The notes under the pieces were generated by a model. The model saw only the letters and a list, made by a program, of their open reading frames with translations. It was not told the DNA's origin and ran no database searches. 64,000 nucleotides of DNA from positions 496,001 to 560,000 of the forward strand of contig SEHB01000001.1 in assembly GCA_004143945.1 (NCBI GenBank), written 5' to 3'. Each line of letters opens with the position of its first letter. Position 1 is the stretch's first letter. Origin of the DNA: Lysobacteraceae bacterium. Its GTDB lineage: Bacteria > Pseudomonadota > Gammaproteobacteria > Xanthomonadales > Rhodanobacteraceae. Positions 1 through 64,000 of this stretch are shown here, in pieces. The translations under genes were made by a program, and so were the position numbers.

Positions 1-909
1 GCCGGAGGCGGACCCTGCGCCGATGATCGTGTGGATCTCGTCGATGAACAGGATCGCGCCGGGCTCCTTGCGCAACTGCGTGATCACGCCCTTGAGGCGC
101 TTCTCGAAGTCGCCGCGGTATTTGGTGCCGGCGACGAGCGCGCCGAGGTCGAGCGCCCAGATCGTGCAGTCGGCGAGCACGTCGGGCACCTCGCCGTCGA
201 CGATGCGCTTGGCCAGGCCCTCGGCCAGCGCGGTCTTGCCGACGCCGGCTTCGCCGACGTACAGCGGGTTGTTCTTCCGACGCCGGCACAGCACCTGGAT
301 CGTGCGCTCGATTTCCTCGTGGCGCCCGATCAGCGGATCGATCTTTCCTTCGCGCGCGAGCTCGTTGAGGTTGTTCGCGAACTCCGACAGCGGATTGCCG
401 CGCGCCTCCTCGCCGCCCTCGCCTTCGCGCGCGGGTTCGCCGCCCGCCGCGGGCTGCGCGCCGCCGGACTCGTGGCCGATCTTCGCGATCCCGTGCGAGA
501 TGTAGTTGACGACGTCGAGCCGCGTGACTTCCTGCTGGCCGAGGAAGTACACCGCGTGCGAATCCTTCTCGCCGAAGATCGCGACCAGCACGTTCGCGCC
601 GGTCACTTCCTTCCTGCCCGAGGATTGCACGTGGTAGACCGCGCGCTGCAGCACGCGCTGGAACCCGAGCGTCGGTTGGGTGTCGCGCTCGTCGTTCGGC
701 GGCAACACCGGCACCGTCTCGGTGATGATCGAGCGCAGGTCGCGCGCGAGCTTGGAAATGTCGACCCCGCATGCGCGCAGGACCGCGGTGGCCGATGCAT
801 TCTCGAGCAGCGCGAGCAGCAGGTGCTCGACGGTCATGAACTCATGTCGCTGCTCGCGTGCTTCCTTGTAGCACTGGCCGATCGTGACTTCGAGATCCTT
901 GCTGAACAT
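1..909 (-). CDS. clpA: ATP-dependent Clp protease ATP-binding subunit ClpA (partial, N-terminal 303 residues)
   Basis: ClpA is the AAA+ unfoldase that feeds substrates to ClpP in the cytoplasm. The reverse strand from ATG 909 encodes the Clp N-domain (begins [12 protein letters not shown]), an acidic/Gly-Ala linker near residues 145-165, then the first AAA+ module with Walker A GEAGVGKT and Walker B ILFIDEIH. The reading frame runs off the left edge, so only about 40% of the usual ~750 residues is present. The adaptor gene clpS lies 135 bp upstream on the same strand, the common proteobacterial arrangement. The identification is secure; the missing part is due only to the window boundary. Confidence 0.97.
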
Positions 910-1044
910 TCAGGGTGCTCCGGACTGCCTTGCCTTGGGTGGCACATGCAATATATGGACCGCACGCGCGGGTTCAATCTCCCTGATCGCGGCCTGCTTG
1001 CGTGTCCGCAGCGGTCGCATCCTGACCGCTTCCGCGCCCACGCC

Positions 1045-1371
1045 TCAGGTCTTCTCCATCGTGCACAACAACGGATGCTGGTGGCTGCGCGAGAATTCGT
1101 TGACCTGGGTCACCTTGGTTTCGGCCACCTCGCGCGTGAACACGCCGCACACGCCCTTGCCGCGGGTATGCACGTGCAACATGACCTGGGTCGCGCGTTC
1201 GCGATCCATGCTGAAGAAAGACTCCAGCACGACGATCACGAAATCCATCGGCGTGAAGTCGTCGTTGAGCAGGAGTACCTGATAGAGCGGCGGCCGGACC
1301 ACCTCCGGTCGCGCTTCTTCGACGGCGAGACCGCGGGTGTGCTCGGTTCCGGGATCGGGAATCTGTGGCAT
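1045..1371 (-). CDS. clpS: ATP-dependent Clp protease adaptor ClpS
   Basis: ClpS binds N-degron substrates and delivers them to ClpA. The 108-residue product has the typical disordered N-terminus followed by the conserved core [19 protein letters not shown], the [13 protein letters not shown] segment and the EVAETKV motif. An ATG exists further upstream at 1491, but the extra 40 residues look like translated intergenic DNA, and ATG 1371 gives the family length and an N-terminus of the usual type. It is followed by clpA on the same strand and is divergent from nudJ. Confidence 0.96.
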
Positions 1372-1502
1372 GCAGGAAAAGTCGGATCCAACGCTGGCCC
1401 CGAGTATAGCGCCGGGGCGGACCACCCTAGGTGGAGCCGCCGAGCGCGCGTGCAAGGCCACTTGCCTGCGCGGGTGCGACCGGCGCGTCACGCGCGCCCT
1501 GA

Positions 1503-1508
1503 TAGAAT
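1503..1508 (+). promoter_or_regulatory. candidate -10 element for nudJ
   Basis: TAGAAT lies six bases before the nudJ ATG, so a start site about seven bases downstream would fall on the start codon itself and give a leaderless mRNA. No convincing -35 hexamer is present at 16-18 bp. Eye-picked and uncertain. Confidence 0.3.
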
Positions 1509-1514
1509 TCGCCG

Positions 1515-2003
1515 ATGACCCAGATCTTCATGCCGCCCGAGGCCGCGGACGACGTCTGGCGGCCGCATGTGACGGTCGCCACCGTGGTGCCGGACGGCGG
1601 CCGATTCCTGCTCGTCGAGGAGGAAGTGCGCGGCCGCCTCGTGCTGAACCAGCCCGCTGGCCACCTCGATCCCGACGAGACGCTGCAGGCGGCCGCCGTG
1701 CGCGAGACGCTCGAGGAGACCGGCTGGGAGGTTCGCCTCGAGTGCCTGCTCGGCGTGCAGCAGTGGTGTTCGCCCTCGGGTCGGCAGTTCGTGCGCTTCA
1801 CGTTCGCGGCGCAACCGCTGCGACACGACCCGGAACGCGTGCTCGACGCGGGCATCGTGCGCGCGATCTGGCTCCCGCGCGACGATGTGCACGCGGCAGC
1901 GGATCGCCTGCGCAGCCCGATGGTGCTCGCGAGCATCGACGACTGGCTCGCCGGCCGGCGCCTGCCGCTCGATGCGATCCGGAGCCTGCAAGCCGATCCA
2001 TGA
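1515..2003 (+). CDS. nudJ: NUDIX hydrolase, NudJ-like phosphatase
   Basis: A 162-residue Nudix protein. The Nudix box is clear: [10 protein letters not shown], then RETLEETGW, matching G-x5-E-x7-R-E-x2-E-E-x-G. NudJ of E. coli hydrolyses nucleoside di- and triphosphates and thiamin-pyrimidine pyrophosphates. The assignment to NudJ rests on length and on the neighbourhood, since nudJ-mnmA-hflD is also the order in E. coli. The gene lies 55 bp upstream of mnmA on the same strand and is probably cotranscribed. No Shine-Dalgarno is evident before the ATG, consistent with a possible leaderless start. The exact substrate cannot be read from the sequence. Confidence 0.88.
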
Positions 2004-2058
2004 GCCGGCCGCGTGCAAACACCGAGCGGCCGCGCCTGCGGTCCGCCGGAGTCGTCGC

Positions 2059-3198
2059 ATGAACGTGCAGGTCGCGGCCTCGGTCGTCGTCGGCATGTCG
2101 GGCGGCGTCGACTCTTCGGTGGCCGCGCTGCTGCTGAAACGCGAAGGCGTGGACTGCGCGGGCATGTTCATGCAGAACTGGGACGAAGGCGATGCCGGCC
2201 CCTGCACCGCCGACGTCGATCGCAAGGACGCGCTGTCGGTATGTGCGCGGCTCGGCATCCCGCTGCACCTGCGCGACTTCTCGGCCGAATATCGCGCGCA
2301 GGTGTTCGAACGCTTCCTCGAGGGCTACCGGCAGGGTCGAACCCCGAATCCCGACGTTCTGTGCAACCGCGAGATCAAGTTCCGGACCTTCCTCGACCAC
2401 GCGCTCGCGCTCGGCGCCTCGCGCATCGCGACCGGCCACTACGCGCGCGTCGCCGAAGTCGACGGCCGCTGGCGCCTGCTGCGCGCGCGCGACCGCGCCA
2501 AGGACCAGACCTATTTCCTGCACGCGCTCGGCCAGGCTGCGCTCGCGGCGACGCTGTTTCCGCTCGGCGAACTCGAGAAGCGCGACGTGCGCAGGCTCGC
2601 GGCCGAGGCGGGGCTCGCGACCCACCGCAAGAAGGATTCCACCGGCATCTGCTTCATCGGCGAGCGCGACTTCCGCACGTTCCTCGAAACCTGGATCCCG
2701 GCGCGGCCCGGCGCGATCCGCACGCCCGAGGGCACCGCACTCGGCGAGCATGCAGGCGTGTTCTACTACACGCTCGGCCAGCGGGGTGGCCTCGGCATCG
2801 GCGGCCGCCGCGGTGCGGGCGACGCCCCCTGGTATGTCGTCGGCAAAGACGTCTCCTCGAACGTGCTCTACGTCGCCCAGGGCAACATGAACCACTGGCT
2901 GCATTCGAATGCGCTCGCCGCGGGCAACGCCACCTGGATCGCGGGCGAAGCGCCCGCGGCCGCGTTCCGCTGCAGCGCGATGGTGCGCTATCGCCAGGAG
3001 CAGCAGCCCTGCCGCGTGGTGCTCGACGGCGATGCCTGCCACGTGCGCTTCGACCAGCCGCAGCGCGCGGTGACGCCGGGCCAGTCGGTGGTCTTCTACG
3101 ACGGCGACACTTGCCTTGGCGGCGCCGTGATCGAGCGCAGCGACGCGCCGTTCGGGAACTGGACCGACGCCGACCGGCGGAGCGTGCCGCATGCGTGA
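2059..3198 (+). CDS. mnmA: tRNA-specific 2-thiouridylase MnmA
   Basis: MnmA installs the 2-thio group on wobble uridine 34 of tRNA Lys, Glu and Gln, taking sulfur from the Tus relay and using ATP. The 379-residue product starts MNVQVAAS and shows the PP-loop SGGVDSS at residues 14-20, the catalytic Cys102 in LCNREIKF and Cys198 in STGICFIG. The open frame extends upstream to 1885 but overlaps nudJ there, so ATG 2059 is chosen. The 3' end overlaps hflD by 8 bp, implying translational coupling. Confidence 0.97.
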
Positions 3199-3814
3199 AT
3201 CGCGCGTGATCGCACTCGCGGGCGTGCTCCAGGCCTGCCGGCTCGTGCACGAAGTGGCCACCACGGGCCGCACCAGCGAGGCCGCGACCGAGGCCAGCCT
3301 CGCGAGCGTGTTCCGCATTGATGCCGACAGTGCCGCAGCCGTGTTCGGCGGCATCGGCGGCGTGCGCACCGGGCTCGAGGCGCTGCTTGCGCAGTTCGAG
3401 GGCGAGCAGCGCGACGTCGCGCTGACCCGCCTCGTGCTCGGCGTGCTGCGGCTCGAGCGCCGGCTCGCGCGCAGCCCGCGCGTGAAGGCGGAACTCGGCG
3501 ACGGGATCGGTGCGATCCAGCGCCAGGTCGAGCACTTCGGCGTCGCGCACGTGACCGTGCAGGGGCGCCTCGCCGACCTCTACGTGGCCACGCTCTCGCG
3601 CCTGCAGCCGCGCGTGGTCGTGCATGGCAACCCGGTCCACCTCGCCAATCCGCAGCTGGTGGCGCAGGTGCGTGCGCTGCTGCTCGCCGGCGTGCGTGCT
3701 GCTGTGCTCTGGCGCCAGGTTGGCGGTTCCCAACTGCGGTTGCTGCTGCGCCGGCGCGAGTACGCGATGCTCGCGCGCGGCCTGTTGTCGCGCAGCACCC
3801 TCGACAACGGCTGA
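3191..3814 (+). CDS. hflD: high frequency lysogenization protein HflD homolog
   Basis: A 207-residue mostly helical protein of the HflD family (E. coli about 213 residues), recognised from [16 protein letters not shown] at the N-terminus and [15 protein letters not shown] near residue 130. In E. coli HflD is a peripheral inner-membrane protein that sequesters the phage lambda CII activator; the cellular role is poorly defined. It overlaps the end of mnmA by 8 bp, the same order as in E. coli. In E. coli purB follows; here acnA does. Confidence 0.93.
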
Positions 3815-3873
3815 ATCCGCGATCCGGCAGCCGCGACGCAGGGCACGATCTCGCGACGCGGCGGCCGATGAGC

Positions 3874-3879
3874 GATAAT
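3874..3879 (+). promoter_or_regulatory. candidate -10 element for acnA
   Basis: GATAAT (5 of 6 to the sigma-70 consensus) with only a weak -35 (TCGCGA at 3851-3856, 17 bp away). It would give a leader of about 85 nt before the acnA ATG. Weak evidence. Confidence 0.3.
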
Positions 3880-3970
3880 GGCGGGCCCAGTTCGCCGCCC
3901 GCACGCCGGGCCGCGCCCGCGGTGCCACCGCGGCCCTTCGCGCACGCGAAACGCCAGCCAGGAGATTCAG

Positions 3971-6724
<2,754 letters not shown>

Positions 6725-6756
6725 GCGACGCGCGAGCGCGCACGCCGCGCATTGCG

Positions 6757-6787
6757 GGTCCCGGTCTGCCGCGAAGCGACCGGGACC
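6757..6787. terminator. hairpin between convergent acnA and lipoprotein gene
   Basis: A perfect 10-bp inverted repeat, GGTCCCGGTC (6757-6766) and GACCGGGACC (6778-6787), separated by an 11-base loop. It lies between two convergent stop codons (6724 and 6806), so it could terminate both transcripts. No U-tract follows on either side. Confidence 0.6.
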
Positions 6788-6805
6788 ACGCGTGTCCAGC
6801 GCGCT

Positions 6806-7231
6806 TCAATCTTCCTCGCGCGACCAGCTCGCGTTGTAGCAGGCCCAGTCCCCGTCCTCGCGGCGCCAGCCGGTCTCGAATGCGAGCCGCGCGCGCCGGT
6901 CGGGGATCCAGCGTCCGCTTCCATCGGTCAGCGTCGCGCCGAAGCGCGCGGTCGCGCGATCGCCGTGCACCTCGACTTCGATGTTTCCGAGCGAGACGTC
7001 TACCGCGCCGCCGCCGAGCACTTGTGCGCGCACGAGGCTCGCGAGTTGCGCGCGATCGAGTCCGTCGTTGCCCACGAAGTCCGCGCTGACCGCGTCCATG
7101 ACGTCGCCGACTTCACGGGATTCGGCGGCCGCCGCGATCCCGGCGATCCGCGCGCGCACCGCGTCCGCGTCGGTTCGTCGCGCGCAGGCGACGACGGCGA
7201 CGCACAGCAGCAGGACCAGTACGCGGCGCAC
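6806..7231 (-). CDS. small putative lipoprotein, NTF2/SnoaL-like
   Basis: A protein of unknown function. From GTG 7231 (GGAGG four bases upstream) it has 141 residues: a short hydrophobic signal ending in a lipobox-like VAVVAC, then a mixed alpha/beta body with the pattern AVSADFVGNDGLDR and IEVEVHGDRATARF, and a WACYNASWSREED end. Such a body resembles NTF2-like fold proteins, but this is a judgement by eye. An ATG at 7255 would add eight residues; the GTG has the better ribosome site. It is divergent from fadD and convergent with acnA. Confidence 0.7.
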   Translation of the reverse strand: MRRVLVLLLCVAVVACARRTDADAVRARIAGIAAAAESREVGDVMDAVSADFVGNDGLDRAQLASLVRAQVLGGGAVDVSLGNIEVEVHGDRATARFGATLTDGSGRWIPDRRARLAFETGWRREDGDWACYNASWSREED

Positions 7232-7399
7232 GCTTCCTCCGGACTCACGTTGCATTGCGGCTTGCCGCTCGTTCAGTGGGTGTGCTGCAATCGGGCGGCC
7301 ACGCGGTCCGCGTCGCCAGCACAGTCGCGGATCCGCGTACAGACTAATGCAACGACGCCTGCAGCGCAGCGCCTGCGCAGGGCCCAAGGGGAAAACCGC

Positions 7400-9079
7400 A
7401 TGAGCCATCCTCCACGTCCCTGGTTCGCCAGCTATCCGAAGGGCATCCCGACCGAGATCGATCCGGGACAGTACCGTTCGGTGACGGCGCTGCTGGAGGA
7501 AAGCTGCGACCGGTTCCGCCATCGGCCCGCGTTCGAGAACATGGGTCGCGACATGACCTATGGCGATCTCGATCGGCTCAGCGCGATCTTCGCGGCGTTC
7601 CTGCTCAACGACCTCAAGCTCGCCAAGGGCGAGCGCGTCGCGATCATGCTGCCGAACCTGCTGCAATACCCGGTCGCGATCATGGGCGTGCTGCGCGCGG
7701 GCCTCACGGTCGTCAACGTGAACCCGATGTACACGCCGCGCGAACTCCGCCACCAGCTCGTCGATTCGGGCGCGAGCACGATCCTGGTGCTCGACAATTT
7801 CGCGAAGACCGTGGCCGAAGTCCTCGCGGACACCGCCTGCCGCAACGTGATCTGCACCGGCATCGGCGACATGCTCGGTTTCCCGAAGTCGCTGATCACC
7901 AATTTCGTCGTGCGCCACGTCAAGAAGATGGTGCCGCCCTACTCGATCCCGCATGCGATCCGCTTCAACGAGGCGCTCGGTCGCGGCATGCGTTCGAAGG
8001 CCCCGAAGGTCGAAATCGGCCCGGACGACATCGCGTTCCTGCAGTACACCGGCGGCACCACCGGCGTGGCCAAGGGTGCGATGCTGACCCATCGCAACAT
8101 GGTCTCGAACATGCTGCAGGCGCATGCGTGGATCAGTTCCAACATGCGCGAAGGCGAGGAAGTGGTGATCACGGCGTTGCCGCTGTACCACATCTTCGCA
8201 CTGACCGCGAACTTCCTCGTGTTCGCGCGCGTCGGCGGTTACAACCACCTGATCACGAACCCGCGCGACATGCCTGCGTTCGTGAAGTCGATCAAGTCCA
8301 CCGGCTTCACCGCGCTGACCGGCGTCAACACGCTGTTCGCGGGACTGCTCAACACCCAGGGCTTCGACCAGGTCGATTTCTCGCGCCTGCGGCTGACCCT
8401 CGGCGGCGGGATGGCGGTGCAGCGTGCGGTCGCCGAACGCTGGAAGAAGGTGACCGGCTGCACGCTCGCCGAGGCCTACGGCCTGACCGAGACCTGCCCC
8501 GCCGTCTGCATCAATCCACTCGACATCGCCGAGTACAACGGCTCGATCGGGCTTCCGATTCCGTCCACCGACATCGCGATCCGCGACGACGACGGCAACG
8601 ACCTCGCGAACAACGCGATCGGCGAACTGTGCGTGCGCGGGCCGCAGGTCATGAAGGGCTACTGGAACCGACCCGAGGAAACCGCCCAGGTGCTTTCGGC
8701 CGACGGCTGGTTGCGCACGGGCGACATCGCGCGCATCGACGAACGCGGTTTCGTCTACATCGTCGACCGCAAGAAGGACATGATCCTCGTTTCAGGCTTC
8801 AACGTGTATCCGAACGAAGTCGAGGACGTCGTCGCCCAGATGCCCGGCGTGCTCGAGGTCGCGGCGGTCGGCGTGCCGGACGAGAAATCCGGCGAAGCGG
8901 TCAAGATCGTCGTGGTCAGGAAAGACCCCTCGCTGACGCAGGAACAGATCCGTGCGCACTGCAAGGAGAACCTGACGCCGTACAAGATGCCGCGCTACAT
9001 CGAGTTCCGGGAGTCGCTGCCCAAGACCAATGTCGGCAAGATCCTGCGCCGCGAATTGCGGGACGCGCCGGCGGGTTGA
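7400..9079 (+). CDS. fadD: long-chain fatty acid-CoA ligase FadD (RpfB in xanthomonads)
   Basis: Activates fatty acids to acyl-CoA with ATP through an acyl-adenylate at the inner membrane. The 559-residue product has the AMP-binding P-loop YTGGTTGVAKGAM, the YGLTET motif, the GWLRTGD motif and the FACS signature around VDRKKDMILVSGFNVYP; Lys in GKILRR lies near the C-terminus. ATG 7400 follows AAGGGGAAAA. Xanthomonas rpfB, upstream of rpfF, is the same family and affects DSF turnover by activating fatty acids, so a dual role is plausible. A PilZ gene separates it from rpfF here. Confidence 0.95.
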   Translation: MSHPPRPWFASYPKGIPTEIDPGQYRSVTALLEESCDRFRHRPAFENMGRDMTYGDLDRLSAIFAAFLLNDLKLAKGERVAIMLPNLLQYPVAIMGVLRAGLTVVNVNPMYTPRELRHQLVDSGASTILVLDNFAKTVAEVLADTACRNVICTGIGDMLGFPKSLITNFVVRHVKKMVPPYSIPHAIRFNEALGRGMRSKAPKVEIGPDDIAFLQYTGGTTGVAKGAMLTHRNMVSNMLQAHAWISSNMREGEEVVITALPLYHIFALTANFLVFARVGGYNHLITNPRDMPAFVKSIKSTGFTALTGVNTLFAGLLNTQGFDQVDFSRLRLTLGGGMAVQRAVAERWKKVTGCTLAEAYGLTETCPAVCINPLDIAEYNGSIGLPIPSTDIAIRDDDGNDLANNAIGELCVRGPQVMKGYWNRPEETAQVLSADGWLRTGDIARIDERGFVYIVDRKKDMILVSGFNVYPNEVEDVVAQMPGVLEVAAVGVPDEKSGEAVKIVVVRKDPSLTQEQIRAHCKENLTPYKMPRYIEFRESLPKTNVGKILRRELRDAPAG

Positions 9080-9210
9080 GATGGCGCGCGGATGCGGCGT
9101 GGTGAGGCCGTGGCTGTGGCTTTGGCAGGAGCCGGGAAGCCGCGGCCGACCGGCCCGGTCTACGGGAAAAACAGGTTTCTGCCTATAGTGGGATCGCCGC
9201 CGTTCCGCGC

Positions 9211-9558
9211 TCAGGCCGAATAGGGCTCGAGCCGGTCCGCGTAGCCCCCGAGCAGGTTCCACAGCGGCGCTTCCTTGTCTTCGGGAATGCGCGCATAGGT
9301 GAAACCGAGGCTGTTGTCGGTGACGCGCACGAGCGCGGCGTCGACGTGGATGTCGAGTGCTTCGCCGATCAGCATGTCGAGCGCGAACACGTCGCCGATG
9401 CGCCCCGACCACTGCTCGGGCTTGGACACCAGCACCCCGGTCGCCGAAATGTCCTCGATCTCGCTGCTCCAGCCGTGCTGGCCGCTGCTGATGAAGACAG
9501 CCGACCGGATCGCCATGCGCGCCGGCCGCAGCTTCTTCCCCGCCGCTTCTTTGGTCAT
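9211..9558 (-). CDS. PilZ domain cyclic-di-GMP receptor
   Basis: A stand-alone PilZ protein of 115 residues from ATG 9558 (GGGGAAGC just upstream). Both cyclic-di-GMP binding motifs are intact: RMAIR (residues 14-18, RxxxR) and DISATG (residues 36-41, DxSxxG). The rest is the PilZ beta-barrel, with GDVFALDM and the LGFTYARI strand. No other domain is present. It lies antisense between rpfB/fadD and rpfF, next to the genes of a signalling pathway whose output (RpfG) changes cyclic-di-GMP, so an effector role in that pathway is a reasonable inference. A longer frame upstream to 9789 overlaps rpfF and is unlikely. Confidence 0.9.
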   Translation of the reverse strand: MTKEAAGKKLRPARMAIRSAVFISSGQHGWSSEIEDISATGVLVSKPEQWSGRIGDVFALDMLIGEALDIHVDAALVRVTDNSLGFTYARIPEDKEAPLWNLLGGYADRLEPYSA

Positions 9559-9609
9559 GCTTCCCCTGCTCCTTCGCATCGCGGACCCGTCTAGACGCAG
9601 GCCTCGCAC

Positions 9610-9639
9610 CCGATACCCATACTTTAACGCGGTTGTCAA
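9610..9639 (-). promoter_or_regulatory. candidate sigma-70 promoter for the PilZ gene
   Basis: On the reverse strand a perfect -35 TTGACA (9639-9634) is followed after 18 bp by TATCGG (9615-9610, only 3 of 6). It predicts a leader of about 45-50 nt before ATG 9558. Confidence 0.4.
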
Positions 9640-9757
9640 TCTTCGGTAAGCCGTTGCGCTAGACTGCCGCCGACCGTCCCATTTCGGGAGCACCTGGATG
9701 TGCAGGCCTTGCTGCTCGGGAACGGTCACGAGCGGCGCCGTTCCAAGGGGAATCCAC

Positions 9758-10678
9758 ATGCCCGCCGTTGAAGTTCTGCATCGCGACACCGACTACCACC
9801 TGCTGCGCACGCAGTCCGATCCCGCCAGCCACGCAGACTGGTGCTTCATGCATGCCCAGCGTTTCGGGCGCGACCTCGGCACGTACCGCGCGTGTTTCTC
9901 GGTCCCGCTCATGAAGGAAATGCGCGATTTCCTCAAGCGCACCGCCGAGCGTGCCAATTCGGCGCCTGCGTCGGACGCAGTCCCGCGCCACGTCGTGTTC
10001 GCGTCCGACGCGAACGTGTTCAACCTCGGTGGCGACCTCGAGCTGTTCTGCCGGCTGATCCGCGAACGCAACCGCGAGCACCTGCTCGCCTATGCGCGCC
10101 TGTGCGTCGAGGGCGTGCACGAGATCCACGCCGGGCTCAACCGCAACTTCAACACGATCGCGTTGGTGCAGGGCGATGCGCTCGGCGGCGGCTTCGAGCT
10201 CGCGCTGTCGTGCCACACGATCGTCGCCGAGAGCGGCACCGGCATGGGTTTCCCCGAGGTGCTGTTCGACCTGTTCCCGGGCATGGGCGCCTATTCGTAT
10301 CTCTCGCAGCGCGTGAGCCCGCGACGCGCCGAGGAAATGATGCTCAACGGCACGATCTACGGCAGCGACGAGTTGCACCGCATGGGCATCGTCGACGTGC
10401 TGGTGCCGAAGGGCGAAGGCGCGCAGGCGGTCGCCGACCTGATCCGCCGCAACCACCGCATCCCGCATGCGCGCGCCGCGATGAATCGCGTGCGCCAGAT
10501 CCGCAGCGAGGTGAGCCTGACCGAACTCATGCACATCACCGAGATCTGGGTCGATACCGCGATGCAGCTCGGCGAGAAGTCGTTGCGCACGATGGAACGC
10601 CTGGTGCGCGCGCAGCGCAAGCCGGTGGCCGCGGATGCGTCCGCGACAAGCGCTCCGGCGCGGATCGCGGCGGGATGA
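9758..10678 (+). CDS. rpfF: DSF synthase RpfF (crotonase-fold enoyl-CoA hydratase/thioesterase)
   Basis: RpfF makes the diffusible signal factor, a cis-2-unsaturated fatty acid, by dehydrating 3-hydroxyacyl-ACP and hydrolysing the thioester. The 306-residue product resembles Xanthomonas RpfF strongly, for example in VFASDANVFNLGGDLELFC, FPEVLFDLFPGMGAYS and EIWVDTAMQLGEKSLRTM. The two catalytic glutamates are present as Glu147 (GGGFE) and Glu167 (GFPE). ATG 9758 has AAGGGG upstream; the in-frame extension to 9698 is not needed. It converges on rpfC with 24 bp between stops, as in Xanthomonas. Confidence 0.96.
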   Translation: MPAVEVLHRDTDYHLLRTQSDPASHADWCFMHAQRFGRDLGTYRACFSVPLMKEMRDFLKRTAERANSAPASDAVPRHVVFASDANVFNLGGDLELFCRLIRERNREHLLAYARLCVEGVHEIHAGLNRNFNTIALVQGDALGGGFELALSCHTIVAESGTGMGFPEVLFDLFPGMGAYSYLSQRVSPRRAEEMMLNGTIYGSDELHRMGIVDVLVPKGEGAQAVADLIRRNHRIPHARAAMNRVRQIRSEVSLTELMHITEIWVDTAMQLGEKSLRTMERLVRAQRKPVAADASATSAPARIAAG

Positions 10679-10705
10679 GCGCGTGCGCAGGACGCGCATT
10701 GCTCA
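10676..10705. terminator. possible bidirectional hairpin between rpfF and rpfC
   Basis: The convergent stop codons are embedded in an inverted arrangement: TGAGC (10676-10680) and GCTCA (10701-10705), plus an alternative stem GCGCGT (10679-10684) with ACGCGC (10692-10697) and a 7-base loop. No U-run. It may end both mRNAs. Confidence 0.35.
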
Positions 10706-12856
10706 GGCGTCCCATACCGTGGCGTCGCGCCCTTCGCGCGTCGCCATGGCGCGCGCAAGGGCCGCGCGCGCGGATTCGAGCTGTTCGCGCACGAGTCTGA
10801 GGCGCGGCTTGAACTCGCGTGGAAGCTGCCAGTTGCCGAGCCGCATCAGGTCCGACGCGGCCGCCGCGAGCTGCACCGCGCCCATGTTGCCGGCCACGCC
10901 CTTGAGCGCGTGGCAACCGTCGCGAAAGGCATCCCACTGCCCGGCGATCGCATGCGTTTCCATCTCGCCGATCGTGCGCGCCGCGTCGTTGAGGCATTCG
11001 GAGACGAACAGGCCGACGAAGCCGTCGCCGAGTTGCAGCTCGGCGAGCTCCTCGATCACCTGCGGCGCGATCACGGTATCCGCGAGCGGCTGTGTTTGTG
11101 CGAGCGCCGCGAGCATGCCACCCGGTCGCGTCGCATCGGAAGCGACGTCGCAGAGCGCCTCGAACAGGCGATCGATCACCACCGGCTTGCTGAGGTAGGC
11201 ACGCGCGCCGGCCTGGCTGCATTCGCGTATCGTCGTCGGGGTCGCGTCCGCACTCAGCACGATGAACGGCGTCTGCGTGCGACCGGCCTGCATCGCACGC
11301 GCCTGGCGCAGCACGTCGAGGCCGCTGATGCCGGGCATGTGCAGGTCGATGATCGCCGCATCGAAGCGATCCTGCTCGATCGCCTCGAGCGCTTCCTCGC
11401 CGCTGTGCACGACGAACGGCTGGTGCCCTGCCTTCTCGAGCAGGCGGACCAGCACCGTGATGTTCGCGGGCTGGTCGTCCGCGACCAGCAGCCGCAGCGA
11501 ACGGATCCGGGCACGGTGGCGCACGAACGGATCGGCGAACTCGATCACGTTCGGCCCGGTGGCGCGCGCGACGTCCGCGACCACCGTGCGCACGACGAAC
11601 GGCAGCCGAACCCAGAAATGCGAACCCTCGCCCTCGCGGCTATCGAGCCCGATCTCGCCGCCGAGCAGTTCGGTCAGCGACTTCGCGATCGTGGTGCCGA
11701 GTCCGGTGCCACCGAAGCGCCGTGCGTGACCCGCATCTGCCTGTTCGAACGCCCGGAAGATGCGCTCCTGCGCCTGGGCGGGAATCCCGACGCCGGTGTC
11801 GCGCACCGAGAACAGCAGCATCGCCACACCTTCGACGGACTCGGGCAGTTTCTCGACCGTGACCGCGACGCTGCCGTGCTCTGTGAACTTGATCGCGTTC
11901 GACACGAGGTTCACGAGGATCTGGCGCAGGTGCACGCTGTCGCCACGCAGGTCCATCGGCACGCCATCGCCGATGCTCGTTCCGAACGCGACGCCCTTGG
12001 CCGCGGCGAGCGGCTGCAGCATCACGCGGATGCCGTCGAGCACGTCGCCGAGCTGGAAGTCCGCCTCGACGCGCTTGAGCTTGCCCGCCTCGATCGTCGA
12101 GATGTCGAGCACGTCCTCGACGAGGCCGAGCAGCGAGCGCGCCGACGTCTGGATCACCGCCGCGCATTCGCGCTGCTCCACGGTGAGGCGCGTTGCCGAC
12201 AGCAGTTCGGACATGCCGACGATGCCGTTGAGCGGCGTGCGGAACTCGTGGCTCATGTTCGCGAGGAACGAGGTCTTGGCCGCGTTGGCGCGACGCGCCT
12301 CGTCGGTCGCGCGCGTCAACGCGCGCAGCAGGGAGGTCAGGTACGCGGGGATCGCGACCAGGCCGACCAGCAGGCCCCAGGCCAGCGGCGCGTTCTGCTG
12401 CCAGTACTCGGTGGTCGTGATCACCGCGAGGAAAGAGATTGCGGCGAGCGCGACCGCGATCATCAGGAAGCGCGTGCCGTATCGCAGGCCGTTGCCGATC
12501 GTGACCCAGAGCAGCACGACGTAGACCGGCGCGATGTGGCCACCCATGATGTGCATCGCGATGCCCATCATCGAGTAGTCGGCGAGCATGCCGACCACGC
12601 GGCGGCGCCGCGACACGCCCGGATCGCGCGCGATCGCGATCAGGATCGCCGCGCCGACGATGAATTCGACGGCGACGAGCAGCAGCACCGAGCGGATCGC
12701 CGGATCGTGGAAGCCGGCCATCGTGCCGACGCCGCAGAGGTACGCGAGCACGACCGCGAGCACCGCGATGCGCGTGAATGCCTGCCCGTGCTCGCTGTCG
12801 GGGCGGTTTGCGTAGGCCTTGCGGATGCCGGCCAGTGATGCCTGGATGCTGCTCAT
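10703..12856 (-). CDS. rpfC: DSF sensor hybrid histidine kinase RpfC
   Basis: A 717-residue membrane hybrid kinase. About five transmembrane helices occupy residues 28-175, followed by a HisKA domain with His203 ([11 protein letters not shown]), an HATPase domain ([22 protein letters not shown]), a receiver domain with phospho-acceptor Asp504 in IIDLHMPG and Lys of LSKP, and a C-terminal HPt domain with His649 ([10 protein letters not shown]). This TM-HK-REC-HPt order is that of RpfC, which senses DSF and relays phosphate to RpfG; unphosphorylated RpfC also restrains RpfF. It sits 27 bp downstream of rpfG and converges on rpfF. No rpfH lies between rpfG and rpfC. Confidence 0.95.
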
Positions 12857-12883
12857 CGAACCGCCGGTCCCCGGACCCCGCCG

Positions 12884-13936
12884 TCAGTGTCCCGTCCTGG
12901 GCGGGACGAGACTGGCATCGAGGATGTCGAGGATACGCGCCTCCTGGCTGAACATGGCGTCGATACAGGCAGGATCAAAAAGCGTGCCACGATTCGCGCG
13001 CATGTACTCGAACGCCTGGTCCGCGGGCCAGGCCTTCTTGTAGGGCCGCTCCGACGTCAGCGCGTCGAACACGTCCGCCACCGCGACGATGCGCGCCGCG
13101 AGCGGAATGTCGGTGCCGCGCAGTCCGGCCGGGTAGCCGCTGCCGTCCCAGCGCTCGTGGTGGTGCAATGCGATCAATGCGCCCATCTGCACGAAGCGGC
13201 TCTGGCTGTCGCGCAGGATTTCGTAGCCGATCAGCGGATGCTGGCGCATCACCGCGAATTCCGCGTCCGTCAGCCCCGCGCGCTTGAGCAGCACAGCGTC
13301 CGGGATCCCGATCTTGCCGATGTCGTGCAACGGCGCAGCCGACACCAGGGTCCCGACCTCTTCCTCGTTCATGCCGAGGGTTTCGGCCAGCAGTTCGGCA
13401 TAATGTGACATCCTCAGCAGGTGGATGCCGGTGCCGGTGTCGCGGTATTCGATCGCCTTGGCCAACCGGTAGAGCGTCTCGCGCTCGCGCTGCTCGACCT
13501 CGCGCAGGCTCTCCAGCACGCGCTGCTCGAGCGAGCGCGCGCGCTCCTTGACCGATTCCCCCTGCTGGCGCAGCTGCAACAGGTTCTTGCAGCGCGTGCG
13601 CAGCTCGCGCGGGCGCACCGGCTTGACGAGGAAGTCGATCACGCCGGCCTCGAGCGCAGCCTGCCGCACCGGCTCGTCGCCGACGACGCTGATCAGGACG
13701 ATCGGGATGTCGCGGCGCGCGAGCGAACGACGGAACCGGCGCGCGAACTCGAGGCCGTCCATGTCGGGCATGCGGTAGTCGAGCAGCACGAGGTCGGTCG
13801 CATGGCCTTCGGACCAGCGCAGCGCCTCGACCGGGCTGCCGAAATCGGCGGTGCGCACGCCGGGTCCTATCGCCTCCACCACGTGCCTCAGCATCGTGCG
13901 CGCAGACGGCTGGTCATCGACGATCAGGACATTCAC
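12884..13936 (-). CDS. rpfG: response regulator RpfG, cyclic-di-GMP phosphodiesterase (REC-HD-GYP)
   Basis: RpfG receives phosphate from RpfC and degrades cyclic-di-GMP. From GTG 13936 the product is 350 residues, starting MNVLIVDDQP, with a receiver domain (Asp53 in LLDYRMPDMD, Lys of FLVKP) and an HD-GYP domain: His204-Asp205 in LHDIGKIGIPD and GYP at 267-269 in HHERWDGSGYPAG. The GTG has GGAG at six-base spacing; the frame also opens at ATG 14035, but that has no ribosome site and adds low-complexity residues. It is transcribed toward rpfC and lies 184 bp downstream of lysS. Confidence 0.95.
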   Translation of the reverse strand: MNVLIVDDQPSARTMLRHVVEAIGPGVRTADFGSPVEALRWSEGHATDLVLLDYRMPDMDGLEFARRFRRSLARRDIPIVLISVVGDEPVRQAALEAGVIDFLVKPVRPRELRTRCKNLLQLRQQGESVKERARSLEQRVLESLREVEQRERETLYRLAKAIEYRDTGTGIHLLRMSHYAELLAETLGMNEEEVGTLVSAAPLHDIGKIGIPDAVLLKRAGLTDAEFAVMRQHPLIGYEILRDSQSRFVQMGALIALHHHERWDGSGYPAGLRGTDIPLAARIVAVADVFDALTSERPYKKAWPADQAFEYMRANRGTLFDPACIDAMFSQEARILDILDASLVPPRTGH

Positions 13937-14120
13937 ACTGTGCTCCGCGACCCTCGCCGCGCCGACGTCGGCGCTGTTGCCGCCCACCGCCGATGCGGCC
14001 GCGACAGGCTCGCAGCTAGGGTAGCACGCGCGCATGCGCGCGCGTCGTCACGCCGGGCCGCCCAGGGCCGCGGCGCGCGCGCCTGCGCGCGACCGTGACC
14101 AAAGTATACATTGGCCGCGC

Positions 14121-15680
14121 TCAGGCCTCGGGGCGCATGTAGGGGAACAGCAGCACGTCGCGGATCGAGGCGACGCCGGCAAATAGCATCACGAGGCGGT
14201 CGACGCCGACGCCGAGCCCTCCCGTCGGCGGCATGCCGTACTCCAGCGCACGGATGTAGTCGGCGTCGAAATGCATCGCCTCGTCGTCGCCCGCGTCCTT
14301 GGCCTCGACCTGCGCGCGGAATCGCGCGGCCTGGTCTTCCGGGTCGTTGAGCTCGGAAAAGCCGTTGGCCATCTCCTTCGCGCCGATGAACAGCTCGAAG
14401 CGGTCGGTGACTTCGGGGTCGTGGTCGCTCGCGCGCGCAAGCGGCGAAACCTCGGTCGGGTAATGCGTAACGAAGGTGGGTTGCACCAGCGACGGCTCGA
14501 CGGTCTTCTCGAACACTTCGAGCAGCAGCTTGCCCCAGCCGTAACCCGCCTTCACGTGGATGCCGAGGCGCTCGCAATGACGCGCGAGCGCCGCGCGGTC
14601 GCGCAGCTCGTGCACGCCGATGGCCGGATTGTGGTGCGCCACGGCGTCCGCCATCGCCCAGCGACGGAAGCGCGGCTCGAGGTCGATCGTCCTGCCTTCC
14701 CATTCGAGCGCGAGTTGCGGCAGCGTCGCGCGTGCGGTGTCGCGGATCAGGTCCTCGGTGAGATCCATGATCCCTTCGTAGGTCGCGTAGGCCTGGTAAA
14801 GCTCGAGCATGGTGAACTCGGGATTGTGCCGCGTGGACACGCCCTCGTTGCGGAAATTGCGGTTGATCTCGTAGACGCGCTCGAAGCCGCCGACGACGAG
14901 TCGCTTGAGGTACAGCTCCGGGGCGACGCGCAGGTACATCGTGAGGTCGAGCGCATTGTGGTGCGTCACGAACGGCCGCGCGGTCGCGCCGCCCGGGATC
15001 GGATGCATCATCGGCGTCTCGACTTCCATGAAGCGCCGCGGCGGCGCCTCGAGCCACTGGCGCATGTGCCGGATCATCGCCGAACGCAGTTCGAACACGC
15101 GGCGCGACTCCGGCGTGACGATGAGGTCGACGTAACGCTGGCGATAGCGCTGCTCGACGTCGGACAGGCCGTGGAACTTGTCCGGCAGCGGGCGCAGCGA
15201 CTTGGCCAGCAGGCGCAGCGCGTCCACCTTGATCGACAGTTCGCCGGTCTTCGTGCGCATCAGCACGCCTTCCGCGCCGATGATGTCGCCGACGTCCCAA
15301 CCCTTGAATGCCTCGTAGGCCTGCTCGCCCACCGTGCCCTGGTGGATGAACAACTGGATGCGGCCGCCCGGATCCTGCAGCTGCGCGAAGCTGACCTTGC
15401 CCTGCACGCGGCGCAGCACGATGCGTCCGCCGACCGCTACGCGGCGCGCGTGCGCCTCGATCGCTTCCGCGGTCCATGCCACCTCGTCCGCGAACTCGGC
15501 CTGCAGCTCGCCCGCGAACGCATCCGGGCGGAAGTCGTTCGGGAATGCGATGCCCTTCGCGCGCTGCGCACGCAGCTTCTCGCGACGCTCGGCGATCAGG
15601 CGGTTCTCGTCCGGCGGCGCGGCGTTGTCGCCCGCTCCCGCCTGCGCGTCCGCGCGCGGTTCGGTACTGTTCCCACTCAT
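14121..15680 (-). CDS. lysS: lysyl-tRNA synthetase, class II
   Basis: Charges tRNA-Lys with lysine using ATP. The 519-residue product has the OB-fold anticodon-binding domain ([18 protein letters not shown], near residue 90) and the class II catalytic core: motif 2 at [16 protein letters not shown] and motif 3 at [10 protein letters not shown] near the C-terminus. The N-terminal 20 residues are Ala/Gly-rich, a common extension. It lies 21 bp after prfB on the same strand, the same prfB-lysS order found in E. coli and Xanthomonas, and is followed by rpfG. Confidence 0.97.
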
Positions 15681-15701
15681 CGCTCTGGTCCGGCTCCGGT
15701 T

Positions 15702-16824
15702 TCAGGCATCCACGCGCTTCGCACCGGCCTCGAGGCCGGACTTGAGGCTCGCTTCGATGAACTCGTCGATGTCGCCGTCGAGGACCTTCTGGGTATCGCT
15801 GCGCTCGATCCCGGTGCGCAGATCCTTTATGCGGCTCTGGTCCAGCACGTAATTGCGGATCTGGCTGCCCCAGCCGATGTCGGACTTGGTCGCCTCGAGC
15901 GCGTCCTTTTCGGCGTTGCGTTTCTGGACTTCCATCTCGTAGAGCTTGGCCTTCAGCATCTTCATCGCGCGGTCGCGGTTCGCATGCTGCGAGCGTTCGG
16001 TCTGGCACGCGACCACGATGCCGCTCGGCACGTGCGTGATGCGCACCGCGGACTCGGTCTTGTTGACGTGCTGGCCGCCTGCTCCAGAAGAACGGTAGAC
16101 GTCGGTCTTGAGGTCGGCCGGATTGATCTCGATGTCGATGTCGTCGTCGACTTCGGGCGAGACGAACACCGAGGTGAAACTCGTATGGCGGCGGTTGTCG
16201 GAGTCGAATGGCGACTTGCGTACGAGCCGGTGCACGCCGATCTCGGTCTTGAGCCAGCCGTAGGCGTACTCGCCCTCGACGCGGAACGTCGCGCTCTTGA
16301 TCCCGGCGACTTCGCCGGCCGAGGCCTCGAGCAGTTCGGTCTTCCAGCCGCGCGACTCGGCCCAGCGCAGGTACATGCGCAGCAGCATCTCGGCCCAGTC
16401 CTGCGCCTCGGTGCCACCGGCGCCGGCCTGGATGTCGACGAACGCGTTCGCGATGTCCATCTCGCCCGAGAACATGCGCCGGAATTCGAGTTGCGCGACC
16501 TCGCTCGCGTACTTGTCGACGTCGGCGACCACCGCGTCCGCGGTCGCCACGTCGTCCTCGAGTTCGGCGAGGTCGAGCAGTTCCGCCGCGCCGGCGAGGC
16601 CGTCGCGGAGCGAGCCGATGCCGACCACGATCTTCTCGAGCGAAGCGCGCTCGCGCCCGAGGTTCTGCGCGCGCTCGGGGTTGTCCCAGACATCGGGGCT
16701 TTCGAGCTCGCGGTTCACTTCCTCGAGGCGTTCGACCTTCAGGTCGAAGTCAAAGATACCCCCTGAGCGAATCCAGCCGTTCCCGGAGGTCGGCGATGCG
16801 CTGGCGGACGGGATTGAGTTCCAT
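15702..16824 (-). CDS. prfB: peptide chain release factor 2 (programmed +1 frameshift)
   Basis: RF2 terminates translation at UGA and UAA. The gene is split in two frames: ATG 16824 opens 24 codons ending at in-frame UGA 16752-16750, and the remaining 349 codons read in the +1 frame. The slippery site is CTT TGA C at 16755-16749, preceded by the internal ribosome-binding-like AGGGGG, exactly as in E. coli, so this is autoregulatory frameshifting and not a mutation. The joined protein is 373 residues and has the anticodon-like SPF tripeptide (RKSPFDSDN) and the catalytic GGQ ([12 protein letters not shown]). Its neighbours are recJ upstream and lysS downstream. Confidence 0.97.
16749..16764 (-). 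promoter_or_regulatory. prfB: RF2 autoregulatory +1 frameshift signal
   Basis: Reads AGG GGG TAT CTT TGA C on the reverse strand. The Shine-Dalgarno-like AGGGGG a few bases before the CTT slippery codon and the poor UGA-C stop context promote +1 slippage when RF2 is scarce. Confidence 0.97.
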
Positions 16825-16889
16825 GGATGATCCGCGGTGGAGAGAAAACGGCGATGATAACAGCAGTCCCGGCGCGCCCGCGACGCGGT

Positions 16890-18641
16890 TCACTCCGCCT
16901 GCAGGTGGCGCAGGATCAGCTGCACGCGCTGGCGCCCGTTCCATTCGTTGACGTCGAGCTGGTACGCGGCACGGAAGCGCTGCGGCGGAACCAGGCCGGG
17001 TTCGGCATTGAACAGCATCGCTTCGGCCGATGTCGGCGTGCCGGCCATGCGCAGGTCGAGTCGCCAGTGCCTGCCGCCGACGAGGCGCCACGAGGCGAGC
17101 TCGAAGCGGTTGTCGAACACGGGTTCCGGGAATCCCTGACCCCAGGGACCCGCCGCGCGCAGCGCATGCGCGAGTTCGAGGCACAGGTCGGCGGGTTCGA
17201 GTTCGCCGTCGCTGAGCACGACGGGCTGGAACAGTTCGGGCGCCGAGCGCTCGCGCACGACCGCGTCGAACTCGGCGGCGAAGCGCTCGACGTCTGCTCG
17301 CAGCAGGCTGAGGCCCGCGGCCATCGCGTGGCCGCCGAAGCGCAGCAACAGGCCCGGGCAGCGCGCGTCGACTTCCGCGAGCACGTCGCGCACGTGCACG
17401 CCGCGGATCGAGCGCGCCGATCCGCGCACTTCGTCGCTGCCGTCGCCCGCGGGCGCGCACGCGACCACCGGCCGATGCAGGCGTTCCTTGAGCTTCGACG
17501 CAACCAGCCCGACCACGCCCGCGTGCCAGTCGGGTTCGAACAGCGTGACGCCGCGTGGCAGCGCGGCGCCGCCGTTGCGCTCGACCCAGCGCGCGACCGC
17601 GGACTCGCCCTGCTCGACCATCGCGTCCTGCAGGTCGCGGCGTTCGGCGTTGATCGCGGACAGCCGCGCCGCGATCGCGCGCGCGGTGGCGGGATCGTCG
17701 CTGAGCAGGCAGTCGATGCCGAGCGCCATGTCCTCGAGCCGGCCCGCCGCGTTGATGCGCGGCGCGACGAGATAGCCGAGATCGGACGCGACGACGGTTT
17801 CCGGCGCGCGTCCCGCGGCTTCGAGCAGCGCGCGCACGCCGGCGCAGGCGCGACCCGCGCGGATGCGGCGCAGCCCCGCATCGACGAGCACGCGGTTGTT
17901 GAAATCGAGCGGCACGAGATCGGCGACGGTGCCGAGCGCGACGAGGTCGAGCAACGACGACAGGTCGGGACGCGACGGGGACGCGCCCGGACCGTCCGAA
18001 GGGAACAGCCGCGAGCGCAGTGCGAGCAACAGGTAGAACACGACGCCGACGCCGGCCAGGGCCTTGCTCGGGAACGCATCTCCGGCGAGGTTCGGATTGA
18101 CGATCGCATTCGCGGCCGGCAAGGTCGCCGCCGGCAGGTGATGATCGGTCACGAGCACGTCGATGCCGAGCGCGCGCGCGGCCGCGACGCCCGCATGGCT
18201 CGCGATGCCGTTGTCGACCGTGACGATGAGGTCCGGGCGCGGTTCGAGCGTCGCGACCAGCGCCGGACTCAGGCCGTAGCCGTGCGATACGCGATGGGGC
18301 ACGCGAAAGCCGACCGTGCGCGCGCCGAGCAGGCGCAGCCCGCGCACCGCGACCGCGCTGCCGGTCGCGCCGTCGCAGTCGAAGTCGCCGACCACGATGA
18401 TGCGGCGGTCGCGCGTGATCGCGTCGGCGAGCAGCCCGCAGGCCGTGTCGATGCCGCCGAGGAGTTCCGGTCGCGCCATCGCGGAGAGCCGGTGCACGAC
18501 TTCGCTCGGATCACGGATGCCGCGCTGCGCATACACCCGCCGCAGCACCGGATGCAGCGCGCCGGGCCACCCCGTCACGATGACCGCGCCGTCGCGGCGG
18601 CGGATCTCGACGGCGCGCGAGCGCGAGTCTGCGACTTCCAC
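16890..18641 (-). CDS. recJ: single-stranded-DNA-specific exonuclease RecJ
   Basis: A 5'-3' exonuclease on single-stranded DNA acting in RecF recombination and mismatch/base excision repair. The 583-residue product (E. coli 577) has the DHH phosphoesterase motifs GDFDCDGATGSA near residue 95, TVDNGIASH, and TDHHLP near residue 170, plus the DHHA1 motifs EVRGSARSIRG and FGGHAMAAGL. The start is GTG 18641, 13 bp after the greA stop, with no clear ribosome site. It lies between greA and prfB, the order seen in the Xanthomonas rpf region, but without a gene in the position where I recall rpfE being placed. Confidence 0.96.
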   Translation of the reverse strand: MEVADSRSRAVEIRRRDGAVIVTGWPGALHPVLRRVYAQRGIRDPSEVVHRLSAMARPELLGGIDTACGLLADAITRDRRIIVVGDFDCDGATGSAVAVRGLRLLGARTVGFRVPHRVSHGYGLSPALVATLEPRPDLIVTVDNGIASHAGVAAARALGIDVLVTDHHLPAATLPAANAIVNPNLAGDAFPSKALAGVGVVFYLLLALRSRLFPSDGPGASPSRPDLSSLLDLVALGTVADLVPLDFNNRVLVDAGLRRIRAGRACAGVRALLEAAGRAPETVVASDLGYLVAPRINAAGRLEDMALGIDCLLSDDPATARAIAARLSAINAERRDLQDAMVEQGESAVARWVERNGGAALPRGVTLFEPDWHAGVVGLVASKLKERLHRPVVACAPAGDGSDEVRGSARSIRGVHVRDVLAEVDARCPGLLLRFGGHAMAAGLSLLRADVERFAAEFDAVVRERSAPELFQPVVLSDGELEPADLCLELAHALRAAGPWGQGFPEPVFDNRFELASWRLVGGRHWRLDLRMAGTPTSAEAMLFNAEPGLVPPQRFRAAYQLDVNEWNGRQRVQLILRHLQAE

Positions 18642-18654
18642 GCCGGCGCGCCGA

Positions 18655-19130
18655 TCAGGCTTCGTAGCGGACGCCGGTGATCTCGTAGTTGCGCGTGCCG
18701 TTCGGCGCCTGGAACTCGAAGCTGTCGCCCTCGCTCTTGCCGATCAATGCGCGCGCGAACGGCGAGGACACCGAGATCAGCCGCTGCTTGATGTCGGCTT
18801 CGAGGTCGCCGACGATCTGGTAGCTGACTTCCTCGCCGGTGTCTTCGTCCGCGAGGTCGACGATCGCGCCGAACACGATGCGCGTGCCGGCGTTGAGGCG
18901 AGACACGTCGATGACCTCGGCATGCGAGAGCGTGTACTCGAGTTCCTGGATGCGGCCTTCGATGAATCCCTGCATCTCACGCGCGGCATGGTATTCGGCA
19001 TTTTCCTTGAGGTCGCCGTGCGCGCGCGCCTCGGCGATCGCCGCGATGATGCGCGGGCGATCCTCGGATTTCAGCCGGTCGAGCTCGCCGCGCAGGCGTT
19101 CGGATCCCTTCTTCGTCATCGGCGGGCGAT

Positions 19131-19134
<4 letters not shown>
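18655..19134 (-). CDS. greA: transcription elongation factor GreA
   Basis: GreA enters the RNA polymerase secondary channel and stimulates cleavage of backtracked transcripts. The 159-residue product has the N-terminal coiled coil with the acidic tip segment [12 protein letters not shown] (residues 40-51) and the C-terminal FKBP-like domain ending in [17 protein letters not shown] 19134 overlaps the carB stop (ATGA), so translation is coupled to carB; a second ATG five codons in is possible, but the longer start matches E. coli GreA. Confidence 0.97.
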
Positions 19135-22353
<3,219 letters not shown>

Positions 22354-22370
<17 letters not shown>

Positions 22371-22743
22371 TGCCTGCCCCGTCGCCCGCATCGACCGGCG
22401 CCGCGGCCGGGACCACGCGCAGCGAACGGATCGTCTCGCGCGGCACGCTGAGCGTGATGTTGCCGCTTTCCGGACCCAGCTCGAGGGTCAGGGTCGGGTT
22501 CGTGTACTTGACCAGCGTGCCGCGACGCACCGTGCCGAGCGTGGACTCGACGATCACGGTGTCGCCGACGCGCATTTCCAGCGCCTCGTACTCGATCGGC
22601 GTGCCGGACGGCTGCGCCGCGACGGCGGCCGCCTTCTTGTCAGCCGCGTCGGCGGCGTCGGCGGACGCGCGTGGCGCGATGCCGACGAACGCGAGCGCAA
22701 CGAGGCCGCCGAGCAGGGACTTCAGGAATGGAATCGGGATCAT
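22354..22743 (-). CDS. exported small protein inside the carAB operon
   Basis: A 129-residue protein of unknown function lying between carA and carB: its ATG is 5 bp past the carA stop and its 3' end overlaps the start of carB, so it is co-translated with both. A signal peptide is evident ([19 protein letters not shown], cleaved near residue 31), followed by a short Ala-rich stretch and a beta-rich segment around [20 protein letters not shown] and [16 protein letters not shown] that looks like a small SH3/Tudor-type barrel. The C-terminal tail is low-complexity. An exported protein between two cytoplasmic enzyme subunits is unexpected. Confidence 0.85.
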
Positions 22744-22748
22744 GTCGT

Positions 22749-23888
22749 CTACGCCGCGGCAGCCGCGCGCGCCTCCATCAGTTGGATGAACCGGTCGAAC
22801 AAGCCGGCCACGTCCTGCGGGCCGGGACTGGCTTCCGGGTGTCCCTGGAAGCCGAACACGGGGGCATCGACGAGTGCGACGCCTTGCAGCGAGCCGTCGA
22901 ACAGCGAGCGGTGCGTCGCGCGTGCATTCGGCGGAAGCGTCGCCTCGTCGACCGCGAAGCCGTGGTTCTGGCTCGAGATCATCACGCGGCCATTCTCGAG
23001 GTCGATCACCGGATGGTTCGCGCCGTGGTGGCCGAACTTCATCTTGACCGTGCGCGCGCCGACCGCGAGGCCGAGCAGCTGGTGCCCGAGGCAGATGCCG
23101 AAGGTCGGGATGCGCGCGCGGATGAACTCGCGCGTGGCCGCGACCGCGTAGTCGCAGGCGCCCGGGTCGCCCGGTCCGTTGGAGAGGAACACGCCGTCGG
23201 GACGCAGCGCGAACACCTCGCTCGCGGGCGTCTGCGGCGGAACCACGAGGAGTTCGCAGCCGCGGTCGGCGAGCATGCGCAGGATGTTGCGCTTCGCGCC
23301 GAAGTCGTAGGCGACCACGCGAAAGCGGCTCGGCACGTCGGCGAATGACTGGCGGTCGAGGTCGTAGCTCCCTTCGCGCCATGCGTAGCGCTCCTGCGTG
23401 CCGACCACCTTCGCGAGGTCGACGCCCTCGAGCCCGGCGAACGCGCGCGCGGCGGCGAGCGCGGCCTCGGCGTCGATCGCGTCGCCGGCGACGATGCAGC
23501 CCGATTGCGCGCCGCGGTCACGCAGCAGGCGCGTGAGGCGGCGCGTATCGATGCCCGCGATCGCGACGATGCGATTGCGCGCGAGGTAGGCATCGAGCGA
23601 CTCGCTCGAGCGCCAGTTGCTCGCGAGCAGCGGCAGGTCGCGGATCACGAGCCCCGCCGCATGCACGCGATCCGATTCCGCGTCGGCCTCGTTGCAACCG
23701 GTGTTGCCGATGTGCGGATAGGTCAGCGTGACGATCTGTTGCGCGTACGAGGGATCGGTCAGGATCTCCTGGTAGCCCGTCATCGCGGTGTTGAACACGA
23801 CCTCGCCGACGGCCTGTCCGGCCGCGCCGATGGAGACACCGCGGAACAGGTTCCCGTCGGCGAGTGCGAGTAGTGCGGGTGTCGTCAT
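22749..23888 (-). CDS. carA: carbamoyl-phosphate synthase small (glutaminase) subunit
   Basis: CarA hydrolyses glutamine and channels ammonia to CarB. The 379-residue product has the N-terminal CPSase domain ([17 protein letters not shown]) and a class I glutamine amidotransferase domain with nucleophile Cys266 in FGICLGHQ and the catalytic His/Glu in [14 protein letters not shown] 23888 is preceded by AAGGGCGA at good spacing; the open frame upstream to 24392 is not supported. It is first in the run carA-unknown-carB-greA-recJ-prfB-lysS, behind a recognisable promoter. Confidence 0.97.
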
Positions 23889-24058
23889 GCGTTCGCCCTT
23901 GTGTGGTCGGCGGCGGCGCGGGCCGCCCGGTCGTGCGCGGCGAACCGCGCCCGACCTTGGGTTCGTATCCGGTGCGCTCGACACCGGATGCGACAGCACC
24001 CGCGGCCTGGCGCAGGCCAGTCCGTGGGGCATTGAAGATGGGATCAAGGCGAGCACAA

Positions 24059-24087
24059 ATTCTAGGCGCACCGCGGCGGGCTGTCCA
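24059..24087 (-). promoter_or_regulatory. candidate sigma-70 promoter of the carA operon
   Basis: Reverse strand TGGACA (24087-24082; 5 of 6) and TAGAAT (24064-24059; 5 of 6) with an ideal 17-bp spacer. It gives a leader of about 160 nt before carA ATG 23888, long enough to hold a regulatory element, although I did not identify one. Confidence 0.55.
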
Positions 24088-24130
24088 CCGACCGGACTAC
24101 AATCGCGACGGTCATTCACGATCCATTCGC

Positions 24131-24859
24131 ATGAACGCCGCCGCCGACATCCGCGCCACCGCCGAAACCGCCCGCGTGCTGCTCGATCCGGCGCGCCTGC
24201 GCGGTCCCGACACCCGCGTCCGCAGCGAGCCGTTCGCATTCCTCGTCGCGGGCGACCAGCTGCCCGCGGAGGCAGCCGACGCGCTCGCGCGCGACTTCCC
24301 GCGTTATCCGAGTGCAGGCTTCTTCCCGCACGATCCCGCCGATTGCGGCCCGTCCGTGAACCGGCTCGTCGCCGAGCTGACCGCGCCCGCATTCGGCGAT
24401 GCGGTCGGCGAGCTGCTCGGGGTCGAGGGCCTCGGCAGCAAGCCGAGCCTGGTCACGCTGTGCCGCCTGCTCAACCTCCGGCACGGCACGATCCATACCG
24501 ACAGCCGATCCAAGATCGTCACCGCGCTCGTCTACCTGAACGAGGATTGGCCCGCGATCAGCGGCGGTTGCCTGCGCTTCCTCCATCGCATCGACGACAT
24601 CGACGACCTCGTCGTGCCCGAGATCCGCCCGCTGTACGGCACGCTCGTCGCATTCCGGCGCGCCGACAACTCGTTCCACGGCCATCTCCCGCACGAAGGC
24701 GAGCGGCGCGTGGTGCAGGTCGCCTGGCTCACGTCCGAAGACGAGAGGCTGCGCAAGACCCGACGTGGCCGTCTGTCGCGATTCTTCAAGCGCGTGTTCG
24801 GCGGGCTCGACCGGCGGCTCGGCGCGGGCCGCGATCGCAACGCCGCGCATCGCGACTGA
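24131..24859 (+). CDS. 2-oxoglutarate/Fe(II)-dependent oxygenase family protein
   Basis: A 242-residue double-stranded beta-helix dioxygenase. The iron triad is visible: His122 and Asp124 in IHTDSRSK and a distal His (183 or 185) in [13 protein letters not shown], followed by the Arg of RRVVQV that would bind the 2-oxoglutarate carboxylate. The core matches prolyl-4-hydroxylase-like enzymes ([16 protein letters not shown]). The substrate is unknown. The C-terminal 25 residues are Arg-rich. It is divergent from carA; a TACAAT-like -10 at 24098 might serve it, without a matching -35. Confidence 0.85.
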
Positions 24860-24966
24860 CCGCAAACCGTCGCTCGCGCCTGAACCGCCGCTGCGGCCGC
24901 GATGCCGCGCGTGCGCAGGGACGACGATGCGCCGTATCCTCGCGGCAAACCCCGGGAGTGCGACCG

Positions 24967-26466
24967 ATGAATCCGAACACGATGTGGCGAACCCTGGCCG
25001 GCGTGCTGCTTGCGGCCATGCTCGCGGGCGGCACCGCGCACGCGCGCCAGGGCGAGCCGCCGTACAGCTTGCAGCATCCGGCCAAGGCCGGTTTCGACGT
25101 ACCGATCGTCGACGTCGCGCCGCTGCTCGCGTCGGAGCGCCGACGCGCGGTCGACGACGCGGCGACCGCGCGCGGCACCAAGCGGCTCGGCGTCGCCGAT
25201 GCCCGCGAGGTCTCGATCCGACCCGAACACGCGGGTCGCTGGGACGTGCTCGACGATGGCTCGCGACTCTGGCGCGTGCGCGTGCGCGCGGAGGGCGCGA
25301 CCGACCTGCGCCTCGCGTTCCCGCATTTCGATCTGCCCGAAGGCGCCACGCTGCACCTGATCGGCGCGGACGACTACTTCCAGGGCCCGTACACCGCAGC
25401 GGATCGCAGCGGCGCGGGTTTCCGTTCGCCGGTCGTGCCGGGCGAGACCGCGACCGTCGAACTGCGCCTGCCTGCGGGCGCCGAACTCGCGCCGGGCGCG
25501 CTCGAGGTCGGCACGGTCGGGGCGGGCTTCCGCGACCTGTTCGGCACCAAGCTCGGCACCGGTCCGGGCGCATCGGGCAGTTGCAACATCAACGTCGCCT
25601 GCCCGCTCGGCGATGCGTACCCGAACGAGATCCGCTCGGTCGGGCACTACGAGTTCCAGGCCGCCGACGACGGCGGCTTCTACATCTGCACCGGCACGCT
25701 CGTCGCGAACGTCCCGCGCGACAAGCGCAACCTGTTCCTGTCCGCACGCCACTGCGTGCAGGCCGCGAGCGAGGCGCAGTCGATGGTCGTCTACTGGAAC
25801 TACGAGTCGACGAGCTGCAACGCCCTCGTCGCGCCGGCGGGCGGGTATTTCAACGACAACCAGTCCGGCGCGACCCTGCGCGTGACGCGCGCGGACACCG
25901 ACCTCACGCTGGTCGAGCTCGCGTCGGCACCGGATCCGGACTGGAACCTCTACTACGCCGGATGGGATGCGAGCGGCGCGGTGCCCGACGCGACGATCGG
26001 CATCCATCATCCCTCGGGCGACGTCAAGAAGATCACCGCCGGACCGCGTCCGTCGACGATGGCCAACTGCATCTCGACGACGAACTACCCGGGCTCCCAC
26101 TGGCGCAGCGGTCCCTACACGCAGGGCACCACCGAAGGCGGCTCGTCGGGTTCGGCACTGTTCGCCGCCGCATCCGATGACGGTGGCAATGCGCGCCGCG
26201 TGGTCGGGGTGCTCTCGGGCGGCACCGCGGGTTGCAGCGTGCTGTCGCCGTCGCAACCCGACGACGGATTCGACTGCTACGGCAAGCTTTCGCAGTCATG
26301 GGACGGCGGGTCCGCTGCAGGCCGCCTGCGCGACTGGCTCGATCCGGCCGGCAGCGGGACGCGCAGCGTGGGCGGAATCGGCCAGAACGACACGGTGCCC
26401 GGATCCGCGCCCGGTCATTCGTCCCGCGCCTGGCCGGCCGAATTGCTGAACTCGCGCCGCCGCTGA
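24967..26466 (+). CDS. secreted trypsin-fold serine protease, lysyl endopeptidase-like
   Basis: A 499-residue exported protease. It has a signal peptide (cleavage after AHA near residue 26), a pro-region to about residue 190, and a chymotrypsin-fold domain with the triad His262 (LSARHC), Asp310 or Asp312 (ADTDLTLVEL) and Ser394 (EGGSSGSALF). Many Cys residues (CNINVAC, the RHC cysteine, CISTT, CSVLS, FDCYG) suggest disulfides. The catalytic segments and the long N-terminal pro-region resemble Lysobacter/Achromobacter lysyl endopeptidases (family S1). Specificity cannot be confirmed by eye. The tail after residue 470 is low complexity. Confidence 0.88.
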   Translation: MNPNTMWRTLAGVLLAAMLAGGTAHARQGEPPYSLQHPAKAGFDVPIVDVAPLLASERRRAVDDAATARGTKRLGVADAREVSIRPEHAGRWDVLDDGSRLWRVRVRAEGATDLRLAFPHFDLPEGATLHLIGADDYFQGPYTAADRSGAGFRSPVVPGETATVELRLPAGAELAPGALEVGTVGAGFRDLFGTKLGTGPGASGSCNINVACPLGDAYPNEIRSVGHYEFQAADDGGFYICTGTLVANVPRDKRNLFLSARHCVQAASEAQSMVVYWNYESTSCNALVAPAGGYFNDNQSGATLRVTRADTDLTLVELASAPDPDWNLYYAGWDASGAVPDATIGIHHPSGDVKKITAGPRPSTMANCISTTNYPGSHWRSGPYTQGTTEGGSSGSALFAAASDDGGNARRVVGVLSGGTAGCSVLSPSQPDDGFDCYGKLSQSWDGGSAAGRLRDWLDPAGSGTRSVGGIGQNDTVPGSAPGHSSRAWPAELLNSRRR

Positions 26467-26474
26467 TCGCGCGC

Positions 26475-27236
26475 GTGTTCGTCGACACGCATTGCCATCT
26501 CGACGTCGCCGAGTTCGACGCGGACCGCGCGCGCGTGATCGAGCGCGCACGCGCCGCGGACGTCATCGCGCAGGTCGTGCCCGCGATCGACGTCGCGGGC
26601 TTCGCCGCATTGCGCGAGCTCTGCGCGACGCACGCCGACCTGCATCCGGCCTACGGCCTGCACCCGCTGTTCCTCGAGCGGCATGAACCCGCGCACCTCG
26701 ACGAGCTCGCACTCTGGCTCGAGCGCGAACGCCCGGTCGCGCTCGGCGAGTGCGGCCTCGACTACTACGTCGAGGACCTCGACCGGCGCACCCAGCACGC
26801 CCTGTTCGATCGCCAGCTCGTACTCGCGCGCGAATTCGACCTGCCACTGGTCCTGCACGCGCGCCGCGCGGTCGACGACGTGATCGCCGCGATCCGTCGC
26901 TGCGGCGGCCTGCGTGGCGTCGTGCACAGCTTCTCCGGCAGCCTTGAACAGGCGCGGCGGCTGTGGGATCTCGGGTTCCTGCTCGGTGTCGGCGGACCGG
27001 TCACCTACGAGCGCGCGAAACGCCTGCGCGGCCTCGTCGCGACGATGCCGATCCAGTACCTGCTGCTTGAAACCGATGCACCGGACCAGCCGCTGCACGG
27101 CCATCGCGGCGCCCGCAACGAGCCTGCGCAGGTGCGCGACATCGCCGCGGTCATCGCAGGATTGCGCGGGATCGGCATCGATGAACTCGCGGCCGCGACG
27201 ACCGCGAATGCGCGGCGCCTGTTCGGCATCGCGTGA
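26475..27236 (+). CDS. TatD family metal-dependent hydrolase
   Basis: A 253-residue TIM-barrel hydrolase of the TatD group (YjjV/YcfH-like). Metal-binding residues are seen in VDTHCHLD at the N-terminus, the Glu of ALGECGLDYY, a His in VLHARRA, the His of VVHSFSG and the Asp of LLETDAP. Family members are 3'-5' exonucleases or deoxyribonucleases acting on DNA. The start is taken as GTG 26475, 8 bp after the protease stop, because it places VFVDTHCH at the N-terminus; no ATG is available nearby. It converges on tcdA with 3 bp between stops. Confidence 0.92.
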   Translation: MFVDTHCHLDVAEFDADRARVIERARAADVIAQVVPAIDVAGFAALRELCATHADLHPAYGLHPLFLERHEPAHLDELALWLERERPVALGECGLDYYVEDLDRRTQHALFDRQLVLAREFDLPLVLHARRAVDDVIAAIRRCGGLRGVVHSFSGSLEQARRLWDLGFLLGVGGPVTYERAKRLRGLVATMPIQYLLLETDAPDQPLHGHRGARNEPAQVRDIAAVIAGLRGIGIDELAAATTANARRLFGIA

Positions 27237-27239
27237 TGC

Positions 27240-28043
27240 TCAGGCGCCCGGCGGCGGCCGGGCCGGATCGAGCAGGCGCGCGAGCGCGCGCGAAACGGCC
27301 GCGAACGCGAACGCACCGGTGACGTGTGTTGCCGCACCGAGCCCGCCGCCGCAGTCGAGCTTGCCGGCCTCGCCGCTCGCGGGCCGGATGCCGCAGACGG
27401 TGCCGTCGGCCTGCGGATAGCGCACGTTCTCGCGCGAGTACACCGCCTGCACGCCGAAGTAGCGCTTCGGGCCACGCGGGAAATTGAACTCCTCGCGCAG
27501 CTTCTTGCGCACCAGCGCGAGCAGCGCATCGTGCTCGGTGCGCGAGAGATCGCGCACGCCGACGAGGGTCGGATCGGTGCGCCCGCCGGCGGAGCCGCAG
27601 GTGACCAGCGGGAGCTTGCGGCGCCGGCACCATGCGATCGCCTCGACCTTCACGCGGAACGCATCGCAGCAGTCGATCACGAGGTCGTGCCCGCGCCCGA
27701 GCAGGGCTTCGAGATTCGACGGCGTCAGGAATTCCTCGATCGCCTCGAGCCGGATGCCGGGCCGGATCCGTCGCGCGCGTTCGGCCATGACGCCGACCTT
27801 GGGGCGGCCGTACTCGCCATCGAGCGCATGCAGCTGGCGATTGGTGTTGCCGACGCAGACATCGTCGGCGTCGACGAGCGTGAGCTGGCCGATGCCGCTG
27901 CGCGCGAGCGCCTCCACGACCCAGGAGCCGACGCCGCCGATGCCGACCACGCACACGCGCGCCTGCGCGAGGCGTGCGACGCTGCCCACGCCGTACAGGC
28001 GGTCGATGCCGTTGAAGCGTTCGTCGACGAGCGGATGATCCAT
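27240..28043 (-). CDS. tcdA: tRNA threonylcarbamoyladenosine dehydratase TcdA
   Basis: TcdA cyclises t6A at position 37 of ANN-decoding tRNAs to ct6A using ATP. The 267-residue product is a ThiF/MoeB/E1-like protein with the nucleotide-binding loop GIGGVGSW (residues 34-41), LVDADDVCVGNTNRQ, the VIDCCDAF segment and the C-terminal GKLDCGGGLGAATHVTG. The length matches E. coli TcdA (268). It stands alone here, without csdA or csdE. Confidence 0.94.
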   Translation of the reverse strand: MDHPLVDERFNGIDRLYGVGSVARLAQARVCVVGIGGVGSWVVEALARSGIGQLTLVDADDVCVGNTNRQLHALDGEYGRPKVGVMAERARRIRPGIRLEAIEEFLTPSNLEALLGRGHDLVIDCCDAFRVKVEAIAWCRRRKLPLVTCGSAGGRTDPTLVGVRDLSRTEHDALLALVRKKLREEFNFPRGPKRYFGVQAVYSRENVRYPQADGTVCGIRPASGEAGKLDCGGGLGAATHVTGAFAFAAVSRALARLLDPARPPPGA

Positions 28044-28086
28044 TCGGCGCGCAGGGTATCACCGCGGCTTGCAACTGCGCGCAGGC

Positions 28087-29274
28087 TCAGGCGACGAGGA
28101 CTGCTCCAGCGTCCTCCGCGACGTCCTCGATCACGTGCGGCACGAAGCGCGCCGTGTCGCGCGTGATCGGCGAGCGGTCCTCGCGGATGCCGAGACCGCA
28201 CGCACGGTCGCCGACCACCCAGCTGCCGAGCAGCGCGCGATGTCCGTCGAACTCGGCGAGCGGATGCAGTGCCTGGCGGATGCAGGGCCCCTGGTACGGA
28301 CCGTCCGACGCAATGCGCGACCCATCGGCCATGTGCATCTCGATGTTCGCACCCTCGCGCGAATGCAGTGGCTTGCGCACCCAACCCGGCTGCAGCGCGG
28401 CGCCGTCGTCGAACTCGGCCGCCAGCAGGTTCGGATGGCGCGGGTGCTTGCGCCACAGCAGCGGCAGGATGCCCTTGTTGCTGAGGATCGCCTTCCACGG
28501 CGGCTCGATCAGCAGCATGCGCGAGCGTGGCAGATACCGGCCGAAGTCCTCGCGGAACAGGTCCTCGAGCGGATAGAGCTTGAACAGCGAGCCGATCACG
28601 CGGTCGTCGAGGTCGGTATAGCGGCCGTCGGCGCTGATCCCGATGTCCTCGATCGCGAGTTCGCCGGCCTCGAGTCCGGCCTGGGCGGCGCAGTCACGCA
28701 GGTACGCGATCGTGCCCCGGTCCTCGGTCGACTCGCGTACGGCGGCGAAATGGAAGGGACGCGGCAACTGCCGCGCGATCGTGCCGAATGCCTCGACGAG
28801 GCATTCCTGGATCGAGTTGTACTGGTCGGTCGACCGCGCCAGGTGCCCGCTGCGCTGCAGGTCGTCGAGCCACTGCCACTGGAAGAACGCGGCTTCGTAG
28901 AGCGAGGTCGGGGTGTCGTAGTTGAGTTCGTAGAGTTTCGCCGGACCGCTGCCGTCGTAGGCGAAGTCCATGCGCCCGTACAGGTGCGGATCGCGCTCGC
29001 GCCAGCTGCGCGCGACGAGGTCCCAGAACGGTTCGGGGATGTCGAGGGCACGCATGTGGCGCTCGTCGCGCACGACTTCGTCGACGAGGTCGAGCGCCAT
29101 GCCGTGCAGTTCCTCGGTCGGCGCCTCGATGTCCTGCTCGATCTCGCGCAGCGAGAACGCGTAATAGGCCGACTCGTCCCAGTACGGATCGCCATCGATC
29201 GTGTGGAACGCGAAGCCGGCTTCTTCCGCGCGCGCGCGCCAAATCGCGCGCACGGGCGATGCGACGCGGCGCAT
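28087..29274 (-). CDS. glutathionylspermidine synthase family ATP-grasp protein (YgiC-like)
   Basis: A 395-residue ATP-grasp protein of the Gsp synthetase-like family without the amidase domain, as in E. coli YgiC. Visible family landmarks are FAYDGSGPAKLYELNYDTPTS (substrate/ATP region), EDLFREDFG, LSNKGILPLLWRKHP, KPLHSREGANIEM and the C-terminal LGSWVVGD. YgiC-type proteins have ATPase or ligase activity of unknown substrate. Its ATG shares one base with the stop of the upstream DUF1190 gene (TGATG), the same pairing as ygiB-ygiC in E. coli, which supports a joint function. Confidence 0.92.
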   Translation of the reverse strand: MRRVASPVRAIWRARAEEAGFAFHTIDGDPYWDESAYYAFSLREIEQDIEAPTEELHGMALDLVDEVVRDERHMRALDIPEPFWDLVARSWRERDPHLYGRMDFAYDGSGPAKLYELNYDTPTSLYEAAFFQWQWLDDLQRSGHLARSTDQYNSIQECLVEAFGTIARQLPRPFHFAAVRESTEDRGTIAYLRDCAAQAGLEAGELAIEDIGISADGRYTDLDDRVIGSLFKLYPLEDLFREDFGRYLPRSRMLLIEPPWKAILSNKGILPLLWRKHPRHPNLLAAEFDDGAALQPGWVRKPLHSREGANIEMHMADGSRIASDGPYQGPCIRQALHPLAEFDGHRALLGSWVVGDRACGLGIREDRSPITRDTARFVPHVIEDVAEDAGAVLVA

Positions 29275-29807
29275 CAGCTGCTCGCGCCGCGTCCGCTGCT
29301 GCTCGATCCGAAGCCGCCGCGCGTGACGGTCGGCGCGCGATCGGGCTGCAGGCCGATCGGCGCCATCGCGCGCGTCGTTCCGCTGCGATAGACACCGCCG
29401 GCAGCGGCCGCGCCCGGACGCTGCCAGTTGCCGGCGCGATCGCGGAACGCAGGGCTGGCCGCAAGTCCCGCGGGCTGGCCACCGCGCATCATCTGTGCCA
29501 TCAGGAACCCGGTCATGAACGGCATGAAGAACGAATGGCCGTTCGCGTCGCGGCGCTCGTCGCACTGCTCGGCGCCGTGGACCGCGATGCACTCCTCGCG
29601 CGTCGCGTAGCGCGGCGCTTCGACCTCGGCTTGCTTGCGCGCCTCGCCCATCGCGCGCTCGCAGGCCGGCCGGTCGTCGGTCTGCGCGACGCAGGCGTCG
29701 ATCGAGGTGTAGAGGCCTTCGCGCGTGGTGGCATCCTCGGCACACGAGGTCAGCATCAACGGCGCGGTGCCCATCAGCAGCAGGGCGGCGGTGCGGGATC
29801 GCTTCAT
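29274..29807 (-). CDS. DUF1190 lipoprotein (YgiB-like)
   Basis: A 177-residue exported protein. The N-terminus has a Lys/Arg start, a hydrophobic stretch and a lipobox LTSC at residue 22. The mature part contains the DUF1190 pattern: YTSIDACVAQTDDRPACERA, CIAVHGAEQCDER, then SFFMPFMTGFLMAQMM, and ends in a Gly/Ser-rich tail, GGFGSSSSGRGASS. The four cysteines in the middle could form disulfides. The function is unknown; E. coli YgiB is cotranscribed with YgiC, and the same coupling (TGATG) is seen here. Confidence 0.9.
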   Translation of the reverse strand: MKRSRTAALLLMGTAPLMLTSCAEDATTREGLYTSIDACVAQTDDRPACERAMGEARKQAEVEAPRYATREECIAVHGAEQCDERRDANGHSFFMPFMTGFLMAQMMRGGQPAGLAASPAFRDRAGNWQRPGAAAAGGVYRSGTTRAMAPIGLQPDRAPTVTRGGFGSSSSGRGASS

Positions 29808-30058
29808 GTCGGGCTCGCAGCGGAGGATGGTGCAAGAGTGCCTGCACTTCGGGCCGGTGGGAAGGGCGCGCGGTGCCGTGCCGCACGGCGCGGTGCGGCG
29901 GGCGCGCGTTCGTTGCGCGCAGGCGCACCGCGACGAGCCGGGGTCCGCGGCCTCGCGGCCACCGGCCGCGGCGTGGACGCCGTGCGCGCAGCGAACGCGT
30001 TCCCCGCGCGGGCGCCGCGTGCGAGGATGGCGTCATCGCCTTGGACGGAAGATGCGCC

Positions 30059-30454
30059 TTGAGCTTCGTGGTCATTTCGAGTTTCGAGAATGTCGGCACC
30101 GGGGATCTCCAGCCCGAGGGCGAGTCGGTCGCCGTGTTCGCCGACGAGCCCGCCGCACAGGCCCACTTCACGCGCCGCGCGCATGCGCTGGCCGAAGCCG
30201 TGCGCGAATCGCGCGCCGGCGATGCCGACGCCGGTTTCGTCACCTGGCTGCTGTTGCTGCGCATGCCGCTCCCGGTCGACGACGTGGACCAGGCGCTCGA
30301 GGATCTCGAGCTCGTGCTCGAGGAAACCGATGCCGTCGACGATCCGTTCGGCGAATTCGTGCTGCGCTACGAAGGCCGGCGCCACGCCCCCGGCGCTGAT
30401 TCGGACCTGCCGCTCAAGGACGCGCTCGAAGCGCTGGAGGCATGGCTGACGTGA
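30059..30454 (+). CDS. hypothetical acidic protein
   Basis: I do not recognise this 131-residue protein. From TTG 30059 it reads LSFVVISSFENVGTGDLQPE and is strongly acidic, with no signal peptide or membrane helix; EALEDLELVLEETDAVDDPFGEF is a likely helical stretch (shown here in part). The TTG has a GGAAG eight bases upstream; GTG 30068 is an alternative, and the frame is open back to 29873 but that part is Arg-rich and improbable. It lies 251 bp from the divergent DUF1190 gene and 70 bp upstream of a small membrane protein. Confidence 0.55.
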   Translation: MSFVVISSFENVGTGDLQPEGESVAVFADEPAAQAHFTRRAHALAEAVRESRAGDADAGFVTWLLLLRMPLPVDDVDQALEDLELVLEETDAVDDPFGEFVLRYEGRRHAPGADSDLPLKDALEALEAWLT

Positions 30455-30524
30455 CATCGCGGCGCGCCGAAGCCGGCAATCCCTGCGCGCGCGCGACCAT
30501 GATCCGCCCGCAGGCCCGCGCCCG

Positions 30525-31082
30525 ATGACATCCGGCAGCGTGCGCGAGAGCCCGCATGACCAGCGGCGACGGCTTGCGCGGCTGCTGCTGACGGTGTTCC
30601 TCCTGACCTTCCTGCTCGCACGCATCGTGGTGCTGCTGATCATGACGCGGCGCATGCCCGACCTGTTCCTGCATGTCGGCGGCACCCACGTGCATCACCT
30701 CAACTACGGCATCGTGCTGCTCGCGGCTTCCGGCGCCTGGATGCTGTTCGCGCCGCCGGAAGGTCGCACGCGCACGCGGGTCGCGACTGCGTATGCGATC
30801 GGCCTCGCGCTCACGTTCGATGAGTTCGGGATGTGGCTGCATCTGGGTGGCGGCTACTGGCAACGCGCGAGCTTCGACGCGGTCGTCGTGATCGCGACGA
30901 TCCTCGCGCTGCTTGCGTTCCTCCCTGCCCCGCGCGCGCTGCGCCCTCGGCAACTCGCGGCGGCGGTCATCGTGCTGGCCGGTGTCGCGGTGTTCGGACG
31001 CCTCGTGTACGAGACGCTCGATCACGCGGGCCAGCGCGTCGCGCCCGCGCTGCGCGAGATCGAAGACGCGGCGCCGAAGTAA
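30525..31082 (+). CDS. four-helix integral membrane protein, unknown
   Basis: A 185-residue membrane protein with about four helices (residues 20-42, 60-78, 86-104 and 118-160 in two passes). A histidine-containing loop HVGGTHVHHLNYG follows the first helix, and ALTFDEFGMWLHLGG sits in the third; such His/Asp/Glu residues inside or beside helices could bind metal, but no family name comes to mind. No ribosome site is obvious before ATG 30525. The neighbouring gene upstream is an unknown acidic protein; downstream is a convergent secreted protein. Confidence 0.75.
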   Translation: MTSGSVRESPHDQRRRLARLLLTVFLLTFLLARIVVLLIMTRRMPDLFLHVGGTHVHHLNYGIVLLAASGAWMLFAPPEGRTRTRVATAYAIGLALTFDEFGMWLHLGGGYWQRASFDAVVVIATILALLAFLPAPRALRPRQLAAAVIVLAGVAVFGRLVYETLDHAGQRVAPALREIEDAAPK

Positions 31083-31123
31083 CGTCGCCCAGCGCTGCGG
31101 CTGCCTGCGGGTCGTCGTGCATC

Positions 31124-31143
31124 CTGCGCGAAGACGCGCGCAG
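31124..31143. terminator. weak hairpin between convergent genes
   Basis: A 7-bp stem, CTGCGCG (31124-31130) with CGCGCAG (31137-31143), and a 6-base loop, about 45 bp past the stop of the membrane protein gene. GC-rich, no U-tract; it may be a chance palindrome. Confidence 0.25.
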
Positions 31144-31254
31144 CGAACTCACGGATGGACAGGTCTGCGCCGACCCCGCCCTTCTCCGCGGAACTTCAAG
31201 GTTCGGCGAAGCCGTCCTCCAGGACCGTCGGCCTGCAGCACGCGCCCATCCGCG

Positions 31255-33000
31255 TCAGGGTGACTCGAAGCCGTCGCCGAAGATCCGGTCGGGAAGACGC
31301 TCGATCGCGCCCATGTCGTAGGGCCCGGCGCCGTCGGGCCTCGGGAGATCCTGCGGACGCGCGGTCCCGAGCAGGTCCGGGATCGTTCCGGGCCCGGGAT
31401 CGCAGGCATCCACCGCGGGCGAATCGGGGCCCGGGACGTGCACGCCGGCCGGATACGCGCCACTCGTGTCCCATTGGGGATCGGCGACCACGAGGTCGAC
31501 GACGCCCGGCTCGCCGGCCAGGCCGGTGTCGTCGTGCACGAGCACGCAGTCGAGGTTCAATGCGGTGCCCGCGGGTGCATCCAGGACCTCTCCGACCGTC
31601 CCGCCCTCGTCGTCGTGCAGCAGCGAATTCATGGCGCCGAAGCCACCCGGCGCATCGAAGCGCACGAGTGCCTCGTCGTCCGGTCCATTGCCCGCGATCG
31701 TGGTGTAGCGCAGGTCGAGGTAGGCACCGGACGAGCGGACCAGTTCGGGGGCGCCGTGGTTGCCCGCTACATGCGCATTCGTCAACGTCACCGTCGCGCC
31801 GGCCGTGCCCGCCTGCAGCACGCTGGCCCGGGTCGCCGAGTTGTCGGTGAACATCACGTCCGCGAGCAGCCCGTTCGCAGCGCCCGCGAGCGCGAAAGCG
31901 CCGCCCGCGCCCTCGGCATGGTTGCCCTCGAAACGCTGGCAGCGCGCGGGGTCGTCGCAGGCTTGCAGTGTATACACCTGCAGGTAGCCCGAATCCGCAT
32001 ACAGGCCGCCGCCGTCACCGCCGGCGTGGTTGTCGTCGAACTGCACGCCGCGCTGCATGTTCGACGCATCGCCGATCGAAGTGAAGTAGAGACCGCCTCC
32101 ATGGCCGCCGGCGGCATTGCCCGCGATCGGCGCCGGCGAGGCCGGCAGCGTGCCGTTCATTGCGAAATAGCCGCCCGACACCCAGGCGCCTCCGCCATCG
32201 CCGACGGCCGTATTCGCGCGCAGCCCGACGTGCGGGTCGGGCTCACCGGAACTGTTCGGCGGATACAGCGAGGTCCCGCAATCGATCTGCGCGACGCCGC
32301 CGCCATTGCCACCCGCCGTGTTTCCCTCAACGAGGCAGTAACGGTCGCAGTACATCGTTGCGGCAGAACAGTACAGGCCGCCGCCATCTCCGCTCGCGGC
32401 GTTGTCGACGATCGCGGCAGGCGACTGGTTGCCGACGAGGATCAGGTGCGGCACCCCCGACGCGGTCGCCTCGATCGCGATGCCCGCGCCGTTCTGCGCC
32501 ATGTTGTCGTGGATGCGGCCTTCCACCACGGACAGCACCGCATTGCCACGCACGCGCACGCCGCCGCCGTGGTTGCCGGCATGGTCGCCACCCGTGATGT
32601 CGAGGTTGCCGAGCACGACTTCGAAGCGATGGCCGTCGCCTGCGACCGAGCCTTCGATGTCGATCACCGGGGCCGCCGCGCCGCCGGCGCCGTCGAGCAC
32701 CGCCTCGCCCCCGGCCGACTCGAGCCGGCAACCCGGCATCTCCCCACGCAGTCCGATGCCGGTGCTGGCGAGCGGCGTCGGGATCGTGATCGCCTGCGCG
32801 GTCCAGGGCTGCGCATTCGAGATGAATACAGTCACGAATTCGCTGTCCGGCGATGCCGCCCAGGCGTCGATCGCGGCCTGGACCGTGTGGTAGTCACAGT
32901 CCGGATCCGACGCGGGACCGACGAACACGAGCTGCGCCGCCGCCGGCGCAGACAACACCAGCGCGCAGGCCGCCAACAGGAACCGGTTCGGGCAAGGCAT
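31255..33000 (-). CDS. secreted right-handed beta-helix protein with C-terminal IFGDGFE motif
   Basis: A 581-residue exported protein: signal peptide cleaved near AAAQ (residue 23), then a long Gly/Asn-rich repetitive region with many NTAxGxGGG and DNxAGGDGGGLY-type turns (residues 130-430), typical of parallel beta-helix proteins of the polymorphic-outer-membrane or pectate-lyase-like type. The C-terminus has a cluster often seen in such proteins (DSPAVDACDPG, PRPDGAGPYDMGAIE) and ends DRIFGDGFESP. That last motif recurs in two other secreted proteins of this window. ATG 33000 has AGGA eight bases upstream. The function is probably at the cell surface or outside the cell, substrate unknown. 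Confidence 0.88.
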   Translation of the reverse strand: MPCPNRFLLAACALVLSAPAAAQLVFVGPASDPDCDYHTVQAAIDAWAASPDSEFVTVFISNAQPWTAQAITIPTPLASTGIGLRGEMPGCRLESAGGEAVLDGAGGAAAPVIDIEGSVAGDGHRFEVVLGNLDITGGDHAGNHGGGVRVRGNAVLSVVEGRIHDNMAQNGAGIAIEATASGVPHLILVGNQSPAAIVDNAASGDGGGLYCSAATMYCDRYCLVEGNTAGGNGGGVAQIDCGTSLYPPNSSGEPDPHVGLRANTAVGDGGGAWVSGGYFAMNGTLPASPAPIAGNAAGGHGGGLYFTSIGDASNMQRGVQFDDNHAGGDGGGLYADSGYLQVYTLQACDDPARCQRFEGNHAEGAGGAFALAGAANGLLADVMFTDNSATRASVLQAGTAGATVTLTNAHVAGNHGAPELVRSSGAYLDLRYTTIAGNGPDDEALVRFDAPGGFGAMNSLLHDDEGGTVGEVLDAPAGTALNLDCVLVHDDTGLAGEPGVVDLVVADPQWDTSGAYPAGVHVPGPDSPAVDACDPGPGTIPDLLGTARPQDLPRPDGAGPYDMGAIERLPDRIFGDGFESP

Positions 33001-33084
33001 GGCATTCGTCCTGTGTCAGGTTGGTGTACGCAATGCCGGACGCGGAAGCGACAGCGGGCGCGACGCGTTGCCGGCAAGGTTCCT

Positions 33085-33849
33085 TCAGGGCATCGGAGTC
33101 GGCCCCGCAGCGCCGTGCCTGCGCGTCAGGCGCGGCAGGGGCAGCAACGCGGGCACGCGCATGCGATACGCGAGGTAGGCCGAACCGAGCTTGCGCACGA
33201 GATCGTGTTCCTCGAGGCGAATGCCGACGAAGATGTAGCCGGTGGTCAGCAGCGCGAACAGCAGCCGCCCATGTGTCATCAACGGCGCGGACCAGAACGC
33301 GATCAGGAAACCGAGCATGATCGGGTGGCGCACGAAGCGGTAGAACAGCACTTCCTTGAACACCGACTCCTGCGCGGGCGTCTCGCGCAGCCGGCGCCAT
33401 GCCTGGGTCAGCCCGAACAGTTCGAAATGGCTGATCATGAAGGTCGAGAGCACGACCACGGCCCAGCCGATCGCGAAACACGCGAGCAACACGCTGCCGG
33501 CCGCCGTGCCGCGCACGTCCCACACCACGCCCGGCAGCGGCTGCCACGCTGCGTAGACGAGGAACAGGCAGAGGCTCGAGAGCATCACGTAGGTGCTGCG
33601 CTCGATCGCATCGGGCACGAAGCGCGTCCACCAGCGCTTGAACGCGGGGCGCGCCATCACGCTGTGCTGGACCGCGAACAGTCCGAGTACTGCCGCGTTC
33701 ACGAGAAGCGCAAGCCAGCCGCCGGGCCCTGGCGGCTGGTTGATCGATTTGGGCACGGCGAGGTCGCCGACGAAGCCGATCGCGTACAGGATGGATGCGA
33801 GGAACAGCAGGTAGCTCAACGTCGAGTAGAGGATCAGGAACAGGCGCAT
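33085..33849 (-). CDS. mddA: methanethiol S-methyltransferase MddA-like membrane protein
   Basis: A 254-residue polytopic membrane protein of the NnrU/isoprenylcysteine carboxyl methyltransferase superfamily with about five helices. It has the MddA-type segments FLASILYAIGFVGDLAVPKS, LFAVQHSVMARPAFKRWW, IERSTYVMLSSL, LSTFMISHFELFGL and a C-terminal SAM-binding region RFVRHPIMLGF and GIRLEEHDLVRKLG. MddA methylates methanethiol to dimethylsulfide. ATG 33849 has GGAG upstream; an earlier ATG at 33921 adds a charged leader. Substrate assignment comes only from family resemblance. Confidence 0.78.
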   Translation of the reverse strand: MRLFLILYSTLSYLLFLASILYAIGFVGDLAVPKSINQPPGPGGWLALLVNAAVLGLFAVQHSVMARPAFKRWWTRFVPDAIERSTYVMLSSLCLFLVYAAWQPLPGVVWDVRGTAAGSVLLACFAIGWAVVVLSTFMISHFELFGLTQAWRRLRETPAQESVFKEVLFYRFVRHPIMLGFLIAFWSAPLMTHGRLLFALLTTGYIFVGIRLEEHDLVRKLGSAYLAYRMRVPALLPLPRLTRRHGAAGPTPMP

Positions 33850-34023
33850 GTGGGGCGACTCCAGGGGTCTCCCGGCGAGAAACGCCTTGGCGCGCCGGTT
33901 TGCGACATGAATCGCGGCCATCGGCGTGATCGATGCACCGCTTCGTCCTGTCGATCCTGCCTGCCACCGAACGTCGTTTCGATACCGTGCCCGCTGGGGC
34001 ACAACCGCCACGAGGAGGACACC

Positions 34024-34383
34024 ATGGCCTATGTCGACGGCTTCGTGATTGCCGTACCCACCGCGAACCGCGATGCGTTCATCGAACACGCGCGCCGCTT
34101 CGACGCGCTGTTCATCGAATACGGCGCGACCCGCGTGGTCGAGTGTTGGGGCGAGGACGTTCCCGAAGGCAAGGTCACCGACTTCCGCCGTGCCGTGAAG
34201 GCGGAAGCCGCGGAATCGGTCGTGTTCTCGTGGGTCGAATGGCCGGACAGGGCCACGCGTGACGCGGGCATGGAGAAGTTCATGAAGGATCCCCGGATGG
34301 AAGATGCCAACGACATGCCGTTCGACGGCAAGCGCATGATCTTCGGTGGCTTCGGCGCGGTGGTCGAACTCGGGGCCGGTTGA
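34024..34383 (+). CDS. DUF1428 family protein (YbaA-like)
   Basis: A 119-residue cytoplasmic protein with the DUF1428 pattern: YVDGFVIAVPTANRDAF at the start, VVECWGEDVPEGKVTDF in the middle and MPFDGKRMIFGGFGAVVE near the end. The fold is a dimeric alpha/beta barrel like antibiotic-monooxygenase (ABM) proteins; the E. coli member YbaA has no known function. ATG 34024 follows a strong GAGGAGG site. It sits 174 bp from the divergent mddA-like gene and is followed by a GFA protein on the same strand. Confidence 0.93.
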   Translation: MAYVDGFVIAVPTANRDAFIEHARRFDALFIEYGATRVVECWGEDVPEGKVTDFRRAVKAEAAESVVFSWVEWPDRATRDAGMEKFMKDPRMEDANDMPFDGKRMIFGGFGAVVELGAG

Positions 34384-34556
34384 GCGCGGGGCGGCCGTCG
34401 ACGGACGCGGAGACTGCGCAACATGCGATGCACGTCAAGACCTGCGAGTCCACGTGCACCGCGTGCGCGCGTATCCGTGACAATGAGACCCGAGCGGCGA
34501 AGCTGGGTCGGGATCCTTCGGGCCAGCCGAAACGCGCAGATGGGCAAGGAGGAACG

Positions 34557-35006
34557 ATGATCGAGACGCGCCATGGGAGTTGTCACTGCGGGGCCGTGCG
34601 ATTCCGCTGCGAGATCGACCTCGCGCCACCCGGCCGGCGCTCGGCGCAGGCGCGTCCGGGCGAGTGGTATGCGTCGACGCTGCGCTGCAACTGCTCGTTC
34701 TGCCGCAAGACGCGCATGTGGAAATGCCACGTCCCGGCCGAAGCTTTCGAACTGCTTTCCGGCGCCGACGACCTCAGCCACTACCGCTTCGCCGCCGGCT
34801 TGATCGATCACACGTTCTGCCGGCATTGCGGGGTCTACGCCTTCGTCAGCGCAAGCGAACCGGTGATGGGCGGTGACTTCGTCTGCGTCAACGTCGCCTG
34901 CCTCGACGACGTCGACGAATCGGAACTCGCGGCGGCGCCGATCTGTTACGAGGACGGCGCGAACGACGATTGGGCGCATGCGCCGCGCGAGACGGGTTAC
35001 CTCTAG
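34557..35006 (+). CDS. GFA/CENP-V family zinc protein
   Basis: A 149-residue member of the glutathione-dependent formaldehyde-activating (GFA)/CENP-V family. Zinc-binding cysteines occur as SCHCGAVRF at the N-terminus, CNCSFCRKTRMWKC and TFCRHCGVYAF. The ATG at 34557 is preceded by AAGGAGGAA. Members bind glutathione adducts or have unknown roles; no formaldehyde pathway gene is adjacent, so the true substrate is open. The gene is on the same strand as the DUF1428 gene 174 bp upstream. Confidence 0.9.
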   Translation: MIETRHGSCHCGAVRFRCEIDLAPPGRRSAQARPGEWYASTLRCNCSFCRKTRMWKCHVPAEAFELLSGADDLSHYRFAAGLIDHTFCRHCGVYAFVSASEPVMGGDFVCVNVACLDDVDESELAAAPICYEDGANDDWAHAPRETGYL

Positions 35007-35155
35007 TTCGACGTTGGGCGACGAGGAGCGTCGACATCGGTCGTGCCGGGCTCGCGAGCCCCATGCCGCGGGCACCGGCAACGCCCGATGCGTGCTCCCG
35101 GACTGCCTCGGCCTTCATTGCATATACTTCCACTCTCGACCGAACGGGAGTCGTG

Positions 35156-36319
35156 ATGGACCACCTCGTTCATTCCCGCCTGCGCGAACAGGCAGCGGAC
35201 CCTGCCGGCACGCGCCGTTGCACCCGGTGTGCCAGCGCGCTCATGGCGCTCCTGGCTGCAGCAGCGCCGGCCATGGCGGCTGATCACGCGATCATCGATC
35301 TCGGCACGTTGCCCGGCACGCCAGCCGGCACGTGGCCGGACGCGCGTGGGACCAATGCGGACGGAAGCGTCATCGTGGGTGTCGTCGGCGAGCGCGCATT
35401 CGTTTGGGATGGCGCCATGCATGTGCTGGATGGCGCCGCGAGCGCGAACGCAACCAGCGCCGACGGCACGGTGATCGTCGGGAAACTGGCATCGCCAGCG
35501 CACGCGTTCCGGTGGTCCGCGAGTACGGGACTGCAGGATCTCGGCACGCTCCCTGGCGGCACGGCGAGCGAGGCTGCCGACGTCAGCGACGACGGTCACG
35601 TCGTCGTCGGCGTCGCCACGACGCCCGACGGAACGCTCGCCTGGCTCTGGAGCGCCGAAGCCGGCATGCGCAGCCTCGGCACGTTGGCAGCGCAGGCCTC
35701 CAGCGCGGCGACCGCGGTCAGCGGTGACGGTCGCGTCGTCACCGGTTATTCCGCGAACCACGCGTTCCGATGGACCGAGCCATCGGGCATGGTGGACATT
35801 TCGCCTGATATCCCCGCCGAGGGCGCCGCGGGTGCACGTGCCATCAGTTCGGACGGGTCCACCATCGTCGGTACGTATGTGCGCCACTTTGGCGTGGGCA
35901 CGACGCCCTACCAGTTCCGCTGGACCGTGTCCGGCGGATTCGAGGATCTCTTCGCGCCTGGCGTGGGAAGCTCGAGCCCCGGCCATGCGCGTGCGACGAA
36001 TCACGACGGCTCGCGCATCCATGGCGCGTTGTTCGGCACCGTCCTCGAGGCGAGTACCTGGTCGCTCGCTACGGGGACGATTCCGCTGGCTGCCTGGCTC
36101 GAGTCGGAGGGGCTCGACCTGTCCGGATGGAACCTCGTCGAGACGACGGCAGTCAGCGACGATGGCGAGGTCCTGGCGGGCAGCGCCTACCGCGAGGTCG
36201 GCGACGAGCAGGTACCCACCCTCTGGCGCCTATCGGATCTCGAGTCCGCCGATCGGGTGTTTGCCAACGGTTTCGACCCCATCTCGACTGCCCACAGGTG
36301 GAACGCGCGAGGGCACTGA
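35156..36319 (+). CDS. secreted HAF-repeat protein with C-terminal VFANGFD motif
   Basis: A 387-residue exported protein. A signal peptide ends near AMAA (about residue 42), preceded by an unusually long N-region. The body is made of HAF-type repeats, recognisable by LGTLPGGTASEAADVSDDG, VVVGVATTPDG, AFRW and ATAVSGDGRVVTGYS units roughly every 40 residues, which fold as a beta-propeller-like structure. It ends ADRVFANGFDPISTAHRWNA, sharing the (V/I)FxxGF(D/E) signature with two other secreted proteins in this window. ATG 35156 follows a GGGAG. Function unknown, presumably extracytoplasmic. Confidence 0.88.
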   Translation: MDHLVHSRLREQAADPAGTRRCTRCASALMALLAAAAPAMAADHAIIDLGTLPGTPAGTWPDARGTNADGSVIVGVVGERAFVWDGAMHVLDGAASANATSADGTVIVGKLASPAHAFRWSASTGLQDLGTLPGGTASEAADVSDDGHVVVGVATTPDGTLAWLWSAEAGMRSLGTLAAQASSAATAVSGDGRVVTGYSANHAFRWTEPSGMVDISPDIPAEGAAGARAISSDGSTIVGTYVRHFGVGTTPYQFRWTVSGGFEDLFAPGVGSSSPGHARATNHDGSRIHGALFGTVLEASTWSLATGTIPLAAWLESEGLDLSGWNLVETTAVSDDGEVLAGSAYREVGDEQVPTLWRLSDLESADRVFANGFDPISTAHRWNARGH

Positions 36320-36370
36320 AGGTCCTCGCCGAACACCCGGTCGCGTGCGCGCCTCGCATGTGGCGGCCGA

Positions 36371-37036
36371 TCAGTTGTTGCCGGCAATCTCGCGCAATGC
36401 GCGCTCGAACACCTCGACCGGCTGTCCGCCCGAGATCAGGTGCTGGCGCTCGAAGATGATCGCAGGCACGCCGCGGATACCGCTGCGCTGGAACATTGCT
36501 TCGTCAGCGCGGACTTCGGACGCGAACTCGTCCGAGCCGAGGATTTCGCGCGCGCGAGCGGGATCAAGCCCCGCCTCCGCGACGATGCCGACCAGCGTGG
36601 CCACATCCGAGACGTCGCGACCTTCGGTGAAGTACGCGCCGAGCAGCGCATGCTTCAGCGCCGCCTGGCGACCGCCGTCGAGAGCAGCCCAGTGCAGCAG
36701 CCGGTGCGCGTCGAAGGTATTGTGGATGCGGCGGCGCCCGCTCCCGAAAACCAAGCCGAGCTCGGCGCCGCGCTGGCGGATGCGTTCCTGGTTCTCGTCC
36801 AGTTGTGCTGCCGACAGGCCGTACTTCGCGGTCAGGTGCTCGGCGATGTCCTCGCCTTCGGGACCGAGATTCGGATTGAGTTCGAACGGACGGAAGTGGA
36901 TCTCGGCATCGAGCTCGCCGCGCGTCCGCGCGAGCGCCTGCTCGAGCGACGCGAGTCCGATCGCGCACCACGGACAGACCACGTCCGATACGTAGTCGAT
37001 CCGGAGCACGACAGGCGCGGATGGTTCGTTCGCCAT
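36371..37036 (-). CDS. DsbA family oxidoreductase, FrnE-like
   Basis: A 221-residue thioredoxin-fold protein of the FrnE/DsbA-polyketide type without a signal peptide, so cytoplasmic. The active site is CPWC (residues 21-24) in SDVVCPWCAIG, with the helical insert between residues 60 and 130 and the cis-Pro strand RGVPAIIFERQHLISGGQP near the end. Such proteins act as disulfide oxidoreductases or isomerases, implicated in oxidative stress. ATG 37036 has a GAGG upstream. It is convergent with the HAF-repeat gene and divergent from the SDR gene. Confidence 0.94.
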   Translation of the reverse strand: MANEPSAPVVLRIDYVSDVVCPWCAIGLASLEQALARTRGELDAEIHFRPFELNPNLGPEGEDIAEHLTAKYGLSAAQLDENQERIRQRGAELGLVFGSGRRRIHNTFDAHRLLHWAALDGGRQAALKHALLGAYFTEGRDVSDVATLVGIVAEAGLDPARAREILGSDEFASEVRADEAMFQRSGIRGVPAIIFERQHLISGGQPVEVFERALREIAGNN

Positions 37037-37159
37037 GGTACGGCCTCGTTCCTCGCGAAAGGCGCCAGTCTACCTGTTGGATCCGTCGCGGCACCTGGTG
37101 TGCATTCGCACCCGGAACCGCGCAATCGACGCGCTTGCACGGCGATCCGGCCTCGTGGG

Positions 37160-37235
37160 GCCCTTCGACTCCGCCTTCGGCTGCGCCCAGGGCGAACGGG
37201 AGAAGATCGGCGGCTGCGCCCAGGGTGAACGGCAA
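37160..37235. repeat. REP-like element with two 21-base direct copies
   Basis: CCCTTCGACTCCGCC is followed by two near-identical copies of GGCTGCGCCCAGGG(C/T)GAACGG starting at 37179 and 37212 (33-bp period). The outer part (CCCTTCG ... AGGGCGAACGG) resembles the widespread dispersed repeat that forms a hairpin with CCGTTCGCCCT arms. It lies in the intergenic space upstream of the SDR gene. Confidence 0.6.
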
Positions 37236-37276
37236 TCTCCCGATGCATTCGCGCGGGGCGCCGCGCACGGGAGATA

Positions 37277-38908
37277 ATGCGCGATCCACTGCATTCCGGA
37301 ACGACCTTGAACACCCCAGCCATGACGTCCGACGCACGCACCGAGCGCGGTGGGGACCACGATGTCGCCGCACTAGCGGGCCATCTCGATGCCGCGCTCG
37401 CCTTGCTCGAGGCGGTCGTCGCCGATCGCGGCGTTCTCGCCAGCCTGCCCGTCGAAGGGCGCGACCGCCTGCTCAGGGCCGTCGCGCTCGTCCACCACCC
37501 CGAGCCGCGCGCGCGTCGCCGCCAGGCCAAGTTGCAGGCGCGCGAGCAGGCGCGGGAGAAGGCGCGCATGACCGAAGCCCTGCTCGACCAGACCGGCATC
37601 CGCACGCTGCGCCGCAAGCCGGTGTTCAGCACGCCGAACGTGTTTCCGCCCTGCCCGCCGACGCAACTCGATGCGCAGGTGCACGCACCCCAGGCACCCC
37701 CGCGCATCGAATCGCCGGAGCAGCTGCATTGCTACGTCTGCAAGCAGAAGTACACCAGCGTGCACCACTTCTACGACCAGTTGTGCCCGGCCTGCGCGGA
37801 GCTCAACTTCTTCAAGCGCACCGAGACCGCGGACCTGCGCGGGCGTGTCGCATTGCTGACCGGCGGGCGCGTCAAGATCGGCTACCAGGCCGGCCTCAAG
37901 CTGCTGCGCGCGGGGGCATCGCTGATCGTGACGACGCGCTTCCCGCGCGATTCCGCCGCCCGCTACGCGGCCGAGCCGGATTTCGACGAGTGGGGACACC
38001 GCCTCGAGGTGTTCGGGCTCGACCTGCGCCACACGCCGAGCGTCGAAGCGTTCTGCGCGCAGCTGCTCGCGACGCGCGAGCGCCTGGACTTCATCATCAA
38101 CAACGCGTGCCAGACGGTGCGCCGCCCGCCCGCGTTCTATGCGCACATGATGGCGGCCGAGACCGCTTCGCTGCGCGACATGCCCGCGGACGTGCGCAAG
38201 CTCATCGGCCACTACGAAGGCCTGCGTGGCGCGGACCTCGTCGGCGACGCGGGCGCGCAAGGCCTGTCTGCGCACCGCAATGCACCCATCGACGCGGCCG
38301 GGCTCGTGCGCGCGGCCGAGCTCTCGCAAGTGCCGCTGTTGCCGGACGAACTGCTCGGCCAGGCGCATCTGTTCCCCGAAGGCCGGCTCGATCAGGACCT
38401 GCAGCAGGTCGACCTGCGCGGTCGCAATTCATGGCGGCTGCAGATGGATGAAGTGCCGGCGGTGGAACTGCTCGAAACGCAGCTCGTCAATGCGGTCGCG
38501 CCGTTCATCATCAACGCACGGCTCAAGGCGCTGATGCTGCGCACGCCCGAGCGCGACAAGCACGTCGTCAACGTGTCCGCGGTCGAGGGCCAGTTCTACC
38601 GCAATTTCAAGACCACGAAGCATCCGCACACGAACATGGCCAAGGCCGCGCTCAACATGATGACGCGCACGTCGGCGGCCGACTATCACGGCGACGGCAT
38701 CCACATGAACAGCGTGGACACCGGCTGGGTGACCGACGAGGACCCAGCCGAGATCGCCGCGCGCAAGATCGTCGAGGAGCGCTTCCATCCGCCACTCGAC
38801 ATCGTCGATGGCGCGGCGCGCATTGTCGATCCGATCATCCACGGCTTCAACACCGGCGAGCACGTGTGGGGGCGGTTCCTCAAGGACTACGCACCGACCG
38901 ACTGGTGA
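37277..38908 (+). CDS. SDR family oxidoreductase with N-terminal zinc-ribbon-like domain
   Basis: A 543-residue protein, about twice the usual SDR length. Residues 1-150 are charged and helical; a four-cysteine motif follows (Cys152, Cys155, Cys170, Cys173 in HCYVCKQKY and LCPACAEL), then a Rossmann domain from about residue 190 (VALLTGGRVKIGYQAG), the NNAC motif at DFIINNACQT and a YRNFKTTKHPHTNMAKAAL segment where the SDR catalytic Tyr/Lys would be expected. The classical GxxxGxG and YxxxK are altered, so catalysis is uncertain. The start could also be ATG 37322; the first ATG has a GGGAG close by. It converges on a pseudouridine synthase with 3 bp between the two genes. Confidence 0.85.
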   Translation: MRDPLHSGTTLNTPAMTSDARTERGGDHDVAALAGHLDAALALLEAVVADRGVLASLPVEGRDRLLRAVALVHHPEPRARRRQAKLQAREQAREKARMTEALLDQTGIRTLRRKPVFSTPNVFPPCPPTQLDAQVHAPQAPPRIESPEQLHCYVCKQKYTSVHHFYDQLCPACAELNFFKRTETADLRGRVALLTGGRVKIGYQAGLKLLRAGASLIVTTRFPRDSAARYAAEPDFDEWGHRLEVFGLDLRHTPSVEAFCAQLLATRERLDFIINNACQTVRRPPAFYAHMMAAETASLRDMPADVRKLIGHYEGLRGADLVGDAGAQGLSAHRNAPIDAAGLVRAAELSQVPLLPDELLGQAHLFPEGRLDQDLQQVDLRGRNSWRLQMDEVPAVELLETQLVNAVAPFIINARLKALMLRTPERDKHVVNVSAVEGQFYRNFKTTKHPHTNMAKAALNMMTRTSAADYHGDGIHMNSVDTGWVTDEDPAEIAARKIVEERFHPPLDIVDGAARIVDPIIHGFNTGEHVWGRFLKDYAPTDW

Positions 38909-38911
38909 CAC

Positions 38912-39793
38912 TCACGGCGGATCCAGTCGCCGCACGCTTTCGAAACATCGCGTGGCGCCGCTCAGCGGATCGACGAACGCGAGTCGGCGCGCCAGCAGTT
39001 GCAGAGGTCGTGCGTAGTCGTCCTCGTGCACGCGCTCGAGCTCCGGATACAGACGGTCGTTCGCGATCGGCGCGCCGAGTGCGGCCATGTGCACGCGCAA
39101 CTGGTGCTTGCGTCCGGTGACGGGCTCGAGCGAATAGCGCCATGCGCGCGCGGCGCGCTCGACGACGTCGACGCGGGTCTCGCTGTCGGCGGGACCGTCG
39201 ACCTCGCGCATGCGGAAGAATGGGTCGCCCGCGCGCAACCGCGAGGCATGCACGAGCGGAAATACGCGGCCCGGCAGTGCTGGCGCGATCGCCTCGTAGG
39301 CCTTCGCGACGCGTCGCAGCCGGAACAGTGACTGATAGGCATTGCGCGTTTCGCGGTTGGCGGAGAACAACACGAGACCCGCGGTATCGCGATCGATGCG
39401 ATGCAGCGGCACCAGATCGGGGTTGCCGAGCCGCCAGGTCAGGCGTGCGAGCAGCGTCTCTCGCACGAACCGCCCTGCGGGCGTCACCGGCAGGAAGTGC
39501 GGCTTGTCCGCGACGACCAGATGCTCGTCGACATGCAGCACGGATTCCTCGAACGGAATCGCGGGCTCGTCCTCGACCTCGCGGAAGTAGCGGATCTCGC
39601 TTCCGGCACGATGCGGGGCGTCGACTCCGATGGGGGCACCGGACGCATCCATGACGCGTCCGCGCGCGAAGCGGTCCCGCCAGGCCTCGCGGCTGATCGC
39701 CGGAAAGCGCTCGCACAGGCAATCGAGCAGCGTGGACCACGCACCCGGCGGAACCTGCAGGCGGCTCGCGCCGATGTCGTCGGAAGCCGTCAC
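38912..39793 (-). CDS. RluA family pseudouridine synthase
   Basis: Isomerises uridine to pseudouridine in rRNA or tRNA. The 293-residue product has the RluA family catalytic motif with its aspartate in LVPLHRIDRDTAGLVLF, the EDEPAIPFEE-LVVADKPHFLPVTP region before it and the C-terminal VTGRKHQLRVHMAALG. The target site is not deducible. The start is GTG 39793 (VTASDDIGASRL); no ATG lies in the 140 bp upstream of it, and the ribosome site is poor, so the start is provisional. It is divergent from a secreted protein gene at 39956. Confidence 0.88.
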   Translation of the reverse strand: MTASDDIGASRLQVPPGAWSTLLDCLCERFPAISREAWRDRFARGRVMDASGAPIGVDAPHRAGSEIRYFREVEDEPAIPFEESVLHVDEHLVVADKPHFLPVTPAGRFVRETLLARLTWRLGNPDLVPLHRIDRDTAGLVLFSANRETRNAYQSLFRLRRVAKAYEAIAPALPGRVFPLVHASRLRAGDPFFRMREVDGPADSETRVDVVERAARAWRYSLEPVTGRKHQLRVHMAALGAPIANDRLYPELERVHEDDYARPLQLLARRLAFVDPLSGATRCFESVRRLDPP

Positions 39794-39955
39794 CGGCTCG
39801 GTCCGCGTCGTGGTCCCGGACCTCCGCCTCGCGGCACCGCGTGGATCCCGACCACTCGGATTGGCCCCTGCGCGGACTTGCTTGCGTTGATGCCGGGAGA
39901 GGAGCCGATTCCACAGGGCGCCCTCGTACGCAACAGGCATGGCTGGAGGCGATCG

Positions 39956-40609
39956 ATGGACAACGCAGCATCCGCGCGCACGCGGCGTTCGCATGACCTG
40001 CTCGGCGCGTGCGGCGCCCTGCCCCGGATCCTCGCGGGCACCGCGTTCGTGATTCTCGGCTCGGCTCTGCCATTGGCCCATGCGGCTGACCGGTTCGGGG
40101 TTCGATCGGACACGGTCGTGCCGCGCGTCGCCGGACACGCCGACCAGACGGCCACGCCGGCGTCGTTTCCGCGCTCGCGCTTCGGCGTGCGCACAGGTGA
40201 CGGCCGCGGCGCGGGCGACTCGATCTTCGCAGACGGATTCGACCTGTCCATCTCGTACGACTTCACGTTTCCCTCCGACGTGCCACTGGGCGACCAATCG
40301 GTCGAACTCGGCAGTGTTTCGGTCCCGGCCGGATCGTATGCGGTGTTCGTGCGACTGCAAGCGCGGACTGGCGACGATCCGAACCCGGGCAACAACTATC
40401 GCCTCGACTGCGAGCTGTCGCCGGCCATCGACTACGACGTCTACCGCGTCGGCGTCGAACCACTGGTCGAGCGCTACCTGACCTACCAGGGCGCGGTGAC
40501 GCTCGATGCGGCCGGGACCATCGGCTTCTGGTGCCGCAGCGCGAACCAGCATGAAGCAACCGCGCTGGACGGCAAGCTCACGGTCCTGTCCGTCGGCGGG
40601 CTCGATTGA
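39956..40609 (+). CDS. exported protein of unknown function, paralog A, with internal IFADGFD motif
   Basis: A 217-residue protein from ATG 39956 (GGAGG seven bases upstream). A hydrophobic signal (residues 25-44, ending LAHA) indicates export. Residues 45-95 are disordered and end in GDSIFADGFD, the motif seen at the C-terminus of two other secreted proteins here. Residues 96-217 form a beta-rich domain (VPAGSYAVFVRLQARTG, RLDCELSP, VYRVGVEP, GKLTVLSVGGLD) that is about 60% identical by eye to the C-terminal domain of the next gene. No known family is recognised. Confidence 0.8.
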   Translation: MDNAASARTRRSHDLLGACGALPRILAGTAFVILGSALPLAHAADRFGVRSDTVVPRVAGHADQTATPASFPRSRFGVRTGDGRGAGDSIFADGFDLSISYDFTFPSDVPLGDQSVELGSVSVPAGSYAVFVRLQARTGDDPNPGNNYRLDCELSPAIDYDVYRVGVEPLVERYLTYQGAVTLDAAGTIGFWCRSANQHEATALDGKLTVLSVGGLD

Positions 40610-40674
40610 ACCGCGCGTCCGATTCGAACCCACCGTCGCGCGTGACTGCGCGCGTCCATCCTACGGAGTCCACG

Positions 40675-41433
40675 ATGATCAAGTCCATGCAAGCCCTGTG
40701 GCTGGCCGGATGCCTCGCCAGCTTCGCGTCCGTTTCCGCGGCGGCTGCGGACGCGTCGGTCGGCGCGGCTGCCTATCGCGGCCAGTTGCTCGACAACGGC
40801 GTTCCTGCAACGGGCACCTACGACCTCGAATTCGCGCTGTACGCCGAGCCGAAAGGTGGCTTGCCGATCGATGTCGTCCGCTTCGACCGCAGCGAGCTTT
40901 CCGAAGGCCACGTCGAAGCGCCGCTGGACTTCATCGGAGCTTCGACCGATGGACGTGGCCAATGGATCGAGGTGCGCATGCGCGAGTCCGGCTCGGGAGT
41001 GCCATTCGCGACGATCACGCCTCGCGAGTCGACCCGCGCGGCGATGAAGGCGGCGGCGGGCGTCGCGGGCCTCGCCCGCGCGTACGACATCGCGTTCACG
41101 CCCGACACGCTGATCGGCAACTCGACGGTCCTGCTCGGCAACATCAACGTACCGGCCGGATCCTATGTCGCGTTCGTGCGCCTGCAGGTGCGCACGGGCC
41201 AGGATCCTCCGGGCAACTCGTTCCGGCTCGATTGCAGCCTGACGCCCGGATTCGACAGCGGCGTCTATCGCGTGGGCACGGAAACCGGCGTCGAACGCTA
41301 TGTCACGTTCCAGGGCGCCGCGACGCTCGACAACGCGGGTGCAATCCAGTTCTCCTGCCGCGACGGCAACGGGCATACGCAGACGGCGCTGAGCGGCAAG
41401 CTCACGGTGATCGCCGTGGATGCGATCGACTGA
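40675..41433 (+). CDS. exported protein of unknown function, paralog B
   Basis: A 252-residue exported protein with signal peptide (residues 1-25, SAAAA). Its N-terminal half (YRGQLLDNGVPATGTYDLEF ... GQWIEVRMRESGSG ... ATITPRE) resembles a module of bacterial surface proteins in which a short beta domain describes an optional parameter set (pattern LxDxGxPAxGTYDxxF ... LTPR); the C-terminal half (VPAGSYVAFVRLQVRTG, RLDCSLTP, VYRVGTET, GKLTVIAVDAID) is paralogous to the end of the gene 65 bp upstream. ATG 40675 has GGAG at good spacing. Function unknown; tandem duplication is clear. Confidence 0.82.
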   Translation: MIKSMQALWLAGCLASFASVSAAAADASVGAAAYRGQLLDNGVPATGTYDLEFALYAEPKGGLPIDVVRFDRSELSEGHVEAPLDFIGASTDGRGQWIEVRMRESGSGVPFATITPRESTRAAMKAAAGVAGLARAYDIAFTPDTLIGNSTVLLGNINVPAGSYVAFVRLQVRTGQDPPGNSFRLDCSLTPGFDSGVYRVGTETGVERYVTFQGAATLDNAGAIQFSCRDGNGHTQTALSGKLTVIAVDAID

Positions 41434-41578
41434 CGCGATCGCGGGACGGGTCCGCCACGACGGAGACAAGCGCTTGGCTGGCGTCCCTGCCGTGGCGATG
41501 TAGACTCGCGCAGGTGGCGCACGGCGCATTGCGACACGTGCCGTCGCCGCCACGACCGCAGCCGGACCGGAATCCAAC

Positions 41579-41953
41579 ATGCCGAACGACGTGGACGCGC
41601 ACGCAGGGGCAGCTCGACCCGGCGACTGGGTCGTCACCGGCACGCAGAGCGTGGCTGCGGACGACAGCCGCTCGCGCGTCGAAGTCATCGTGCGCGGCAC
41701 CGTCCACGGCAGCGTCGACCGCGGCGGCGGATCGGACCAATTGCGCTTCTCGGTCTGGGACGACGGCCAGGAAAAGGACTACAAGGTCGTCGACATCCCG
41801 CTCGGGCGCAGCGGCGTCGTGACCGTGCGACTCGGGTTCGAAGGTCGCTACCTCACCGTCGCCGACGGCATCGGCATCACGATCACCGCAGGATCAGAAG
41901 CGGGCGGCGAACGCGTGTTCGATCTCGATCCGTTCTTTCCCCTGAAGGACTGA
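41579..41953 (+). CDS. hypothetical beta-rich protein
   Basis: A 124-residue protein I do not recognise. It is acidic and mostly beta strand (VVTGTQSVAADDSRSRVEV, QLRFSVWDDGQEKDYKVVD, VTVRLGFEGRYLTVADG) and ends with RVFDLDPFFPLKD. There is no signal peptide, in contrast to its exported neighbours, and the ribosome site is weak. It lies 145 bp after paralog B and 238 bp before the DHHI-repeat gene, with no overlap to suggest coupling. Confidence 0.55.
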   Translation: MPNDVDAHAGAARPGDWVVTGTQSVAADDSRSRVEVIVRGTVHGSVDRGGGSDQLRFSVWDDGQEKDYKVVDIPLGRSGVVTVRLGFEGRYLTVADGIGITITAGSEAGGERVFDLDPFFPLKD

Positions 41954-42191
41954 GCGCGCCGCGGCGGCGCCGCTGCGCGGCCATTGCCGCCCCGTGTTCC
42001 CCGGAGCACGGCACTCCCGTGCCCGCCTCGCTCGTCAGCGCAACGTTCCACCGCGATGTCCCAGATTCGCGGAGCGCGGCGTTTTCACTATCGCAGCACG
42101 CCCGGAAGGAAGCCGGCGTCGACTCCAGCCACGCACCCGCACGGGCGCTCGCGCTGCACTGGAACGACTCGTCCTGGTCAAGGAGACCCAC

Positions 42192-43052
42192 ATGTCCACA
42201 CGATCCGCTTTCACCCCCCTGTTCGTCCTGCTGCCGCTCGCGTGCGCGAGCCCGCTCGCGCTCGCCGAAAACCTCCAGGGCCACGCGAAGGGATTCATCA
42301 CGCCGGCGCTCGGACTCACCGAGAACGGCGCGCCCCTGCTGCAATCGTTCTACTTCCGCTACACCAAGGCCGACCATCACATCGCGGCGATCGAAGTGGT
42401 GCCGAATGCTCCCGCGATCAACAAGGCGAGCCTCGGGTTCAGCGACAGGAACCGCGACGATCCGTACTTCTACAACGTGACGTTCGCGCCCTACTTCGGC
42501 GAGATCTTCCGGCGCACCGAAGGCCGAGAACACTGCCTCCACGGACATTGCACGTTCCCGCTGCAGGCGCCGCCGAACCGGGCCGACTACGTGTTCGTGC
42601 TGCGCGGCTTCTACATCTACTACGTCGGCGACGACCATCACATCGACCAGATCAAGGTCGAGGAGAACGACGGCCTCGCCACGGTCGCGTTCAACGACCA
42701 GAACGACGACGACCGCTTCCGCGTGGATCTGCACTACGCGTACATCCCGAAGGCACGCTTCGCTTCGATCAGCGAGCTGTCCGGCACGGCCAAGGGCGGC
42801 GAACGCAGGACGATCCCGTCCGGCAGCGCGGTCATCCGCGGCTTCAACCTCGACTTCCGCCACAAGGATCGCCACATCCGCGACGTCGGCGTCCTGTTGA
42901 ACGGCAACGGTGGACTCGAGGTCTACTACGGCGACAAGACGCCCGACGATTCGTTCGACTGGAAGGTCCGGTACGCCGTGCTGTCCAATCGCCAGGTTGT
43001 GCTCGATCCGAACCGGCCCGTGCTCGAGCCTGCGCCGCCGATCACGCAATGA
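42192..43052 (+). CDS. exported protein with three internal DHHI repeats
   Basis: A 286-residue protein with a signal peptide (residues 1-26, cleaved near LALAEN). It contains three related units of about 48 residues at 52-100, 139-185 and 217-264. Each has an aromatic strand, a (D)(H/R)HI turn (ADHHIAAIEV, DDHHIDQIKV, KDRHIRDVGV) and, 20-25 residues later, an F/Y-x-D-x-(N/T)-x-DD-x-F segment (FSDRNRDDPYF, FNDQNDDDRF, YYGDKTPDDSF). Two Cys near residues 115-120 (HCLHGHC) could form a disulfide or bind metal. ATG 42192 follows AAGGAGA. A strong hairpin follows the stop. The family is unknown to me. Confidence 0.85.
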   Translation: MSTRSAFTPLFVLLPLACASPLALAENLQGHAKGFITPALGLTENGAPLLQSFYFRYTKADHHIAAIEVVPNAPAINKASLGFSDRNRDDPYFYNVTFAPYFGEIFRRTEGREHCLHGHCTFPLQAPPNRADYVFVLRGFYIYYVGDDHHIDQIKVEENDGLATVAFNDQNDDDRFRVDLHYAYIPKARFASISELSGTAKGGERRTIPSGSAVIRGFNLDFRHKDRHIRDVGVLLNGNGGLEVYYGDKTPDDSFDWKVRYAVLSNRQVVLDPNRPVLEPAPPITQ

Positions 43053-43061
43053 GGGGGTCGC

Positions 43062-43100
43062 CGCGCTGCGCCGGCAAGCCTGCTTGCCGCGCGCAGCGCG
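43062..43100 (+). terminator. strong hairpin after the DHHI-repeat gene
   Basis: CGCGCTGCGC (43062-43071) pairs with GCGCAGCGCG (43091-43100), and CGGCAAG (43072-43078) with CTTGCCG (43083-43089), around a four-base loop, with one bulged base: a 17-bp stem starting 10 bp after the stop codon. No U-tract, so it is either an atypical terminator or a REP-like hairpin. Confidence 0.6.
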
Positions 43101-43119
43101 CGTTCGTGCACGCGGCAAA

Positions 43120-43356
43120 TCAGGTCACGCGGAACATGCGCTGCGCCGATGCGGGCGCCTTGATGTAACCGAAGGCCGCTTGCCTGCGCCTGCGCTGGAC
43201 GTGGCGAGCAGCCGGAGCGGCGGGTGCGAACACGCTCGCTGGCGGGAAGAATTCGGACACGGCGGAACGCGTGTCGATGCGGCTCGTACGGGGGGTCTGT
43301 GCAGCATGCGTGCGCCGCGACGAGCCATGGGAACGTTTGCGGAACAACAACGACAT
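43120..43356 (-). CDS. possible small basic protein
   Basis: A 78-residue basic ORF (MSLLFRKRSHGSSRRTHAAQ at the start, QRRRRQAAFGYIKAP later) that could be a gene because an AT-rich stretch rare in this window lies immediately upstream on its strand (TAAAAT at 43424-43419; GGAGG about 22 bases before the start). The Shine-Dalgarno distance is too large and the codon pattern is not clearly coding. No family recognised. Low confidence. Confidence 0.25.
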   Translation of the reverse strand: MSLLFRKRSHGSSRRTHAAQTPRTSRIDTRSAVSEFFPPASVFAPAAPAARHVQRRRRQAAFGYIKAPASAQRMFRVT

Positions 43357-43359
43357 CAC

Positions 43360-43670
43360 GGTGGGATCGATTTCGGGTGCCTCCTTTTTTCCTTTATTTC
43401 AATGCTTTACGTCGCGTATTTTAGCATGTTTGCGAGGTTTTAGCCACCCCGGGCGAGCGTCGCGCAGCGAGCGCGCGCAACGTGAGCTGCGCATGCATCA
43501 AAAGGCGAGCGCCGTCGATGACGGCGCGAGGATCGAACAGGTTCTTGCACAGTGACGCCAGCATGCCCGTTCCCGCCGCGTGCCGGCCGTCCATCATCAC
43601 TTCGGCATCGTCGCTCTCGGGCGTTTGCACGAGCCGGGTCGATCGAAAAGGGTGCGCGCCTCCGGCCCGC
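43360..43670. other. non-coding interval with an AT-rich island
   Basis: This gap between the possible small ORF and hutU holds a T-rich tract (43385-43446) that stands out from the GC-rich surroundings, with TATTTTAG/TAAAAT promoter-like elements on both strands. The remainder (43450-43670) shows no gene I can support. Confidence 0.4.
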
Positions 43671-45341
<1,671 letters not shown>

Positions 45342-45367
45342 CGCGGATCTCCGGAAGGCAGACGCCG

Positions 45368-45373
45368 ATTATA
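45368..45373 (-). promoter_or_regulatory. candidate -10 element for hutU
   Basis: A perfect TATAAT on the reverse strand, placed so that transcription would begin about 20 nt before the hutU ATG. The -35 region (GCTGGC at 17 bp) is poor, which could mean activator dependence. Confidence 0.4.
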
Positions 45374-45486
45374 GGACGCCGGCTGCAGTGGCCAGCCGGC
45401 GACTCACCCTATCCCGCGCCCTTGCAAGCAGTTAGGATCCGCGCGTGCACGGCGCGCGGCCTCGCGCGACCCCAGGGGAGTCCGGC

Positions 45487-47220
45487 GTGGAGCGCTCGTT
45501 CGCCACGATCTTCGTGGCCTGCCTGTTCGCGATCCTGTTCGCGCTGGTCGCGCATGCCGCAGCGCCCGCCGCGGCGCCGCATGCGCTGCGCATCGCCGAG
45601 TTGCCAGTCGGAATGGACCCGGCCGCGGCCGCCGTGGTTCGCGGAGACGCGGAAGCGGAATTTCGCGCGATCGAAGGCGATCGGGTCGCGACCTCCGCTT
45701 CGTCGGCGCGCTGGTTCCGCGTTTCGCTCGATCGTGACTGGGACGAGGCCGAGCCGCCGGTGCTGGTCATCCGCGATACGCAGTTCGTTCGCGCCCGCCT
45801 GTACGTGCCGCCGGCGTACGCCGAGCATCTGCTGTGGCATGAGCAACCCGACCTGCAGCCGCGCTTCTCGCGCCGCGCGTCGACCGCGATGTTGCCGCAC
45901 CTGTTGCGCGCCGACCAGCCGCTGTACCTGCGTTTCGACGAGATGCCGAGACAGCGGCGCCCGCTCATCACCGTCGACTCGCTGGCCGCCTACCAGGCCA
46001 CGGACCTGCGCCACGTGCGGCTCGGCACGATGTTCACGAGCGTGCAGTTCACGATGGTGCTGGTCGGCCTGTGCCTGTGGCTCGCGCTGCGCGACCGCGT
46101 TTTCGCGTACTTCGTCGCCTACGCCGGACTGCAGCTCGGCTACCTGCTGCTCACCAGCGGCGAGATGTACGACCTGCCCGGTGGCGCGCTGTTCACCGGC
46201 TGGGGCCAGAAGGCGTCCTGGTTGTTCGGCACGCTGAGCGCAGCCTTCTCGATCGCGTTCATCCTCGAGTTCTGCAACCTGCGCAGGATCCTGCGGCGTG
46301 CCGCGGCCGTGCTGTCCGCGATGCGCTGGCCCTTCATCGTCGCGGCGGTGCTGATGCTGCTGTCGGTACCGGCGCTCGACCGCTACCTGCCGACCCTGGT
46401 CAACCTGATGTTCCTCGTCTCGACCACGACATCGATCGTCGTCGTGGGTCTCGCTGCCTGGCGCGGCAACCGCGCTTCGCGCTTCTTCCTCGTCGGGTGG
46501 ATGCCGCAAGTCGCGTTCACCGCGTTCCGCGTGGTGCAGTTGCTGCTCGTGCTGCCGCAGCCTGCGTGGATCGAGTACGGCCTGCCGTTCACGATGGCGT
46601 TCTCGAGCCTCGTGGTGACGCTCGGCCTCGCCGACGCGACCCTGCACGCGCGGCGCGAGCGCGACATCGCGCATCGCGCAGCCGAGCACGACGGCCTCAC
46701 CGGCGTGCTGAACCGCCGCGCGCTGATCGCGCGCCTCGCCGAGGCCGTGGCCGCGGCGCAGGCGCGTTCGCGCCCGCTGGCGCTGCTGTTCCTGGACCTC
46801 GACCATTTCAAGTCCATCAACGACCGCCATGGCCACCTCGCCGGCGACCTGTGCCTGCGCGCAGTCGCGGGTGCGGCTGCGGACTGGCTCGTGCCGGGCC
46901 GCACGTTCGGGCGTTACGGCGGCGAGGAATTCCTCGCGATCCTTCCAGACTGCACGCGCGACCAGGCGATCGCCGCGGGTGAGCAGCTGCGCCGGCGGAT
47001 CGAGTGCCTCGAGATCGAGAGCGAGGAAAACGGCGAGCGGCTGCATCTCACCGCGAGCATCGGACTCGCGATGCTGATCGGTGCGAACGACAGCGTCGAA
47101 CACCTGATCGAGCGCGCCGACGACGCGCTCTACCGCGCCAAGGCGGAAGGACGCAACCGCGTCGGCGCATCGCAGCACCCGCCGGCGGCGCCGGCCTTCG
47201 CGGAGATTTCCACGCCATGA
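45487..47220 (+). CDS. membrane diguanylate cyclase (7TM-DISM + GGDEF)
   Basis: A 577-residue protein from GTG 45487 (GGGGAG upstream). It has an N-terminal signal/membrane segment, a periplasmic 7TMR-DISM-type beta domain (about residues 35-170), seven helices (about 180-390) and a C-terminal GGDEF domain. The active-site loop is intact (RYGGEEF, Gly478-Phe482) with the metal-binding DLDHFKSIND motif earlier, so it should make cyclic-di-GMP. The inhibitory I-site RxxD five residues before the loop is absent (RTFG instead), implying weak product inhibition. Its stop overlaps the next ATG (ATGA). Confidence 0.93.
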   Translation: MERSFATIFVACLFAILFALVAHAAAPAAAPHALRIAELPVGMDPAAAAVVRGDAEAEFRAIEGDRVATSASSARWFRVSLDRDWDEAEPPVLVIRDTQFVRARLYVPPAYAEHLLWHEQPDLQPRFSRRASTAMLPHLLRADQPLYLRFDEMPRQRRPLITVDSLAAYQATDLRHVRLGTMFTSVQFTMVLVGLCLWLALRDRVFAYFVAYAGLQLGYLLLTSGEMYDLPGGALFTGWGQKASWLFGTLSAAFSIAFILEFCNLRRILRRAAAVLSAMRWPFIVAAVLMLLSVPALDRYLPTLVNLMFLVSTTTSIVVVGLAAWRGNRASRFFLVGWMPQVAFTAFRVVQLLLVLPQPAWIEYGLPFTMAFSSLVVTLGLADATLHARRERDIAHRAAEHDGLTGVLNRRALIARLAEAVAAAQARSRPLALLFLDLDHFKSINDRHGHLAGDLCLRAVAGAAADWLVPGRTFGRYGGEEFLAILPDCTRDQAIAAGEQLRRRIECLEIESEENGERLHLTASIGLAMLIGANDSVEHLIERADDALYRAKAEGRNRVGASQHPPAAPAFAEISTP

Positions 47221-48038
47221 CGACTCCGACTTCCCTGCAGGCGACCGACCTGCTTCCCGGCGACGTGCTGCTGCACATGGGCATGGGCGAATTGTCCAAG
47301 CTGATCGCCTGGGTCGGCGACAGCGTGTACAGCCACGCGGCGATGGTGATCCCGGGCAACCAGCTGATCGAGGCCGCCGCGAGCGGCGTGCGCCATGCAG
47401 GACTCGCCGAGCGCATGCGCATGCTGCAGAACTTCCACTACATCGACGCGTTCCGCCCGCTGCGGCCGACTGCGCGCGACACGGCCGAGCGGGCTGCGCT
47501 GTTCGCCGCGGCCGACGTGTACCTCGGTCGCCCGTACCCGATGACCTCGCTGTTGACGCTCGGCATCATCTGCGCAGTGCGCAACAAGCTGCCTGGCGAC
47601 GCTTCGCTGCACGCAGCGCTGCGCATGGCACTCGACCTCGTGGTCAGGAACGATGACTCGCAGGTCGTGTGCAGCGAGCTGGTCTACCGCGCCTTCGAAG
47701 AAGCCGCGACACGCCCTGCGCATGGCCTGCGCCTGCCGCTCACCGCGACGCCACCTTCGCCGACGCCGCTGCCGCGCATTGACATCGCGGCGCTGATGGT
47801 CGAATGCCTCGACGACTACCGTCGCTCGCTCGGCAAGGCTGCGCTCGCCGAAGCCGCCGCGACGGACACGCGCGATGTCCAGGACCTGCTCGCGCAGGCG
47901 CGCGCGCGGCTCGGCGTCGACAGCGTCGTGATGTCCGGAAGCGCGGTCTCCACGCCCAACCCGAAGACGGTGCTGCCCGCCGACCTCGAGTACAGCCCCG
48001 GCTTGCGCAAGGCCGGCCGGCTCGCGATGCACGCATGA
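47217..48038 (+). CDS. YiiX/permuted NlpC-P60-like papain-fold hydrolase
   Basis: A 273-residue cytoplasmic protein with the circularly permuted papain arrangement: the His comes first (His40 in VYSHAAMVIPGNQLIEA, after LLPGDVLLH) and the nucleophilic Cys later (Cys152 in SQVVCSELVYRAF). Such proteins (YiiX/YebB group) are putative cysteine hydrolases of lipid or peptide bonds. The region after residue 165 is a less conserved tail. The start overlaps the diguanylate cyclase stop (ATGA), suggesting that the two act together. No signal peptide is seen. Substrate unknown. Confidence 0.85.
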   Translation: MTTPTSLQATDLLPGDVLLHMGMGELSKLIAWVGDSVYSHAAMVIPGNQLIEAAASGVRHAGLAERMRMLQNFHYIDAFRPLRPTARDTAERAALFAAADVYLGRPYPMTSLLTLGIICAVRNKLPGDASLHAALRMALDLVVRNDDSQVVCSELVYRAFEEAATRPAHGLRLPLTATPPSPTPLPRIDIAALMVECLDDYRRSLGKAALAEAAATDTRDVQDLLAQARARLGVDSVVMSGSAVSTPNPKTVLPADLEYSPGLRKAGRLAMHA

Positions 48039-48072
48039 CCGTCGGCAGGGATGCCCTCGCAGCTCGACGACG

Positions 48073-48846
48073 CTACAGGCAGGCGTGCAGCAGGTCGCGG
48101 ATCACGACCTGGGTCGGTTCGGCACGCTCTGGCAGGTACTCGAACGTCGCCTCGTCCATGTAGTTGAGCTGCGCAAGTTCGAGCTGGATCGCATCGATGC
48201 CCTCGTCGGGCCGGCCATGGTGGCGCGTGATGTAGCCGCCCTTGAAGCGGCCGTTGACGACGTGGCTGTAGCGCTGCTGCGATTCGAGCACGCGCTCGAG
48301 ACGGCGCTGCAACGTCGGCGTGCAGCTCGCGCCGCCGGCCGTGCCGAGATTGAAATCCGGCAGCCGGCCTTCGAACAGGAACGGCACCACGCTGCGGATC
48401 GAATGGCCTTCCCACAGCACGGCGCGGCCGTGCAGCGCACGCAAGCGGGCAAGTTCGGTCGCGAGTGCTTCGTGGTAAGGCCTCCAGTATGTCGCGACGC
48501 GCGCGGCGATCTCGTCGGGTTGCGGCTCCTCGCCGGCCTGGTAGACCGGTTCGCCGCTGAACTGCACGATCGGGCACAGCCCCGTCGTGTTCTGGCCCGG
48601 ATACAGCGAAGTGTCGTCGGGCGGGCGATTGAGGTCGACGACGTAACGCGAGTGGAACGGCACGAGGATCGATGCGCCGAGCTCGCGCGCGAATGCGTAC
48701 AGGCGCGAAACATGCCAGTCGGTGTCGGGCACCCGGCGCGCGGACGGCATCAGCCGCGCCGCGATGTCGTCCGGCACGAAGCTGCCGTCGTGCGGCAGGC
48801 TCACCAGCAGCGGCGCATCGCCGCGGTGCAACGTGTAGGTGTCCAT
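48073..48846 (-). CDS. hutG: N-formylglutamate deformylase
   Basis: Hydrolyses N-formylglutamate to glutamate and formate at the end of the histidine degradation branch. The 257-residue product has the family motifs SLPHDGSFVPDD at residues 16-27, the DTDWHVSRL segment, VDLNRPPDDTSLYPGQNTTG, LWEGHSIRSVVPFLFEG and NGRFKGGYITRHHG. It is on the same strand as hutU but separated by two convergently read genes, so it is probably transcribed on its own. Length fits the family (about 265). Confidence 0.95.
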   Translation of the reverse strand: MDTYTLHRGDAPLLVSLPHDGSFVPDDIAARLMPSARRVPDTDWHVSRLYAFARELGASILVPFHSRYVVDLNRPPDDTSLYPGQNTTGLCPIVQFSGEPVYQAGEEPQPDEIAARVATYWRPYHEALATELARLRALHGRAVLWEGHSIRSVVPFLFEGRLPDFNLGTAGGASCTPTLQRRLERVLESQQRYSHVVNGRFKGGYITRHHGRPDEGIDAIQLELAQLNYMDEATFEYLPERAEPTQVVIRDLLHACL

Positions 48847-48880
48847 GCCCGCATTGTACGCGCGGGCGTGCGCGCGCCCG

Positions 48881-49879
48881 TCAGTCCGGCGACGCGATGA
48901 TCAGCGGGTCGGGCGCGCGCGTCGGGTCCGCGCAGGGTTCGATCGCCTGTTCGACCGGCGCGCGGCATTGCGCGAGATCGGCGAGCAGCGCGCGCGTGCG
49001 CTCGGCGTACCGCGCCAGCGCTTCGCCCTCGCCGGGCGCTCCATCCGGCAGAACTGCGCGCACCTCGAGCACGCGGATCGCGGGCGACTGGCCGAGCGTG
49101 GCCTGCAGCTGCACCACCACGCGCCGTGCCGGCACGTCGACGCCCGCGACCACGATCCGCATCGGTACGGGGATCAACGCGCCGTCGCGGTAGCGCGCGA
49201 GCACGAACGGAGCGAACGGCTGCGGCAGCGCGATCGTCATCGCGCGGCCCGCCGCATCCTGCAGCAACAGCCTGTCATTGCCCGCGAGGTAACCATCGAG
49301 TCGATGGCCGCGGTCGACGCGCGTCGCGCCGACGCACGGGATGTAGCTGTATTCGGGCGTGCGCGCGGAATCGCCGCGATAGATCATGCTGCCGTCTTCG
49401 GGCTCGACCGACAACGTGCGCAGGACGGGCTTCGGGCCCTGCGCCGGCGACACGCCGAGCAGCGTGCCGCCATGCACGAACAGCGCCGTGGACGGGAACC
49501 AGGCAGTGCGCTGGTTGAAGCCGCCGCCATGCGTGCCGCAATCGAAATCGCCGGTCTCGTCGTTGCCGCCGATCACCGGTTCCGCGCCGTCGCCGATCAG
49601 GCGCAGGCTGCCGTCGGCAGCGATCGACCAGGTGACCTTGGACACCACCGAGTAGTAGTCACCGGCCTGGTCGTTCGCGGTCATCATGAAACTCGGGAAG
49701 GGCGCATGCACGATCAACTCGGCCAGCGGCACCTCGGCCGCGGCGATCGCGGGCTGCGCTTCCTGCACGGGGTCCGGACGCGTCGTGGTTCCGGGTGCGG
49801 GTGCGCACGCGGCGACGGCGAGCATGGCGGCGAGGCCGGCGATGGCGCCGACGCATCGACACGTGCGGTACGTGATCAT
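48881..49879 (-). CDS. putative lipoprotein of unknown function
   Basis: A 332-residue exported lipoprotein with signal ending in lipobox LAVAAC (Cys about residue 25). The mature part is beta-rich (YYSVVSKVTWSIAADGSLRLIG, DFDCGTHGGGFNQRTAWFPS, YIPCVGATRVDRGH, FVLARYRDGALIPVPMRIVV). Its layout loosely recalls DUF2169 proteins (VVVKATW, then a dedicated LP-rich section), but the similarity is weak and I would not name the family. ATG 49879 has a GGGGAA nearby. It lies 34 bp upstream of hutG on the same strand. Confidence 0.75.
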   Translation of the reverse strand: MITYRTCRCVGAIAGLAAMLAVAACAPAPGTTTRPDPVQEAQPAIAAAEVPLAELIVHAPFPSFMMTANDQAGDYYSVVSKVTWSIAADGSLRLIGDGAEPVIGGNDETGDFDCGTHGGGFNQRTAWFPSTALFVHGGTLLGVSPAQGPKPVLRTLSVEPEDGSMIYRGDSARTPEYSYIPCVGATRVDRGHRLDGYLAGNDRLLLQDAAGRAMTIALPQPFAPFVLARYRDGALIPVPMRIVVAGVDVPARRVVVQLQATLGQSPAIRVLEVRAVLPDGAPGEGEALARYAERTRALLADLAQCRAPVEQAIEPCADPTRAPDPLIIASPD

Positions 49880-50123
49880 GGCGTTCCCCTTCCCTGCACG
49901 ACCCCGGTCGCGCGCGCATCGAAGTCTAGCGCGCAAGGCACCCGGCCGCGGGCCACGATCGGACAGGAAAGACGGCGGTGTGGCGCCATGGCTGGCCGGA
50001 CGCGCGAAGCGCGACACGCGCGCATTCGAAGGCGATGGTTGCGCCAGCGGGCCATGGGTGCGGCAGCCTGCGACGCGGCCCGCGTCGCATCCGTCGCGAC
50101 CGTGGGCGCGATGGGCTGCGCCG

Positions 50124-50429
50124 TCAGTGCTTCCCGCGTGGACGGAAGCCGAGCGGGATCGGTTCGACCACAGGCCGGGCCTCGCGGGTGCCGCAGCCAC
50201 CGCAACTCGAACACCCGTCGCTGCAACTCGCGCCCGTGCTCGCGCGGGGTTCGATGAACCGCGCCGTCGCGCGCAACCAGCGCGGTACCGCCGGGCGATC
50301 GAACCGTTGCGAGAGCGAGACGAGCCAGCGGCGGCTGGTCACCGGGAACAGCTTGCGCAGCGCGAACCCGACCGCCCAGGCGACCATCGCCGAGACCACG
50401 ATCGCCTGCACCAGCGCCGCGCCGTTCAT
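50124..50429 (-). CDS. small membrane protein with Cys-rich tail (FeoB-associated type)
   Basis: A 101-residue protein overlapping the end of feoB (ATGA), so translated with it. It has one transmembrane helix (residues 7-24) followed by a basic region and a cysteine-rich cluster CSDGCSSCGGCG (residues 69-80), then a basic tail. The shape matches the small FeoC-like/FeoB-associated Cys-rich proteins found after feoB in many proteobacteria; the cysteines could hold iron or an Fe-S cluster. Its function is not settled. Confidence 0.85.
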   Translation of the reverse strand: MNGAALVQAIVVSAMVAWAVGFALRKLFPVTSRRWLVSLSQRFDRPAVPRWLRATARFIEPRASTGASCSDGCSSCGGCGTREARPVVEPIPLGFRPRGKH

Positions 50430-52288
50430 GCGAACGCCCTCGCGGTCTGGTACGTGATGAATGACGCGAGGTAGGCAAGCGCGAACAGGTAGCCTGCCGC
50501 GATCCAGACGTTGCGCCACGAGTTGGTCTCGCGCTTGATCACCGCGAGCGTCGAGATGCACTGCGGCGCGAACACGTACCAGGCCAGCAGCGAGAGCGCG
50601 GTCGCGAGCGACCATTGCGCGGCGATCGTCGCGCCGAGCGCCTCGGCGATCGCGTCCTCGCTGCCCGACATCGCGTAGACCGTGCCCAGTGCCGACACCG
50701 CGACTTCGCGCGCGGCGAGGCCCGGGATCAGCGCGATGCAGATCTGCCAGTTGAATCCGATCGGCGCGAACGCCCACGTCATCCAGTGGCCGATGCGCCC
50801 CGCGAAGCTGTAGTCGATCGCAGGCTGCGTCGCGCCTTCGGGCGGCGCGGGGAAGCTCGACAGGAACCACAGCAGCACGGTCAGCGCGAGGATGATGCCG
50901 CCGACGCGACGCAGGAAGATGCTCGCGCGGTCCCACAGGCCGATCAGGACGTCGACCGGATGCGGCATGCGGTACGACGGCAGTTCCATGATCAGCGAAT
51001 GCTCGCTCTTGTCCTTGCGCATCCACTTGATCACCCACGCGACGGCCATCGCGCTCGCGATGCCCGCGAAATACAGCGTGAACAGCACCACGCCCTGCAG
51101 GTTGAACACGCCGAGCACCGGTTCGCGCGGGATGAAGGCCGCGATCAGCAGCGTGTAGACCGGCAGGCGCGCCGAACACGTCATCAGCGGCGCGACCAGG
51201 ATCGTGGTCAGGCGGTCGCGCGGATCGGCGATGCTGCGCGTCGCCATGATGCCCGGGATCGCGCAGGCGAAGCTCGACAGCAGCGGGATGAACGAGCGCC
51301 CGGTCAGGCCCGCCTTGAACATCAGCTTGTCGAGCAGGAATGCGGCGCGCGGCAGGTAGCCCGATTCCTCGAGCGCGAGGATGAACAGGAACAGCAGCAG
51401 GATCTGCGGCAGGAACTCGACGACCGTGCCGAGACCGGCGAACAGTCCGTCGGTGACGAGGCTGTGCAGCAGCGGCATCGACACGAGGAAGCCACCGATC
51501 CAGGCACCCAGCTCCCCGACCGCGCCCGCGACCGCGTCCTGCAACGGTGCCGCCCAGGCGAACACGGCCTGGAAGATCAGGAACATCACCGACGCGAGGA
51601 TCGCGAGGCCCGCGACCGGATGCAGCACGGCGCGATCGATCGCGTCGTCGATCGCCGAGGTCGCGCGCGGCATCGTCACGGTCGCCGCGATCAGCCCGCG
51701 CACCTCGCGATGCAAGCCTTCGTCGGCGGAGAGATCCCCCGCCGCGCCGCGCGCGCGCGCGCCCGGCGCGGGCATCGCGTCGATGCGATCGACGAGCGCG
51801 CTCGCGCCGCCATGGCGCACCGCGATGGTCTCGACCACCGGGATGCCGAGCGCGGATTCGAGCGCGGCGACGTCGATGCGGATGCCGCGGCGCCTGGCCG
51901 CATCCATCATGTTGAGCGCGAGCACCATCGGGCGCCCGAGTCGCCGCACTTCGAGCACGAAGCGCAGGTGCAGGCGCAGGTTGGTCGCATCGGCGACGCA
52001 GACGATGAGGTCCGGCGCGGCCTCGCCGGGGAATCGGCCGCTGCAGATGTCGCGCGTGATCGCCTCGTCCGGGCTCGCCGCATCGAGGCTGTAGGCGCCC
52101 GGCAGGTCGACGACCTGCATCACGCGGCCGGATGGCGCGGTGAAGCGCCCTTCCTTGCGTTCGACCGTCACGCCGGCGTAGTTCGCGACTTTCTGTCGAT
52201 TGCCGGTCAGGCGATTGAACAACGCGGTCTTGCCGCTGTTCGGGTTGCCGACCAGCGCGATGCGCAGCGAGGCCGTCGCGGCATTCAC
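50426..52288 (-). CDS. feoB: ferrous iron transporter FeoB
   Basis: Inner-membrane Fe(II) permease with a cytosolic GTPase. The 620-residue product has G1 GNPNSGKT (14-21), G3 DLPG (61-64), G4 NMMD (126-129), a GDI-like spacer, then two Gate domains around CAIPGIMATRSI and CISTLAVIKRE. At 620 residues it is of the short form typical of xanthomonads (E. coli 773). The start is GTG 52288 overlapping the feoA stop (GTGA). Expression is likely Fur-controlled through the site upstream of feoA. Confidence 0.95.
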   Translation of the reverse strand: MNAATASLRIALVGNPNSGKTALFNRLTGNRQKVANYAGVTVERKEGRFTAPSGRVMQVVDLPGAYSLDAASPDEAITRDICSGRFPGEAAPDLIVCVADATNLRLHLRFVLEVRRLGRPMVLALNMMDAARRRGIRIDVAALESALGIPVVETIAVRHGGASALVDRIDAMPAPGARARGAAGDLSADEGLHREVRGLIAATVTMPRATSAIDDAIDRAVLHPVAGLAILASVMFLIFQAVFAWAAPLQDAVAGAVGELGAWIGGFLVSMPLLHSLVTDGLFAGLGTVVEFLPQILLLFLFILALEESGYLPRAAFLLDKLMFKAGLTGRSFIPLLSSFACAIPGIMATRSIADPRDRLTTILVAPLMTCSARLPVYTLLIAAFIPREPVLGVFNLQGVVLFTLYFAGIASAMAVAWVIKWMRKDKSEHSLIMELPSYRMPHPVDVLIGLWDRASIFLRRVGGIILALTVLLWFLSSFPAPPEGATQPAIDYSFAGRIGHWMTWAFAPIGFNWQICIALIPGLAAREVAVSALGTVYAMSGSEDAIAEALGATIAAQWSLATALSLLAWYVFAPQCISTLAVIKRETNSWRNVWIAAGYLFALAYLASFITYQTARAFA

Positions 52289-52530
52289 GTCGCGTCACCG
52301 TTGACGAGGCGTACGCGCGCGGCTTCGCTGCGCCGGAGCGCGAAGCGCGTGTAACCGACCTGCACGAGCACCGGATCGCCGCCGAGCGGCGCCAGTGCGA
52401 CCACGCGCACGGGCTCGCCATCGACGAAGCCGAGCTCGCGCAGGCGCCGAGCGATCGGATCGCCTGCGTGCACGTCTTCGACCGCGCGAACCACCGCGGA
52501 CGCGCCCTTCTCGAGTTCGGATAGACGCAC
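52285..52530 (-). CDS. feoA: ferrous iron transport protein FeoA
   Basis: A small SH3-like cytoplasmic protein that supports FeoB. From GTG 52530 (AGG five bases upstream) it has 81 residues, starting VRLSELEKGASAVV, the usual FeoA N-terminus, with RLRELGFVDGEPVRVVALAP and VGYTRFALRRSEA. The ORF continues upstream to ATG 52563, but those 11 residues would be read through a promoter and Fur-like region, so the GTG start is preferred. It overlaps feoB by four bases. Confidence 0.88.
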   Translation of the reverse strand: MRLSELEKGASAVVRAVEDVHAGDPIARRLRELGFVDGEPVRVVALAPLGGDPVLVQVGYTRFALRRSEAARVRLVNGDAT

Positions 52531-52543
52531 GTCGACCTGCGCG

Positions 52544-52573
52544 TAAATAAGAATGGTTCGCATTATACGTCAA
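52544..52573 (-). promoter_or_regulatory. candidate feo promoter with overlapping Fur box
   Basis: On the reverse strand TTGACG (-35, 52573-52568) is followed after 18 bp by TATTTA (52549-52544). Between them lies TATAATGCGAACCATTCTT (52567-52549), which matches the 19-bp Fur consensus at 13 of 19 positions. It sits just upstream of the GTG start of feoA. Confidence 0.5.
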
Positions 52574-52688
52574 CTGCGGGCAAGCGGCCCGCCAGTTGGC
52601 CAGGAAGCCCGGGTGGGCCGGCAGGGTGGCGCACGCGGCTGCCGCGCCCGAACCCCTATGATTCACGGTCCCGCGCACGGAGATCCGC

Positions 52689-53477
52689 ATGAGCGACGCC
52701 ATCCTGACCACCCGCAGCGGCACCACCGCGACGATCACCCTCAACCGTCCGGGCGTGCACAACGCGTTCGACGATGCGCTGATCGGTGACCTCACACGCG
52801 CGCTCCAGGCCTGCGACGCCGATCGTGGCGTGCGCGCGGTCGTGCTGACCGGCGCGGGCGCCTCGTTCTCGGCCGGCGCCGACCTCAACTGGATGCGCGG
52901 CATGGCCGCCGCGAGCGAAGCGGAGAACCTCGCCGATTCGCTGCGCCTCGCCGGACTCATGCGCAGCCTGAACTTCCTCTCCAAGCCCGTCATCGCACGC
53001 GTGAACGGATCCGCCTATGGTGGCGGCGTCGGACTCGTCGCATGCTGCGACCTCGCGATCGGCGTCGAGGGCGCGAAGTTTTCGCTGAGCGAAGTCAAGC
53101 TCGGACTCGTGCCCGCTGTGATCTCGCCCTATGTCGTCGCGGCGATCGGTGCGCGGCAGGCCAGGCGCTTGTTCACCAGCGGCGAAGTGTTCGACGCAAG
53201 CATCGCGCAGCGTATCGGCCTGCTGCACGAGGCGGTTGCGCCCGCGCAACTGGACGAAGCCGTCGAGCGCGCGCTGCATTTCCTCGCCAAGGGTGGACCC
53301 GTCGCGCAGGCCGAAGCCAAGCAGCTCGCGTTGCGCATCGCCGGCATGACGCGCGAATCGGCCGAACGCATCGATGCCGAAAATGCCGCGCTGATCGCAC
53401 GCCTGCGCGTCTCGCCCGAAGGCCAGAACGGACTCGCCGCATTCCTCGACAAGCGCGCGCCGGACTGGCACGCCTGA
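52689..53477 (+). CDS. liuC: enoyl-CoA hydratase/isomerase family, probable 3-methylglutaconyl-CoA hydratase
   Basis: A 262-residue crotonase. The oxyanion-hole sequences are FSAGADLNWMRGMA (residues 56-70) and NGSAYGGGVGLVACCD (residues 103-118). Assigned to LiuC because liuD and liuE follow within 6 kb on the same strand and the sequence is a compact crotonase; it would hydrate 3-methylglutaconyl-CoA to HMG-CoA. Other acyl-CoA substrates cannot be excluded. ATG 52689 has CGGAG upstream. It is divergent from feoA. Confidence 0.85.
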   Translation: MSDAILTTRSGTTATITLNRPGVHNAFDDALIGDLTRALQACDADRGVRAVVLTGAGASFSAGADLNWMRGMAAASEAENLADSLRLAGLMRSLNFLSKPVIARVNGSAYGGGVGLVACCDLAIGVEGAKFSLSEVKLGLVPAVISPYVVAAIGARQARRLFTSGEVFDASIAQRIGLLHEAVAPAQLDEAVERALHFLAKGGPVAQAEAKQLALRIAGMTRESAERIDAENAALIARLRVSPEGQNGLAAFLDKRAPDWHA

Positions 53478-53529
53478 CGCCGCGCCGTCGCGGCCGATCC
53501 AGGGCGTGCAGCGCGCGTGCTCGTGTCGA

Positions 53530-53930
53530 AGGGACTTCGGTCCCGATGGTTCGTTCCAAGAGCTCGGGGCTGAAGCCCCTCCCACGACAGCGGGAACGGG
53601 TCCTGCGCGCGCAGCTCTTGTGGGAGAGACTTCATTCCCGATGGTTCGCTCGAAGAGCTCGGGGCTGAAGCCCCTCCCACGACAGCGGGGACGGGTCCTG
53701 CGCGCGCAGCTCTTGTGGGAGAGACTTCATTCCCGATGGTTCGTTCGAAGAGCTCGGGGCTGAAGCCCCTCCCACGACAGCGGGGACGGGTCCTGCGCGG
53801 GCAGCTCTTGTGGGAGAGACTTCATTCCCGATGGTTCGTTCCAAGAGCTCTGGGCTGAAGCCCCTCCCACGACAGCAGAGGCAGGTCGCGTGCGCGGCTC
53901 TTGTGGGAGGGACTTCAGTCCCGAGCTCTT
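53530..53930. repeat. 95-bp tandem repeat array, about four units
   Basis: Units begin with CGATGGTTCG at 53544, 53639, 53734 and 53829 (spacing exactly 95, 95 and 95 bp), with a partial fifth ending near 53930. Units differ by only a few bases. Each contains GGGGCTGAAGCCCC (a hairpin), TCCCACGACAGCGGG and CTTGTGGGAGAGACTTCA, i.e. REP-like palindromic motifs (the pattern GTGGGAGGGGCTTCAGCCC is a common xanthomonad dispersed element in my recollection). Fills the gap between liuC and the sulfotransferase; no gene is visible in it. Confidence 0.9.
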
Positions 53931-53976
53931 CGCGCGAAAATGCGCGGGCTGCGACCTTCCCGACACGCATCGCGGC

Positions 53977-55536
53977 TCAGTCGTCGTCGAAGCCCGCAAG
54001 TTCGGGAATGTGGGGCGCGTACGCACGCCAGCGCCCGACCGAGCGCGTGTGCACGGGCTGGCGTACCTGCCAGGCGCTCGCGGTGCTGACCACGCGGGCG
54101 CGCGCCTCATCCGAGTCGACCGCCATCGGCGCAAGTCCGATCCATTCGGCGAGACCCGCGATCACGCGCTCCGGATCCTGCACGAGGTCCTCGTAGCGCA
54201 CCTCGCGGATGGCTTCTTGATGGCGCCTGCGCGCGATGTCCATGAGCCGCGCGCTGCCCTGCGCGACCGCCGCGATGTCGGCGAAGTCGTAGGCGAAGCC
54301 CATCTCGCGCCCGGCGAAATGCTGCATCCAGATCGACAACGCGGTGTCGCGCGCATGGCGGCGGCAGTGGACCACGCGCGCATTCGGAAACAGCGCGAGC
54401 ACGAGCTCGATGTGCAGGAAATTCAGCGGCTGCTTGTCGATGAAGACGCGCGCCGGCGTGTCGTCCTGGCGCACCTGCGCGACGTAGGTCGCGGCTGCGC
54501 GTTCGATCGCATCGACCGAGGGACGCGCAGCCTGGCCAAGCGCCTTCGCCAGCTGCGCGATCCAGTTCAGCTCGCCGCGGTTGCAGGCATCCGGATGGCG
54601 CGCGAGGCGATCGGCGACCAGCGTGGTGCCGGCGCGCGGCAGGCCGACGACGAATACCGGCGCGAAGTCGGGTCGGGGTGCGGCGTGGATCGCGGAAACC
54701 GGCGCTTCGGCACGCGCGGCGACCAGGCGCCGCCAGTTCTTGCGCGACCAGTCGGTGCCCGGCTGCGCCAGCGCATTCGCCTCGCGCAGCCATGCCGCCG
54801 CCTGCGCGAAGTCACCGACGTCGTCCGCGGCCTTGCCGAGCGCGAACAGCACCGACGCGCGTGCGGGCGCATCGAGGTCCGGGCGAGCGAGGTAGCCGCG
54901 CAGCAGTGCGAAATCCGCATCGTCCGCCTGCGCGTATCGCTTGCACATCGCGTAGCCGTACGCGGACTGCCACCCGATCGCGCGTGGATCGTGGTCGAGT
55001 GCGTGGCGATAACGCTCGCGCGCACGATCGAACTCCCCGAGCTGCATCGCGAGCATGCCCGCGTAGGCATGCAGGCGCGGATCGTCCGATCCGCGCGCGA
55101 TCGCGGCTTCGAGCAGCGACGCCGCGGCCTGCTTGCGACCGGCATCATCGAGCGTCTCGATCGCATGGATCAGCAGCCCGGTCTCGCGCGGCTGCGCGAA
55201 CAGCGCGCAGACCACCGTCTCCACGGCACGCATGCGTCCCTCGCGAGCGAGGACCTGCGCGAGCAGGAAGGTCGCCGCCGCGTGATCGGGATCATCGACG
55301 AGCAGCGCGCGCAGCAGATACTCCGCCTGCGCGGCATCCCCCGATTGCCACAGCACGCCGGCCAGCGCATGCCGCAGTTCGATCGAAGCGGGCTCGACCA
55401 CGAGACCCTCGCGGAATGCCGCGATCGCGGCCGCGAGGTCGCCGCGCAGCACGAGCGAACGGCCACGTTCGAGCCACGCGCGTGCGCCCCGCGCACCGGC
55501 GTGGGCCGCTGCGCCCGTCGCACTCTGCTCACTCAT
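53977..55536 (-). CDS. tetratricopeptide-repeat sulfotransferase
   Basis: A 519-residue two-domain protein. Residues 15-270 are tetratricopeptide repeats (LERGRSLVLRGDLAAAIAAF, ELRHALAGVLWQSGDAAQAE and similar), and the C-terminal half is a PAPS-dependent sulfotransferase with the 5'-phosphosulfate loop VGLPRAGTTLVADRLA (about residue 293), VFIDKQPLNFLHIEL and the 3'-phosphate motif RVVHCRRHARDTALS. No signal peptide is obvious. Such proteins modify surface sugars or peptides; the acceptor is unknown. It is antisense to the liu genes and lies between the repeat array and liuD. Confidence 0.92.
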   Translation of the reverse strand: MSEQSATGAAAHAGARGARAWLERGRSLVLRGDLAAAIAAFREGLVVEPASIELRHALAGVLWQSGDAAQAEYLLRALLVDDPDHAAATFLLAQVLAREGRMRAVETVVCALFAQPRETGLLIHAIETLDDAGRKQAAASLLEAAIARGSDDPRLHAYAGMLAMQLGEFDRARERYRHALDHDPRAIGWQSAYGYAMCKRYAQADDADFALLRGYLARPDLDAPARASVLFALGKAADDVGDFAQAAAWLREANALAQPGTDWSRKNWRRLVAARAEAPVSAIHAAPRPDFAPVFVVGLPRAGTTLVADRLARHPDACNRGELNWIAQLAKALGQAARPSVDAIERAAATYVAQVRQDDTPARVFIDKQPLNFLHIELVLALFPNARVVHCRRHARDTALSIWMQHFAGREMGFAYDFADIAAVAQGSARLMDIARRRHQEAIREVRYEDLVQDPERVIAGLAEWIGLAPMAVDSDEARARVVSTASAWQVRQPVHTRSVGRWRAYAPHIPELAGFDDD

Positions 55537-55674
55537 CCGCTGCTGGTCCCGGCGCTGCCTTCGCTGCGATCATGCTACCGTAACCCCTTCAACGGATGGA
55601 CCGGGCGGCTGGCACGCGCGGGCGCGTGCAACGCCTCGGCGTCCGTCCCTTTCGAACGGACTTCGCGAGCCTGC

Positions 55675-57681
<2,007 letters not shown>

Positions 57682-57724
57682 GATCCCTGCCCGATTGGAC
57701 GCGCTGGCTGCACGGAGACCCACG

Positions 57725-58405
57725 ATGACCCCTTCGATGTTTCGCGGAGCCTGCATCCTGCTCGGCCTGCTGCTGGCCGGTTGCGTCGAGACGCGCTTCG
57801 AATCGCCGCCGGGCGACAACATCGAAACCTGCGATGCGCGCTGGAAAGGCCTGTGGATCGGCGCCGACGCGGGGCGCAAGGGGGAGCTCGACCTCGACGA
57901 TGTCGCGGCGTTCCATGTCGGCGCGAACTGCGAGTTCACGGTGCTCGACCAGGCCGAGCCGGGGGGGCCGCTCAAGCACGTGCGCGTGCCGTTGAACTTC
58001 GTGCATGCGCACGGGCGCGACTACATCGTGGTCGCCGACAGCGCGCTTGCGGGCGTGGTCACGCTCGACCCGCCGCATGGCATCGACCCCGTCCCGAAGA
58101 AGTCGTACTTCATCGCGCGTTATCGCGTGCGGGGCGACCGCATCGAGGTATACACGGTCGACAGTCGTCGCGCCGCCTCGCTCGTGGTCGAGGGCTCCCT
58201 CGACGGCACCGTCGACAAGACCCGCACGAACCTGCGCGTCTACATCGAGGGCGATCGTGCGCGCACGCTCGAGATCCTGCGCAAGCACGCGATCTTCGAG
58301 GCGAAGCCCACGCTCGAACTCGTGCGCAGCCGGATCGACCTCGAGGCATTCGAGCGCTCGCTGCGACAGCCGCGCCCGCAGCGCCCACGCGAGGGTCAGC
58401 GATGA
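57725..58405 (+). CDS. putative lipoprotein within the liu operon
   Basis: A 226-residue exported protein. Signal peptide with lipobox LLAGC (Cys about residue 18) followed by [17 protein letters not shown]. The mature part is beta-rich and includes [18 protein letters not shown] and [15 protein letters not shown]. It lies 43 bp past liuD and overlaps liuE at ATGA, so it is expressed with both, although nothing in the sequence connects it to leucine breakdown. No family recognised. ATG 57725 has GGAGA upstream; an in-frame ATG at 57695 overlaps the promoter-proximal spacer and is less likely. Confidence 0.8.
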
Positions 58406-59304
58406 TGGGCGTCCTGCCGGCAGAAGTCCGCATCGTCGAGGTCGGTGCCCGCGATGGCCTGCAGAACGAGAAGGCGATCGTGCCTGCGGCGACCAAGATC
58501 GAGCTCATCGATCGACTTTCGGCGACGGGCCTTCGCACGATCGAGGCGACCAGTTTCGTGAGCCCGAAGTGGGTGCCGCAGCTCGCCGACGCGGCCGAGG
58601 TCTACGCAGGCATCGCGCGCCGGCCCGGCGTCGCCTACCCGGTGCTGGTGCCGAACCTGCAAGGTTACGAGCGCGCGCGCGAGGCCGGGGCCGCGGAGGT
58701 CGCGGTGTTCACGGCGGCGAGCGAAGCGTTCAACCGCAAGAACACGAACGCGTCGATCGACGAATCGATCGAACGCTTCCGCCCGGTGCTCGAGTGCGCG
58801 CGCGCGGATCGCGTGCGCGTGCGCGGCTACGTCTCGACCGTGCTCGGGTGTCCGTACCAGGGCGAAGTCGCCGTCGCCGACGTCGTGCGCGTCGCACTCC
58901 GTCTGCACGAACTCGGCTGCTACGAGATATCGCTCGGCGACACCATCGGCATCGGCACGCCGGGCAAGGCTCGCGCGATGCTGCACGCGGTCGCCACGGA
59001 AGTGCCGATCGACGCGCTCGCGGTGCACTTCCACGACACGCGCGGGCAGGCGCTCGCGAACATCCTCGCCTGCCTCGAGGAAGGCGTCGCGGTAGTCGAC
59101 AGCTCGGTCTCGGGCACCGGCGGCTGCCCGTACGCGAGAGGCGCGACCGGCAATGTCGCGAGCGAGGACGTGGTCTACATGCTCGACGGGCTCGGCATCC
59201 GCACCGGCGTCGACCTCGGCGCGCTGATCGAAACGGGTTTGTGGCTCAGCCGCCAGCTCGGGCGCGAAACCGGCAGCCGCGTGGCACGCGCGAGCGCAGG
59301 CTGA
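58402..59304 (+). CDS. liuE: hydroxymethylglutaryl-CoA lyase
   Basis: Cleaves HMG-CoA to acetoacetate and acetyl-CoA, the last step of leucine catabolism. The 300-residue TIM-barrel product has [14 protein letters not shown] at the N-terminus, the [12 protein letters not shown] segment, metal-binding HFHDTRGQA and the catalytic Cys in [18 protein letters not shown] 58402 overlaps the upstream lipoprotein stop (ATGA); a second ATG follows directly. It follows the liuD-lipoprotein pair on the same strand. Confidence 0.95.
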
Positions 59305-59336
59305 GGGACGACCGCGGCGCGCCCGGCTTCGCTCGC

Positions 59337-59342
59337 TATACT
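59337..59342 (+). promoter_or_regulatory. candidate -10 element for the cyanophycinase-like gene
   Basis: TATACT (5 of 6) 27 bp before ATG 59369; no -35 match at 16-18 bp. Low confidence. Confidence 0.25.
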
Positions 59343-59368
59343 GCGCCTTTCCGCACGCCGATCGCCGC

Positions 59369-60181
59369 ATGCCTGCCCGACTCGCACCCGACCGCACCCG
59401 TGGCCTGATCATCGCCGGCGGCGTGATCGATTCGAACGAGCATGGCCGGCAGCTGATGGCGCGCTTGCTCGCGCTGCTCGGGCCGCAGCCGCGCATCGTG
59501 CTGGTCGGAACCCCCGAGACCGCCGACGAACTCGACGCCGAGCTCGAAGCCGCGCTGTTCGGCGCGGGCGCCGCCGAAGTCCATCGGCGCACGCTGCAGG
59601 GGCGCCAGGACGCCGAACAGCGTGCGTTGCTCGACCTCGTCGACCATGCGCAACTGGTGTTCCTGCAATCGCTGCAGCCGCTGCGCCTGTCGAGCCTGCT
59701 CGGTGGCACCCAGCTCGCGCGCGCGCTGCGCCGGCGCAACGCCGAAGGCATGGCGATCGCGGGCTGTGGCGCGGGCGCTGCGCTGCTGTGCGAGCACATG
59801 CTCGCGCACGGCGGCGAAGGCGCGACGCCGCGCACCGGCGGCGCGAACCTCGCGCCTGGCCTCGGCCTCACCAACCGCGTCGTGGTCGACCAGGGCGGCC
59901 ATGCGAGCGACCGGCTCGGACGGCTGCTCGCGGCGCTCGCGCTGAATCCGTTCGCGCTCGGACTCGGGCTCGACGCCGCGACCGCCGCCGTCATCGGTCC
60001 CGACAACGTGCTCGAGGTGGTCGGCTTCGGTGGCGTCACGATGATCGACCCTGCCGAGATGGCCGAGTCGAACGTGGCCGACCTCGCACCGGGCGCACCG
60101 ATCCGCATCACCAACCTGCGCCTGCACGCGCTGACCGGTGGCGCGCGCTACGACCTCGATTTCCGCCGCAGCGTAGGCTGA
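59369..60181 (+). CDS. cyanophycinase-like (peptidase S51 fold) protein with degenerate active site
   Basis: A 270-residue protein of the cyanophycinase/dipeptidase E fold, recognised from RGLIIAGGVID at the start, VFLQSLQPLRLSSLLGGT in the middle and DRLGRLLAALALNP near residue 185. The nucleophile elbow, normally GTSAGA, reads AGCGAGAA (residues 131-138), so the Ser position is Gly with a Cys beside it, and the usual DQHF is DQGG followed by His178. Catalysis as a classical serine hydrolase is therefore doubtful. Cyanophycin synthetase is not in the window. The next gene begins 3 bp after the stop. Confidence 0.85.
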   Translation: MPARLAPDRTRGLIIAGGVIDSNEHGRQLMARLLALLGPQPRIVLVGTPETADELDAELEAALFGAGAAEVHRRTLQGRQDAEQRALLDLVDHAQLVFLQSLQPLRLSSLLGGTQLARALRRRNAEGMAIAGCGAGAALLCEHMLAHGGEGATPRTGGANLAPGLGLTNRVVVDQGGHASDRLGRLLAALALNPFALGLGLDAATAAVIGPDNVLEVVGFGGVTMIDPAEMAESNVADLAPGAPIRITNLRLHALTGGARYDLDFRRSVG

Positions 60182-60183
60182 CG

Positions 60184-60681
60184 ATGGACGAGGCCGGCAA
60201 GGATTTCCTGATCCGTCCGATCGAGCCGCGCGATGATCCCGCGGTCGCCGGGATCATCCGTGCGGTGATGCCCGAATTCGGCGCGGGCGGCGCGGGTTTC
60301 GCGATCCACGACGCGGAGGTCATCGCGATGTGCGCGGCGTACTCGGGCGCCGGCCACGCGTACTTCGTGGTCGAGTCCGAGGGTCGCGTGCTCGGCGGCG
60401 GCGGCGTCGCGCCGCTCGCGGGCGGCGAGGCGGACACCTGCGAGCTGCGCAAGATGTATTTCCTGCCCGAACTGCGCGGGCGCGGTGCGGGCCATGCGCT
60501 GATCGCGCACTGCCTCGAGGTCGCGCGCGCGCTCGGCTTCCGTCGCTGCTACCTCGAGACCCTGACCGGCATGGATGCCGCGCAGGCGCTGTATCGCGCG
60601 CACGGCTTCGAGCGCATCTCGGGCGCGCTCGGGGCGACCGGTCACCACGGCTGCAACCGCTTCTACCTGCGCACGCTGTGA
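60184..60681 (+). CDS. GNAT family N-acetyltransferase
   Basis: A 165-residue acetyltransferase of the GNAT fold: LIRPIEPRDDPAVAGIIRAV at the start, motif A for acetyl-CoA as ELRGRGAGHALIAHCLEVA, and LYRAHGFERI near the end. The acceptor is unknown. Starting 3 bp after the cyanophycinase-like gene, it is surely cotranscribed with it, which may hint at amino-acid or peptide modification. ATG 60184. Confidence 0.9.
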   Translation: MDEAGKDFLIRPIEPRDDPAVAGIIRAVMPEFGAGGAGFAIHDAEVIAMCAAYSGAGHAYFVVESEGRVLGGGGVAPLAGGEADTCELRKMYFLPELRGRGAGHALIAHCLEVARALGFRRCYLETLTGMDAAQALYRAHGFERISGALGATGHHGCNRFYLRTL

Positions 60682-60725
60682 TGCGCCCTGCGTTGCGCAC
60701 GAGCGGTATCGACGGGGCGCGCTGC

Positions 60726-60731
60726 TAGAAT
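60726..60731 (+). promoter_or_regulatory. candidate -10 element for the SDR gene
   Basis: TAGAAT, 5 of 6 to consensus, 31 bp before ATG 60762. No credible -35. Confidence 0.25.
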
Positions 60732-60761
60732 CCGCGTCCCGCCTCCCAACGGATTCACCGA

Positions 60762-61529
60762 ATGCAACTCGATCAGGTCAAGGCCGTCATCACCGGCGGC
60801 GCCTCCGGGCTCGGCTTCGCGGTCGCCAGGCATCTCGCGGCGAACGGTGCGCGCGTCGCGCTGCTCGATGTCAACGACGACAAGGGCAATGCCGCGGCGC
60901 GCGAACTCGGCGCCGACCACCGCTATTTCCGCACCGACGTGACCAGCGAAGCCGGTGTTGCCGCGGCGCTGAAGGACGCGCAGTCCGCGCTCGGCGGCCT
61001 CAACGCCGTGGTCAGCTGCGCCGGCATCCTCGGCGCGGGCCGCGTGCTCGGCAAGGAAGGACCGATGGCGCTGTCGAACTTCGCGACCACCGTCACCGTC
61101 AACCTGATCGGCAGCTTCAATGTCGCCAAGGCCGCGGCGGACCTGATGCAGCACAACAGCCCGGGCGAGGACGGCGAGCGCGGCGTGATCGTCAATACCG
61201 CGTCGATCGCGGCCTACGAGGGACAGATCGGCCAGGCCGCGTACTCCGCGTCCAAGGGTGGCGTGGTCGCGATGACGCTGCCGATGGCGCGCGAGTTCGC
61301 GCGCATCGGCGTGCGCGTGATGACGATCGCGCCCGGCGTGTTCCATACGCCGATGGTCGACGGCATGCCCGAGCAGGTCTACCAGTCGCTCTGCGCACAG
61401 GTGCCCTACCCGTCGCGCCTCGGCAAGCCGGAGGAATACGCCGACACGGTCGCGTTCATCCTGCAGAACCGCTATCTCAATGGCGAGACGATCCGCATCG
61501 ACGGCGCGATCCGCCTCGCGCCGAAGTAG
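60762..61529 (+). CDS. SDR family 3-hydroxyacyl-CoA dehydrogenase (type II-like)
   Basis: A 255-residue classical short-chain dehydrogenase: NAD-binding TGGASGLG near residue 11, the NNAG-type motif as SCAGIL, catalytic Ser in NTASIAAYEGQ and YSASKGG with Tyr and Lys, and a C-terminal GQTIRIDGAIR-like end. It resembles the mitochondrial/bacterial 3-hydroxy-2-methylbutyryl/3-hydroxyacyl-CoA dehydrogenase of the HSD10 type, which would fit branched-chain amino acid or fatty acid oxidation, but the substrate is inferred only. It lies 80 bp after the GNAT gene. Confidence 0.9.
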   Translation: MQLDQVKAVITGGASGLGFAVARHLAANGARVALLDVNDDKGNAAARELGADHRYFRTDVTSEAGVAAALKDAQSALGGLNAVVSCAGILGAGRVLGKEGPMALSNFATTVTVNLIGSFNVAKAAADLMQHNSPGEDGERGVIVNTASIAAYEGQIGQAAYSASKGGVVAMTLPMAREFARIGVRVMTIAPGVFHTPMVDGMPEQVYQSLCAQVPYPSRLGKPEEYADTVAFILQNRYLNGETIRIDGAIRLAPK

Positions 61530-61545
61530 CGGAGCCGGCGGCTTC

Positions 61546-64000
<2,455 letters not shown>

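Follow-up and report, generated by a model that had tools for sequence, protein, structure and literature searches.

Three secreted proteins encoded in a 64-kb stretch of DNA (the window, meaning the whole stretch analyzed) carry a short motif in common. The first is a beta-helix protein of 581 aa (31255..33000, minus strand), in which IFGDGFE occupies residues 573-579 (31264..31284, minus strand) and is followed by Ser-Pro and the stop codon; a weak choice-of-anchor Q match, below the cut-off, lies just ahead of the motif. The second is a HAF-repeat protein of 387 aa (35156..36319, plus strand; TIGR02913, 1.3e-21), with a start inferred from its signal peptide, in which VFANGFD (36257..36277, plus strand) precedes 13 residues and the stop. 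The third, paralog A, is a secreted protein of 217 aa (39956..40609, plus strand; start inferred) for which neither NCBIfam nor Pfam gave a match at E-values up to 1 across the 211 of 217 residues scanned. Its motif, IFADGFD (40223..40243, plus strand), spans residues 90-96 and lies between an N-terminal linker and the C-terminal part. All three motifs are present in the genes named by an earlier note on this DNA, which had remarked that they resemble a sorting or processing tag comparable to those of PEP-CTERM or GlyGly-CTERM systems.

We searched the genome that contains the window (G000) for the pattern [IVM]Fx[DN]GF[DE] and recovered 97 matches (39 + 58), as compared to a single match for the reversed pattern. 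Within the 64-kb window there were 3 matches to the degenerate pattern, against a mean of 0.00 in 100 dinucleotide-preserving shuffles. The enrichment over background that the earlier note proposed as a test is found genome-wide. Reading the motif as a chance occurrence, or as a DNA-level repeat that happens to be translated, is extremely improbable: its shortness is all that favors such a reading, against which stand the count of 97 versus 1, codons that vary synonymously (GGC 54, GGT 16, GGG 14 and GGA 13; GAC/GAT; GAC/GAG/GAT/GAA), and flanking residues that show little conservation except for a preceding aspartate. Given the synonymous variation, the tag is a protein motif and a DNA repeat is ruled out.

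As the earlier note had also supposed, the matches concentrate at C-termini. Specifically, 82 of the 97 lie within 40 residues of a stop, whereas 7.9 would be expected if matches were placed uniformly along their stop-to-stop frames. Seventy are within 6 residues of the stop, and the tail that follows is no longer than 26 aa in 81 matches and absent in 24, where the protein ends exactly at the motif. An aspartate two residues ahead of the motif is conserved in 73 of the 82 near-stop matches, giving the consensus D-x-[IV]-F-A-[DN]-G-F-[DE], followed mostly by 0-6 residues and a stop. Some copies are located directly after signal peptides or between domains. Besides paralog A there are 14 internal matches, one of them probably a chance match, and for this reason the linker position suggested earlier for the paralog A tag is plausible. 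The tag takes the form DGFE in most families and DRFE in one. Genomes of this latter family, f10, replace the glycine (in G058, 14 of the 18 relaxed matches read DR; among translated ones, 5/5 do), which disfavors Asn/Asp-Gly chemistry as the function of the tag.

The motif marks exported proteins. Export signals were assigned to 66 of 79 tagged proteins as compared to 13 of 64 controls, according to a crude signal-peptide rule of our own and with controls that include antisense frames and membrane proteins; two tagged proteins missed by this rule have Tat-type starts when read by eye. The tagged proteins have no common fold, and their families, among the matches listed, include choice-of-anchor and exoenzyme/exoprotein families. 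Gene neighborhoods of the tags were clustered by ORF for G000, named loci and low-tag genomes, and in this set no convincing common untagged partner was found beside the tags. In genomes with 1-4 matches, 10 of 31 inspected matches were located at most 15 residues from the stop of an ORF longer than 100 aa and the others look like background; the stretches examined from these genomes contained no dedicated operon. The tag is far commoner than the earlier note reported: in this bacterium, as in related ones, it is carried by dozens of exported proteins that are unrelated to one another.

Genome-wide enrichment, C-terminal placement and association with exported proteins together support the idea of a sorting-type tag, whereas the sortase processing that the earlier note envisaged, by analogy with PEP-CTERM and GlyGly-CTERM, fared poorly. 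Cleavage at the tag by a sortase-like or C-terminal protease, as for PEP-CTERM, GlyGly-CTERM and MYXO-CTERM, would agree with the C-terminal bias and the many proteins per genome, and a short exosortase-like protein is encoded in 22 of the 49 genomes of our panel. We nevertheless consider it very unlikely. No membrane helix or basic stretch follows the tag in the tails of the G000 matches, in keeping with the absence of a TM/Arg tail already noted for the window, and tag copies also occur behind signal peptides and between domains. Exosortase (PF09721), the sortase type examined, is missing from 7 of the 22 panel genomes with at least 10 tags, G000 among them, and was rejected as a general partner. 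Measured against the tripartite CTERM signals (PEP-, GlyGly-, MYXO-CTERM and LPXTG), the tag shares the near-C-terminal motif but lacks the transmembrane helix and the basic cluster.

A different candidate partner is a type II secretion system, termed here T2SS-b, which is a second and distinct machine with conserved gspCDEF and gspG-N loci. Type-b loci were chosen by their gspD, which is why this gene is present in 20 of 20 of them. The 21 GspD-b sequences fall on one side of a branch with an SH-aLRT value of 94 (quick method), and a second strong GspG was detected in 8/8 genomes with T2SS-b and 0/8 without. In G000, GspD, GspE, GspF, GspG, GspH, GspI, GspJ, GspK and GspL of T2SS-b all score above their family cut-offs, and GspM and GspN, which had no family match, were assigned from gene order alone. 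GspC-b contains the T2SSC homology region (PF11356, 78.6 bits; cut-off 27) and scores slightly below the cut-off for TIGR01713 (98.4 against 101.6). It is similar to OutC, PulC and EpsC and ends in a PDZ-like domain, for which both fold matches (E-values of 4.2e-07 and 4.8e-07) and profile matches point to the EpsC and PulC PDZ domains; scores against Pfam PDZ_6 (22.9 bits) and PDZ_2 (22.8 bits) are under the cut-off of 27.

We then compared the distribution of T2SS-b and the tag across 150 genomes of the order, taking as the tag count of each genome the larger of the strict and relaxed motif counts. Of the 82 genomes with GspC-b, 70 contained at least 10 tags, compared with 5 of the 68 without it (Fisher 1.9e-23, with relatedness ignored; relaxed-motif AUC 0.949). 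The same division appears within families. In the family that includes the window (f1), all four genomes with GspC-b have 25-97 tags and all 20 without it have 0-4; in family f2, the single genome with GspC-b has 46 and the 23 without it have 0-2. Additional T2SS copies are not in themselves accompanied by tags (G061, G074); G061, despite its GspC match (E-value 2.9e-26), was scored as lacking T2SS-b because its GspD lies outside the b clade.

The exceptions run in both directions. Fewer than 10 tags were counted in 12 of the 82 GspC-b genomes, among them G064 (1), G089 (3) and G082 (4). Five genomes without GspC-b reach at least 10. One of these, G118, contains a GspD fragment (a 140-aa open frame, 49% identical to the b-type query), which suggests that the absence of GspC-b is an assembly gap. 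Two more, G048 and G059, are 90% and 77% complete and have weaker secretin matches only. The remaining two, G063 and G122, belong to family f8 and have at least one real-looking terminal tag each; other f8 genomes without GspC-b also have real-looking terminal tags (two in G042, one each in G056 and G097).

Such persisting tags fit an explanation without any direct link, in which the ancestor of the order already had the tag as well as T2SS-b, and lineages that gave up their surface secretome lost the two together. GspD-b clusters by family, as it would under vertical inheritance, and independent state changes number only about four. A GspD-a tree was built for 35 of the 49 panel genomes, leaving out four extra or odd gspD sequences; on it, T2SS-b requires 4 changes and the tag label requires 6. 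Among independent pairs, the tag follows T2SS-b in 3.7 of 4 on average and never changes in the opposite direction, which with four independent pairs only gives a sign-test p of 0.125. Given so few pairs and the 6 versus 4 changes, common ancestry could account for a large part of the correlation. Against the absence of any link, the tag is conserved across unrelated folds, and must therefore serve something; it never opposes changes in T2SS-b; and exosortase, which is likewise patchy, correlates far less well with the tag in the 49 genomes (phi of 0.42, as compared to 0.88 for T2SS-b). On balance we judge this explanation decidedly improbable.

Although the link between tag and T2SS-b is correlative, the co-distribution suggests that the tag works as a simple address label, although this kind of machine has been thought to use no such label. 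From sequence comparisons, we consider it somewhat probable that the motif serves the dedicated second system, T2SS-b, as a linear address tag that is short and portable; this system would export the tagged proteins. These proteins would pass the inner membrane via Sec or Tat, fold in the periplasm, and then expose D-x-[IV]-F-x-[DN]-x-F-[DE], usually at the C-terminus and in some cases between domains or right behind the signal peptide. A component of T2SS-b would select clients that carry the exposed peptide, the likeliest reader being the PDZ-like domain of GspC-b, perhaps together with periplasmic domains of GspD-b. Binding by this domain is speculative. The fuller proposal, that a T2SS reads a linear portable peptide on many clients, that the GspC-b PDZ domain binds it as a short beta-hairpin or a free tail, and that tag and reader co-evolve (as DGFE and DRFE), is a tentative one that we hold slightly more doubtful than not. 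Tails of 0-26 residues agree poorly with the canonical mode, in which a PDZ domain binds a free C-terminus. As described in previous work, T2SS recognition involves GspC and GspD, with the GspC PDZ domain needed for some substrates (PMC7949064, PMC12369372); that of Vibrio EpsC is needed for VesB secretion and dispensable for most substrates (PMC12369372).

Alternatively, the tag could be a surface-retention peptide that acts after export and binds an outer-membrane or matrix receptor, with T2SS-b serving only for delivery. Among the matches listed, the tag occupies the anchor site of relatives named choice-of-anchor, MYXO-CTERM or LPXTG. In addition, no proteolytic activity was found in the medium of Wenzhouxiangella AB-CW3, and the authors of that study assume outer-membrane anchoring (PMC7691419); the tag is present at loci of another Wenzhouxiangella strain. 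Retention requires a third co-distributed part besides T2SS-b, and we regard it as unlikely. N-terminal and interdomain copies of the tag are compatible with a role in either export or retention.

An address tag for T2SS-b would have partial counterparts among known systems. Type IX secretion also uses a C-terminal signal without a transmembrane helix to direct exported proteins across the outer membrane, but in Bacteroidota that signal consists of a folded domain some 70-100 residues long, whereas the tag is about 9-12 residues long and occurs in Gammaproteobacteria; among the matches listed for the tagged proteins (25 of 56 NCBIfam families), there was no T9SS model. PEP-CTERM/exosortase and GlyGly-CTERM/rhombosortase likewise place a short C-terminal motif on many unrelated exported proteins per genome, with partners likewise found by phylogenetic profiling, but the present tag has no transmembrane helix or basic tail and may be internal or N-terminal. 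It also goes with a T2SS subclass, a tie that Haft and Varghese reported being unable to show for rhombosortase (PMC3237569). VesB is both a GlyGly-CTERM protein and a T2SS substrate, and a linear universal T2SS signal is lacking, according to a 2025 paper (PMC12369372); the T2SS signals described in another are flexible structural loops (PMC7949064). The Pel3/PelI loops and the VesB Ig-fold are structural and substrate-specific, whereas here a single linear motif is common to dozens of unrelated proteins. In the literature searched, which takes in a minority of subscription journals and no bioRxiv preprints, we recognized no published description of the tag.

The means by which type II secretion systems pick their clients have puzzled the field for a long time. 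A genome-wide tag tied to one T2SS subclass would open this problem to direct testing, since some ten residues could be transferred from one protein to another. Such a tag would also be a portable export handle, and would help to predict secretomes from sequence for a large part of a bacterial order.

The seven-residue motif [IVM]Fx[DN]GF[DE], reported in the earlier note from three secreted proteins of the window (a beta-helix protein, an HAF protein and paralog A), was recovered where that note had placed it in all three. A genome-wide scan then bore out the C-terminal enrichment that it had proposed to test. The whole assembly (3.67 Mb, 29 contigs) contains 97 matches, compared with 1 for the reversed pattern. 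The surrounding DNA was retrieved for every match and the frames were read: 82 of the 97 lie within 40 residues of a stop codon, against 7.9 expected under uniform placement, with 76 within 15 residues, 70 within 6 and 24 exactly at the stop. The consensus of the C-terminal copies is D-x-[IV]-F-A-[DN]-G-F-[DE]; the Asp at -2 is present in 73 of the 82, and positions upstream of it carry little information. Synonymous codons vary freely within the tag, which argues that selection acts at the peptide level. On this sequence evidence, we regard the existence of the tag as established.

The tagged proteins appear to be predominantly exported. A simple rule called signal peptides for 66 of the 79 ORFs that have a C-terminal tag and at least 130 codons, and for 13 of 64 conserved untagged ORFs. 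Two of the rule's misses (C17:605130 and C19:176135, as contig and coordinate) have Tat-type starts when read by eye, and we infer that these are the two tagged proteins that match DUF1501. The final 430 residues or fewer of all 82 proteins were scanned with NCBIfam and Pfam; among the matches listed (the best 25 of 56 NCBIfam and 25 of 55 Pfam families), no family was common to the set. Those listed included choice-of-anchor Q (9), beta-helix (8), DUF11 (5), sugar dehydrogenase-like (4), delta-60 (3) and HAF (3) families, peptidases of families S8 (2 proteins), M14, M28 and M64 (1 each), endonuclease I, GH44 and an aminopeptidase LapA match. For some families among these matches, the NCBIfam name indicates MYXO-CTERM or LPXTG anchoring in other bacteria, so that the tag occupies the place of an anchor or sorting signal there.

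Fifteen of the 97 tags are internal. In two proteins, C10:48876 and C25:17034 (the latter presumably the start of a DUF1800 protein), the tag shortly follows the signal peptide; in paralog A it separates a linker from the C-terminal part; and eleven lie within longer ORFs. Three of these eleven precede a related 193-residue C-terminal segment, which stands directly behind the tag (L059, L060 and L061), an arrangement that looks like a domain joined on behind what was once the C-terminus. One internal copy, in an ORF that we take to encode a sugar transferase, is probably due to chance. Internal or N-terminal placement is not expected of a cleavage-and-anchor signal, but could be accommodated by a binding peptide. 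Paralogs A and B (window 39956-41433), both secreted, lie in tandem and resemble each other in their C-terminal part; the tag precedes this part in A, and B has no tag and a different N-terminal half.

Tag counts across 150 genomes of the order are sharply split, with many at 20-97 and others at 0-2. Outside the order, in a set of 299 genomes from across the phylum (a few of them within the order), no genome exceeded 4 matches, close to what the reversed control gives. When named genomes, perhaps without the source assembly's own records, were scanned with one ending of the tag, 51 stretches were returned; two of them lie in short frames of 25 and 54 aa and are probably chance matches. Carriers include Dokdonella (in NCBI Rhodanobacteraceae, Lysobacterales), Tahibacter, Pseudofulvimonas, Wenzhouxiangella and Marinicella; given where Dokdonella is placed, the window probably derives from its vicinity. 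Among stretches L136, L146, L158, L173 and L133, contigs labelled Sedimenticola carry one tagged protein family, and a contig labelled Candidatus Fermentibacteria carries two terminal tags; this may reflect gene transfer, bins with wrong labels or a broader distribution of the system. In one genus of family f10, the Gly is mostly absent: G037 has 56 relaxed versus 1 strict matches, and all five copies read in G058 are [IV]FxDRFE close to the stop. Some f10 copies have SG...AW between tag and stop, as in IFTDGFESGDTSAWTTTVP and IFSDRFESGNAW (L132 1501-1570; L326 about 1501). This ending presumably resembles the initial strand of LamG or choice-of-anchor jelly rolls, from which the tag may have arisen.

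Among 49 panel genomes tested for gspD, a second copy above the cut-off occurred mainly in tag-rich genomes, the tag-poor exceptions being G061 and G074. The sequences fall into two types, the Xps-like type a, which nearly every genome has, and type b, representing a distinct second type II secretion system (T2SS-b); a single branch (SH-aLRT 94) sets the 21 type-b rows apart in a quick tree that gave two long-branch warnings. All three gspD copies of G074 are of type a (L255, L256, L257) and come without a tag surplus; thus, extra T2SS copies as such bring no tags. The second GspD of G061 falls outside the b group. This genome, again without a tag surplus, holds a third kind of secretin (L259, G061:C12:1609500-1613400), 36% identical to type b and, we presume, perhaps Xcs-like. 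The b locus is ordered gspC-gspD-gspE-gspF; by BLAST clustering of 20 loci, chosen by their gspD, gspC is present in 20, gspE in 19 and gspF in 12, and conserved neighbours resemble trxA, rho, rhlB and ftsEX (names read from the sequences). Divergent to the adjoining gspC-b of the window genome is a tagged 574-aa ORF (L282:12300-14024, + strand) with no NCBIfam or Pfam matches. Another conserved locus carries gspG to gspK in each of the 8 genomes fetched, with frames at the gspL to gspN places in 7; in the window genome, GspG to GspL exceed the NCBIfam cut-off, and GspM and GspN have no NCBIfam match. All 8 genomes with T2SS-b that were compared have a second strong GspG (183-191 bits), versus 0 of 8 without.

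A profile made from 20 GspC-b sequences separated the 150 genomes into matches at 4.8e-40 or better and cross-matches at 4.2e-11 or worse; G061 alone fell between (2.9e-26; 1 relaxed tag match) and was scored as lacking T2SS-b. At least 10 tags were present in 70 of 82 genomes with GspC-b versus 5 of 68 without. The window's family has 25, 39, 55 and 97 tags with GspC-b versus 0-4 in 20 genomes without, and family f2 has 46 versus 0-2 in 23. On the 49-genome panel, T2SS-b gave a phi of 0.88 and exosortase one of 0.42. A short exosortase-like protein, which matches PF09721 over the latter half of that profile, is patchy in the order (for example, L238-L241) and occurs in each of the seven f8 panel genomes. 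A GspD-a tree of 35 genomes served as a proxy for the species tree; on it, T2SS-b requires 4 changes, and 6 are needed for the tag label. Across four independent pairs, the tag changed in the same direction in 3.7 on average and never oppositely (p 0.125, the best value attainable with four pairs). The tie, although strong, is correlative; independent events are few, and one family contains real exceptions.

Among genomes with ten or more tags but no GspC-b, G118 (63 tags) encodes part of a GspD in an open frame of 140 aa, at 49% identity to the b-type query, and thus probably has T2SS-b in a broken assembly. Only weaker secretin matches were found in G048 (22 tags; 90% complete), G059 (14; 77% complete) and, in family f8, G063 (16) and G122 (13). 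Of five loci read in each of these f8 genomes, two have the tag within 14 residues of the stop in an ORF longer than 100 aa; in both genomes, one of the two is a member of a common family with a conserved tail. Terminal tags also occur in f8 genomes G042 (two), G056 (one) and G097 (one), likewise without GspC-b, and the pairing is therefore imperfect in f8; these tags may be remnants, or may be served by the other T2SS. The two tagged genes of G042 are convergent, with tags a few dozen bases apart (L214 about 8175-8246, G042:C13). Fewer than 10 tags despite GspC-b were counted in 12 of 82 genomes, among them G064 (1), G089 (3) and G082 (4); GspD-b is retained in G082 and G064, and none of the four G082 matches, when read, was convincing as a tag.

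GspC-b contains the T2SSC homology region, and a profile search of solved structures returned OutC/PulC, PulC PDZ and EpsC; Pfam PDZ models scored below their cut-offs on it. The predicted structure from the window genome (mean pLDDT 77, pTM 0.36) has long, low-confidence inter-domain stretches and two folded domains mostly at 83-97 by blocks, and the model's best structural matches are EpsC and PulC PDZ. The parts of PMC11981180 consulted describe a PDZ fold in this region for OutC and EpsC, and do not so describe XpsC. As an alternative to a role in export, the tag could retain exported proteins at the surface, consistent with the statement in PMC7691419 that Wenzhouxiangella AB-CW3 released no proteolytic activity to the medium. 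As a linear address for T2SS-b, our main reading, the tag would be read in the periplasm after folding, where a T2SS works; such a signal fits because the tag occurs at either protein end, on Sec and apparently Tat substrates and on many folds. Since PDZ domains bind peptide tails, and are able to bind hairpins too, GspC-b is the prime candidate for the reader of the tag.
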